60,000 bases of DNA from Tubulanus polymorphus (lineage: Eukaryota > Nemertea > Palaeonemertea > Tubulaniformes > Tubulanidae), in NCBI RefSeq assembly GCF_964204645.1, contig NC_134026.1, positions 18,930,650 through 18,990,649 on the forward strand. Reading direction: 5' to 3'. Below, piece by piece: positions 1 through 60,000 of this stretch (positions within the stretch are counted from its first letter, which is position 1; each line of letters opens with the position of its first letter). The notes below the pieces were generated by a model. It worked only from the letters and a program-made list of their open reading frames with translations, was not told the DNA's origin and searched no databases. The position numbers were made by a program, and so were the translations under genes.

Positions 1-218
1 GGCAATATTGCCTGGCTAAATTCCAAAATTGTGTGGTTTTTGCAAGATTTGTTATGAGTTTTGTAGATTTTGGAAATTAATTGCGATAGAGAAAATATTC
101 CTGCCATTATCCCGCTCATGATTGCATAGTGTTGTCATACAACATGATTGGTCCTGATCGTGATCTGAACAAATATGGTTAATTTAGATTAATTTTTGAC
201 ACTTTTTGCTCATTTCAG

Positions 219-378
219 ACCATTCTATGCTACAATGCTTCATTGCCTTATTCATCCAGCGTTCAAAGTTCGGCAGCATGCCCAAATGTGTCTGAAGAAA
301 GTATTGTCGATTCTTGGTGGAGCTAAAATCTCACTTGCACTTTTGAAACAGTACAAAGTTACACTTGATGCTGAAGAG
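219..378 (+). CDS. GCN1: GCN1 exon (1 of 36 visible)
   Basis: Follows acceptor ...catttcag and ends before gtaagg. Encodes [13 protein letters not shown] to LDAEE; its first base completes a codon begun left of the window. Confidence 0.88.
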
Positions 379-3300
379 GTAAGGAGATCATAATTTGCAT
401 AGATTTTGATCATCTTCGGGCGCACTGATCGGTCCGAAAATCTAATCCATGACTGGCCCCTAGTTTTACCTAAGTGTAACATCTAATATAGGTCAATTCT
501 TTATGGGTTTGTATCTTCCGCTGAGAATCTGTGGTAACTATTTTCAAGTTGAATTATCTAGCAACTAGATCAATTCAATAAATGAATGTAGAATGATTAA
601 AATTGAACTCGTTTTGCTGTCACAGTGTTCTAGCTTAAAGATATGGATCTTTGCCAAGTTTGCCACCATTTTCATACCGTATTTGAAGTACCGGTATGCT
701 GTTAATTAGTTAATACTGGCTTGTTGTTAGCCTAAGCTGTGTGATTCATGGGCAAATATTTACAGAAAATTTTATTCCAGGAATCTGCGAGAAGCATTGT
801 GCCATCTTCATCAGTTGAGATCAGTTCTGGAGAAGGGCTTGTAGAGAAACCAAGAAATGCCCGCTTGTTTGCTGACGCTATGGTCCAAATCAGCAATGTG
901 AAGGATCCCGAAATGAGAGACGCCAAAGATTTGGGCATTGCAACATTGATTTTGTCCCACCATGAATTGATAGGTAATGATTTTCTTGGTTCGCTTGTCA
1001 ATCATGCTGGGGTTGAATCATCTTCCCTCGGCAAGGATTCGAATCTGATTGCATTGCTACACTCACCCACAGCACGAACCAAGTGCGCAGGTACATGTGT
1101 ATGTGTATTTTTTTTCAGTTCAAACGAATATCGATTGCTGGACTGAGATAATGGCCTCGTTGAAGTTGGATGCTGGTGCTTTTATTCGTGCTAAAAAGGA
1201 TGAGATTCTGCAGCTTATCACCGAAATCAAACCAGTTACCAAGGTAACTACAGTTGATCTGCGGTTAACTTCTACCGTATATACAGAACATTCATTTACG
1301 ACCAACTTGCGAATAGATCTACGTATAATTTTACAAATATCCTAAGTGTGGACGATAAAATGGGGCCTCAACTTGTTTCTTCTGCAAATAGTTGATGGTT
1401 GGATGTAATCTTTGTTGAATTTTTATTTTCAGTCGGTTGAAAATACGTTGAAAACGTTGTGCAGAATTGAACCGAATTCGATACTGCCGGGAATAGTTCA
1501 ACACGTGCAGCCGGTGCTTCGCAGTACATCTTCAGTGAACGTTCGCGTCGAAGAATATGAAATCATGAAGACACCAGATGGTGTGCTGTACAATACGTCT
1601 GTCATAAATAGGTATCTATACTATGAATATATCTATACTATAATCTATACTATGAATAGCGGTAGCAGTCCAATTTATCTCATGTATCTTTGTAATTTAC
1701 TCTATGTATCTTTGTGATTTTCGCGTGCTGATAGCTATATCTGCTTCAACTGGTGCAACGGTTATTTCATAAGACCAGAACAATTATGTGGCTGCAATAA
1801 ACCTGAAAACATTTCAGGCATCAGCAGCAATATTGTGTACAAAACCCTGCCACACTAGCCCGAGTGTGCAGCTACATGCGCAGCTTAGAGAGGATGTCAA
1901 TATCAGCCAATCAGATATTCTGTCTAACATATTTTAGCCTGGTTTTCCAATTTATTGTTTTTCCGCGGAATTTGCCTCAGTAATTGTACAATGAGTTATC
2001 TGATTGTGAGTTTTCCTGTGGCAAACCCTTTTAGTTTTGACTTATGGTCTCCACGGTTTTTTGGCTAGTGTGTATATGATATTGAATACTCTATGAATAG
2101 TCTATGGTTAACTGTATTTTGTGGCCAATAAGCTGAGGGCTGTTTTTGGATAAGCCTAAAATACATGCATTTTAGTTGAGCCCTATGAGCCAAATATCTA
2201 ACGTAGCGAATGGGTTAATCAACTAACACTTGTTAACAATCTAACTTCAATTGAAGTAGATTCCTGGGACTACCGTTGATACAAAAGGGCATTTGCACTT
2301 AAGGCAATTCATTAAACTGTTTGTATCTAATTTTTCAGTGTCACTCAAGAAGTTGATGATAAAAATGTAAAGAGAGAAAGCAAACTCTATTCGTATGAAG
2401 ACCAATTGGCTGATCTGGAATATAAAAAGGTTATTAACCACTTGACACATTGAGTGCCTGCTATGAATTAACTCGTTCTTCTGGTTCTGTCACCGGTGCC
2501 GTCTACGAATATATTCGTAAAGATTCCTCATATTTACAATAATATATTAAACACTCTGGCTCACAGGAATGACATAGTTCCCGGTTGGCTGGCAATATGA
2601 ACAAACTCTGCTTCATTCTCTGTGCTCCTTGGTCAGTTCCGAGCAAAAGCTGACTATGTAACTGCACAAGTAAAACTGTGTGTGAATGTTGAATCAAACT
2701 ATGTCTAGCAGGTGATTGTGGGTATCCCGCAATGAAAGTGTACCATGCCATATGATGAACTTAAATTATGCAATGGAAAGACATGGATAATGATGTCATA
2801 GGGCGTGTTGATAATACACACTCAACCGAAGTCAACCAAAGTTTACCAATATCAGTTTTTTTTTCACAAAAAGGGAAAAGTAGTTCTTACTGCTCAAACT
2901 GATCTTTGACTAAAGTGAATCATGACGTTAACGATTATGCACGAGTTGGTAATTGTATTTCATAGGAGATGGAGCGAAAAAAGAAAGGAAACAAAGGCGA
3001 AGTGAAGCTTACTAAGAAACAGGAGGAATTAAAACAAGAGCAACTCAAAAAGGAAAAAGAGATCAGAGATCGGTTGAAAAGTGTACGTATGAAAAGATGA
3101 TTTGATCTGTAAAACTTTTTGTGGTACATGTACATGCACTATGTAGTTTTGTTCCATCCACCCACCCTTAACTGTTGGCAGAGAAAGGGTTAAGCGGTTG
3201 GTTGCGGAAATAAAGTAATGATATTCATCCTTTTCGTGAATGTCGTGAAGCAATATCTTTTTATTTTTACTTTACAGTGCGATATGAAATTATCCGATGT

Positions 3301-6300
3301 TTGTGCCATCTTGAGCGCGTGTCTGGCCGGAAATGCTGAACAGTTTGGAATCTACATGCCCGAATTGTTAGGCGACATAATGCCGTTGTTTAAATCACCT
3401 CTCGCTGCTCCTCGCGTACGTGATTTGTACTTAGATATGAAACGTGCTGTATTTGGTGAAGAATACAAAGTGCTTGGTAAGTCAATCATCATATACATGC
3501 ATCACTCATTTTCATTTCATCTTTAAAAGTAGCGTTGGATTGCGATGTGGCAGAAGAGATTGTTATGTACTTTTGCGAATCATTCTTTTTCGATCAACAT
3601 TCCTCGAAAGCGAAGTCTATCTATCTAATCATCAGGGGCATTCCGCAATGTTGTGAATCGAACTAAGATTTTTTGCTAGTCATGTAATGATCAGTTCGAG
3701 TAATGTGATCAGTTTTCAAACCGAGTTCGTAGTTGTTTGAAATAAGTTGTACTACATTCGTATCATTGGTCCAATTTTTTCAACATGATTTGTTTGAAGC
3801 CATACTTTTGTCTTCTCGGACATGAAGATATGGGGCCAAAAGGCTGGTGCAATACAATAAATATGCCGGGTATGCATGTGAAGATGTAGTGTGTATGAAA
3901 TGCTATAGAGTGGTGTGAATATACAGCATTTTACTTCAACAAATCCACAGCCATTCAGGAGCTAATATTGATAATACATTTTGTATACGTACATCAATAT
4001 TTGTAAATAAAGATAACAGATATCGAACAGGCAATTAGGAATCCATTCAGATAGTCAGCCATTTGGTAACTGGGCGATCCATGCTTGCTTCATGAAATAC
4101 AATTTATTTGGTATTCACTGTACAACATATCGATCCCAAAATATTCCTAACGATAACCGGTGATGCATAATTTGAATTGTCCTCTTTTAAAAAGGTTGTC
4201 TCCTCTCAAATGTCACCCTCCGTTTGATGAAGCCGCAATGTCAACTGGATCAATGGTGGACGCAAGAACCGCTGAAATTGCAAACGGTCAAAACTATGAA
4301 ATTGCTACATGAGAAAACAAGCAAATCGCCATTCAGCGCTGCGGCGTTTGCCTACTGTTTCTATCTAATCAGAGCTGTGCTGAAAGATAATGGAGCAGTC
4401 GTCGGAGGAAGCATTGAAGTGCAAAAACTGGCGATCGAGGTTGTCCGTGTTCATGCACAAATTCGCTGTTCTGATCCAGAAGATGTACTGGTAAGTTGAA
4501 ATTAAGCTCATTATTTAAGAAATCTGCAGATCTGTGACTAGAGATGTTAACGTAAGGTTGCTAATATTAGACAGTGCCTTACTACGGGCTCGTGTATGTT
4601 ATTGTTGCAGCCGAAACACTCCAATCCCTCCTAGAAGACCGGCGGCTGCTGTTCAGGGTCGTTCTGCTTTTGCCCGGAACTTGTTGCCAAGACGTCCCCT
4701 CCTACTTCCACACTCTGTAACAGTAAAACGGTCAATGTCGGTCGACGTCGGTCCTCGCGTTGAGAACGGACAACAGTGCTTAATTCAGTGAACTCCCTAC
4801 ACAAACGTTTCGGTCCTTGTCGGCCCTCGCGTGAGGACATTTGACTCGTCTTTCCCACGCGGAGAATGTCGAGAGACGACGGTTCCCGCGTTGAGAACCA
4901 AACGGCGGTGTTCTCACCAGCGAACATGAACGGTAGACACGTCTCTCTCGCTCAAATGATGTCGAGCGACGTTGGTCCTCTCGTTGAGGATCGAACAGCA
5001 GTGCCCCCTTAGCGAGCTTCTCGCACGATTGATGTCAAGCGATGTCGGTCCTCTCGTTGAGGATCGAACAGCAACGCCCCCTTAGTGAGCTTCTCGCACG
5101 AGCGGTGTCGTTCCTCTCGTTGAGGGTCGAACAGCAGCGCCCCCTTAGCGAGCTTCTCGCACGATTGATGTCGAGCGATGTCGTTCCTCTCGTTGATGGT
5201 CGAACAGCAGCGCCCCCTTAGTGAGCTTCTCGCACGATCGATGTCGAGCGATGTCGGTCCTCTTGTTGAGGGTCAAACAGCAGCGCCCCCTTAGCGAGCT
5301 TCTCGCACGATCGATGTCCAGCGATGTCGGTCCTCTCGTTGAGGATCGAACAGTAGCGACTACTTCAGCGGACGGGTACGGTGGACACGCCAGCACACTC
5401 CGCCTAGGAAGACTCCAACTCCTGCTCCTGACAACTAGAGATTAAAATAAAAAGCATAGACTGATAGAATATGCAGTAGTTTTATTATGACCGTCTCCCC
5501 GAACAGCCAGTTTTCGACTGGCTAAACAACTCCTGAAAACCATTAAATAATTGCATTTCATACATATTTCATTACCATCCCCCCTTAACAAGTACAAATA
5601 AATATAATCAACACAAATAACATTTATCAGATAATACTACAAACCATGCTTCTCTTACCGAACATTTGTATACATACCTGCTCCCATGAGAGCAAACCAG
5701 TACTAATTACAATTGGCCGAACGGAAGTAGCCTCAAGAAAACCCCGGGAAAAATAATCGCATCCGAAACGCTAAATAAATCGCCCCAGCCCCTAACAACA
5801 TACCCCGGCCAAGCCGCGACGCACCATAGCCAATAACGGAATATCTTAAGAAAAAACAGGGACTCACCTAGTGATTAAAATAAAAAGCATAGACTGATAG
5901 AATATGCAGTAGTTTTATTATGACCGTCTCCCCGAACAGCCAGTTTTCGACTGCCTAAACAACTCCGGAAGACGACTCCCCTCCGCCTGCGGACTACCAC
6001 CCGGACCCAAGATGGCAGCACCATCTAATACCCGACTGTACAAGTAACACTACCATATTATACGGAATTTTACCAATCTGACATGTAGATCATAACTTAA
6101 TACCCGAAAAAAGTCCTTTTAAAAGATCCCCCTTCAACATTCCTCAATGCATTGTAACGCTTATTGAGGTTACTGTAAAAATAGAAAATTCTGTACTCCA
6201 ATTCAAGTTCGTGCATATGTTATGCAAATAATTGTATAAACAATAGCTAGCCAAGTTTTCCGAACAAGAAACACTGTTCAGAACTGTTTTTTCAGTGGTA

Positions 6301-9300
6301 TAAATTGCCACACATTGCTGAACATCTCTCGGAAAACATTCCAAACGATATTTTGAGGGGTAACGTGTGCTGGGCTTAAAAGGAAGCGGTTTCCCATTTT
6401 CTCTGATACATATACACTAGGTTGTTTATATATTTATTTTAGCACGGTGCTGAGCTACTTCCTCGTCGTGATATGCTTGAAATGTTGGTGTCTATATTGA
6501 ACTCATCGTCCAGTAAAGTACAACAGGTGGCTCAGGCGGCGTTATTTGCCGTCGCTGAATGTGGCAGTGGTATGGATGGCTGCGCGGCTGCTGAACAAAA
6601 TGAAATCGACATATTGTTGAGAGCCTTGAAATCACCGAGGACCGCCACTCGAGAATCAGCATTACTTGTGAGTAAACAAACTCCGGAAAGACCCAAACTG
6701 GAAATTTACGATGATCCATTAAGTTTTATTTATTTTCTGAAGGCTCTGAACATAATGATTGTATTGTTGCCAACACCTACCGATGATCCGAAGAATGGCT
6801 TCATAGTTGCACAAAGGATTCTCGTCGCCAAATGTGACCCGGAAGAAAATGTACAAAAACCAGCTGATAAGTATGTGGTATTTTCTGATTTAGATAGTAC
6901 CAGTAGATGTTAGATGGAATAAGCTTTACCTGTTGAGTTCAATATTTATTCCTCAAGAATCACATGCATAAAATGGTACAAAATTTCGTATTTGAAATAG
7001 AATGTGTACCTGACGTCACTAACAGCTATTGCCTTTGAACACTTCTATCTAGCCCATTTCATCTATCCGTCCATCAATATGTGGACAGAATCCCATTTTG
7101 TTGTAAAGTTTTTCGACATTCTTCGGTCTTGATGTTAGGTTTTTAGCCCACTTGGGACTTTTAGTCCCAGCGGGCTATTGCGTTCACTTTTCGTCCGTCA
7201 TCTGTCCGTTCGTCCGTAGACGGAATCCAGTTATTTTGGGAAGTTTTGAAGACGCTACAAGGTAACGTCTTGATATTTGGGTTACACATGTATCTACACA
7301 AAATCAGCACTTTTTACACATTTTTTAACTTTTTGAGGGAAATTTTGAAGACGCTTTGATCAATTACCTTGATCTTTCGGATATATGTGACCCCCCCCCC
7401 CCCCCCAGGGCCCATCAACATAACAAAAATTGGGTCGGTCGAACTCAAGATGGCCGTCCTATGACCTTTTTAGTGCCCAAAAATGTTAATTTTGGCCCGT
7501 AGCTTCCTACTGGTTTGCCATTTCTCATTGCATTTTGTGATGGGTATTCTTTGGAAAGGGATGTTTTATACCTGAGACAGGTATTTTTCATCAGCCAATT
7601 ACGACGCAATTGGTGGCCATCTTTGTGTCACCAGTACTCATTCGTAAGTGGGAAGAAGTTTTTCCACATTATATTGATACCTAAGCGTATTTTGCTACCA
7701 CAATCAATTGGAAAGTTGTAGCTCATAACGTGTTCTATGATTGTGGTGAGTTTCAAGGTAATTGGATTTCGTATATGGCCACCAGGGGGCGTTGAATAAT
7801 ACAATATCTTAGCATTTCTTTATCATATTCGTACCTATGCATATTTTGTAACCACAATCAATTGGAAAGTTGTAGCTCATGACATCATCTATGATTGTTG
7901 CGAGTTTTAAGGACATTAGTTTTTCTAAATGGTCACCAGGGGGCGTTGAATAGTAGAATAACTTAGTATTTCCTAATTATATCGGTACCTAGGCATATTT
8001 TGTTACCATGATCAATTGCAAAGTTGTAGTTCATGACATGTTCTATGATTGTGGTGAGTTTCGAGGTCATTGGGTTTTGAATATGGTCACCAGGGGGCGT
8101 TGAATAGTAGAATGACTTAGTATTTCCATATTAAATTGGTAACGAGGCATATTTTGTTATCACAATCAATTACAAAATCGTAGCTGCTGACATGTTCTAT
8201 GATTGTGGTGAGTTTCAAGGTCATTGGTTTTTGTAAATGGTCACCAGGGGGCGTTGAATATTGAAATTGTTAGATTGTTGAGCATTTGAAACCACTTCCC
8301 AAGTGGGCATGGTGTCCCTGGACCCCTAGTTATCAGTTTACTAAAAACGTTCTAGGCTAACTAATGTGTAAAGAAACACCACAATTCTTGTGCAAAATAA
8401 CTTGTGCATAAACTAGTGTTACATCAATGGAATTTGATTCAGAATTTATTTTCTGCTTTTCACAAATTCATTAAAATCAATATCTGAAGAAATCGCATAG
8501 CCTAAATGATTAGGACTGAAGAAAAAAATGTGTACGTTGATATTGGTTCTTTCCAACTGTCTGTTACTATTTGATAAGAAACTATTGTGGTGTATCCTTC
8601 AATTTTTGCACTACAGTATGTTCCCTGGGCATCACGATTTACGTGTCTGAAACTTCTGATTTTCTTGACAAAGTCTTAAAAGTCCATGCAGCTCTTGTTC
8701 GGTGGATATTTTTCAATTGCTGATACTCAATCTTTGTGTTATATTTTCATATTATCAATTCGCATAACTCGCTTTGTTTTGAAGTGCTTGTAACTTAAAT
8801 CTCAAACCGCCAGGTTATGGGAAGACATGGGCCTGGACCTCCTACCAGAGATGTGTTGTGGTCTAGTAGACGATCTTGTATACCATGAAGAAGTGATTCG
8901 AAAAGCTGCATCGGAGGCACTGGCATTGTGTTTAGAGGAATTCAGTGATCAAACATCGAACGTGCTAGAAATCATCATGGAAAAGTACGAAAAGAAACTC
9001 TACGTAAGTTATATTATATTTTCTTTTCTTTGTCGTCTACAAAAAATTCTACCTTGTGGTCTGGAGATCTGTCCAGAATATTACTAGTTCACAAAATGGT
9101 GTGTGTTGCTTATTCTTATACATCGCTGCCATTGCCTAGTATCTAATATTCGTTCTTTAAGTTTAAAAGTTATACAATATTGACGGCAATCTTCATCTCT
9201 GGCAGTTAACGCCTTATTTTGACGATCATTGTCTCATCTGGCAATGTGCGATCAAATTTTTTTTTGTGATTTCGTAGAGACCACCACCAGTTTTAGACAA

Positions 9301-12300
9301 CTTTGGCAGAAAGGTTTCCGAACAGGGTCCGGATGAATGGGCAGCGCGCAGTGGCCTAGCATTGGCGCTCGGCAAGATGTCGCCTTCAGTTCCCGAGGAT
9401 CAAATAGAGAGGGTGTTCCACTTTTTTGTGTCCAAAGGTCTGCTTGATCGAAATGATCGTGTCAGGAAACATATGTTAGATGCAGCTGTAGCTGCTCTCG
9501 ATAAACATGGAAAGGTAAATCTTTCAACCTGATTCTTCATTGTCCGAATGCGGCCAATTGCAAAAATTGCAAAAATCTTCTAACAAGATGGATCGCTTAT
9601 TTCCCAATATTAATGACACAGTAGATTTGTTGTTTTAAGCATCTCAATTAATCTTGGTCTTCTTTAACCAGCAAAACGTCGGCATATTGCTGCCCGTGTT
9701 CGAAATATTTCTACAAGAAGCCCCAGATTCGGCTAGTTACGATTCGGTACGTCAGAGTGTAGTCGTTCTAATGGGATCGTTGGCACGGCATCTCGACAAA
9801 GATGACCCGAAAGTGAAGCCAATTGTGGGAAAATTGATCGATACTTTGTCCACACCTTCACAGCAGGTATGTTCCGTAAATACTTATTTTGCCTCAACAT
9901 TATCGAGACAAAACATATTTCAAATTTGATGGATAAAATTTCAGTTGGTTTGTATGTGTGACTATAACAGTTCATAAATGACAGGGTTGAAAATGTGTAT
10001 GCGATGTGAGGAAAATAACAACAGGTTTTAACTCATTGTCTTGATATTCAATGATGTCCCTATTTTTGGACTGCTCCAAGTTTTTGTCGAATTCATCTAA
10101 CTTCTAGTGAAAAGTCTGTGGAAACCACAGGTATTTTTTAGCCCAAGAACTACTACCAAGAATTTTTTTGATCTTTTGGTTCGGTGGGCGTCACGCAATC
10201 GTTTTCGATTATCAAAATAGCCATTGCACCAGTTCATGCATATACAGTGGAACCTCGTTATAATGAACTCGGATACAAAATTCATCGGATATAGCAAATA
10301 TAGACTTTCGTCCCTAGTAAGACAATTTGATTGATATCATACTGGATATAATAAACATATATTGTGGTCCCGTTAAGTTTGCTGTAACGACGTTCCACTG
10401 TACATATGTATCTATCAAAATACATAGGTACAGTAACCACTGAGTTAGGAATCATTTCTCTGTAATGCAGCAAAAGATTCAGTGACAATTCAAATATTTA
10501 AATATTATGCATCTGTTATGCATCAATATTTAATGGTGGTGATCGTTGATTTTGCCATAATTTAAATAAAACTACGAATGTTTTCACATTTGCTGTATAT
10601 ACATTTGCTCAATAAGCCAAGCTTTTAATTCAGACTACAAGTGTATTTTGATTTTTGAAGGTCCAAGAAGCAGTTGCGAATTGTCTGCCACCCCTGGTGC
10701 CGGCGATTAAATCGGATGCCCCTGAATTGGTTCGTCAGTTGATGAACATTCTACTCGAAACTGAGAAGTACGGAGAAAGAAGAGGTGCCGCCTATGGTCT
10801 CGCCGGTCTCGTTAAAGGACTCGGAATTTTATCGTTGAAACAGCTCAACATCATGTCCACATTACAAGAAGCGATACAAAACAAGAAGAATCCAGTGTTG
10901 AGAGAAGGTAAAGTTATTTTTTGCATTATTCCTTCATTATTAGGGTTTTGCCGTTCTGCAGCAACTATTGATATAATAACGATGATAATAATATGGGTCT
11001 TATTTAGCGCTAAAACCAGCAAAGCTGCTCAGAGCGCTTAACATTTTTGGTATTATTACCCTGGCCATTTAATATTCCATGTATCAGTCATCTCTCACTG
11101 GGGAGAACTAACACCGCGCAGCTAACAAACGCTCTGGAGTCTTCTAACAGGCCAGGTTTCGATTTACTCTTGGGTGGAGAGAGGCAATGGGGATAAGTGT
11201 CATGCCCAAGGACACTGCGGTAATTAATGTACGGGGTTCGAACACCCGACCTGGCGTCTAGATTCATCTTTTCTCTAAACCTACAATTATTAAGAAAAGT
11301 AGAGTATGTGCTAACTTAAGTCAATTTGCATGAACTCTTTATCGCTGCTTTGCAGCTATATTTCATATTTCTGCATTGTCTTTCAATTCATAAGATAAAA
11401 TCAGTACAATACATATCCTTTCTTTGCATTTTAGGTGCCCTATTTGCGTTTGAGATGTTGTGCATAATGTTAGGGAAATTATTTGAACCATACGTTGTAC
11501 ATATCTTGCCTCATCTGCTGCTGTGTTTCGGAGATAGTAATCGTCACGTAAGATCGGTAGGTTTCTCATATGTATACATCGTGTTCTCTTGGGCTAGGGG
11601 CCCCTTATAACTATGTAAGCTTTAAGGTAATTTATTAATAGATAGGTTCATTTAAACGAACTCGGCTTGCTTAATTCATTTTGTTCGTACCAATAGTTAT
11701 CTTGATGAAAGCCGTAAGTTTGAATACCATGTACACCATACTAATTTGCATTAAGAAACATCATACAGGTAACTGTAATTGTGCAGTGTATAAAAAACTA
11801 ATAGCTTGTTCGTGGTGATTCTGTCTCTGGATTGGTTTCATATCGCGCGCTAATCGTTGCATGTTGCTAGTCATTCACCGCATAGAAATAATACATATAC
11901 ATGCATATATTTCCGTCGAGTACTGTACCCTTTCCTATGGTTTTTGCCAATATTTTCTAAATTTGGATTTATCGCCAATGGTTTTTCTATATGACCCGGC
12001 CCTGCGGTATTGCATTTAGCCACCGGCGAAATCCGCCATCTTTTTTCTTGGCGTTCTCGCAGTAGAACGCGTTGGATTTTTTCGCCGTAAAAATCTGGGA
12101 ATTAGGATATTAGGGAGTTTTCACTCTCATAACGGTGAGTCCGTTCGGTTTGGGGGTTATCCCTGGTTTCTTTTTTTCCGTAAGAATTTTATTTACAAAT
12201 ATAATTTGATTGAATTGAATTGTTTTGATTTGTAACAGGATAATTATGCCACCCCCTCCTTAGGGTCAGCATCGTGGCGGGGAGGGATGCGGGCATTTGT

Positions 12301-15300
12301 TTGGCGCCTGGGACAACCACGATTCATGTGCGTCGTGCAGGCGCAAATCCGGTCAAATATGTGCAAGGAGCAATCTTTGCAAGATTTGCGTCGTGTGGTC
12401 CGAGGACCTTTGGCTTCGGGCCGATAAGGCTCTTAAACTAAGAGATCGTCGTCGAGTTAGCAGGGATTCGTCGGTTTCGGCCGATGTGCCAACCAACGTT
12501 TCTAATCCTGTTTCTTATCGTAAAGCGGAGCGGTCGCCGGTCGTTCAGGTACGATCGGCTTCCCAACTCCGTTCACCGGGGAGGAACGCTGGTTCAACGG
12601 CACCGGTCTCCGGTCATTCACCGGTCTCTGGTCGTTCACCGGTTCGGCCAGTTCGGCCGGTTCAGACTACATGTTCGGAACCGAGCGCGCGCCGCGGTAG
12701 TCGCGAACGGCCTGCACCGGTTCGGTCGGTACCGGTCCGGTCCGGGTCGGGCATCGGTCCGGTTCGGCCACCGGTCCGGTCCAGACGTCCGGTTCAAAAC
12801 ATCCGGTACGTTCGTCGTCTGATTCTGATCGTCGCTCCGGGGATAGAGCTCGCTCTCCCACTAGATTTAGACGCCGTGAGCGTAATAAACGAGCAAGATC
12901 TCCTTCTCGCAGATCAAGGTTTGATCGCGAGAGGGACTACGATCGTTATTGTCGGAAGTTTCGCCGTCGGTCTTCTCATCGTTCGTCGACGTCGGTTAGC
13001 GATGTAAGCGATTCTTCTAGTAGGTCGCGATCCCGTTCGAGGGACCGTCACCGAAGTCGGCATGATCGTCGGGATACTGGAAAATACCTGACTCAGAAGG
13101 ATTTCCATGTATTTGAGGAGAAAATTTTAAACTTGTTATCTTCGTCGCAACAAGTCGCTGCAACTTCTACAACAGGTAAGCCTATTCCTGATTGTCCGGT
13201 TAGAAGTTGGCCAGCCCACTCAGTTTTTCGGAATTCTGACTCTGAATTCCTGGATGCTGCGGTAGGGTCTGATTTCAATGAGGATCCGGTCCCAGAAGCG
13301 GCAATTCCTTCTGGGGTCGTTCCTGTCGCGAGCAATTGTGGGTTGCCCCAGACGATGGGGGCTTCCCTGGCTCGCAATGTATCTCCGTCCCGTTCAGTTT
13401 TATCCGAACCAGCGGGGGACATGCCATTTAGAGCGATGATAAGTGAGTTCTTTGTCAAGCACGGGGCAACTCGCGCTAAGCCCACAGCAGCTCCTCTGGT
13501 CGGTGAGTCAATGGAAGCTTATCGCCCTCCGGACTCCGATCTTAACGTTTTACGGGAATCGTCAGCGGTTTCGAGAGAATGGGCTTGATTGGATACGCAA
13601 TTATGGGGTGAACGTCGGCCTGGAACATTTTCATTTCCCCCTCCAGAACGGGGTATGAAATCTGGGAAATATTTTAGTTCAACCGATCCACCTATAGGCG
13701 CATTTCGCTCGGCGTATTACGCAACTCCAGGTGCTGTGGATCACAGTCATAACTGCCTGGATGCTGATTATACTTTGATCAGCCCGGATACTGTTACAGC
13801 ACAGTCGGGTATTCGTTTGCCTAAGTCCGGTTTGGTGGCCATGACGTCAATCCTGGACAATCTTACCAGGGTTGGTTCGTTTCAAGATATGGCACTTAAG
13901 GTGTTGACGGGTGAGCTTCGCGAGACTCACGCCGCCGTTCATGCGGGCTCCGACCCAGAGTCAGTTGCCCTAAAACTGGAGGGAATGGACCGGATTATCC
14001 AATCTTTGGCTCGGTCTGTTTCGCATGTAATTCCGTTGTCGGTTCGGGGTCAGGCTAATCTGGTGTTAGCCTCCTGTCAGTCAGTGATGGACTCCAGTGC
14101 CAAAACTCGTCTACCGGATATGGTGTCCAATGCTTTGCTGAGAGCCCCATTGGGGACGTCTTCACGTCTCTTCTCCGGTTGGTGCGCTCCGGTTTCCGCA
14201 GAGCTGAGGATTCAGGCCAAGTCCAACCCCCGAACTCCGTGGAAAAAGTGTTCTGGTCCGACGCCGGCGGCGCAAGGTTCGGCACGGACGCAAACAGGAC
14301 CATCTCAACATTCAGCGCTTTCTCAGGCGGCTTCGGATGCCGGTTGGAGAACTAGCGCGCAACTTCAACAATCGTGTCAAGCCTCGTCCGGTCGTAACAG
14401 TTCCGGTTCGTATCGAGGCAAGGGGAAGGCTCCAAAAAGGGGCTCTTCCTTTCGGAAAAACTCGAAATGAATTCTTGGGACCAGTGGGAGGTTGTCTGCA
14501 GCAGGCAGCAACCCACTGGTCCGACCTCTTTGGAGACGGTTGGCCCTCCCGGGTCGTCTCTCGTGGCTACCGTCTCCGTTTCCTAAGGCGACCGCGCCTG
14601 ATGAGGTCACCTCCCGACATGCGGCCAAAACCAGGTCAGGAGGCCTTAATCTCTCCGGCTCTCAAGGAACTGGCAGAGAAGGGAGCGATAGAACCAGTTT
14701 GCAACGAAACTTCTCCCGGCTGGTTTTCTCGAATATTCATGGTACCAAAGGCCACAGGGGGTCAACGGACAGTGATAGATCTGTCATCCCTCAATCGGCA
14801 CCTAGACATTCCAAGGTTCCGGATGACCAAGCCCAAGGACGTGATTCAAGGGCTCCGTCCGGGTCAATGGGCGGCTTCATTGGACCTGAAAGATGCTTAC
14901 TTTCAGGTTCCAATTCACCCAAAATCTCGGCGATTTCTCAGGATAAAGTGGAAAGGCCGCCAGTTCCAATTCAGGTCTCTTCCATTTGGCCTCAGTACGG
15001 CCCCGTGGGTTTTCACCAAGTTGGTCAAGTCAGTTCAGAAGGTACTTCAGTCAAGGGGTGTTCAACTGTTCGTTTACCTCGACGACTGGTTAATAGTCGC
15101 GAATTCGGCTCAGGAATGTCGGGAGGCAATGACCTCAGTCTTGGACTTAGTCCATCAGCTAGGGTTCCGCGTAAACAGGGAAAAATCTCAGTTGACGCCG
15201 GCCCAACAGTTCACTTATCTCGGCATGGACTTCGATCTCCGAATCGGCAAAGTCTTTCCGTCTATGGTTCGAGTAGCCAAACTTCAAGAAGCTGTAGCGG

Positions 15301-18300
15301 GAGTGTCCACAACCCCGAAAACAGCTCGTTACTGGTCACGGCTTCTAGGCTCCATCAGCTCCATGGGTCTGGTGGTGCCCTTAGACCACCTCAGAAGCAG
15401 GCGCTTGCAACAATATTGGAAGGTCTTCTGGTCTCAGTCGAAGGGCAACTGGGAGGCCTTGATTCCCGTACCTCCAACCGATCTAAGTCCGGATCTTCAG
15501 TGGTGGGCGGCCACTACGAATCTTCGGCTCGGGGTGTCACTAGCCCCGTTAGAGGCTCCAGTTCGTGTATTCACGGATGCCAGTCACCAAGGATGGGGGG
15601 CACATCTGGAGAACCGAGTCAAAGCCGGGAAATGGTCTCGCTACGAGGCCACCAACCACATAAATTTCCTAGAAATGCTGGCCGTGTGGAAGGCCCTGAA
15701 GTTCTTTCACAGGAGAGTGGAGGGCCACCACGTTTGGTTAGCCACGGACAATTCAACAGTGAGGGCTTACCTTCAGAACCAAGGGGGCACTCACTCAGAA
15801 ACCCTCACAGGTCGGTCGGCCAAAATTCTTCTTTGGTGCCAGACAAAGGGTGTGTCCCTGACTGTGGCACATTTAGCAGGGAAAAGGAACGTGATGGCCG
15901 ATGCTCTGTCTCGTCGAGGTCAGGCTATTGCGACAGAATGGGTTCTCCACCAAGAAGTAGCCGATCGGGTTCGGGGCATTTTTGGCAATCCGCTGCTGGA
16001 TCTGTTTGCCACCCGGTTCAATCGGAGGTGTCCTCTGTTTGTGTCCCTGTTTCCAGACGCGGAAGCGTGGGGGGTCGATGCCTTCTCTCTGGACTGGTCG
16101 GGGATGCATGCGTATGCGTTCCCGCCCACACCAGTCCTGCCGCTCTTACTGGATCAAATAGAGAGATCAGTCAATTGCAACATAGTTCTGGTAGCACCAT
16201 GTTGGCCGGCTCAGAAATGGTTCCTACCACTTCTCAACCTACTGTGCGACAACCCCAGGATTCTTCCGAATTTCCCATCGCTTCTGTCTCAGGGGATCTT
16301 TCGGCATCATCCAATCAGCCAGTGGTTAAATCTGCTCGCCTGGCCATTGTCCAGCGATCCTTGTCAGCTTCAGGCTTTTCAGAACAGGCTGCCTCCTTTA
16401 TCGCAGGATCTAAGCGGCCATCAACAAGTACCATTTACGATGCCAAATGGAGTCATTTTGCGGATTGGTGTGCTGCAGGGGAAATTGATCCATGCTCACC
16501 CTCTGTAGCTCAATTGGCAGATTTTTTACTGCACCTATTTGTAGTTAAAGGTTTACAGGTCATAACTATTAAAGGTTACCGCTCCGCGATTTCTCATACA
16601 TTGCGTGCTTCTGGATGGCCAGATGTAGCAGGGGATCATCGGATATCCCAGCTGGTTGCAGGGTTTTCTATTTCCCGGCCTCGGGTAACAAGGACAGTTC
16701 CACCATGGGATCTGTCTGTAATTTTGAAGAAGTTAATGGAGGCTCCATTTGAACCTCTTTCGGCAGCGTCATTTGCAAATTTGTCAAAAAAGACTGTATT
16801 TTTGCTGTTCTTGGCTTGCTCGGCCCGTCGCTCTGAGATTCATGCGCTTTCAGTCCGACAAGGTCATATTGTCTTTGGGCCAGCGAATGAATTTGTTTCG
16901 CTGCGGCCTGCTTTGGAATTTTTGGCAAAGAACCAACGACCAGGCTCGGTTGGGCGTCAATGGCGAATTGAAGCCCTAAAACATCGAGTGGAACCAGGCA
17001 TCCCGGACAGGACTTTATGTCCTGTGCGGGCGTTGTGTTTCTATTTAGATCGCTCTGCTTCACGGAGGGGTTCACGGGAGCGGTTATTTATTCCGCTGCT
17101 GGATCACCTAAAGGGGGATATTTCGCGGGACACAGTAGCCCGATGGGTCTCTTCAATGATCAAGGACATTTTATTGAAGGAGAATCTTTCCTCGGAGGGA
17201 GTCGTTTCTCATCAAGTGAGGTCTATGGCTACTTCCTGCCAAGCTTTTTCGGGTGCTCCGTTGGAGGAAGTCTGTCGGGCCGCCTTTTGGAATTCACCAT
17301 CGACATTCACGTCATTTTATTTACGGGATGTTTCAGGCCAGTTAGGCTCATTAGCTTCACTTGGTCCTGTTGTCATGGCTCAAGGTGTCCGTTCTTTCCG
17401 ATCGGACCCTTTAGTGTAGAATATTTATGTTGCATTATCAGGATCACAGGGGGTGTATCCTTGTACATAGTTTGGGCTCATATCTGCAAGTATTAATTTC
17501 GCAAAATTCTGGGGGGGCCCCTGAGCTGGACGGACTCACTGTGGCCAACCGGTCTTCCCTGTGCTACAGTGCTCCATTCCGTGCTTGGGTAAGTGCTCTC
17601 TTTTTCCCTCTTACCTTGCGTTTGAGCGGTGGTTTTTCTATCTACCTTTCCCACCATCCTTGTGCTAGGCTAGTGTAGCAAAAACCATAGGAAAGGGTAC
17701 AGTACTCGACGGAAATATTACAATTTTTGGAACTAAAATTTGTATTTCCGAGTAGTACTTACCCTTTCCTATGGTGGGAATCCCGCCCACCTGCCCCGCA
17801 TAGCTGTTTTTTTTGGTCTGCTATGACATAAAAAGATGGCGGATTTCGCCGGTGGCTAAATGCAATACCGCAGGGCCGGGTCGTATAGAAAAACCATTGG
17901 CGATAAATCCAGATTTAGAAAATATTGGCAAAAACCATAGGAAAGGGTAAGTACTACTCGGAAATACAAATTTTAGTTCCAAAAATTGTAATTTTAGTGT
18001 TACTATCGGTAGTTAAAAATTGATTGGTGATGATCCTTCCATTTGTTTCCTATTTAGAATATTGCATCTTCAGCTCAAATCGTGTTTTTTTCTCCAGGCA
18101 TCTGATGACACGGCTAAAGCTGTGATGAGTAAATTGAGCGCACACGGTGTGAAACTTGTCCTTCCTGCATTATTGACGGCGCTTGAAGAGGATTCATGGA
18201 GAACTAAAACTGGTACTTATCTCATTCAACTGCCTAAAAACTAGACAGTTTCATGACCAGTACTTATATACTTTTATATATTCGCTCATGTAGGAAGTGT

Positions 18301-21300
18301 TGAGTTATTGGGTGCTATGGCTTTCTGTGCCCCTAAGCAGCTGTCTGCTTGTTTGCCGAGCATCGTGCCTAAGTTGACCGAAGTATTGACCGACTCGCAT
18401 ATGAAGGTTCAAAAAGCTGGCGCCCAAGCTTTGAAACAAATCGGTGCCGTCATAAAAAATCCTGAAATTCAGGGTAAGTAGGACATCCATAATGCATTTG
18501 AAATCGAATATATTGCCCGTTTGTTGTTGCGCTGAAACAATAGATTCCAGATAAATTGAAAGATTTTGTTTGAATGGAGATATTGATTGATATGTCAATG
18601 TTATGTATTGTAATTATTTACACGATTTGATATTTATTGAGAAATAAAATTCGTATTAAGAAATTCACTAGCAATGTATTCATTGAATGTTGTGTAAATT
18701 ATCAGTCCGATAAATCTTTTAATTTCAGAAATCGTTCCCGTTCTTCTGGCTGCCTTGCAAGAACCGACAAAGAAGACGACGGCGTGTTTGGTCGCTTTAT
18801 TGGAAACGAAATTCGTCCATTTCATCGATGCGCCATCCCTCGCATTGATCATGCCCGTTGTGCAGCGTGCTTTCCAAGATCGTTCGACTGAGACCAGGAA
18901 GATGGCAGCTCAAATAATCGGAAACATGTACTCACTCACTGACCAAAAGGTACTGCTCATGATACATGAATGTTCTTTACGCATGCCAGATTAGGCCCTG
19001 GCCAACCATTCACACTGGCCAAGTGGGTTCGTGGTGTATGACAAGGGTCATATTTGGCCTGCTAAAAGATATGTGACCTGGCCGGTGCATATGTCAACCA
19101 TCAATAAATTCTTTACTAAACTGAATAAGTTTTGATATTTTTGATGCAAATGTAAGACGAACTTGTGAAAATTTCTCATACATTGTAATGATTTTCAAGA
19201 AACTCATAAGTCGAACGCTTATTCCATTTAGTACCAACTCCCAGTACAAAGCATCGATATCTATCATTTGCATCAAATCGTTTCTTAATAAGCGTGATAT
19301 AACTAAACCTGCTGATAAAATAACTAAATGTTGGTCTGATTGAATGATGGTGATTGATGGTAATAATTGAATTGTTATTGGGTACACCTTAATTTGTATT
19401 AATCTTCTTACCTGATTAGATTTCAAGATTTTGAATTTTAATGCTTTAACATCAATTGCTCTAGGATTTGGCGCCATACTTGCCGACTGTGATACCGGGA
19501 TTAAAGTCTTCGTTGTTGGATCCTGTGCCTGAAGTGAGAGGTGTGTCATCGCGAGCTTTAGGAGCAATCGTTCGAGGAATGGGTGAAAGTAGCTTTGAAG
19601 ATCTACTGCCTTGGTTGATGCAGACATTGACCTCCGAACAGAGTTCTGTCGATCGATCCGGTGCAGCTCAAGGTATGAATTCACGTTCGAGATAAGTGTA
19701 TTGTTTTACTCAGTATCGAAAAAAAGAATATCACGCGTCCTTAATTAATCTTATTACCTGATGTCATTAAGCTTTCATTTTCTGAGTTTTCGAATTGATG
19801 AATTGAATCAATATAATAGGTGATTTTACTGAGAATCATGGTAGTAACAACATTTTTTGGGAGCCTAGTTTTTTAACATACCATAAAGATTATTGAAGTA
19901 ATTTAAGTGGGTTTTTTAATTGAACTTGGTATTGTAAGCTTATTTAGAAATGTTAATAACGATTGAGCATTGTAACAATGGTACATAAGTAAAACATGTA
20001 TATGTATTTAGCAATTCGTGTTCACTAAGTTATTATTCATTTGTCATGTATTTCCGTCGAGTACTGTACCCTTTCCTATGGTTTTTGCCAATATTTTCTA
20101 AATTTGGATTTATCGCCAATGGTTTTTCTATACGACCCAGCCCTGCGGTATTGCATTTAGCCACTGGCGAAATCCGCCATCTTTTTTCTTGGCGTTCTCG
20201 GAGTAGAACGCGTTGGATTTTTTCGCCTTAAAAATCTGGGAATTAGGATATTAGGGAGTTTTCACTCTCATAACGGTGAGTCCGTTCGGTTTGGGGTTTA
20301 TCCCTGGTTTCTTTTGTTCCGTAAGAATTTTATTTACAAATATAATTTGATTGAATTGAATTGTTTTGATTTGTAACAGGATAATTATGCCACCCCCTCC
20401 TAAGGGTCCGCATCGTGGCGGGGAGGGATGCGGGCATTTGTTTGGCGCCTGGGACAACCACGATTCATGTGCGTCGTGCAGGCGCAAATCTGGTCAAATA
20501 TGTGCAAGGAGCAATCCTTGCAATATTTGCGTCGTGTGGTCCGAGGACCTTTGGCTTCGGGCCGATAAGGCTCTTAAACTAAGAGATCGTCGTCGAGTTA
20601 GCAGGGATTCGTCGGTTTCGGCCGATGTGCCAACCGACGTTTCTAATCCTGTTTCTTATCGTAAAGCGGAGCGGTCGCCGGTCGTTCAGGTCGGCTTCCC
20701 AACTCCGTTCACCGGGGAGGAACGCTGGTTCACCGGCACCGGTCTCCGGTCGTTCACCGGTTCGGCCGGTTCGGCCGGTTCAGACTACATGTTCGGAACC
20801 GAGCGCGCGCCGCGGTAGTCGCGAACGGCCCGCACCGGTTCGGTCGGTACCGGTCCGGGTCGGGCATCGGTCCGGTTCGGCCCGGTTCGGCCACCGGTGC
20901 GGTCCAGACGTCGTCCGGTTCAAAACATCCGGTACGTTCATCGTCTGATTCTGATCGTCGCTCCGGGGATAGAGCTCGCTCTCCCACTAGATTTAGACGC
21001 CATGAGCGTAATAAACGAGCAAGATCTCCTTCTCGCAGATCAAGGTTTGATCGCGAGAGGGACTACGATCGTTATTGTCGGAAGTTTCGCCATCGGTCTT
21101 CTCATCGTTCGTCGACGCCGGTTAGCGATGAAAGCGATTCTTCTAGTAGGTCGCGATCCCGTTCGAGGGACCATCACCGAAGTCGGCATGATCGTCGGGA
21201 TACTGGAAAATACCTGACTCAGAAGGATTTCCATGTATTTGAGGAGAAAATTTTAAACTTGTTATCTTCGTTGCAACAAGTCGCTGCAACTTCTACAACA

Positions 21301-24300
21301 GGTAAGCCTATTCCTGATTGTCCGGTTAGAAGTTCGCCAGCCCACTCAGTTTTTCGGAATTCTGACTCTGAATTCCTGGATGCTGCGGTAGGGTCTGATT
21401 TCAATGAGGATCCGGTCCCAGAAGCGGCAATTCCTTCTGGGGTCGTTCCTGTCGCGAGCAATTGTGGGTTGCTCCAGACGATGGGGGCTTCCCTGGCTCG
21501 CAATGTATCTCCGTCCCGTTCAGTTTTATCCAGAACCAGCGGGGGACATGCCATTTAGAGCGATGATAAGTGAGTTCTTTGTCAAGCACGGGGCAACTCG
21601 CGCTAAGCCCACAGCAGCTCCTCTGGTCGGTGAGTCAATGGAAGCTTATCGCCCTCCGGACTCCGATCTTAACGTTTTACGGGAATCGTCAGCGGTTTCG
21701 AGAGAATGGGCTCGATTGGATACGCAATTATGGGGTGAATGTCGGCCTGGAACATTTTCATTTCCCCCTCCAGAACGAGGTATGAAATCTGGGAAATATT
21801 TTAGTTCAACCGATCCACCTATAGGCGCATTTCGCTCGGCGTATTACGCAACTCCAGGTGCTGTGGATCACAGTCATAACTGCCTGGATGCTGATTATAC
21901 TTTGATCAGCCCGGATACTGTTACAGCACAGTCGGGTATTCGTTTGCCTAAGTCCGGTTTGGTGGCCATGACGTCAATCCTGGACAATCTTACCAGGGTT
22001 GGTTCGTTTCAAGATATGGCACTTAAGGTGTTGACGGGTGAGCTTCGCGAGATTCACGCCGCCGTTCATGCGGGCTCCAACCCAGAGTCAGTTGCCCTAA
22101 AACTGGAGGGAATGGACCGGATTATCCAATCTTTGGCTCGGTCTGTTTCGCATGTAATTCCGTTGTCGGTTCGGGGTCAGGCTAATCTGGTGTTAGCCTC
22201 CCGTCAGTTAGTGATGGACTCCAGTTCCAAAACTCGTCTACCGGATATGGTGTCCAATGCTTTGCTGAGAGCCCCATTGGGGACGTCTTCACGTCTCTTC
22301 TCCGGTTGGTGCCCTCCGGTTTCCGCAGAGCTGAGGAAGATTCGGGAGGTTCAGGCCAAGTCCAACCTCCGAACTCCGTGGAAAAAGCGTTCTGGTCCGA
22401 CGCCGGCGGCGCAAGGTTCGGCACGGACGCAAACAGGACCATCTCAAACTTCAGCGCTTTCTCAGGCGGCTTCGGATGCCGGTTGGAGAACTAGCGCGCA
22501 ACTTCAACAATCGTGTCAAGCCTCGTCCGGTCGTAACAGTTCCGGTTCGTATCGAGGCAAGGGGAAGGCTCCAAAAAGGGGCTCTTCCTTTCGGAAAAAC
22601 TCGAAATGAATTCTTGGGACCAGTGGGAGGTTGTCTGCAACAGGCAGCAACCCACTGGTCCGACCTCTTTGGAGACGGTTGGCCCTCCCGGGTCGTCTCT
22701 CGTGGCTACCGTCTCCGTTTCCTAAGGCGACCGCGCCTGATGAGGTCACCTCCCGACATGCGGCCAAAACCAGGTCAGGAGGCCTTAATCTCTCCGGCTC
22801 TCAAGGAAGTGGCCGAGAAGGGAGCGATAGAACCAGTTTGCAACGAAACTTCTCCCGGCTGGTTTTCTCGAATATTCATGGTACCAAAGGCCACAGGGGG
22901 TCAACGGACAGTGATAGATCTGTCATCCCTCAATCGGCACCTAGACATTCCAAGGTTCCGGATGACCAAGCCCAAGGACGTGATTCAAGGGCTCCGTCCG
23001 GGTCAATGGGCGGCTTCATTGGACCTGAAAGATGCTTACTTTCAGGTTCCAATTCACCCAAAATCTCGGCGATTTCTCAGGATAAAGTGGAAAGGCCGCC
23101 AGTTCCAATTCAGGTCTCTTCCATTTGGCCTCAGTACGGCCCGTGGGTTTTCAACAAGTTGGTCAAGTCAGTTCAGAAGGTACTTCAGTCAAGGGGTGTT
23201 CGACTGTTCGTTTACCTCGACGACTGGTTAATAGTCGCGAATTCGGCTCAGGAATGTCGGGAGGCAATGACCTCAGTCTTGGACTTAGTCCATCAGCTAG
23301 GGTTCCGCGTAAACAGGGAAAAATCTCAGTTGACGCCGGCCCAACAGTTCACTTATCTCGGCATGGACTTCGATCTCCGAATCGGCAAAGTCTTTCCGTC
23401 TATGGTTCGAGTAGCCAAACTTCAAGAAGCTGTAGCGGGAGTGAACAGCTCGTTACTGGTCACGGCTTCTAGGCTCCATCAGCTCCATGGGTCTGGTGGT
23501 GCCCTTAGGCCACCTCAGAAGCAGGCGCTTGCAACAATATTGGAAGGGCTTCTGGTCTCAGTCGAAGGGCAACTGGGAGGCCTTGATTCCCGTACCTCCA
23601 ACCGATCTAAGTCCGGATCTTCAGTGGTGGGCGGCCACTACGAATCTTCGGCTCGGGGTGTCACTAGCCCCGTTAGAGGCTCCAGTTTGTGTATTCACGG
23701 ATGCCAGTCACCAAGGATGGGGGGCACATCTGGAGAACCGAGTCAAAGCCGGGAAATGGTCTCGCTACGAGGCCACCAACCACATAAATTTCCTAGAAAT
23801 GCTGGCCGTGTGGAAGGCCCTGAAGTTCTTTCACAGGAGAGTGGAGGGCCACCACGTTTGGTTAGCCACGGACAATTCAACAGTGAGGGCTTACCTTCAG
23901 AACCAAGGGGGCACTCACTCAGAAACCCTCACAGGTCTGTCGGCCAAAATTCTTCTTTGGTGCCAGACAAAGGGCGTGTCCCTGACTGTGGCACATTTAG
24001 CAGGGAAAAGGAACGTGATGGCCGATGCTCTGTCTCGTCGAGGTCAGGCTATTGCGACAGAATGGGTTCTCCACCAAGAAGTAGCCGATCGGGTTCGGGG
24101 CATTTTTGGCAATCCGCTGCTGGATCTGTTTGCCACCCGGTTCAATCGGAGGTGTCCTCTGTTTGTGTCCCCGTTTCCAGATGCGGAAGCTAGGGGGGTC
24201 GATGCCTTCTCTCTGGACTGGTCGGGATGCATGCGTATGCGTTCCCGCCCACACCAGTCCTGCCGCGCTTACTGGATCAAATAGAGAGATCAGTCAATTG

Positions 24301-27300
24301 CAACATAGTTCTGGTAGCAAGTACCATTTACGATGCCAAATGGAGTCATTTTGCGGATTGGTGTGCTGCAGGAGAAATTGATCCATGCTCACCCTCTGTA
24401 GCTCAATTGGCAGATTTTTTACTGCACCTATTTGTAGTAAAAGGTTTGCAGGTCATAACTATTAAAGGTTACCGCTCCGCGATTTCTCATACATTGCGTG
24501 CTTCTGGATGGCCAAATGTAGCAGGGGATCATCGGATATCCCAGCTGGTTGCAGGGTTTTCTATTTCCCGGCCTCGGGTAACAAGGACAGTTCCACCATG
24601 GGATCTGTCTGTAATTTTGAAGAAGTTAATGGAGGCTCCATTTGAACCTCTTTCGGCAGCGTCATTTGCAAATTTGTCAAAAAAGACTGTATTTTTGCTG
24701 TTCTTGGCTTGCTCGGCCCGTCGCTCTGAGATTCATGCGCTTTCAGTCCGACAAGGTCATATTGTCTTTGGGCCAGCGAATGAATTTGTTTCGCTGCGGC
24801 CTGCTTTGGAATTTTTGGCAAAGAACCAACGACCAGGCTCGGTTGGGCGTCAATGGCGAATTGAAGCCCTAAAACATCGAGTGGAACCAGGCATCCCGGA
24901 CAGGACTTTGTCCTGTGCGGGCGTTGTGTTTCCATTTAGATCGCTCTGCTTCACGGAGGGGTTCACGGGAGCGGTTATTTATTCCGCTGCTGGATCACCT
25001 AAAGGGGGATATCTCGCGGGACACAGTAGCCCGATGGGTCTCTTCAATGATCAAGGACATTTTATTGAAGGAGAATCTTTCCTCGGAGGGAGTCGTTTCT
25101 CATCAAGTGAGGTCTATGGCTACTTCCTGCGCAGCCTTTTCGGGTGCTCCGTTGGAGGAAGTCTGTCGGGCCGCCTTTTGGAATTCACCGTCGACATTCA
25201 CGTCATTTTATTTACAGGATGTTTCAGGCCAGTTAGGCTCATTAGCTTCACTTGGTCCTGTTGTCATGGCTCAAGGTGTCCGTTCTTTCCGATCGGACCC
25301 TTTAGTGTAGAATATTTATGTTGCATTATCAGGATCACAGGGGGTGTATCCCTTGTACATAGTTTGGGCTCATATCTGCAAGTATTAATTTCGCAAAATT
25401 CTGGGGGGGCCCCTGAGCTGGACGGACTTACTGTGGCCAACCGGTCTTCCCTGTGCTACAGTGCTCCATTCCGTGCTTGGGTAAGTGCTCTCTTTTTCCC
25501 TCTTACCTTGCGTTTGAGCGGTGGTTTTTCTATCTACCTTTCCCACCATCCTTGTGCTAGGCTAGTGTAGCAAAAACCATAGGAAAGGGTACAGTACTCG
25601 ACGGAAATATTACAATTTTTGGAACTAAAATTTGTATTTCCGAGTAGTACTTACCCTTTCCTATGGTGGGAATCCCGCCCACCTGCCCCGCATAGCTGTT
25701 TTTTTTTTGGTCTGCTATGACGTAAAAAGATGGCGGATTTCGCCGGTGGCTAAATGCAATACCGCAGGGCCGGGTCGTATAGCAAAACCATTGGCGATAA
25801 ATCCAAATTTAGAAAATATTGGCAAAAACCATAGGAAAGGGTAAGTACTACTCGGAAATACAAATTTTAGTTCCAAAAATTGTAATTTTGTAGGATTGGC
25901 TGAAGTTGTCGGTGGACTCGGTATTGAGAAGTTGCACAAACTGATGCCTGACATTATTCAGACATCCGAGCGATCTGACATTGCGTCTCATGTACGCGAT
26001 GGATACATCATGATGTATATCTATCTGCCCGGTGTATTCGGAAATGATTTCACGCCGTACGTCGGACCAATCTTACCATCGATTTTACAGGTACTTATTT
26101 TATTTATTGCTAGTGCGACATTGTTAAATCAACTATCAAGCACTGATTGAATGATAGGATAGTGGCAGATTTCTCAAAGATGTGATTCTTAAAAACACGT
26201 CCCGTTGAGTCCACAAGTCCCACAATAGAAATGAAGATTAAAAGGTGCCAATTCAAGGAGCTTCAAGGAATATTTTGTCATCTCCAAGAAATTTTCCATG
26301 AGCAGAAAATAGCTATTTGTATGACTATGTAAAGGCTGAAATTAAATTACAAACGTTTTAAGATATGCAGCTTTAATCCTTACTTTTATTGTGAGATATT
26401 TCTAGCCCACTTAAATCCCAGTGGACTTCTGCGTTAACATTTATCTGTCGTCCCTCTGTAGACTGTCCATTTGTAGACAGAATCTAGTTTTCTTGGGAAG
26501 TTTTTGATACGCCATGATGTATGGTCTTGATAATTCGTTTATATTTGACTCTACCCTAACCACATCTGCACACAAACCACGGAAATCAAGGTGGCTGACT
26601 GGCCATTGTTGTTCAGCAGAATCGGCACTCGTAAAGGCCTCGGCTTATTAGGGGAAAATAGACCATCTTTTCTTACATTGGAACCATTCTGTAATAGTTT
26701 TGTGTGTGTGTTTTAGGCATTAGCGGATGAGTCCGAATATGTCCGAGATACAGCTCTACGAGCTGGCCAACGTATAATCAACATGTATGCCGACACAGCT
26801 GTCACTTTGTTGCTGCCGGAGCTAGAACATGGTTTGTTTGATGAAAACTGGCGTATTAGATACAGTTCTGTTCAGCTATTGGGTGATCTTCTTTACAGAG
26901 TCTCAGGTTTGTACTTAAAGTATATGTAGTGTGATAGCAGCTGTTCTATTCTATATGCGGTCTAGACCGTAAGGTCAGCAGGAAATTTACGCTGATCAGT
27001 ATTCGATCTCAAGTTCAATGATTCAATTCAGGTGTTACTGGTAAGATGACTACGGAAGGTGCCGGAGAAGACGACAATTTCGGAACCGAAGGTTCACAAT
27101 CTGTAAGTTTCGATTTTTGAAAAATCCATCACATTAGTCCAGTCATAACCAAACGTTGACTGCAGCAAAGATATATACATTTGAAATATGTGTACAGGCT
27201 ATTCTGATGGTGCTCGGTGAAGACAGACGAAATCGAGTTCTGGCTGGTTTGTATATGGGACGATCTGATACAGCATTGATGGTTAGACAAGCTGCGCTTC

Positions 27301-30300
27301 ACGTTTGGAAGGTCATCGTTACGAATACGCCGAAAACGCTACGAGAAATACTTCCAACTCTGTTTTCTCTTTTACTCGGCTGTCTCGCGAGTACGAGCTA
27401 CGATAAACGACAGGTACGAAATCAATCAGAACTAACTCAGCAGATGTATTCGATGATATTGTCGAACAATATGCTTACCATCGTATTTTAAAAGAACAGA
27501 ACCAATGATGCAGTTAAGCCAAGGCTGTGCAAGTTATATCTTGATATAATTCATACTGTTCTATATACATATATATACCGATAGGTTGCTGCTCGTACCC
27601 TGGGTGATATCGTACGAAAACTTGGTGAACGCGTGTTACCAGAAATCATACCTATCTTAGAGAGAGGATTAGATAGTGAACAGAGTGACCAGAGGCAAGG
27701 CGTCTGCATCGGTCTCACGGAAATTATGAGTTCAACAAGTAGAGATCACGTGAGTTAATTTTTAGCCGTGGCTACCCAGTAGTCACTGCTACTTTGGAAA
27801 ATGTGCAAAGAGTGTGACTGACATCTGAAAATGTAAACATATTTAACATGTTTGTAGCCAAAATGCATGGTATGAATGGTAGATACCTAAACATTCATAG
27901 GAAGAATAACAACTTTCATTTGTGGATAACGTAATGTCACAAAACTAACAAACATCTTTTTGATCCTCCGTCTGCAAATAAGCTTTTCCTGTTTTGATCG
28001 TAAACTTACCAGTGATGACATCCGACATCGAATTAAATAAATCGATTCTTATTTTGTAGGTGGTTGTATTCGCCGACAGTTTGGTGCCAACAGTTCGCAA
28101 GGCATTGCTCGATCCTCTACCGGAGGTTCGAGAAGCAGCCGCTAAAACATTCGACAACTTGCACAACAACATCGGTTCTCGTGCACTCGATGATATCTTA
28201 CCATATCTACTTAAGTCGTTGGTGAGTGTTCTTTCAATGAGGGATCTATGTTTGACTGTGGCAATCGAGAATTCTGCTTAAATTTTACAAATTCTATGAT
28301 TGATGATGAATAAAAATTTCACTATTATGGAGCCTGAAGCTCATTTGGAGTTTATCAAGAGACACACTTTTCCTTACGTTTAATTATGTAGAAGGCTCAA
28401 AATCTAGAAAGAAGGTCATTATAGAATATGTACTAAATTTTGATTTTTCCTTTTGATCAGATACGCATATCATTTGGCCAAATCCTCATCGATCATCGAA
28501 TAATTGCCCCGGACAATTTCCCCCGGACAGCGATCATCGGATAATTGCCCCGTACAATTTCCCCTGGACAGGCCCCTCCTGTACAATTGCCCCCCAAATT
28601 AAATCTTTTTAATCTTAAAATAACACAGATATTTACTTCTAACTAATTAGACTAGCTAATTAGTGCAGCTAACTACTCTAGGACTGATTTAAAGTTTTTG
28701 GTTTACCTTTGTCAGCGATATGAGGTTGGCATTGGGCCAATTCATGTAAAATCGTGGTACGTTTTTTTATGTGAGCATTTGTTTCATTGGTTCTCGGCTT
28801 AAACGACGTATAATCGATGCGATTGAAGACATGGCGAACCTCCGTCGATGTACATCAACGAGTTAAAATTCTATGAAAAACTGTTTTTGGCGGGAAAATT
28901 CTTAGCTCTCGTGTATAAAATTGCAATGACCTCGATTGGGGGGCGTCGTCTCTACGAGCGAATGGGATTGGCTGTATTTCCGTCGAGTACTGTACCCTTT
29001 CCTATGGTTTTTGCCAATATTTTCTAAATTTGGATTTATCGCCAATGGTTTTTCTATACGACCCGGCCCTGCGGTATTGCATTTAGCCACCGGCGAATCT
29101 CGCAGTAGAACGCGTTGGATTTTTTCGCCGTAAAAATCTGGGAATAAGGATATTAGGGAGTTTTTACTCTCATAACGGTGAGTCCGTTCGGTTTGGGGGT
29201 TATCCCTGGTTTCTTTTTTTCCGTAAGAATTTTATTTACAAATATAATTTGATTGAATTGAATTGTTTTGATTTGTAACAGGATAATTATGCCACCCCCT
29301 CCTAAGGGTCAGCATCGTGGCAGGGAGGGATGCGGGCATTTGTTTGGCGCCTGGGACAACCACGATTCATGTGCGTCGTGCAGGCGCAAATCCGGTCAAA
29401 TATGTGCAAGGAGCAATCTTTGCAAGATTTGCGTCGTGTGGTCCGAGGACCTTTGGCTTCGGGCCGATAAGGCTCTTAAACTAAGAGATCGTCGTCGAGT
29501 TAGCAGGGATTCGTCGGTTTCGGCCGATGTGCCAACCGACGTTTCTAATCCTGTTTCTTATCGTAAAGCGGAGCGGTCGCCGGTCGTTCAGGTACGATCG
29601 GCTTCCCAACTCCGTTCACCGGGGAGGAACGCTGGTTCAACGGCACCGGTCTCCGGTCATTCACCGGTCTCTGGTCGTTCACCGGTTCGGCCAGTTCGGC
29701 CAGTTCAGACTACATGTTCGGAACCGAGCACGCGCCGCGGTAGTCGCGACGGCCCGCACCGGTTCGGTCGGTACCGGTCCGGGTCGGGCATCGGTCCGGT
29801 TCGGCCACCGGTCCGGTCCAGACGTCATCCGGTTCAAAACATCCGGTACGTTCATCGTCTGATTCTGATCGTCGCTCCGGGGATAGAGCTCGCTCTCCCA
29901 CTAGATTTAGACGCCGTGAGCGTAATAAACGAGCAAGATCTCCTTCTCGCAGATCAAGGTTTGATCGCGAGAGGGACTACGATCGTTATTGTCGGAAGTT
30001 TCGCCATCGGTCTTCTCATCGTTCGTCGACGCCGGTTAGCGATGAAAGCGATTCTTCTAGTAGGTCGCGATCCCGTTCGAGGGACCGTCACCGGGATACT
30101 GGAAAATACCTGACTCAGAAGGATTTCCATGTATTTGAGGAGAAAATTTTAAACGTGTTATCTTCGTCGCAACAAGTCGCTGCAACTTCTACAACAGGTA
30201 AGCCTATTCCTGATTGTCCGGTTAGAAGTTCGCCAGCCCACTCAGTTTTTCGGAATTCTGACTCTGAATTCCTGGATGCTGCGGTAGGGTCTGATTTCAA

Positions 30301-33300
30301 TGAGGATCCGGTCCCAGAAGCGGCAATTCCTTCTGGGGTCGTTCCTGTCGCGAGCAATTGTGGGTTGCCCCAGACGATGGGGGCTTCCCTGGCTCGCAAT
30401 GTATCTCCGTCCCGTTCAGTTTTATCCGAACCAGCGGGGGACATGCCATTTAGAGCGATGATAAGTGAGTTCTTTGTCAAGCACGGGGCAACTCGCGCTA
30501 AGCCCACAGCAGCTCCTCTGGTCGGTGAGTCAATGGAAGCTTATCGCCCTCCGGACTCCGATCTTAACGTTTTACGGGAATCGTCAGCGGTTTCGAGAGA
30601 ATGGGCTCGATTGGATACGCAATTATGGGGTGAATGTCGGCCTGGAACATTTTCATTTCCCCCTCCAGGACGGGGTATGAAATCTGGGAAATATTTTAGT
30701 TCAACCGATCCACCTATAGGCGCATTTCGCTCGGCGTATTACGCAACTCCAGGTGCTGTGGATCACAGTCATAACTGCCTGGATGCTGATTATACTTTGA
30801 TCAGCCCGGATACTGTTACAGCACAGTCGGGTATTCGTTTGCCTAAGTCCGGTTTGGTGGCCATGACGTCAATCCTGGACAATCTTACCAGGGTTGGTTC
30901 GTTTCAAGATATGGCACTTAAGGTGTTGACGGGTGAGCTTCGCGAGATTCAGGCCGCCGTTCATGCGGGCTCCGACCCAGAGTCAGTTGCCCTAAAACTG
31001 GAGGGAATGGACCGGATTATCCAATCTTTGGCTCGGTCTGTTTCGCATGTAATTCCGTTGTCGGTTCGGGGTCAGGTTAATCTGGTGTTAGCCTCCCGTC
31101 AGTTAGGGATGGACTCCAGTTCCAAAACTCGTCTACCGGATATGGTGTCCAATGCTTTGCTGAGAGCCCCATTGGGGACGTCTTCACGTCTCTTCTCCGG
31201 TTGGTGCGCTCCGGTTTCCGCAGAGCTGAGGAAGATTCGGGAGGTTCAGGCCAAGTCCAACCCCCGAACTCCGTGGAAAAAGCGTTCTGGTCCGACGCCG
31301 GCGGCGCAAGGTTCGGCACGGACGCAAACAGGACCATCTCAAACTTCAGCGCTTTCTCAGGCGGCTTCGGATGCCGGTTGGAGAACTAGCGCGCAACTTC
31401 AACAATCGTGTCAAGCCTCGTCCGGTCGTAACAGTTCCGGTTCGTATCGAGGCAAGGGGAAGGCTCCAAAAAGGGGCTCTTCCTTTCGGAAAAACTCGAA
31501 ATGAATTCTTGGGACCAGTGGGAGGTTGTCTGCAGCAGGCAGCAACCCACTGGTCCGACCTCTTTGGAGACGGTTGGCCCTCCCGGGTCGTCTCTCGTGG
31601 CTACCGTCTCCGTTTCCTAAGGCGACCGCGCCTGATGAGGTCACCTCCCGACATGCGGCCAAAACCAGGTCAGGAGGCCTTAATCTCTCCGGCTCTCAAG
31701 GAAGTGGCCGAGAAGGGAGCGATAGAACCAGTTTGCAACGAAACTTCTCCCGGCTGGTTTTCTCGAATATTCATGGTACCAAAGGCCACAGGGGGTCAAC
31801 GGACAGTGATAGATCTGTCATCCCTCAATCGGCACCTAGACATTCCAAGGTTCCGGATGACCAAGCCCAAGGACGTGATTCAAGGGCTCCGTCCGGGTCA
31901 ATGGGCGGCTTCATTGGACCTGAAAGATGCTTACTTTCAGGTTCCAATTCACCCAAAATCTCGGCGATTTCTCAGGATAAAGTGGAAAGGCCGCCAGTTC
32001 CAATTCAGGTCTCTTCCATTTGGCCTCAGTACGGCCCCGTGGGTTTTCACCAAGTTGGTCAAGTCAGTTCAGAAGGTACTTCAGTCAAGGGGTGTTCGAC
32101 TGTTCGTTTACCTCGACGACTGGTTAATAGTCGCGAATTCGGCTCAGGAATGTCGGGAGGCAATGACCTCAGTCTTGGACTTAGTCCATCAGCTAGGGTT
32201 CCGCGTAAACAGGGAAAAATCTCAGTTGACGCCGGCCCAACAGTTCACTTATCTCGGCATGGACTTCGATCTCCGAATCGGCAAAGTCTTTCCGTCTATG
32301 GTTCGAGTAGCCAAACTTCAAGAAGCTGTAGCGGGAGTGTCCACAACCCCGAAAACAGCTCGTTACTGGTCACGGCTTCTAGGCTCCATCAGCTCCATGG
32401 GTCTGGTGGTGCCCTTAGACCGCCTCAGAAGCAGGCGCTTGCAACAATATTGGAAGGTCTTCTGGTCTCAGTCGAAGGGCAACTGGGAGGCCTTGATTCC
32501 CGTACCTCCAACCAATCTAAGTCCGGATCTTCAGTGGTGGGCGGCAACTACGAATCTTCTGCTCGGGGTGTCACTAGCCCCGTTAGAGGCTCCAGTTCGT
32601 GTATTCACGGATGCCAGTCACCAAGGATGGGGGGCACATCTGGAGAACCGAGTCAAAGCCGGGAGATGGTCTCGCTACGAGGCCACCAACCACATAAATT
32701 TCCTAGAAATGCTGGCCGTGTGGAAGGCCCTGAAGTTCTTTCACAGGAGAGTGGAGGGCCACCACGTTTGGTTAGCCACGGACAATTCAACAGTGAGGGC
32801 TTACCTTCAGAACCAAGTGGGCACTCACTCAGAAACCCTCACAGGTCTGTCGGCCAAAATTCTTCTTTGGTGCCAGACAAAGGGCGTGTCCCTGACTGTT
32901 GCACATTTAGCAGGGAAAAGGAACGTGATGGCCGATGCTCTGTCTCGTCGAGGTCAGGCTATTGCGACAGAATGGGTTCTCCACCAAGAAGTTGCCGATC
33001 GGGTTCGGTGCATTTTTGGCAATCCGCTGCTGGATCTGTTTGCCACCCGGTTCAATCGGAGGTGTCCTCTGTTTGTGTCCCCGTTTCCAGACGCGGAAGC
33101 GTGGGGGGTCGATGCCTTCTCTCTGGACTGGTCGGGGATGCATGCGTATGCGTTCCCGCCCACACCAGTCCTGCCGCGCTTACTGGATCAAATAGAGAGA
33201 TCAGTCAATTGCAACATAGTTCTGATAGCACCATGTTGGCCGGCTCAGAAATGGTTCCTACCACTTCTCAACCTACTGTGCGACAACCCCAGGATTCTTC

Positions 33301-36300
33301 CGAATTTCCCATCGCTTCTGTCTCAGGGGAACTTTCGGCATCATCCAAACAGCCAGTGGTTAAATCTGCTCACCTGGCCATTGCCCAGCGATCTTTGTCA
33401 GCTTCAGGCTTTTCAGAACAGGCTGCCTCCTTTATCGCAGGATCTAAGCGACCATCAACAAGTACCATTTACGATGCCAAATGGAGTCATTTTGCGGATT
33501 GGTGTGCTGCAGGGGAAATTGATCCATGCTCACCCTCTGTAGCTCAATTGGCAGATTTTTTACTGCAACTATTTGAAGTAAAAGGTTTGCAGGTCAGGTC
33601 ATAACTATTAAAGGTTACCGCTCCGCGATTTCTCATACATTGCGTGCTTCTGGATGGCCAGATGTAGCAGGGGATCATCGGATATCCCAGCTGGTTGCAG
33701 GGTTTTCTATTTCCCGGCCTCGGGTAACAAGGACAGTTCCACCATGGGATCTGTCTGTAATTTTGAAGAAGTTAATGGAGGCTCCATTTGAACCTCTTTC
33801 GGCAGCGTCATTTGCAAATTTATCAAAAAAGACTGTATTTTTGCTGTTCTTGGCTTGCTCGGCCGGTCCCTCTGAGATTCATGCGCTTTCAGTCCGACAA
33901 GGTCATATTGTCTTTGGGCCAGCGAATGAATTTGTTTCGCTGCGGCCTGCTTTGGAATTTTTGGCAAAGAACCAACGACCAGGCTCAGTTGGGCGTCAAT
34001 GGCGAATTGAAGCCCTAAAACATCGAGTGGAACTGGGCATCCCGGACAGGACTTTATGTCCTGTGCGGGCGTTGTGTTTCTATTTAGATCGCTCTGCTTC
34101 TCGGAGGGGTTCACGGGAGCGGTTATTTATTCCGCTGCTGGATCACCTAAAGGGGGATATTTCGCGGGACACAGTGGCCCGATGGGTCTCTTCACTGATC
34201 AAGGACATTTTATTGAAGGAGAATCTTTCCTCGGAGGGAGTGGTTTCTCATCAAGTGAGGTCTATGGCTACTTCCTGCGCAGCCTTTTCGGGTGCTCCAT
34301 TGGAGGAAGTCTGTCGGGCCGCCTTTTGGAATTCACCGTCGACATTCACGTCATTTTATTTACGGGATGTTTCAGGCCAGTTAGGCTCATTAGCTTCACT
34401 TGGTCCTGTTGTCATGGCTCAAGGTGTCCGTTCTTTCCGATCGGACCCTTTAGTGTAGAATATTTATGTTGCATTATCAGGATCACAGGGGGTGTATCCT
34501 TGTACATAGTTTGGGCTCATATCTGCAAGTATTAATTTCGCAAAATTCTGGGGGGGGCCCTGAGCTAGACGGACTCACTGTGGCCAACCGGTCTACCCTG
34601 TGCTACAGTGCTCCATTCCGTGCTTGGGTAAGTGCTCTCTTTTCCCTCTTACCTTGCGTTTGAGCGGTGGTTTTTCTATCTACCTTTCCCACCATCCTTG
34701 TGCTAGGCTAGTCTAGCAAAAACCATAGGAAAGGGTACAGTACTCGACGGAAATATTACAATTTTTGGAACTAAAATTTGTATTTCCGAGTAGTACTTAC
34801 CCTTTCCTATGGTGGGAATCCCGCCACCTGCCCCGCATAGCTGTTTTTTTTTGGGTCTGCTATGACGTAAAAAGATGGCGGATTTCGCCGGTGGCTAAAT
34901 GCAATACCGCAGGGCCGGGTCGTATAGAAAAACCATTGGCGATAAATCCAAATTTAGAAAATATTGGCAAAAACCATAGGAAAGGGTAAGTACTACTCGG
35001 AAATACAAATTTTAGTTCCAAAAATTGTAATTTTTGGGATATACGGGGAATTCCGGCGCTACTAAAATAATAATGGGAAAGCCATAGAATGGCGTACGTT
35101 TCATTGGACTAGGTGCCGTATACATGCCAATTTTAAATGCTCATTGCTGGTGAGGATGTAATTATTTCACACATCCGCCATAGGTATTGTTTCATTTTAA
35201 TATCTGGTGATTGTTTTGATTGATATTGAAGTGTAAGTTTTCTTACCTACCGACTCATCCTGAAAAGTTGAGTCGGTGTTACGGCAAACAGACATTTATT
35301 TTGGGATGGCCTTATTTGAACATTTTTTTCATATTGTGAAACATATTTTTTTTGGAAAATATAAAATGATTTCCCTGCCACGCCTACCTGTACCCTACAA
35401 ACTTTTGGACGTGGACCGTAACCAAATGTATATCTTTGGTCTTATTTGACTACAAAATAATTCTTTAAGAAAGATAAAATACATTATAAACTTGTGGAAC
35501 TTTGAAGTCACGAATTAAAAAGATTTTTCAAGCAATGCCCTTACTCCAAACAACCTCTAGCTTTCAAGGTAAACCACACTTTGCCCGTGGGCAATTTATT
35601 TATTGGCTGAAGTAACACTAAAACTAATTCCAATAAATTTATTAACATTAACTAATGTACTCATAAGTGGACTAATTAAGTTTCCTTTAATTTGGTAAGT
35701 GAATTATAATTACTCAAGGACTGATTTAAAGTTTTTGATCTGCACACAACATCAGTAATTCTATATCTTATAAATCTATATTCAATAATGTACAAATGAA
35801 TTTCTAAGTAAAGTATTTAGGTGGTGTAAATCCAAATTAAAAAAGATTTTATTCGGGGGGCAATTGTTCAGGGGGAAGTGTCCTAGGGGGCATTTGTCCA
35901 GGGGGCAATTGTCTGGGCGGCAGTTGTCTGGGGGCAATTGTCCTAGAATCCATCAATAGGAACATCTGATGAAGAACATGTAGTGTATGAATATATCCCT
36001 TTTTATTACAGGATGACCCAGAATTATCTGATCTTGCTTTGGACGGCTTGAAACAAGTGATGGCTGTCAAAAGTCGAGTGGTGTTGCCATTCCTTGTTCC
36101 TCAGGTATGATGGATTTTCGTTACAAAACAAATTTTGTTTTCACCTTCAATACATGAAAGTATCAAATGCATATTGAAATCTTGTTTTCTAGCTAACCGC
36201 ACCCCCCGTCAATAGTCGAGCGCTCTCATTCCTGTCGACAGTCGCTGGTGAATCGCTGACGAAACATTTGAATAGGATTTTGCCAGCTCTGATGCGTGCC

Positions 36301-39300
36301 CTAGCCGGAAGTCTGGGATGTCCTGACGAAGTTGAGGTGGGTTGCCATTAGGATTTGATTTTGTACATGAAAAGAATACATGCATAATTGCAACGAATTG
36401 ATCTTAAGGATGCGAACCATGCAATGTAGAAAATGAATAATTAATCAAGTCGGTTAATTACTCCAAACTAACAGATTCTTGCGCACTAAATCAACTGAAC
36501 ACATTGCCATATCAAGATTCTTCTATGTAGCTCATCTTAGTTGTTTGCTGTTTCATAGTATCGAGAATGGCATGGGCATTTGTGATGAAGTCGCATACTC
36601 TGGTTGATTATGGAAAGAGTTTATGATCTACGGTAGACTCCGCCCAAGTTGGATCCGACCAACTCGGATAACTGTTCAACTCAAATGTTTGTCGAATTAC
36701 TTGCGACACTATTCAAGAAAAACATAACATCCAACTCGGATATTACTCAATTCGGACACATTTTTACAGTCCAAAAACATCCGACTTAGCGGCGTCTACT
36801 GTATCTTATTCCATTGTGCCAACTTCCTGATTACTGCCAGCGTCTGAACGAATGATCCGAACAGTTGAAATTGATTCAATGTCGCAGTGGCCGAGTGGCA
36901 TTTAAGGGACACTGGTCTCGGCACTGGTCTCGTCACTGGTCTCGTCAATCCAGGGTTTATGGGTTCAAACCCTGGTGGCGACAGAGTTTCTTGGTCGAAG
37001 GTTCTTCTCTGGTCTCTCCCCCATTGGGAAAAAGAAACATTGAACCCACTGATTATGCCATCTGCCTGGTGCTTAGCAGGTTGGGGGTGTTAAAAGAAAT
37101 ATGAAATGAATTTCCTATTTCAATTTCTTCCACCAGCAACTAGGCTATTGCCAAAGCGTCGTGCTGTCGGTGCAGGACCCGGTAGGAATTCACTCGATCA
37201 TGGATGAACTGCTGGGAGCGACGAGCAACGCGACTGATATGAGCGAGTGTTTCGCCGCGATAACGATGCTGAAAGCGTTTTGCAGTCAAACGAAAATGGA
37301 CTACGAAGAGTACGTGCCGCAGTTGATACGCGGATTGATTTCGTTGTTCACGTACACGGATACGCGCGTATTGCTTGAAGGCTGGGAATGTCTGAACGCA
37401 ATCACTAAGGTATGTAAAAATGAATATCGATAATGAAGTAAATGATGATATGATAATGTGGATCGAAAAATATTGTGGAACTGTGTTATAACAGAATCTT
37501 ATATACCTGATAATCTTATAAACTGTTCAACAGTGGATTAGGTTGTAACAAATAGTTTGTCTCCTGTTGTAAGGAAAATCCAATCTGTGTGGTGAAAATG
37601 TTCAAATATATATTTTTGTCCATGAATACTGAGTTCCCACCATAGTTGAATTTCATGCCGCAAATGAATTACTTTAACAAGAATATTTACTATTATTAGA
37701 ATATGGATCCGACCGAAATGTTACAACATATCAGCACTGTTCGTCAGGCGCTTCGCTTCGCTCTGAGTGACTACAAAGAAGAAGAACTTCCTGGCTTCTG
37801 CATTCCGAAAAAGGTATATTTCAGATTAGTATGTTTGAAAGTTGAATCAATGTCAAAGGAAGCCATAGTGCAGTGAACAGCTCCAACAATTGAAACTGAA
37901 ATTTTGCTATTTTTTTCAAAGCATACTAGAAAAAGCTTTGTGAAGCTTGGTGTGAAATGCGTTTACTTCCTAATTTTAGGGTATTGCTCCTATTCTGCCG
38001 ATATTTCGCGAAGGTATTTTGAACGGTCCACCGGAATTGAAGGAATCTGCAGCAATCGGTCTCGGCGAAGTTATCAAGAGGACAAGTGCTGAAGCTTTGA
38101 AGCCATCAGTTATTCATATCACCGGTCCGCTCATCCGTATACTCGGTGACCGATTCAGCTTTTCGGTTAAAGTTGCCGTTCTGGAAACGCTTGGGTTATT
38201 ACTTTCGAAGGTAAATTTACTCCTGTTGCTTGATCCTGCGGATCAGATTGATTCAGCTTTCTGTTGGACCGAAAATATGAGAGTTCCCTCTTAAGATTAA
38301 GATGCCTATTGTAAGATATGCTTAAGTATTTGTGTTTGATACATTAGCTACATTAACATCTGAAAGTAAAATATTTTTTTGCGTGATTTTTAACCAGATT
38401 GACCTTTCGATTTCTAGTGTGGCGTCATGTTGAAGCCTTTCTTGCCGCAGCTGCAGACCACTTTCATCAAAGCGTTGAACGATCCAAACCGGTCGGTGAG
38501 GTTGAAGGCGGCGTCGGCACTCGGACAGCTCATATCCATACACACTCGAGTCGATCCACTATTCACTGAACTTCACACTGGTATCAAAAATGCTGATGAC
38601 GCGTCTATCAGGTACGGCAGACCCTTCCAAATAGGACCAACGTATTTTGCACCAATTTAGTCGACTTTCTTGCCTATAGACGGAGATATTCCCAAACTGA
38701 AAGATCGCATCCCGATCTATGTTACCATGCTTCCAAAGATTGATGATATGAAGAAGAGTGCTCCGTATTGATTAGAAATTGTTATCTAAAGGCACTACTT
38801 TGTGACCTTGTTTCATCACCTCTATTCATCATCTACATCCACCTGCAGTAAAGTACTACATGTGTTGTGTGCGGTTACATAATGTATGTTACATATCTGA
38901 TGGGTCTTCTTATTTGAAGGATAAGCGAGAGCTCTTGATACATTTTAGGAATGCCATAAAGAGAAATGCCTAAGAATACTCTTACAAGTTTTACTGGTAG
39001 CATTAATCAGAATCATCATATATTTCATGAAATTTTCAGCCTTGGCCTAATTCCATGCAGGGTTATTTTCAATGCCAACACTACCTCGCCTCTTTGTTTG
39101 TCGATGACCATGTGCAGACTAAACTATCACAGGACAGCGATGGCTGTTCTTTCTGATTAAGATTAAGATTACTTAAGCTTTTGTTGATGTGGTTTTGGTA
39201 TTAAACATCTGGTGGGGCAAAAATGTACTGGTACTATTTTGGCACTGAATTGGTTAATAATACGCTGGAGCTGTTTCACGAACGCGAAATCCATTATTTT

Positions 39301-42300
39301 ACCACGCGCTTGCTACATAATTCGGGTATGAGAAAATTTACCTCTCGAGTTGCTTTCAGGGACACATTCCTACAAGCCCTACGCGGCTGCATCACTGGAG
39401 CTGGCAATAAAATGAGCAATGGCATCAGGCAACAAATCGTCACGGCGTTGATCGGTTTGATGTCGTCCGGTGAAGACACCGCGAGGTCATGCAGTGCGGG
39501 ATGTCTCGGTGCAATATGCTGTTGTTTGCCGGATGAAGAATTCGTCGGTTTACTCATTGATCATCTCCTCGGTAAAATGCTTATTTCTAACGACTTCATT
39601 TTCCGGATACAAATCCCAAAACTCATTTGAGTGTATACTATGTGTAATTGAGCAATACGAGTAAGGGCTCCCATTACCGTATATGGCGTATATATTTCTA
39701 ATGTTAGCTATCGGGTCAAATGTGAACTACCGGTACTTAAAGCTTGGGAATTCTGGGAAAGATACTTGCCTCACTAATCCATCATGATTGTATAGTTTGT
39801 GGTTTTAGTATATTACGAACAGGTTGCTATTACGGCTACACTGAAATAATGGTTATTTTGATTATTATAAGTATATTTATATTTTTGATTTACTGTAAAT
39901 TATATTTGACCTCGTCTGTTCTGCCAGTCAAACAGACTGTCTTCTTAGCATTTACAAAATTGTAGACTACATATCTAAAAATCTAAAAACGATTTCCATG
40001 AAATTGAAGCCCATGTTTTTGAGATGGCTTATTGACTTATTTTGGGTGAAAATTTTGTTAGCATAACAAATGAAACATATCCCCTTTCGCCAAACTGTTG
40101 GAACTCAAAGTTGAAATATTTCATAATTATTTGCTATTGACAAAATATTGACATTAAAATAGACATACCGATATGGTAGGACATGAAACGTTTTCGGGAT
40201 CATATCCTCTCATACATGTGTACCAAAGGAATAAAAACCTAAGATTCGTATACACTCAGGGTTATCGAATCACAAGCGCTAGATTCTAAGCTAATTGATA
40301 CAATATTATTTCTATTATTACAGCATAATAGATTCTTGACGTATGTTCAAATTTTTGTGAGATGTTGGCTGAATATGTGAACTCATTTTATAGATAATGA
40401 TCCGAGTCTCGACTGGACTATCCGTCACGGGCGTAGCCTTGCTTTAATGGTTGCTTTGAAAGAATGTCCACAGAATCTACTCGACCCGAATTGGGAACCA
40501 AAAGTCACATCAATTGTCTGCAAATATATGCAGTCGGATAGGGTGAGTATCGTTTAAACGCATGTTGCCGTCCTAGAAGGCTATTGCATTCCGTTTTTCG
40601 TCTTTTGTGCATGTAGATACCAGGTAGATTGAAGATTATGGTTGGCAACCAAAATGTCATCAGATCAGACCACTATAGAATAGGTTGTTTGTACAAGCTT
40701 TTATACCAAGTTTGGAAGCTCAAAAAAGCATATTCATAATTTAAGAAGTAATCATATTTAATGGATTTAAGTAGGCCCTTAGCAAATTTAAATGAAGTTT
40801 TTCACTTCGATTTTTAAAATTCACTGAATTTTAAATGTCCGTTTAAAGAATTGAAAAGTTGTAACAAATTAATCAAATAGGAACCTTACAGCAATTATTC
40901 AGTTGTTATGAAGCTTAGGGTTAGGTATCAGTAAAATCTATCCATCAGTTTCAAATCTAAGTTTATGGTACATGAAGCATAATCTATATAGTATGATGAA
41001 GAGTCATAATCGTGTTCATAATTGTGTCTTCTTCTTTTTTAAGGTGCCCGTTGTTTTGAGCGGTATTCGTTGTGCTGGCTATATATTACGCTACCAGTGG
41101 AATGTTGGTAACAGTATGGCTATTGACCTGATATCTTCTATCTCTAAGGTAGAGAAATGTCGAATACGCATTCTTTATATTATATTACATGTAGATATTA
41201 TATGAAATCATAGCCCTGATGCCCCAATTGAATGGCGAATATTAAATGCTTAATAAGAGATGAACAAATATTGACCATCATTTCGACATTACGTTGAAAA
41301 TCCTCAAGACATAATGAAATGAAGATTGTCGAGCAATTTGATTGCACCTGGAATTATATTTAAATCTCAAAGATTTTCAGATGTATGAACTTCTAACTGC
41401 TAGTATATAACGCAGCTAAAAATGTTATAGATTTTAGACTAAAAAAGTCTTATGATCGGGATGAAAATAGTCATGGAAAGTCATGATGGAATTAGATCAA
41501 TCATGGTGGCTATGAACCTTGCTAGCATAAGAATAGTTTACTGTAGTTCAGTCGAGCTGTGTTTTGATTGATTCTAGTGCTCAAAAAATGACTCGAACGA
41601 CGTGAAGGCATTAGCGGCTCAAGTGATAAACTTCGTTGCATGTACTATGGATAAACCATTGCCAGCGCCTACAGCAAAAGCGTGGATACCAATGTTAGTC
41701 AATGGAACTAAAGAAAAGAACACGCTAGTGAAAAGTAACAGTGAATTGGCACTTGTAGCCATTTTACATCTGTCTAACAATGATAAAACCTTGCAGGTAC
41801 GTAGGTTCTAGAGATGTGATCTTGGGATTTTTGCTCATTTGCAGTTTGTTTTTGCTTTAATGCACTCACCACTACCCGAGGTTGTTTTGCAAGATGGTTT
41901 AACCCATTAACCATCCACCCAACCTATCACTCCTCAAGCCGTCCTAATCCATCCTGACTCTTTTCGTCTGCTACCCAAAAACAGTTTCAGAAAAACTAAA
42001 CATCCAAGTCATCAAAATTCTGCACAGAACAACTTCCTGTTTGAAATTATTCAGGGTATGAAAGTATTTAGGGTATGAAGATGACGGAACTGGATGAAAA
42101 AAGGAAATCACCCTGTGTTCGGAGCCGGCCTAGCAGTTGGATTTGCTTTCCTTCTTAATCGTGACTTAATTAACCAAAAATTAAGCGTACTTCGTACAGC
42201 GGTATCCCCAACAAATCATATCTCATATGCTCTGTTCGGCCAGATGACTTTTAGTTGGGTTTGGTTGCTGCTAGATATAACTCGTTTCGATAAAATTTGT

Positions 42301-42955
42301 TATGCTGGCTATAACGAGTGATAGTCACTGGCAGCAAACGTATTAACTCATTAATTCATTCCATTATTTTTGGTTTACAATTGTTAGCTCGCGTGTTGGC
42401 AGTCTGCCAATAAACGAATCAGTTATCAGTAATTTCTGATGTATAAGATCATTGCTGATCTTTTGTCAAGGCACATAATGTACTTGATAGAGCCACTGCG
42501 ATCATTCGCTGTTAAAATGGTGCGATATTGGACCGCCTCCATGCATGCAATTGCGAGATAACTAAATTGCTTTATTTCCTGAAAAAAACTTTTTATAACC
42601 ACTTGACAACTGTTTGAATTGACCTTCACTGTATCCATACCTTCAGCTGAGCTGGTACATCTGTAAAACTATATATATCACACTGGTTATTTGAATTGAA
42701 TGGTGCCATTGGGTTCAAATCCTAGTTATCCGTGATAGTGAAGATGTTAATCTCATAAACCTCTTTGCCTGTCGCAAGTTATTTTAGCTTCAAACATGAT
42801 GGATTCATCTATAATCAATATTTTTCCTGTAGATGTATGCTGATTTATTGGACAATTGGGTGAAGGATCCATTAATGGATCTAGTGTCTCGGGTGCTACG
42901 GAAAATATCCAATCCAGAAATTGTCGCCGACATCGATGACACGATCTTGCGGTGA
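219..42955 (+). CDS. GCN1: GCN1 homologue, 36 exons, 5' end outside window
   Basis: GCN1 is a very large cytoplasmic HEAT-repeat protein that rides on translating or collided ribosomes and is needed for GCN2 to sense uncharged tRNA and phosphorylate eIF2alpha. The joined exons give about 2,095 codons; I recognise near-continuous similarity to animal GCN1 (human protein about 2,670 residues), so roughly 570 N-terminal residues lie off the left edge. Visible landmarks include VVVLMGSLA(R)[92 protein letters not shown] and [18 protein letters not shown]. The central part is the eEF3-like HEAT region; the C-terminal third (exons about 21-28) corresponds to the region known to bind the RWD domain of GCN2. 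All exons have AG...GT borders with compatible phases and there is no in-frame stop before TGA 42953. Large introns 15, 19 and 25 are swollen by retrotransposons. Identification is from remembered family sequence, not a search. Confidence 0.97.
781..973 (+). CDS. GCN1: GCN1 exon 2
   Basis: Acceptor ttattccag, donor gtaatg. Encodes [10 protein letters not shown] to LSHHELI; ends in phase 1. Confidence 0.85.
1119..1243 (+). CDS. GCN1: GCN1 exon 3
   Basis: Acceptor ttttttcag, donor gtaact. Encodes [11 protein letters not shown] to KPVTK; the split codon with exon 2 gives Val. Confidence 0.85.
1433..1611 (+). CDS. GCN1: GCN1 exon 4
   Basis: Acceptor tattttcag, donor gtatct. Encodes [12 protein letters not shown] to NTSVIN; ends in phase 2. 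An open frame runs on into the intron but the phase and the family match place the donor at 1612. Confidence 0.85.
1612..2338 (+). other. GCN1 intron 4, nothing recognised
   Basis: Intron with short A/T-rich repeats of the type 'ctatactatgaata' near its 5' end; no gene or element seen. Introns 5-7 (2430-2965, 3083-3277, 3477-4194) likewise show nothing I can name. Confidence 0.5.
2339..2429 (+). CDS. GCN1: GCN1 exon 5
   Basis: Acceptor atttttcag, donor gttatt (weak). Encodes [14 protein letters not shown] to LEYKK, matching the charged NVKRE...YS segment of GCN1. Confidence 0.85.
2966..3082 (+). CDS. GCN1: GCN1 exon 6 (charged coiled segment)
   Basis: Acceptor tttcatag, donor gtacgt. Encodes [11 protein letters not shown] to DRLKS, the Lys/Glu-rich linker that in GCN1 separates HEAT blocks. 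Confidence 0.88.
3278..3476 (+). CDS. GCN1: GCN1 exon 7
   Basis: Acceptor ctttacag, donor gtaagt. Encodes [11 protein letters not shown] to EEYKVL, phase 1 at the 3' end. Confidence 0.88.
4195..4490 (+). CDS. GCN1: GCN1 exon 8
   Basis: Acceptor taaaaaag (poor polypyrimidine tract), donor gtaagt. Encodes [13 protein letters not shown] to PEDVL. The VTLRL..P..QLD..W match to GCN1 fixes the start upstream of the first Met in the frame. Confidence 0.88.
4958..5370. repeat. 73-bp minisatellite in GCN1 intron 8
   Basis: About six tandem units beginning GATGTCGAGCGATGTCG and containing CGCCCCCTTAGCGAGC. Unit starts at 4958, 5031 and so on; one unit lacks about 11 bases. Diverged partial units (TCGGTCCTCGCGTTGAG) extend upstream to about 4735. 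G+C-rich compared with the intron, so probably the core of an inserted element; stop-free frames here are shadows of the repeat. Confidence 0.9.
5440..5966. repeat. 94-bp direct repeats 433 bp apart
   Basis: 5440-5533 and 5873-5966 are almost identical (one G/C mismatch seen), both starting GATTAAAATAAAAAGCATAG and ending TAAACAACTCC. With the adjoining minisatellite they suggest the end of an inserted element with a partial tandem duplication, or short LTR-like ends. No coding capacity seen. Confidence 0.75.
6443..6667 (+). CDS. GCN1: GCN1 exon 9
   Basis: Acceptor tattttag, donor gtgagt. Encodes [11 protein letters not shown] to RESALL, phase 0 on both sides. Confidence 0.9.
6743..6870 (+). 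CDS. GCN1: GCN1 exon 10
   Basis: Acceptor ttctgaag, donor gtatgt. Encodes [12 protein letters not shown] to VQKPAD; phase 2. The intron before it (6668-6742) is short and free of stops, so the frame looks continuous although it is spliced. Confidence 0.85.
7145..8329 (+). mobile_element. Non-autonomous helentron-like element, copy 1
   Basis: Starts AGCCCACTTGGGAC, ends ...GGACCCCTAG, with inverted GCCCACTTGGGA / TCCCAAGTGGGC near the two ends and a short 3' palindrome (CCACTTCCCAAGTGG). It lies between T and T. The body has four tandem units of about 154 bp, each with (C/T)CACCAGGGGGCG at 7779, 7934, 8087 and 8241. No protein is encoded. CTAG end, 3' hairpin, internal minisatellite and T-T insertion are features of non-autonomous helentrons (HINE/pearl-type); this classification is inference. 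A run of 16 C at 7391-7406 is absent from the copy at 45665. Sits in GCN1 intron 10. Confidence 0.75.
8814..9003 (+). CDS. GCN1: GCN1 exon 11
   Basis: Acceptor accgccag, donor gtaagt. Encodes [13 protein letters not shown] to EKKLY. Confidence 0.92.
9278..9514 (+). CDS. GCN1: GCN1 exon 12
   Basis: Acceptor tttcgtag, donor gtaaat. Encodes [10 protein letters not shown] to LDKHGK, highly conserved RPPPVLD start. Confidence 0.93.
9672..9866 (+). CDS. GCN1: GCN1 exon 13
   Basis: Acceptor ttaaccag, donor gtatgt. Encodes [13 protein letters not shown] to TPSQQ and contains [18 protein letters not shown]. Confidence 0.96.
10245..10400. mobile_element. Short TA-flanked MITE
   Basis: Terminal inverted repeats CAGTGGAACCTCGTTATAA and ...AACGACGTTCCACTG, flanked by TA on both sides; 156 bp. 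Typical of pogo/Tc1-mariner derived MITEs. Confidence 0.75.
10661..10907 (+). CDS. GCN1: GCN1 exon 14
   Basis: Acceptor ttttgaag, donor gtaaag. Encodes [15 protein letters not shown] to NPVLRE and contains [19 protein letters not shown]; phase 1. Confidence 0.96.
11095..11265. repeat. Possible SINE fragment
   Basis: Contains TGTCATGCCCAAGGACAC and a pol III B-box-like GGGGTTCGAACACCCG, a combination seen in tRNA-derived SINEs of marine animals. Ends are not clear. Confidence 0.4.
11435..11556 (+). CDS. GCN1: GCN1 exon 15
   Basis: Acceptor gcattttag, donor gtaggt. Encodes [13 protein letters not shown] to RHVRS. The following intron holds DIRS copy 1. Confidence 0.96.
12246..14470 (+). pseudogene. 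DIRS copy 1 ORF1 (gag-like), broken
   Basis: Starts ATG at 12246 (MPPPP) and stops at TAG 12261, where the other two copies have AAG. The frame resumes with a Cys/His-rich segment ([22 protein letters not shown]), then a low-complexity (CCGGTTCGG)n stretch whose length differences shift the frame. The C-terminal half (13133-14470) is open except for TGA 13586, where the other copies read CGA. The conserved [14 protein letters not shown] segment is typical of DIRS ORF1 proteins, thought to be structural. A basic Gly/Ser-rich tail ends KNSK. Confidence 0.8.
14337..16508 (+). CDS. DIRS copy 1 reverse transcriptase-RNase H
   Basis: 723-codon open frame. [15 protein letters not shown] (first catalytic Asp), [15 protein letters not shown], and FVYLDDWL (YLDD active site). 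RNase H follows: [38 protein letters not shown] and ADALSRRG. It overlaps the end of ORF1 by about 130 bases and the recombinase frame at its 3' end, as usual in DIRS elements. The true start is uncertain because the first Met lies inside ORF1. No broken residue seen; likely still functional. Confidence 0.92.
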   Translation: MPVGELARNFNNRVKPRPVVTVPVRIEARGRLQKGALPFGKTRNEFLGPVGGCLQQAATHWSDLFGDGWPSRVVSRGYRLRFLRRPRLMRSPPDMRPKPGQEALISPALKELAEKGAIEPVCNETSPGWFSRIFMVPKATGGQRTVIDLSSLNRHLDIPRFRMTKPKDVIQGLRPGQWAASLDLKDAYFQVPIHPKSRRFLRIKWKGRQFQFRSLPFGLSTAPWVFTKLVKSVQKVLQSRGVQLFVYLDDWLIVANSAQECREAMTSVLDLVHQLGFRVNREKSQLTPAQQFTYLGMDFDLRIGKVFPSMVRVAKLQEAVAGVSTTPKTARYWSRLLGSISSMGLVVPLDHLRSRRLQQYWKVFWSQSKGNWEALIPVPPTDLSPDLQWWAATTNLRLGVSLAPLEAPVRVFTDASHQGWGAHLENRVKAGKWSRYEATNHINFLEMLAVWKALKFFHRRVEGHHVWLATDNSTVRAYLQNQGGTHSETLTGRSAKILLWCQTKGVSLTVAHLAGKRNVMADALSRRGQAIATEWVLHQEVADRVRGIFGNPLLDLFATRFNRRCPLFVSLFPDAEAWGVDAFSLDWSGMHAYAFPPTPVLPLLLDQIERSVNCNIVLVAPCWPAQKWFLPLLNLLCDNPRILPNFPSLLSQGIFRHHPISQWLNLLAWPLSSDPCQLQAFQNRLPPLSQDLSGHQQVPFTMPNGVILRIGVLQGKLIHAHPL
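16180..17419 (+). CDS. DIRS copy 1 tyrosine recombinase
   Basis: Recombinase that in DIRS elements inserts a circular DNA intermediate in place of a DDE integrase. N-terminal SAM-like part [12 protein letters not shown]; catalytic signatures ARRSEIHAL (Arg I), [10 protein letters not shown] (H-x-x-R) and [10 protein letters not shown] (nucleophile Tyr). It sits at the 3' end of a 975-codon open frame starting at 14492; the region before about 16180 is antiphase to RT and probably only partly meaningful. All catalytic residues are present in this copy. Confidence 0.88.
17681..17776. repeat. DIRS copy 1 internal complementary region
   Basis: AACCATAGGAAAGGGTACAG... is complementary to the left end and ...AGTAGTACTTACCCTTTCC to the right end. 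DIRS elements use this to rebuild complete ends during replication. Equivalents: 25572-25668 and about 34720-34816. Confidence 0.85.
18098..18212 (+). CDS. GCN1: GCN1 exon 16
   Basis: Acceptor tctccag, donor gtactt. Encodes [12 protein letters not shown] to SWRTKT; joins in frame to exon 15 across the DIRS copy 1 intron. Confidence 0.96.
18294..18473 (+). CDS. GCN1: GCN1 exon 17
   Basis: Acceptor tcatgtag, donor gtaagt. Encodes [14 protein letters not shown] to KNPEIQ. Confidence 0.96.
18729..18949 (+). CDS. GCN1: GCN1 exon 18
   Basis: Acceptor aatttcag, donor gtactg. Encodes [11 protein letters not shown] to SLTDQK and contains [16 protein letters not shown]. Confidence 0.96.
19465..19672 (+). 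CDS. GCN1: GCN1 exon 19
   Basis: Acceptor tgctctag, donor gtatga. Encodes [13 protein letters not shown] to RSGAAQ, phase 1. The following intron holds DIRS copy 2. Confidence 0.96.
20387..22609 (+). pseudogene. DIRS copy 2 ORF1
   Basis: Reads [20 protein letters not shown] from 20387, with the same Cys/His-rich segment as copy 1, until a shift in the low-complexity region near 20800. The C-terminal part is open 21541-22609 after an extra A in the TTATCC(A)GAACC context. Structural gag-like protein. Confidence 0.78.
22476..24284 (+). pseudogene. DIRS copy 2 RT-RNase H, frame-shifted
   Basis: RT N-terminal part open to the one-base loss near 23142 (ACGGCCCGTGG against ACGGCCCCGTGG in copy 1). 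The YLDD segment lies in a second frame and RNase H (23487-24284) in the original frame after a deletion. Inactive. Confidence 0.85.
24227..25310 (+). pseudogene. DIRS copy 2 tyrosine recombinase, broken
   Basis: Joined to the RT remnant by a deletion; retains ARRSEIHAL, then a two-base loss near 24908 moves [10 protein letters not shown] and [10 protein letters not shown] to another frame (24915-25310). Inactive. Confidence 0.83.
25894..26090 (+). CDS. GCN1: GCN1 exon 20, acceptor abutting a retrotransposon
   Basis: Donor gtactt. Encodes [13 protein letters not shown] to LPSILQ with HVRDGYIMM. Its acceptor AG (25892-25893) lies about 3 bases after the end of DIRS copy 2, so branch point and pyrimidine tract must come from the element's terminal sequence. 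Confidence 0.95.
26404..26630 (+). mobile_element. Helentron-like element, 5' fragment (copy 3)
   Basis: Begins AGCCCACTTAAATCCCAG and follows the 5' part of the element at 45665 (AGACAGAATCTAGTT, CTGACTGGCCATTGTTGTTC) before losing similarity. More diverged than copies 1 and 2. In GCN1 intron 20. Confidence 0.65.
26717..26906 (+). CDS. GCN1: GCN1 exon 21
   Basis: Acceptor tgttttag, donor gtttgt. Encodes [15 protein letters not shown] to LLYRVS. Confidence 0.95.
27032..27102 (+). CDS. GCN1: GCN1 exon 22 (71 bases)
   Basis: Acceptor aattcag, donor gtaagt. Encodes [12 protein letters not shown] to TEGSQS, matching the [16 protein letters not shown] block. Confidence 0.94.
27198..27413 (+). 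CDS. GCN1: GCN1 exon 23
   Basis: Acceptor tgtacag, donor gtacga. Encodes [15 protein letters not shown] to SYDKRQ and contains [11 protein letters not shown] and [14 protein letters not shown]. Confidence 0.96.
27585..27749 (+). CDS. GCN1: GCN1 exon 24
   Basis: Acceptor accgatag, donor gtgagt. Encodes [14 protein letters not shown] to SSTSRDH, with [12 protein letters not shown]. Confidence 0.95.
28060..28221 (+). CDS. GCN1: GCN1 exon 25
   Basis: Acceptor ttttgtag, donor gtgagt. Encodes [14 protein letters not shown] to PYLLKSL. The next intron (28222-36011) holds the fold-back element and DIRS copy 3. Confidence 0.95.
29289..31504 (+). pseudogene. DIRS copy 3 ORF1
   Basis: Open from ATG 29289 ([11 protein letters not shown]) through the Cys/His-rich segment, then out of phase after indels in (CCGGTTCGG)n. 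The C-terminal 449 codons (30155-31504) are uninterrupted, without the TGA of copy 1. A net frameshift in the repeat is the only visible defect. Confidence 0.78.
31371..33542 (+). CDS. DIRS copy 3 reverse transcriptase-RNase H
   Basis: 723 codons, same length as copy 1. Contains [42 protein letters not shown] and ADALSRRG. A handful of amino-acid differences from copy 1; none hits a catalytic residue. Confidence 0.92.
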   Translation: MPVGELARNFNNRVKPRPVVTVPVRIEARGRLQKGALPFGKTRNEFLGPVGGCLQQAATHWSDLFGDGWPSRVVSRGYRLRFLRRPRLMRSPPDMRPKPGQEALISPALKEVAEKGAIEPVCNETSPGWFSRIFMVPKATGGQRTVIDLSSLNRHLDIPRFRMTKPKDVIQGLRPGQWAASLDLKDAYFQVPIHPKSRRFLRIKWKGRQFQFRSLPFGLSTAPWVFTKLVKSVQKVLQSRGVRLFVYLDDWLIVANSAQECREAMTSVLDLVHQLGFRVNREKSQLTPAQQFTYLGMDFDLRIGKVFPSMVRVAKLQEAVAGVSTTPKTARYWSRLLGSISSMGLVVPLDRLRSRRLQQYWKVFWSQSKGNWEALIPVPPTNLSPDLQWWAATTNLLLGVSLAPLEAPVRVFTDASHQGWGAHLENRVKAGRWSRYEATNHINFLEMLAVWKALKFFHRRVEGHHVWLATDNSTVRAYLQNQVGTHSETLTGLSAKILLWCQTKGVSLTVAHLAGKRNVMADALSRRGQAIATEWVLHQEVADRVRCIFGNPLLDLFATRFNRRCPLFVSPFPDAEAWGVDAFSLDWSGMHAYAFPPTPVLPRLLDQIERSVNCNIVLIAPCWPAQKWFLPLLNLLCDNPRILPNFPSLLSQGNFRHHPNSQWLNLLTWPLPSDLCQLQAFQNRLPPLSQDLSDHQQVPFTMPNGVILRIGVLQGKLIHAHPL
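33212..34458 (+). pseudogene. DIRS copy 3 tyrosine recombinase, broken
   Basis: A five-base duplication (CAGGTCAGGTC at about 33589-33599) shifts the frame. In addition CCCGTCGC in the other copies is CCGGTCCC here, turning ARRSEI into AGPSEI and removing catalytic Arg I. H-x-x-R and Tyr motifs remain in 33640-34458. Two independent lesions, so inactive. Confidence 0.85.
36012..36104 (+). CDS. GCN1: GCN1 exon 26
   Basis: Acceptor tattacag, donor gtatga. Encodes [15 protein letters not shown] to FLVPQ. Confidence 0.95.
36193..36336 (+). CDS. GCN1: GCN1 exon 27
   Basis: Acceptor tttctag, donor gtgggt. Encodes [14 protein letters not shown] to CPDEVE. Confidence 0.94.
36631..36801. mobile_element. 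TA-flanked MITE
   Basis: Ends CGGTAGACTCCGCC and GGCGTCTACTG, each flanked by TA; interior rich in AACTCGGAT/ATCCGAC repeats. Tc1/pogo-type non-autonomous element in GCN1 intron 27. Confidence 0.65.
36881..37115 (+). repeat. tRNA-derived SINE
   Basis: 36881-36983 folds as a tRNA(Ser/Leu)-like head: GTCGC...GCGAC acceptor pairs, A box TGGCCGAGTGGC, B box GGGTTCAAACC. The anticodon arm is replaced by three 12-base repeats of CACTGGTCTCG (36910, 36922, 36934), so it is not a working tRNA. A tRNA-unrelated tail (GGTCTCTCCCCCATTGGG) runs to an A-rich end just before GCN1 exon 28. Confidence 0.7.
37137..37409 (+). CDS. GCN1: GCN1 exon 28
   Basis: Acceptor tccaccag, donor gtatgt. Encodes [14 protein letters not shown] to CLNAITK; less conserved than its neighbours. 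Confidence 0.93.
37700..37813 (+). CDS. GCN1: GCN1 exon 29
   Basis: Acceptor attattag, donor gtatat. Encodes [12 protein letters not shown] to GFCIPKK. Confidence 0.92.
37980..38210 (+). CDS. GCN1: GCN1 exon 30
   Basis: Acceptor aattttag, donor gtaaat. Encodes [12 protein letters not shown] to GLLLSK and contains [15 protein letters not shown]. Confidence 0.95.
38418..38611 (+). CDS. GCN1: GCN1 exon 31
   Basis: Acceptor tttctag, donor gtacgg. Encodes [14 protein letters not shown] to NADDASI, phase 2. Confidence 0.95.
39360..39571 (+). CDS. GCN1: GCN1 exon 32
   Basis: Acceptor gctttcag, donor gtaaaa. Encodes [12 protein letters not shown] to LLIDHLL; the split codon with exon 31 gives Arg. 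Confidence 0.93.
40394..40542 (+). CDS. GCN1: GCN1 exon 33
   Basis: Acceptor ttttatag, donor gtgagt. Encodes [15 protein letters not shown] to YMQSDR, with the conserved [10 protein letters not shown] block. Confidence 0.93.
41044..41148 (+). CDS. GCN1: GCN1 exon 34
   Basis: Acceptor ttttttaag, donor gtagag. Encodes [13 protein letters not shown] to SSISK. Confidence 0.9.
41578..41796 (+). CDS. GCN1: GCN1 exon 35
   Basis: Acceptor gattctag, donor gtacgt. Encodes [15 protein letters not shown] to NDKTLQ. Confidence 0.92.
42833..42955 (+). CDS. GCN1: GCN1 last coding exon with stop
   Basis: Acceptor ttcctgtag. Encodes [13 protein letters not shown] to DDTILR followed by TGA 42953-42955; the DDTIL ending matches animal GCN1 C termini. 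Confidence 0.95.
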   Translation: MYADLLDNWVKDPLMDLVSRVLRKISNPEIVADIDDTILR

Positions 42956-43149
42956 CATGGTGAGATAGCAGTCGATGAAAAATGTATAGTCATACGTAGC
43001 ATACTCTCCATGGAACATGTTTTAGTATTTTCTGACGATTGGTTATTAGTTTATTTTATTTCCGTTCAAAAAGGTAAAAGATTGTGTTTGACAAATAAGT
43101 TTTGTTCGTTTTTTCCTATGAATTACGATTATGTCAACGTGGTCATACG

Positions 43150-43155
43150 AATAAA
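43150..43155 (+). terminator. GCN1 polyadenylation signal
   Basis: AATAAA about 195 bases after the GCN1 stop, in an A/T-rich 3' UTR; a plausible 3' end signal, not shown by transcript data. Confidence 0.6.
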
Positions 43156-43557
43156 GAGTAGTTACGTATGATGTCATAGAAATTTGTCTTGTGTTATTGT
43201 TTTAGAATTTAATGAGAAGATCACGAGGCCGTTTCTTTTTAAGTGAGTTGGATTATGGGTGGATGTGTAAGAATATTTTCTATTAGATAGGATTCAAATA
43301 ATGGAAGCACTCATGCGAATACTGACCCTGGGAAACAAGAATTGTGAGGATCTTGCCAGAAGAGCTGCGTTTCAGGGCTTCAGGTGTTGGGGACGCTATC
43401 AACATCCTCGTCCAAAATTCTACAGTCGAACTGGCTTAAGTGGTCATAGCTCAGCTGGGACGATCATTAAGTCAGCGAAATGACAACTCGTAAATTGAAC
43501 TGAAAATCTATACACAAATTTGGACTAAAAAATAGTGATCACTCAAGTATATATATA

Positions 43558-43716
43558 CAGTCAAGCCCCGATATACCGCCACCCCCGCTTACCGCCAGGT
43601 TTTCTCAATGTACATCTCAATACAAATACATAGTAAAACACCCCTGATATACCGCCATACTCTCTATACTGCCAAAATCGTTCTGCACTGATTTTGGTGG
43701 TATATTGGGGGCTGAC
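43558..43716. mobile_element. TA-flanked pogo-type MITE
   Basis: Ends CAGTCAAGCCCCGATATACC and GGTGGTATATTGGGGGCTGAC, each next to TA; 159 bp. An internal copy of GATATACCGCCA suggests partial duplication. Located after the GCN1 3' end. Confidence 0.75.
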
Positions 43717-45409
43717 TAGTTATGTGATGACGTGTTCAGTTAGAACTCAACTGAGTTAAAAGGTATCAAATTGAGAGCAAAAATCTCGGTAGTGGGCTTC
43801 TTTCTGTTTGATATGTTCTGATCAAGCATTGTGTCAATTATCAATGGGCAAGTGGCTAAAATATCATGTTAAAGCACCGCACTGGAGAATATATTTACAG
43901 TTGTTGAGGATAGACATTCGTCTTGAGATCAACTTGTAGATCAACCTACTCATGAAAAGGGTCACACACTTGATCTTGTTATTGTTAGAAGTAGTGAGGT
44001 ATGCATATGTGATTTGGATGTGGATGATACTGCAGGTATTGCTGATCGCTATCCGGTTTCTTTCTCGGTCAATATCTGCAAACCTCCGTTGCCTACAAAG
44101 GAGATAGTGTATAGAAAATTGAAGGATATTAACACTGCCTTATCAGAGATGTTCTCTAAGATTGACTTCAGTAACATTGACTGTGTGGATGATTTAGTCA
44201 CCGTTAATAACTCTGAGCTCTCTCATCTATTAGATGAATTAGCACCTGCTAAGAAGCGAAGTATTCGCATTCGTCCAAATGTTCCGTGGCTCAGTGAGGA
44301 AATTTTTAAATATCGCAAGAAAGTCAGACAACTGGAGAGAAAGTGGAGACATTCTCATCTGACAATAGATCGTGAAATTTGGAAAAATCATTGTCGTAAA
44401 ATGAAACAAATAATGAAATTAGAAAAACGAAAACATTTCTCAGTCACCGCTGAGGTGGGCACTGCTGACTTTTTTAGGACAATTCGGAAGTTGGTGTATG
44501 GTGAAAACATAAAAGGTCTACCAAAACACAATTATGCTGTTGAATTAGCAAATGAGTTTAATGTTTTCTTTCTAGATAAAGTTGATCAGATAAGAGATTC
44601 TTTTCCTGAATCCAATATTGATGCTTCTGAGCATTACAATGTTGTAAAGGTTTTAGACAGTTTTAAAGCTGTGTCAATCGATCAGATTGCCAAAATTATA
44701 ATTGGCATGCGACCTACATATTGTAATCTGGATCCATTTCCATCACAACTTCTTAAGAAGGGGCTTAAAGGTATCATGCCGCTCATTACTAAAATAGTAA
44801 GCTGTTCATTGGTATCTGGACATGTTCCAAAAGAGTTTAAACAAGCTATTTTGCAGCCCCTCCTCAAGAAGTCATCCCTTGATGCTGATTGTTTGAAAAA
44901 CTATAGGCCCATATCCCTTGTCTTTTCTGTTGAAAGTACTCGAAAGAGTAGTAGCAGACCAGCTAACACTCCATTTGTCAAGCAATAACTTAGCAGACAA
45001 ATTTCAATCTGCTTATAAACAACGCCACAGTGTCGAAACAGCTTTGGTTAAAGTGCATAATGACTTACTTTGTTCATTAGATTCAAAGCTGTTACTTGTT
45101 TTGTTGGATTTGAGCGCTGCTTTCGACACTGTGGATCACACTAGACTCGTACAACGTCTTAATTTACTAGGAATTCCAGGCTCAGTTCTTGATTGGCTCA
45201 GGTCATATCTTAGCAATAGGACTCAAAGTGTATGTATAAATGGTAACTTTTCTGAGCAATTGGAAATCAAATTTGGTGTACCTCAGGGTTCCGTTTTGGG
45301 CCCTTTGATTTTTGCAGCGTACATTACTCTTCTTGGTAACATCAGTCAACAGCATGATCTTGATTATCATCTCTATGCTGATGATAATCAACTTTACATT
45401 GCGTTTGGT

Positions 45410-45435
45410 CAGGGAAGTGTCATCACACTTCCCTG
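45410..45435. mobile_element. 26-bp palindromic micro-element, copy A
   Basis: CAGGGAAGTGT-CATCACACTTCCCTG, flanked by perfect 7-bp duplications GTTTGGT (45403-45409 and 45436-45442). Removing 33 bases leaves the LINE RT frame continuous just after the YADD motif. Confidence 0.75.
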
Positions 45436-45664
45436 GTTTGGTGTACCTGATTTGTTCCCATCATGTCAAATTATGTCTGAAGGAGCTGATGATTTGAATT
45501 GCTGGATGAGGAATAATTTCCTCAAATGCAACGGGGATAAGACAGATGCGCTATTCGTGTATACTAGAAATATGTATAGTCAGCTTCAACAGTTGCCTCA
45601 TATCAGAATTATTGATTCTGACATCAGACCTTCTACTTCTGTTCGGAATCTTGGAGTAATTTTT

Positions 45665-46960
45665 AGCCCACTTGGGACTTCAGTCCCAGCGGGCTATTGC
45701 GTTCACTTTTCGTCCGTCGTCCGTCCGTTCGTCCGTTTGTCAGTCCGTAGCGTCCGTTCGTCCGTCCGTAGACGGAATCCAGTTATTTTGGGAAGTTTTG
45801 AAGACGCTTCAAGATAATGTCTTGATATTTGGGTTACACATGTATCTACCCTAGACACATCTTCAGCCCAAAAACTGGCCCTGTCAGATTCAAGATGGCC
45901 GACTGGCAGCCATTGTTGTTCGCCAAAATCAGCACTTTTTACACATTTTTGAACTTTTTGAGGGAAATTTTGAAGACGCTTTGATCAATTACCTTGATCT
46001 TTCGGATATATGTGAATTCCCCCAGGGCCCATCAGCATAACAAAAATTGGGTCGATTGGACTCAAGATGGCCGTCCTATGACCTTTTTAGTGCCCAAAAA
46101 TGTTAATTTTGGCCCAAATTCTGAGTCCTGTAGCTTCCTACTGGTTTATCATTTCTCATTGCAATTTGTGATGGGTATTCTTTGGAAAGGGATGTTTTAT
46201 ACCTGAGACAGGTATTTTTCATCAGCCAATTATGATGCAATTGGCGGCCATCTTGGTGTCAGCAGTACTCATTCGTAAGTGGGAAAAATTTTTTCCACAT
46301 TATATTGATACCTAAGCGTATTTTGTTACCACAATCAATTAGAAAGTTGTAGCTCATAACGTGTTCTATGATTGTGGTGAGTTTCAAGGTCATTGGTTTT
46401 TGTATATGGCCACCAGGGGGCGTTGAATAATGCAATATCTTAGTATTTCTATATTATATTCGTATCAATGCATACTTTGTAACCACAATCAATTGCAAAG
46501 TTGTAGCTCATGACATCATCTATGATTGTGGCAAGTTTTAAGGCCATTAGTTATTCTATATGGTCACCAGGGGGCGTTGAATAGTAGAATAACTTAGTAT
46601 TTCCTTATTATATTGGTACCTAGGCATATTTTGTTACCATGATCAATTACAAAGTTATAGTTCGTGACATGTTCTATGATTGTGGTGAGTTTCAAGGTCA
46701 TTGGGTTTTGAATATGGTCACCAGGGGGCGTTGAATAGTAGAATAACTTAGTATTTCCATATTAAAGTGGTAACGAGGCATATTTTGTTATCACAATCAA
46801 TTACAAAATCGTAGCTGCTGACATGTTCTATGATTGTGGTGAGTGTCAAGGTCATTGGATTCTGTATATGGTCACCAGGGGGCATTGAATATTGAAACTG
46901 TTAGATTGTTGAGCATTTGGAACCACTTCCAAAGTGGGCATGGTGTCCCTGGACCCCTAG
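45665..46960 (+). mobile_element. Helentron-like element, copy 2, inside the LINE
   Basis: 1,296 bp, AGCCCACTTGGGAC...GGACCCCTAG. Removing it together with one TT restores GTA-ATT-TTT-GAC-TCG-GAG in the LINE frame, which fixes both ends and shows insertion at TT with TT repeated. Four 154-bp units carry (C/T)CACCAGGGGGC(G/A) at 46410, 46564, 46718 and 46872. (GTCC)n-rich stretch near the 5' end. Confidence 0.82.
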
Positions 46961-47594
46961 TTGACTCGGAGCTTACTTTCAAAGATCAAATATCATCCAT
47001 TGTTAAATCCTGCAACTTTCATTTACGTAACATAAGCAAAATAAGGGGCTTTTTATCTGATGATGCTGCTCGCATTTATGTCCATGCCTTGGTTACTTCA
47101 CGTCTTGATTTCTGCAACTCCTTGCTTAACGGGCTCCCTGCAAAGTCCCTCAAACCAGTGCAAAACAATGCAGCACGTCAAATTTCTCGCTCTAGCAAGT
47201 TTTCATCCATTTCATCTCTTCTGCATGACCTACACTGGATACCAGTTGCATACCGCATTCGTTTTAAAGTTATTATGCTAACTTTCCAGGCTATACATAA
47301 TTTAGCTCCTCCATACTTATCTGAACTTGTTACACTTTACTCACCACCTCGTGCACTTCGATCAGCCAATCAGTTTTTGCTAGTTGTCCCTTTGTTTCAT
47401 AGTCAATCTACAGGTAGTCGGGCATTTTCCAACAGCGCCCCAAAATTGTGGAACCAGCTTCCTCTTAGCCTTCGTGCTATCACTTCATTAGATCAATTCA
47501 GGAAGCAGCTAAAATGCTTCCTTTTTAAGGAGGCATTTTATAATTTGTAAAGCGCTTTGAGCAGCTTAGCTGGATTTAGCGCTATATAAGATCC

Positions 47595-47633
<39 letters not shown>

Positions 47634-47810
47634 TCGGTACCGGTACTACAAATTGATTGTAAAAAGAGTGTTTACCAGTTTTCTGAAAGCCATCTTGGAT
47701 TCTTTTTGTCTGTTATTGCCTGACTTACCTGTTTTAGTAATTCTGAAAATATCTATTGTTTTGTTTATCTGCAGTTTGTTTAATTGATGAGAATTTTGTA
47801 AGGCCCGAAC

Positions 47811-48071
47811 CTTGAGGTAAAACATTACAATATTCAAAGCGTCTGTCAGGATCCGTGGTGTAACACCAGATGCATGCTCCATTGTCCGGATTTCGGCAAT
47901 AGTTCTTTGCTTTTTGAAAGTCTTTTTCTGGAAAATTGCTTGGTGAACTTGCTTCACCTACTTTCCTATGTGGTTCATCAACAGCCCATCTCTGACAAGT
48001 ACGCCCAGTTCTCGTAACATTATGTTTTCCTGTATAGTAAATACCTCTATCAGGCAACGAACACCTCTTTT
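47811..48071 (-). CDS. Kringle-domain exon (downstream copy)
   Basis: Minus-strand exon of 261 bases, acceptor ttcttacag, donor gttcgg, phase 1 on both sides, so one whole kringle module per exon. Visible: YYTGKHNVTRTGRTCQRW, NYCRNPDN, IWCYTTDPDRRFEYC. Kringles are extracellular triple-disulphide modules that bind proteins or lysine-type ligands. The usual last Cys after EYC.(.)P is absent (it reads LPQG) and an extra Cys precedes IWCY. Probably part of a secreted or membrane protein whose other exons I could not identify. Confidence 0.85.
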
Positions 48072-48242
48072 CTGTAAGAACAAATCGGAGATTATAAGGT
48101 TACCATAAGCATAATCATTTTGTCTTTTATAGCCTGATATTTACCCTCTTCACAGTTATTCTGAATGGCTGATATCGAAAATATCTACATTTTGTTTAAT
48201 TGCAATTAGTTAAATCGATGAGAATTTTTGTACGGTCCGAAC

Positions 48243-48503
48243 CTTGGGGTAAGGTACTGCAATACTCGAAGCGTATGTAAGGGTCTGTGGTATAACACCA
48301 AATACATAATTCATTGTCTGGATTTCGGCAATAGTTCTTTGCTTTTTGCAAGTCCTTTTCTGGAAAATTGGTTGGCGAACTTGCTCTTTCACTTTTCACA
48401 TGTGGTTCATCAACAGCCCATCTCTGACAGGAATGCCCAGACCACGTGACATTCAGCCTTCCAGTATAGTGAACACCTTTATCAGGTAATACACAGTTCT
48501 CGT
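48243..48503 (-). CDS. Kringle-domain exon (upstream copy)
   Basis: Also 261 bases with the same phase, acceptor cttacag, donor gttcgg. Visible: HYTGRLNVTWSGHSCQRW, NYCRNPDNELCIWCYTTDP, RFEYC. It and the exon at 47811 are clearly tandem duplicates, and both have the extra Cys before IWCY and lack the terminal Cys. First in transcription order, separated from the next by a 171-base intron. Confidence 0.85.
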
Positions 48504-49287
48504 CTGTAAGTACAAATTGAAGAGTATGAAGTTGCAGTAAGCAACTTATCTTTATTGAGCAATACCCACAGTTGATGATTTGATAACTCGATTAGATAAA
48601 TCAATTAATACATGCAATTATATCAGTCTTGCAGTCAAACTAATCATTATCTTTCTCCCTGAAACGGACCACAGGTAATTACAGACTTATACGATTGATA
48701 TTATTTATCCTAAATCTGAAAAATAGGCATAGAATACTGTCAACCAGATGATTTGTTTACAGGACATGATAAAGAGATATTCCGAGTTTCAAATACGGTA
48801 GTTGCTTTTAGATTTTCAAGGCTTGGCACATAAGTTGCGAGGGAGTCTGGCGGTATCGGTCATGTGCAACAAACTATTTCAATTGTGTCTTTTGATAAAT
48901 CATATTTAATGATATTGATATTGTTTATTCAGTCAAAGTATTTACATTACGCCTACGACATAAAAAATCATAAGTAGACTTTACACTGATATGGCGGTTA
49001 CATGAAAATTTGCATATTTCAAATGATAATTTTAATTTTATTCTAATACTGATAATTTACTAATACGTTTTAAGGAACCCCCTAAGGATCAACTTCGGAT
49101 GTGCAAACGCTTTAGTTAGATAGTGTAGCACCACGTTTTGTTAGAGCACCCAAGTTCACTGAAAGTAAATTAATAGATTTATGCTTTGATGTAGTACTCA
49201 GTGTAGTACTTTGGGATACAGCTGCTCCTTAGGGGTCTATACACAGGACAAGACTAGTTCAAGGTGAAATTATATCTTCATATTAAA
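48504..49287. other. Region without recognised gene
   Basis: A/T-rich DNA upstream of the kringle exons on the minus strand; presumably intron of the same gene. No exon or element identified. Confidence 0.4.
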
Positions 49288-49486
49288 CTAGGGTTTAGGG
49301 GAAATCACGCTGACTTGGGAAGTGGTTTGAAATGCTCAACGAACAGAAAATTTCAATATTCAATGCCCCCTGGTGAAAAACTCGCCATACTCATAGAACA
49401 TGTCACTAGCTACAATTTTGCAATTGATTGTGGTTACAAAATATGCCTATTTACCAGTAATATGAAAATACTAAGTTATACGGCTA
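49288..49486 (-). mobile_element. Helentron-like element, 3' fragment in reverse (copy 4)
   Basis: Begins CTAGGG (the reverse of the element's CCCTAG end), then GACTTGGGAAGTGG, AATGCTCAAC and one CTCF-like unit in reverse (ATGCCCCCTGGTGA near 49363), then ACAATTTTGCAATTGATTG. Truncated next to the palindrome at 49500. Confidence 0.7.
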
Positions 49487-49499
49487 AAGGGTGGCTAGC

Positions 49500-49639
49500 A
49501 GTAATTGGTAATATGGGGGTTTAGATCAAAGGTCGAGAGGTCGAGTGAGTAGAAAAATAAATTCTCGCACACTCGAATTTATTTTTCTACTCACTCGCCC
49601 TCTCAACCTTTAACCTGAACCCCCATATTACCAATTACT
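49500..49639. repeat. 140-bp palindrome at the left edge of the viral block
   Basis: Left arm begins AGTAATTGGTAATATGGGGG (49500) and the right arm ends CCCCCATATTACCAATTACT (49639). Arms of about 68 bases pair almost throughout, with a 4-6 base loop near 49570. Not A+T-rich like the block that follows. Could be a fold-back MITE or a remnant of a viral hairpin end. Confidence 0.88.
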
Positions 49640-49730
49640 TTAATATTCATATATGAATAACATATAAATGAATAACATATATAAATGAATAACTTCTAAA
49701 ATCAATTTTCATAAAAAATTTGATATTAAA

Positions 49731-50026
49731 ATGGAGAGTAAACAAATACACAGTGAATTCTTAGATAGAATTAAAGATACAAATGTCAAATCTGTAGATT
49801 ATAAATTTAAGAAGTTAACAGAATAAACAATTCATAAGAAATATTTAATTACAAATATTGATACTGTTACTAATAAATATGGAGATAAATTAGTTATCGA
49901 CTTAGAATATGAAGGATTAAAAGGAAATAAATATAAATTAGATAGGGCGATTTCTATTTCATATATAAAGGTAAGAATGAAAAAGGGCACCATGATATAG
50001 ATTTCGAATAATATGAAAATATGTAA
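49731..50026 (+). pseudogene. Viral-block gene A, unknown
   Basis: Begins MESKQIHSEFLDRIKD at 49731. In-frame TAA at 49824, a frameshift around 49950-49960, a second internal TAA at 50009 and probable true stop TAA 50024. About 95 codons. A segment of the type 'tkyGdklvidle' followed by an aromatic/Lys-rich end recalls small nucleic-acid-associated proteins of such elements, but I cannot assign a function. Upstream signal weak (ATTAAAATGG, no T run). Confidence 0.55.
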
Positions 50027-50031
50027 AATAA

Positions 50032-50780
50032 ATGGTAGAATTAAAAGAATATAGAATATTTGTTGATTCTAGAAGACTTACAAATTATAAATCACATAAT
50101 TTACTAGTACAATTAGATAGGGAATTTAAGAATTGTGTAGATTTAAAATTAGTAAATGTAAGTTTATGTAACTCATTTTACAATATATCGGATAAAAGTC
50201 TTGATCATAAAATGCTTTTATGATTCACGTTAGGAGAAATAATAAATGGTATCATCTTTTTTTAAGACCAGGATTATATAATTTAGAGACTTTAGCGCAA
50301 GAAATTAATAGAAAAATTAAAACAAAAATGAGCGCAGCTGCTGGATTTGGAATTAAATTTTTAAAAGGTGATAATAATAATAAATTAAGAATAAAGTTAG
50401 CTAATAAAGAACAACACAAATTTATAGTGAGAAAACCATTAGCTTAACTGTTAGGAATTACACCAAATAAACTTTATTCAAATGTTGATTCTACACCAAA
50501 TATAATGCCTTTTACACATTTTTATATTTATTGCAATTTAATTGATCCTACAAAAAACATTTGAAGTAAAGATACAACTTGTAATTCTAGTATATTGAAT
50601 ATTTTACCATTAAAAAATGTTAAGCAATTTGGAACACAAATAGATTATAATTTAGCTGAGTGTGATTTCAAACCATGCATTCCACATTTTAATAATTTTA
50701 TAAGAAATCATAATGGATACTAAATTGATTTGAATAACTTTCCTGTCATTTATGAATTAGTTATAAGATGTAAAGAATAA
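50032..50780 (+). pseudogene. Viral-block gene B, possible minor capsid protein
   Basis: Starts MVELKEYRIFVDSR in the context ATAAATGG. Frameshift at about 50218; internal TAA 50445, TGA 50562 and TAA 50721; end TAA 50778, which touches the promoter motif of gene C. About 249 codons. The beginning (a strand followed by VDSR) and the pattern 'LRPGLYNLETLAQEIN' are of the kind seen in penton or minor structural proteins of capsid-bearing DNA viruses; this is a low-certainty inference. Confidence 0.5.
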
Positions 50781-50799
50781 TTTTTTCACTATATAAATG
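50779..50799 (+). promoter_or_regulatory. Late-promoter-like signal, gene C
   Basis: AATTTTTT, 10 bases, then ATG at 50797 as ATATAAATG. Confidence 0.65.
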
Positions 50800-51168
50800 A
50801 ATATAACTGTTGGACCGAGTATATGTTTTGGATTTGATTTTAAACGTGAGAAAGAAATGAAATTTAACATTAATGATGTAATAATGCATATCAAAAATAC
50901 TACATTTTTTAATGGAACAACATTTGAATATGAAACAACAATAAATGAAGAAACTTTTAATGTAGAAAAGATTACTGATTTAATTAGAGAGTCTTTAAGA
51001 TTTTATGAATTAGATGAAGATTTCATTATTGATGATATTAGAAAAATAATAACTGAAATATATGATAATCATAAAAGTAGTAATGAAATAAATGTTGAAA
51101 TAATTATAAATAAGATAACTAAATATTTTGAAGATGGTAATTTTTTTTTATTAATAAATGGCGGATAA
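50797..51168 (+). CDS. Viral-block gene C, hypothetical, intact
   Basis: 123 codons, uninterrupted. MNITVGPSICFGFDF start, then acidic helical text (LRFYELDEDFIIDDIRKI) and no membrane segment. Ends inside the start of gene D (11-base overlap), so its original stop may have been a little earlier. Function unknown. Confidence 0.6.
   Translation: MNITVGPSICFGFDFKREKEMKFNINDVIMHIKNTTFFNGTTFEYETTINEETFNVEKITDLIRESLRFYELDEDFIIDDIRKIITEIYDNHKSSNEINVEIIINKITKYFEDGNFFLLINGG
51139..51160 (+). promoter_or_regulatory. Late-promoter-like signal, gene D
   Basis: AATTTTTTTTT, 8 bases, then ATG at 51158 as TTAATAAATGG. Confidence 0.65.
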
Positions 51169-51378
51169 GAAGTGGATAATAAATGGGTTATATAATGGAG
51201 CATTACTATCAGTGGAACTGTTGGTTATACAATGGTATTAAAAAAAGTATTCAAAATGGGAAGTATTAATGTTGATAAATTTGATATAAATGATATTTTG
51301 AAATTAACATTAGCAGTTACTTTATCTAATTTAACAATTGATTATTTAGAAAAACAAAAATATATTCCTCCTATATAA
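51158..51378 (+). pseudogene. Viral-block gene D, small membrane protein
   Basis: Starts MADKKWIINGLYNGALLS; one frameshift near 51212, then open to TAA 51376. About 73 codons with an N-terminal hydrophobic stretch, a second near LKLTLAVTLSNL, and a YIPPI end. Two-helix small membrane proteins of this kind are common in capsid gene clusters; function unknown. Confidence 0.5.
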
Positions 51379-51384
51379 ATGCGT

Positions 51385-51405
51385 AATTTTTTTACTCAAT
51401 AAATG
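51385..51405 (+). promoter_or_regulatory. Late-promoter-like signal, gene E
   Basis: AATTTTTTT, 9 bases, then ATG at 51403 as CAATAAATGG. Confidence 0.65.
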
Positions 51406-51825
51406 GCTTCTGCAATTATAACTATTATAGGATCGGCAATTGTTAACGCTTTAGCATTTACTGGTGGTGGTTATTTATTTAAGCATATTGATAAAAATAG
51501 TTCATTAGGAGAACAAAGAAGACATAACTTAGCATTAGAGAAATATAATAAAGCTGCAGAAGAATATAGAGAAAAGAGACAAAACTATATGGATTATATC
51601 AATAAAGAATTATATAATCAGAAAATTACACATAGAGATTTTCAATCAGTTGATGATGCAATGAGTTTATATAACGCAGTAACAAATAAAGAAAAATTAC
51701 ATCTATATAAACCCAAATTATCAGATTATTATACACCAAGTAGAGAACAACAAAAATATGAAATAATTTGGATTTTAGGTGGAAGTGTTATTGTTATATT
51801 TGTTGCATATAAATTTACAAATTAG
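51403..51825 (+). CDS. Viral-block gene E, two-helix membrane protein, intact
   Basis: 140 codons, no interruption. N-terminal hydrophobic segment (IITIIGSAIVNALAFTGGGYLF, residues about 4-25), a charged coiled-coil middle with many Glu/Lys/Tyr, and a second helix near the C terminus (IIWILGGSVIVIFVAY). Stop TAG 51823. Likely a virion or envelope-associated protein by architecture only. Confidence 0.6.
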   Translation: MASAIITIIGSAIVNALAFTGGGYLFKHIDKNSSLGEQRRHNLALEKYNKAAEEYREKRQNYMDYINKELYNQKITHRDFQSVDDAMSLYNAVTNKEKLHLYKPKLSDYYTPSREQQKYEIIWILGGSVIVIFVAYKFTN

Positions 51826-51826
51826 T

Positions 51827-51847
51827 AATTTTTTTGTTAGATAAATG
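51827..51847 (+). promoter_or_regulatory. Late-promoter-like signal, gene F
   Basis: AATTTTTTT, 9 bases, then ATG at 51845 as AGATAAATGG. Confidence 0.7.
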
Positions 51848-52272
51848 GATAAAGTTGATAATAATGATATTATCCTTCATGATATAAATAAAACTAAATT
51901 AAAATCATATTTTGAAAAACAAATATTAGAATTTGAAAGTGACTTAAAGATAAAAAAGAAAAAATTTTTAAAATCTAAAATTATATATTATTTTATTATT
52001 AGCGGTTCAGTTACAATTAGTTCTGTAATAACATTTTTAGCAATATTTACTCCATTAACACCTTTAGCTATCTCAATTGGTGTGTTAGGATTATCATCAA
52101 GTGTTTTAACCGGAATAAGTTCAAAATTGAATATAAAAGGTAATAAAGGAAAAAATCTAATATAAAAGAAATTGATAAATTAAAAAATACATTAGATTAT
52201 ATAATAAGTTTGAATGGTAATATAACAATTGAAAAACAAGATAAATTATTAAAAGAATTAATTAATTATTAA
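51845..52272 (+). pseudogene. Viral-block gene F, membrane protein
   Basis: Starts MDKVDNNDIILHDINKT. Charged N-terminal helix, then two hydrophobic segments (YYFIISGSVTISSVITFLAIF and PLAISIGVLGLSSSVL). A frameshift near 52160 moves the Lys-rich tail to another frame ending TAA 52270, which overlaps the next promoter motif. About 142 codons. Unknown function. Confidence 0.55.
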
Positions 52273-52291
52273 TTTTTTTATTATATGAATG
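52271..52291 (+). promoter_or_regulatory. Late-promoter-like signal, gene G
   Basis: AATTTTTTT, 9 bases, then ATG at 52289; here the context is TATGAATGG instead of ATAAATGG. Confidence 0.6.
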
Positions 52292-53603
52292 GTAGAAAGT
52301 TTTCCAAAAGCTTTTCAATATAATAAATCAATTGACTATAATATTCCTGCAATAGATTTTAATGAAGATATTTCATATAGAAATGAAGTTTTAGATTCAT
52401 TAATTAATTTAGATATTTATGTTACTGAAACTAATAATTTTAATGCAAAGATGGAAATATATTTCATGTATATATAATTAATTCTAAAAAATTGAAAGAT
52501 GAAAAACAATGGTTATTGAAATCTAATATGAAGTATTGGCAGAACCAATTAAATTTTGTTGTTTATTGTGCAACAACAGGATGTGGATTAAGTTGGAATG
52601 ATCATTTGAATAATTCTAAATGTGAATTAATTCAAAGTTTATTTAGATTTCATACTTATTTTCAAATAATATTAATATTAAATGAATTAGAGACTCCTTT
52701 ACCAGGATCTAGGTATTTTAAAGAATTAGATAATAATATTAATTTATCAAAGTTTTATAAAATTTGTAATGAACTTAATATAGATATAAATCATTCTGAT
52801 TTTAGAACAAAACTTGGAACAATAAGATCATTTCCTTGCCCTAAAAAGATTGCAGAATATTGTGCACTTCCAATACCATCTAATACCTTTTATAATATCT
52901 ATAATGATTAATTAGGTTATGGTAAAATAGAAAGGATTTAGAAACATTAAATTTCAATCAATTACCGAAATTCTATGATAATTTAAAACAAGAAAATAAT
53001 AATAGTTGGGTTTATTTTATATTAGAAAGTAGTGAAGGTTTTACTGAAACAAGATCCCCAATAATTGGAAATTTAAACACACCATTTGATACACAAAAAC
53101 AATTTTAAGTATTATTTGAAGATTCCATTTATAATGATAGAAATAGATCGATTCCAGAAAATATAGTTAGGTACCAAAATTATCTAGATAAATCTCATGT
53201 AAAATTAAATTATTGTATAGGCCCTAATTTATTAATTATTTCTGATGATTTAATATTAAAAATGGAAATATGGAAATATAATTGGTTATAATAATTCAAT
53301 TAAGACTGCAACAATACATAATAAGTCTGGATTAAATGATATAAATAAAATGATTATTACTGCTCCAAAACTAATGGAAGGTGAAAAATTAAAAAACATA
53401 TTTAATCAACTGAAACTAAAACTAAGAATATTCAATTGGATAATGATTCTGAAATAAAAGATTACAATACTACAGAAAATATAAAAAGTGATATTATTCA
53501 ACATGATATAATTAAAACTAATAATGATAATAAATCCCATGAAAATACTAAATTAGCCATAACTTGTATAGGAATTGTAATAGGAGGAATATTATATTTT
53601 TAA
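52289..53603 (+). pseudogene. Viral-block gene G, large structural-type protein
   Basis: About 437 codons, starting MVESFPKAFQYNKS. Breaks: frameshift near 52475, TAA 52909, frameshift near 52930, TAA 53106, frameshifts near 53285 and 53410. End TAA 53601 after a C-terminal membrane helix (LAITCIGIVIGGILYF). The segment YCATTGCGLSWNDHL followed by an RFHTYFQIILIL region resembles a recurrent uncharacterised gene family linked to capsid genes in invertebrate viral elements, as far as I recall. Probably a virion component; function not known. Confidence 0.55.
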
Positions 53604-53607
53604 TTTT

Positions 53608-53630
53608 AATTTTTTTTAAAGATATAAATG
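53608..53630 (+). promoter_or_regulatory. Late-promoter-like signal, gene H
   Basis: AATTTTTTTT, 10 bases, then ATG at 53628 as GATATAAATGG. Confidence 0.7.
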
Positions 53631-55039
53631 GAAGTAGAAGGTGGAGAAGCTTATGAAATGGGAGAAATGGGAAATAATAATGATGGATATAATGATGAAC
53701 CACAACCTGATTTTAATGAAACTAATATTGATAATGATGATGGATCAGCATATAATTCTAATTTAGCAGATAGTGGTTCTAAAGGCCCATCAACAGATGT
53801 GTTTGATAGAAGAACTAAATCGAGAATAAATCCCGAAAATGAAAATCCAGATTTAGTAAAACAAAATTTAGAAAATAATGAATTTATATATAATTTCAAA
53901 CCTATATTTGAAAGATCTGGATATAATATAAATGATAGAGGTGCTAGATATTTAGAAAGAGAATTAAAATTTTTAGATGGTGAATATTATTATCATTTGA
54001 AAGATGATTATTATATTAATATCACTTATAGAAATCAAAATAAAATATTAGCAGAATCAACTTTGAGTAATTTAGAACCATCTAGAATTTAAAAGAATAA
54101 GTAATAGTAATGAAATAGAAAATGTTACACAAGAAGAAATAAATCAAAATAAAAGAGTATTTAAACAAAGAATTAATGACTTATTTGAAACAATCAATAA
54201 TAATTTAGAAACAGAAACAACTTCTGGTAAACTTAAATCCAATAAAGTTCCAATTGAAAAACGTTTACCGAATGGGTTACTTGATGCAACAGATCAACAA
54301 TTAGGAGATTGAAATATATTTTCTGATAAAGCAATTAGAGAAATTATTAGTATAAGAAATAAAGCTGATAAATTTGTGCATGATAAATGTATAAGAGATT
54401 TTAAAATTAGAACTTTCGAAAAAGATAGAACTGATAAAATTAAAGAAATAGAACAATTAAAATTAGATAGAGATAATAAAGTTATTGAAGAAATTGAATT
54501 TAAAAAAAGAAATGCATATTTAGAAAAAGAAAAAGATGATTTAGAATATAACATAGAGAAGAAGAAGAAGAAGAAGAAGGAAGAAGAAATTCAATTATTA
54601 AAAAAATCATATGATTATAATATTAATAGATTAAAAGCTATTTTTTAAGATTTGTTGATAAAACCAAATTCTGAAATATCATTGAAAGATTGAATAGAAT
54701 TATTATTTAAGTTAGAAGGTATAACAATTCTTATTTACAACAATTGGTTTAGCTATATCAAATTCATTAAAATCTGCGCCTACGCCCAATAAACCGGATA
54801 ATAATAATTCTATACAAGATAAAGTTAAAGATGGATTAAAGAAATTAGCAAAATATCTATGGGAACTATCTAAAAAATCTGCTGCAGCTTTACCCGGAGT
54901 TATAGCGTCAATTGTTGGTTTTATATTGAAATCTGCTGGAAATATTATTAACTTTGCTGCTGAACATATAATCTTATTTCTTATTACAGTTGTAAGTGCA
55001 ATTATTTTTGGGTTAGTTATTATGATCAAAAATAAATAA
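53628..55039 (+). pseudogene. Viral-block gene H, acidic/coiled-coil protein with C-terminal helix
   Basis: Acidic Asn/Asp/Gly-rich start (MEVEGGEAYEMGEMGNN, open to 54090). A frameshift at 54092 leads to a long charged coiled coil (KKRNAYLEKEKDDLEY, poly-Lys at 54557-54580) with TGA 54310, TAA 54646 and TGA 54691. Another frameshift near 54722 is followed by a Lys-rich amphipathic stretch and a terminal membrane helix (IILFLITVVSAIIFGLVI) ending TAA 55037. No promoter signal occurs inside, so I treat it as one gene of about 470 codons, but it could be two. Confidence 0.5.
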
Positions 55040-55041
55040 TT

Positions 55042-55062
55042 AATTTTTTTGTTAAATAAATG
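55042..55062 (+). promoter_or_regulatory. Late-promoter-like signal, gene J
   Basis: AATTTTTTT, 9 bases, then ATG at 55060 as AAATAAATGAG. Confidence 0.7.
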
Positions 55063-55668
55063 AGTGGGAATTATATCAATCCTTCTAAGAATCATAGAAT
55101 ATCTAATGCTATTAAAGCAGAAAGATCTCATCATATAATTACCCATAATCCTTCTAATATTAATCCTGATGAAACTTTATATGTTAGAATTCCTCGATTA
55201 ACACAAAATACTATTTATGTTCCAAATAGTATTTATTTATCAGCTGATATAAAAGTAACTGGCAATAATAATGATTATGTTGTTGATAATGTTGGTAGAT
55301 ATTTAATTAAAAAGTTAACTATAAAGATTGGAACAGAAACAGTTTTCTCATTAGATGATTATAATTTATTTATGCCTTACAAAGATTTATGGTAAACAAA
55401 AGAAAATAGAAAGAATATGATATTTCATGGCATCCAATCAGAAAACCAAAATGAATTAAGATCTGAAGCTAATTGCGCAATATTAAGTAATGATGCATAT
55501 AAATTAATAATAAAGTTTTATGGAAGCAAATATAAAATTCCATTAGATTTTGAATTGATAAATAATAATGTGCCTTTATATAAATATGCTATACAAGAAG
55601 ATATTATATTTGACTTATGTCCACCATTTTCCCACTGTTTGTTGAATTAAGAAAAGATGAAATAAGAT
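55060..55668 (+). pseudogene. Viral-block gene J, candidate major capsid protein, truncated
   Basis: Starts MSGNYINPSKNHRIS. Followed by beta-strand text with YVRIPRLTQNTIYVPNSIYLSADI, NVGRYLIKKLTIKIGTE and a YKDLW block, the pattern of the first jelly roll of double-jelly-roll capsid proteins. In-frame TAA 55393, stop 55648, a frameshift near 55630-55650, and the viral sequence ends abruptly near 55668. About 200 codons remain, less than half of a usual capsid protein. Identification by pattern only. Confidence 0.55.
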
Positions 55669-56302
55669 TGTTGCTTCGCTGCCGCGGAATCAGAACTAAC
55701 AGTGTAGCGTTGCTACTTTCCATTACATACCTATGAAACTGTTTACACTACGTGCAATCATCGAGATGATATATGCTACGAGCAATTATCTAAACGATGA
55801 GATAATTGCTCGTAGATATATACAGGGAGGTGATATATGTAAGTGCCTAGCCACTCCGCTGGGCCGTATATGATTGTATCCGGTAAAACGGTCATTTTCC
55901 CAATCAAATTTATCTGACTTTTTTCCCAATCTGTGCCTAAAAATTCCCAAAAACCTGTACCATGACAAATTGTAAATTATGATGACAAATGTTTGAGAAA
56001 TTACTTGCTAAGCTTCCCCCAACCATCTAATTGAAATTGTCAACACCTGGCCACGGTACTTCGACTCGGCAGGTTGTCATAATTTTTACTGAAACCCGCT
56101 CAAATGCTGTCAAATTCCACCATTTTCCCGAGGATTTTTTTTAATTTTCCTATTGTCGAGGGGGACCCCCTCAAGCTTGTCCCATCTAGCGACCTTCGGT
56201 CGCTCGGACTTCGCCGCTGAGCGGCTTGCTGGTCACAGTCTCCTTATAACGTTTCTTGTCAGCCACCCCTCCCCCCTTTGAACAAGCCTAGATCCACCCC
56301 TG
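55669..56302. other. Palindrome-rich region, probable transposon remnant
   Basis: Hairpins: CTACGAGCAATTATC/GATAATTGCTCGTAG (55776-55790, 55801-55815), GAGGGGGACCCCCTC (56158-56172), GCGACCTTCGGTCGC (56189-56203). Ends with CCTAGATCCACCCCTG (56287-56302), which looks like a DNA-transposon terminus; the matching left end was not found. Confidence 0.45.
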
Positions 56303-56542
56303 GTTGTAGGTAAAAATCCCTTGCCGCTTTTTGCCGCTAGCCCCGCCCCTGATATAGGACACGTAGAATTAATAAATCGCCATCCGACACGTTTTGAAGA
56401 ATTGTATTAATGAACGAATTTCGTGACTGCAATAAACAGGAGGAGGGGGAAATCGAATGTCACAGACGTAATCATTTAAACATTGTAGTGAGTACTCATC
56501 TTAGATAGTGGAAACTTGACCGTTATGTGCTCTACGTGCGAG

Positions 56543-56580
56543 CAGGGAAGTGTGATGTGTGATCTCATCACACTTCCCTG
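56543..56580. mobile_element. 38-bp palindromic micro-element, copy B
   Basis: CAGGGAAGTGTGATG, 8-base loop, CATCACACTTCCCTG, flanked by perfect 7-bp duplications GTGCGAG (56536-56542 and 56581-56587). Same terminal sequence as the element at 45410. Confidence 0.78.
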
Positions 56581-56589
56581 GTGCGAGCG

Positions 56590-56870
56590 TATAGAACACC
56601 ACGAACTTAGTAATGACCAGGATTTGTGTAAGCAATTGTGAATCCTGGATATTCTTGGTCCAAAACATGGACGTGTAAACTAGTTTATACGTCCATCGTC
56701 CTAAGTACCGATACTTGATGGTATTAGAAATCACATTAGATGGTACTAGGTTGATAGGCAGATATCCATCCATAAGTGTCTGGACACCCTGAAGCCATCT
56801 TCTGGCCTCGTTGTCTACCTGCCCAGTCGTTGCCAATGTCGGTGTTAAATACTGGACAAAGTTACTGAGA
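56590..56870 (-). other. Open frame, possible exon or retroelement remnant
   Basis: Minus-strand frame reading FVQYLTPTLATTGQVDNEAR, then WLQGVQTLMDGYLPINLVPS from about 56868 down, preceded by a possible acceptor (ctgctctcag). The L..GYLP..LVP pattern recalls env-like regions of invertebrate retroelements. Not assigned. Confidence 0.3.
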
Positions 56871-56968
56871 GCAGCAACAGAAGCCGCGAAATCGCGGCCC
56901 TCTCAGTCTCTCGGTCGAAAAAAGATAAAATGAAATAAATGACTTCAAACCCAAAAACAAGAACTTAC

Positions 56969-57044
56969 CTGTATAACCAGGATTGCAATTCAACAAGAAG
57001 GCAAAGCAAGCAAAAACGGTGAGGTAATCACGTCTTATTCTCAT
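56969..57044 (-). CDS. Possible signal-peptide first exon
   Basis: ATG 57044 on the minus strand gives MRIRRDYLTVFACFAFLLNC plus NPGYT, a basic N terminus and hydrophobic core as in a signal peptide, then donor gtaagt after 76 bases. Upstream of the kringle exons on the same strand, so it may be exon 1 of that secreted protein, but intervening exons were not found. Confidence 0.4.
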
Positions 57045-57127
57045 TTCATCTAGTTTCGTCGCCCCTTCAATTATTCGTTGACACAGAACATCGGATTAGT
57101 TATATATGCATCTCTCGACGGCGAGTA

Positions 57128-58013
<886 letters not shown>

Positions 58014-58022
58014 ACTCCTGAC

Positions 58023-58775
58023 GAATATAGGAAAAAATGGCCAAGGAAAAAATGGCCAGGAAAAAATGGCCAAGGAAAAAATGCCCAAGGTATTTGCCTA
58101 GGAAAAAATGGCAATGGAAAAAATGGCCACGGAAAAAAAGGCCAAGGAAAATTTATGAGAACTACTGCCAATGTTAATAAAACATTAAGCTTTCAATTTA
58201 ATGACATCAAATATTTTTCATGGGGCTTAAAACAATTAAAATCGGTATTAATGAGTTCCGAAATGTGATGAACTTACATTTCATTTCATTACATATGATG
58301 AATATATCAAGAACTATCATGCAAGTGGTCAATGAATAAACTTACTAGTGATGAATTTAAACTTAATAAAATAACTAAGTTAATAATTCAAAACATCTAA
58401 GTAAGCTATTAGGGCACAGATTGTCTCAAATCATCAAAGGTAAATGCATCGAAATTGTGTGGTAATTTTATAGCAAATTGGTGCAGTGTCTGATAACATC
58501 AAAGTGAGATATGATCATCGTAAATCTACCTAAACTAATTCAGGAATTGATCTAATAATCTCAAAAAGTCACATGCCAAAACATCGGAAAACATCAATGC
58601 ATTTCATTTCATGTTAGTTAATAAAATGACAGTCAGTTTTCCATTTATTCTTCCTTGGCCTTTTTCCGTGGCCATTTTTCCTTGGTTTTTTTTTCCTAGG
58701 CAAATACCTTGGCCATTCTTTCCTTGGCCATTTTTTTCCTGGCCATTTTTTCCTTGGCCATTTTTTCCGTTCACC
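58023..58775. mobile_element. Fold-back/MULE-like element with 9-bp duplication
   Basis: Ends consist of tandem 13-15-base units (GGAAAAAATGGCCAA) at 58028-58152 and the same units inverted at 58655-58770. The element is flanked by ACTCCTGAC on both sides (58014-58022 and 58776-58784), a 9-bp target duplication as made by MULE-type transposases. The A/T-rich interior encodes nothing. Confidence 0.8.
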
Positions 58776-58784
58776 ACTCCTGAC

Positions 58785-60000
58785 TCTAGTTCTCCCGAAC
58801 TGTCCTTCTCTCCGGTTCCCTCTCTCTAGTTCTCGTTCTCCCCGAATCTACTGAACTAACCCTTTTTATCCCCAGAATATCATCCCAAGTCTCAATCCCA
58901 TTCCATTGGTTAATTACTAAATAAACTCCCCAACATTCTATACAACTAAAATACTCTATAAATCTCTACAAGTAGAGAGATCACCACTCAAGACCATGGT
59001 TTTAACCAATGTTTATATAATAATAAGCCTAATGGATACTATGAATTGGAACAATGAAGCCTAAAGATGCCAGTTTAAAGGGTCTTGAATGTCGATCTAT
59101 GCTAAATGTTATAAAAACAGCAGATGTTCTGCCTTAAAGTTACATGAAAATATTTTACAAACAGCATTACTATTTAGCCAAAATAGCTAAATCGTAACAG
59201 GCGCTCGACTTCGCGGCGTGAAAATGTCTAAGCGGCGCGAAATTGTCTTTCAATGTCTGACGGCAACTAGATTCGCGGTAAATAAACAACAAAAATGCCC
59301 GTTACACATAATGAATAGATTATTTCCGCCAGCGTCGGTCGCATTACGTACTCCTGCGGTCATATGTAGTTCTCCAGAGGATCACGATATTTACACTGAT
59401 ATTACTCGACAAGCAAACAAACAGAGTGGATTTCCTCTAGGGATAAACGCTTTCACTGCGGTTACGTGCTTTCTCATTTTCTCGTCATAACAGAAAGAAG
59501 CGATTTATTTCTTCAAGAAATGATGGCGCCTTTGAGAGAAGTGTCAAGCGTGTAAGGAATAAATACGTGATTGTGTGATAAGTGGAAGCGAAAGGCATAG
59601 GCCTGGGGCGGATCCAGCGCCAAGTGCAGAGGCTGAACAAAAGGCTGATCTGCGACAACCGCGTGGGAAGGGGATAGGGGTGTGGTGTCCTCTCCCAAAA
59701 GGTATATTGCTTTTTGGTGCATTTCAAGGGTACGGAAATTACGAAAATTCCGTCACGAAATGTGACGTATATTGTCGACTTGACACGATTTATCGCAATA
59801 TTTCAACATAATTATGGCGACTTGTTGAATTGACACCGACAACTAGAGGCCCCTTATCGCTTCCGTAACGATATAAAATTAACACCGTATTAAATTTTAT
59901 ATGTGAATGAACATAATATGAGAGTTTGGCAACAAATCAGATCAGTGCCAAAATCAATTAAGTTTTCCTAAATTAAAGTCAATGAAATATAAACAAATTA
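58785..60000. other. Region without confidently recognised gene
   Basis: A 90-codon frame at 59218-59490 (MKMSKRREIVFQCLTATRF) and overlapping minus-strand frames at 59485-59727 have no recognisable family. The G+C-rich stretch at 59590-59700 may be a repeat fragment. Nothing further can be supported. Confidence 0.4.

Follow-up and report, generated by a model that had tools for sequence, protein, structure and literature searches.

A T-run box at a fixed distance from the start codon precedes seven consecutive genes of a Polinton/Maverick family in the nemertean Tubulanus polymorphus

The window analysed here, 60,000 nucleotides of contig NC_134026.1 of Tubulanus polymorphus, contains a block of genes on the forward strand that ends in the 5' part of a major capsid protein gene. 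The features of this copy are as follows.

49500..49639, no strand: left terminal repeat, a near-perfect palindrome (AGTAAT...ATTACT) of 140 bp; the same structure ends sister copies
49700..49731, +: internal deletion junction with PolB missing; the PolB upstream region runs straight into the 117-aa gene at its start
49731..50030, +: broken gene of the 117-aa type (end approximate), without T-run box
50032..50780, +: broken gene, presumably penton-like, without T-run box; 215-aa open homologue in sister copy L039
50797..51168, +: 123-aa gene with T-box
start at 51158, +: small gene with T-box 2; 73 aa and open in L039; membrane-like segment by eye
51403..51825, +: 140-aa gene with T-box; some segments look membrane-like by eye
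51845..52165, +: 106-aa gene; longer homologue of 144 aa at L039 6476-6910
52289..53603, +: broken long gene in which a C-terminal segment looks membrane-like by eye
53628..55039, +: long gene, broken; by eye, an acidic N-terminus and a C-terminal membrane-like segment
55060..55613, +: major capsid protein, 5' part, with a stop after 111 codons; 415 aa in many sister copies

The arms of the terminal palindrome are identical at 57 of 62 positions within the window copy. Positions 49497-49709 align to L039 15-225, and from 49700 the alignment jumps to L039 4250; similarity to the sister copy stops at the end of the capsid part. The middle of the gene at 53628..55039 is strongly divergent between copies. 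The 144-aa homologue in L039 is weakly SLATT-like (NF033632, E 5.9e-5, 23 bits against a cut-off of 55), and the predicted structure of the L039 homologue of the penton-like gene has a pLDDT of 32.

The block is a truncated, decayed Polinton/Maverick copy without PolB, and not a poxvirus. A B-family DNA polymerase, deleted in the window copy, is present in sister copy L052 (1728-3863; PF03175, E 2.1e-16), and the genome holds at least 111 PF03175 matches with frames of up to 1690 aa. An rve integrase lies at 1899-3002 of copy L053 (E 4.1e-9, 37.1 bits, cut-off 32.6) with a chromodomain that scores under its cut-off (Chromo, 8.8e-5, 22.8 bits, cut-off 25.1), and the packaging ATPase is of the A32/FtsK type (Pox_A32, 2e-12 and 1.5e-11). 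By sequence, the sole match of the capsid protein is a sub-cut-off one to Capsid_N; its AlphaFold2 model (pLDDT 88.5) is a double jelly roll, for which Foldseek returned the capsid proteins of PBCV-1, iridovirus, Faustovirus and mavirus with E values down to 2.5e-17. Two copies measure 18.6 and 17.3 kb. In copy C10 the terminal inverted repeats (TIRs) are identical at 328 of their first 330 nt and are flanked by a 6-bp target duplication (GAGGCA/GAGGCA); the flanks of C1 match at 5 of 6 positions, and where C7 is cut, on the right, no repeat was seen. The outer 140-152 bp of each TIR form a palindrome. The original prediction had entertained an unknown cytoplasmic dsDNA virus, which is not borne out given the integrase, inverted repeats and target duplication of a Polinton. 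A Pfam search of family I frames yielded neither an RNA polymerase nor a poxvirus late factor; apart from weak C2H2 fingers, nothing in family I was recognised as a dedicated transcription factor, and no adenovirus-type cysteine protease was matched in the frames tested.

Polintons and adintoviruses of animals share with this element PolB, an rve integrase with a chromodomain-like tail, the A32/FtsK-type ATPase, the double-jelly-roll capsid, inverted repeats and the 6-bp target duplication. It differs in a repeated T-box before the seven capsid-block genes and in a palindromic outer TIR; the titles and abstracts returned by literature searches name no animal Polinton with either trait. The family is abundant. 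Capsid matches number at least 150 (the best 150 of 1202 candidates were scored), and in a second capsid search 88 of 97 scored matches, counted by hand, contained no stop (the best 97 of 1633); for PolB the best 91 of 1340 candidates were scored and in a further genome search the best 40 of 1876. Since only the best candidates were scored, these copy numbers are lower bounds and biased to good copies.

Each of the seven starts is preceded by the same box, TAA-T(6-9) followed by 8-10 bases and the ATG, with coordinates and spacing as first predicted.

50778..50799, +: T-box 1, TAA-T6-N10-ATG; T-run 50781-50786, run start to ATG 16
51138..51160, +: T-box 2, TAA-T9-N8-ATG; T-run 51141-51149, run start to ATG 17
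51384..51405, +: T-box 3, TAA-T7-N9-ATG; T-run 51387-51393, run start to ATG 16
51826..51847, +: T-box 4, TAA-T7-N9-ATG; T-run 51829-51835, run start to ATG 16
52270..52291, +: T-box 5, TAA-T7-N9-ATG (TGAATG); T-run 52273-52279, run start to ATG 16
53607..53630, +: T-box 6, TAA-T8-N10-ATG; T-run 53610-53617, run start to ATG 18
55041..55062, +: T-box 7, TAA-T7-N9-ATG; T-run 55044-55050, run start to ATG 16

TAA stands directly 5' of every T-run (7/7), and the distance from the end of the T-run to TAAATG or TGAATG is 5-7 bp in all seven. TAAATG was likewise correctly predicted at six of the seven starts; the seventh, 52289, has TGAATG and an extra ATG four bases earlier, at 52285, and is less certain for both reasons. 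The seven genes are consecutive, with the capsid gene last, and have no visible relation to one another.

The position of the box bears on whether it belongs to the gene before it or the gene after it. In six of the seven genes the T-run begins 0-8 nt after the upstream stop codon, and AATAAA overlaps the ATG at several starts, as might be expected if the box acted at or after the end of transcription, whether it served the gene before it as a terminator or poly(A)-type signal or allowed reinitiation on a polycistronic mRNA. We consider this distinctly unlikely. The distance from run start to ATG is held at 16-18 nt (sd 0.73, seven boxes), whereas the distance to the upstream stop is loose (sd about 12), and at 51158 the T-run lies at -28 relative to the upstream stop (51168), so that in the window copy the box is inside the upstream frame; with intergenic spacers this short, a T-run placed before an ATG comes to lie just behind a stop codon as well. 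A T-run close before the ATG in packed same-strand genes could also be the polypyrimidine tract of a trans-splice acceptor, followed by AG. This is very improbable and was largely refuted, as AG is mostly absent between T-run and ATG: it occurs there in only two of the seven window genes and, by eye, at none of 50 capsid-gene starts.

T-runs might merely be common between A/T-rich genes, and the element is indeed A/T-rich (L039 has 23.8% G+C). Chance and base composition are nevertheless scarcely credible as the source of the spacing, being ruled out by the shuffle and Markov controls and by one dominant spacing genome-wide. In 49641-55642 the layout occurs at 7 of 140 forward-strand ATGs, exactly the seven starts, and at 0 of 79 on the reverse strand; 1000 dinucleotide shuffles gave a mean of 0.65 and a maximum of 4 qualifying ATGs, and 1000 sequences each from order-2 and order-4 Markov models also reached at most 4. 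Outside the element (window positions 1-43000), 3 of 765 and 0 of 752 ATGs qualify. Counted by runs of at least six T's, the next ATG lies 8-10 nt 3' in 6 of 10 runs on the forward strand (7 when 52289 is included despite the ATG at 52285); on the reverse strand this holds for 0 of 13. L039 behaves similarly: the next ATG stands 8-10 nt downstream of 5 of 7 such runs on the forward strand versus 1 of 23 on the reverse (225-10000), and 6 of 252 ATGs qualify (shuffles: mean 0.78, maximum 5), five of them orthologous to window starts and one, at 4271, no gene start; in the counterpart of 51403 the T-run is gone. The box thus exceeded every shuffle, and the equal frequency in shuffled A/T-rich DNA by which the original prediction might have fallen was not seen; nor is the motif absent from intact relatives, as sister copies with open frames carry it.

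Genome-wide, TAAT7-N6-TAAATG occurs at 3093 sites against 3 for the reversed control. Other spacers are far rarer (N4, 13; N5, 114; N7, 700; N10, 22), and the reversed controls for N4, N5, N6, N7 and N10 gave 4, 6, 3, 2 and 4. Judging from the matches listed, the 3093 sites are mostly copies of a few genes and are therefore not independent. The looser pattern T8-N7-TAAATG has only 203 sites against 64 in the control, and six of eight loci fetched were without similarity to the element copy; similar sites are therefore present in host DNA.

The box marks a subset of genes. Seven of the 14 family I genes examined have it, and at 46 starts of the other seven (PolB 10, 117-aa 3, penton-like 3, 242-aa 21, ATPase 3, integrase 4, 200-aa 2) there was no run of six or more T's ending 8-10 nt upstream; three of the 21 242-aa rows and one of the four integrase rows, which owing to an offset, a change or unrelated upstream sequence show no ATG where one is expected, were kept in these denominators. 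None of eight family II starts has the box. Between copies, T-box 1 is kept in 5/5 distinct copies, T-box 2 in 4/4, T-box 5 in 2/2 and T-box 7 in 39/45, and T-box 3 retains at least six T's in 2/4. T-box 4 and T-box 6 counted 1/4 and 3/4 and are 4/4 each by eye, an alignment offset having masked three rows for gene 51845 and one for gene 53628. TAAATG without a T-run is found at ATPase (3/3), penton-like (3/3) and 242-aa (17/21) starts; by itself TAAATG is a start context of general use, unspecific to the T-run genes. In two copies, judged from positions only, one box lies on the PolB strand, some 2 kb 5' of the PolB match, and another near the opposite end (C1:12621601-12638648 is a copy with a box near PolB); the class is therefore not strictly late, and that description was dropped. 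Given the general TAAATG context and these boxes near the PolB end, the class is at most putatively late.

The resemblance to poxvirus late promoters, as originally proposed, holds in part. Such promoters consist of T residues, 5-7 bp and TAAAT(G/A) at the start site (PMC5294985), and T-run, spacer and TAAATG do recur here within one block of endogenous viral genes. The comparison is incomplete: the late promoters of vaccinia and other poxviruses are described as having a T-rich core of about 20 bp, as against 6-9 T's after TAA, TAAATG is here unspecific to the box class, and the element replicates in the Polinton manner with no poxvirus transcription genes seen. The shared layout could mean that, as in mavirus, the box imitates the late promoter of a large cytoplasmic DNA virus present in the same infection, and that the capsid block would be transcribed by the RNA polymerase and late factors of that virus. 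According to PMC8547959, endogenous virophages have motifs matching the late promoter of a helper, and mavirus and the endogenous mavirus-like elements (EMALEs) are likewise integrated Polinton-like viruses in which an A/T-rich motif recurs in front of genes; very short leaders would also suit such polymerases. We regard this as possible, though on balance rather unlikely: apart from the short T-run, the box is missing from half of the family I genes examined, and the IMG/VR scans by pattern and by protein were empty. The mavirus and EMALE motif is a different one, TCTA (PMC8547959). Among the copies read the present box is confined to one gene block, and no helper is known. The boldest form of this idea is that at least 150, and probably hundreds of, Polintons fire their capsid block only from a pox-style late promoter with the machinery of a large DNA virus, host polymerase alone being insufficient, as an animal counterpart of mavirus, while other Polinton families instead carry their own TATA-binding protein; we think it unlikely.

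With moderate confidence, we favour the reading in which one Polinton family uses the T-run box as a start-proximal class of promoter. Standing at -16 to -18 relative to the ATG of seven consecutive genes, the last of them the capsid gene, it would allow a packed same-strand block to be switched on one gene at a time; PolB, integrase and ATPase would rely on other signals. Transcription would probably start between T-run and ATG and yield very short leaders. Leaders under 10 nt are unusual for RNA polymerase II, which counts against this reading. The box would most likely be read in the nucleus by host polymerase II with a host or element factor, and the element's own integrase and PolB suit a nuclear life. 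A partial parallel is offered by the pGKL yeast cytoplasmic linear plasmids, each gene of which has its own short upstream box and an A-rich start (PMC6831550); unlike this element, in which none was seen, pGKL encodes its own transcription machinery and capping enzyme.

A limited literature search found no account of what times and drives the expression of virion genes in Polintons. A repeated box with such tight spacing, in a family that is abundant and has many open capsid frames, offers a concrete way to ask whether Polintons behave as viruses and on whose polymerase they depend; a helper requirement, if true, would be a virophage-like system in an animal and very surprising.

Outside this genome, the capsid N-terminal piece gave one candidate in the protein database, none scored, and no relative was confirmed among IMG/VR viral contigs with the capsid piece, PolB, the full capsid or alignment A1; one exact motif pattern had no match there. 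Alignment A1 found one 4.6-kb genome contig, L067, which at 55% G+C is uninformative on an A/T motif. The full capsid frame retrieved 113 relatives from the protein database, 31-77% identical, among them proteins of Mactra antiquata and Paramuricea clavata. Within the genome, other Polinton families carry a TATA-binding-protein gene, a comparison that covers 24 of 41 TATA-binding-protein matches and a subset of the 111 PolB matches, second pieces of the same frame being left out.

At each of seven gene starts in the window (50797, 51158, 51403, 51845, 52289, 53628 and 55060, the last that of a capsid protein) the ATG is preceded by TAA, six to nine T's and then 8-10 bases, a layout we call the T-box. 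Positions and spacing agree fully with the original description. From the first T to the ATG the distance is 16, 17, 16, 16, 16, 18 and 16 bases, respectively, and at 52289 a second ATG lies four bases upstream. Within 49641-55642 the layout occurs at 7 of 140 plus-strand ATGs, all of them these starts, and at 0 of 79 minus-strand ATGs; window 1-43000 has it at 3/765 and 0/752 ATGs. The original prediction, that such spacing would exceed what shuffled sequence yields, is borne out: against the seven observed, no more than four T-box ATGs appeared in any of 1000 dinucleotide shuffles of 49641-55642, and the maximum was likewise four among Markov sequences of order 2 and order 4 (1000 each).

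The T-box block is part of a Polinton/Maverick, family I, whose gene order was pieced together from a sister copy on contig C7 of the same genome (L039, L040; left flank L041) and from pieces of two other copies (L052, L053). The first gene encodes C2H2 fingers and PolB (PF03175); after it come a 117-aa gene, a putative penton-like gene, the seven-gene T-box block ending in the capsid protein, and a 242-aa gene whose product weakly matches a zinc finger. The opposite strand carries genes for an A32-type ATPase and for an rve integrase that weakly matches a chromodomain, as well as a 200-aa gene. The 18.6-kb copy on contig C10 is bounded by inverted repeats that agree at 328 of 330 positions, and a 6-bp duplication, GAGGCA, flanks it. 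The structure model of the capsid protein (pLDDT 88.5) matches the double-jelly-roll capsid proteins of PBCV-1, iridovirus, Faustovirus and mavirus. Its N-terminal 111 residues gave 150 scored matches at 92-100% identity (the best 150 of 1202 candidates), and many of these at least 150 matches lie within an open 415-residue frame. A search of 5.8 billion proteins with the whole capsid frame gave 113 relatives, few of them assigned to an organism, namely Mactra antiquata (a bivalve), Paramuricea clavata (a coral) and one entry under Bartonella. The C2H2 fingers precede a PolB frame (L052:1728-3863, L039:1967-3421) that also matches Recombination endonuclease VII (PF02945), narrowly missing the cut-off (E 1.1e-4 and 6.1e-5).

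The window holds a wrecked family I Polinton with several broken frames, and in its loss of PolB this copy can be likened to a defective-interfering genome. Two features mark its left end:

49500-49639, left terminal palindrome
49700-49731, PolB deletion junction, joining the region upstream of PolB to the 117-aa gene at its start codon

Beyond base 554 of the capsid gene, only a TA repeat still resembles the C7 copy. The outer 140-152 bp of every terminal repeat read (window 49500-49639; L039 18-167; L043-L051) form a near-perfect palindrome, and its arms agree at 57/62 positions within the window copy versus 48/64 between the window and L039, as if one arm might have been copied from the other. 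Within the T-box gene that precedes the capsid gene, one stretch (window 53767-54317, L039 about 8436-9233) diverges strongly from copy to copy, beside a neighbouring capsid region that is 90-97% identical; the gene possibly encodes a surface or receptor-binding protein. Elsewhere the window (C2:18930650-18990649) contains reverse-transcriptase frames and, at 39223, a GCN1-type exon, as would suit an animal genome. About 5 kb left of the C7 copy (L041:1-5000), with flat G+C of 42-46% and a regular skew, is probably a satellite array.

Across distinct family I copies, a run of at least six T's ending 8-10 nt upstream of the ATG was counted at 5/5, 4/4 and 2/4 starts of block genes 1-3, 1/4 of gene 4 (4/4 by eye), 2/2 of gene 5, 3/4 of gene 6 (4/4 by eye) and 39/45 of the capsid gene. 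Because capsid gene starts are 93-100% identical among the copies compared, the agreement among them reflects mostly shared descent. The same run was found at 0 of 46 starts from seven further genes of family I (PolB 10, 117-aa 3, penton-like 3, 242-aa 21, ATPase 3, integrase 4, 200-aa 2); at one 200-aa start (L066) a T7 run ends 11 nt before the ATG. TAAATG is not specific to T-box genes, being present at ATPase (3/3), penton-like (3/3), 117-aa (2/3), 242-aa (17/21) and 200-aa (2/2) starts; PolB (0/10) and integrase (0/4) starts lack it. The PolB, 117-aa and 242-aa starts have another upstream look in common, TTTAATAAAAAT... lying roughly 10-25 nt upstream of the ATG, which may represent another promoter class:

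L052:332, PolB start
L039:4282, 117-aa gene start
L040:1280, 242-aa gene start

In the 268-Mb genome TAAT7-N6-TAAATG has 3093 places, a figure that pools element and host places and is swollen by copies of a few genes, versus 3 for the reversed pattern. Other spacers gave 13 (N4), 114 (N5), 700 (N7) and 22 (N10) places, with reversed controls of 4, 6, 2 and 4; the spacing is thus narrow and the full box rare by control. Many of the first 100 places listed, all on contig C1, fall in clusters whose distances match those between the element's genes (246, 442, about 1850 and about 1480 bp). The looser T8-N7-TAAATG, without TAA, has 203 places versus 64 for its control, and six of eight such loci retrieved show no similarity to the C7 copy. 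Two C1 copies each have one T-box on the PolB strand, some 2 kb 5' of the PolB match, and a second, in inverted orientation, towards the opposite end:

C1:12621601 and 12638648, boxes in the copy with PolB at 12623603
C1:14081564 and 14065194, boxes in the copy with PolB at 14078246

Judged from positions alone, some copies would have a box within the terminal repeat that precedes PolB. Such boxes speak for promoters being exchangeable and against a class that is strictly late.

The position of the box is fixed with respect to the downstream ATG and loose with respect to the upstream stop, which argues for a 5' signal and disfavours a terminator. Trans-splicing is disfavoured by the spacer between T run and ATG, from which AG is absent in 5/7 window genes and, by eye, in 50/50 capsid starts. 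The likeness to poxvirus late promoters originally proposed holds in part: spacer and TAAATG are the same as those described for poxviruses (PMC5294985), whereas the T tract is longer there than in the T-box. The same likeness would fit the main rival explanation, that a helper-virus polymerase reads the box; virophage elements show that a motif like that of a helper's promoter can be taken up (PMC8547959). We think that the T-box is a start-proximal promoter class that would most likely be read in the nucleus. A literature search found no title or abstract dealing with promoters in animal Polintons, which is weak evidence of absence, most subscription journals lying outside its scope.

No transcription machinery was seen in family I. 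Intronless TATA-binding-protein (TBP) genes are present in two other Polinton families:

L088:3328-3867, C5:11165100, minus strand, family II TBP gene
L091:1231-1779, C4:19902943, minus strand, family III TBP gene
C6:11167375, C7:6381007 and others, further TBP places

At least one Polinton lineage here therefore carries a piece of transcription machinery. Family II (L088 with L057) is G+C-richer than family I, and the T-box is absent at all eight of its starts read; its TBP gene (PF00352, E 2e-35) adjoins the integrase and has as best solved match the TATA-box-binding protein of 4v1n (residues 7-171 of 180, E 2.9e-30). That of family III (L091-L093, 99.8% identical; E 1.6e-33) adjoins an rve-plus-chromodomain integrase and is 41% identical to the family II protein. 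TBPs in viruses have a precedent: mirusvirus-like elements of a green alga are reported to have TBP genes (PMC10675990). Among 24 TBP places compared, 10 lie 4.4-7.2 kb from an opposite-strand PolB and one further place lies 24 kb from PolB; the exon-split places at C1:23499136 and C2:27277845 appear to be the host TBP and a relative.
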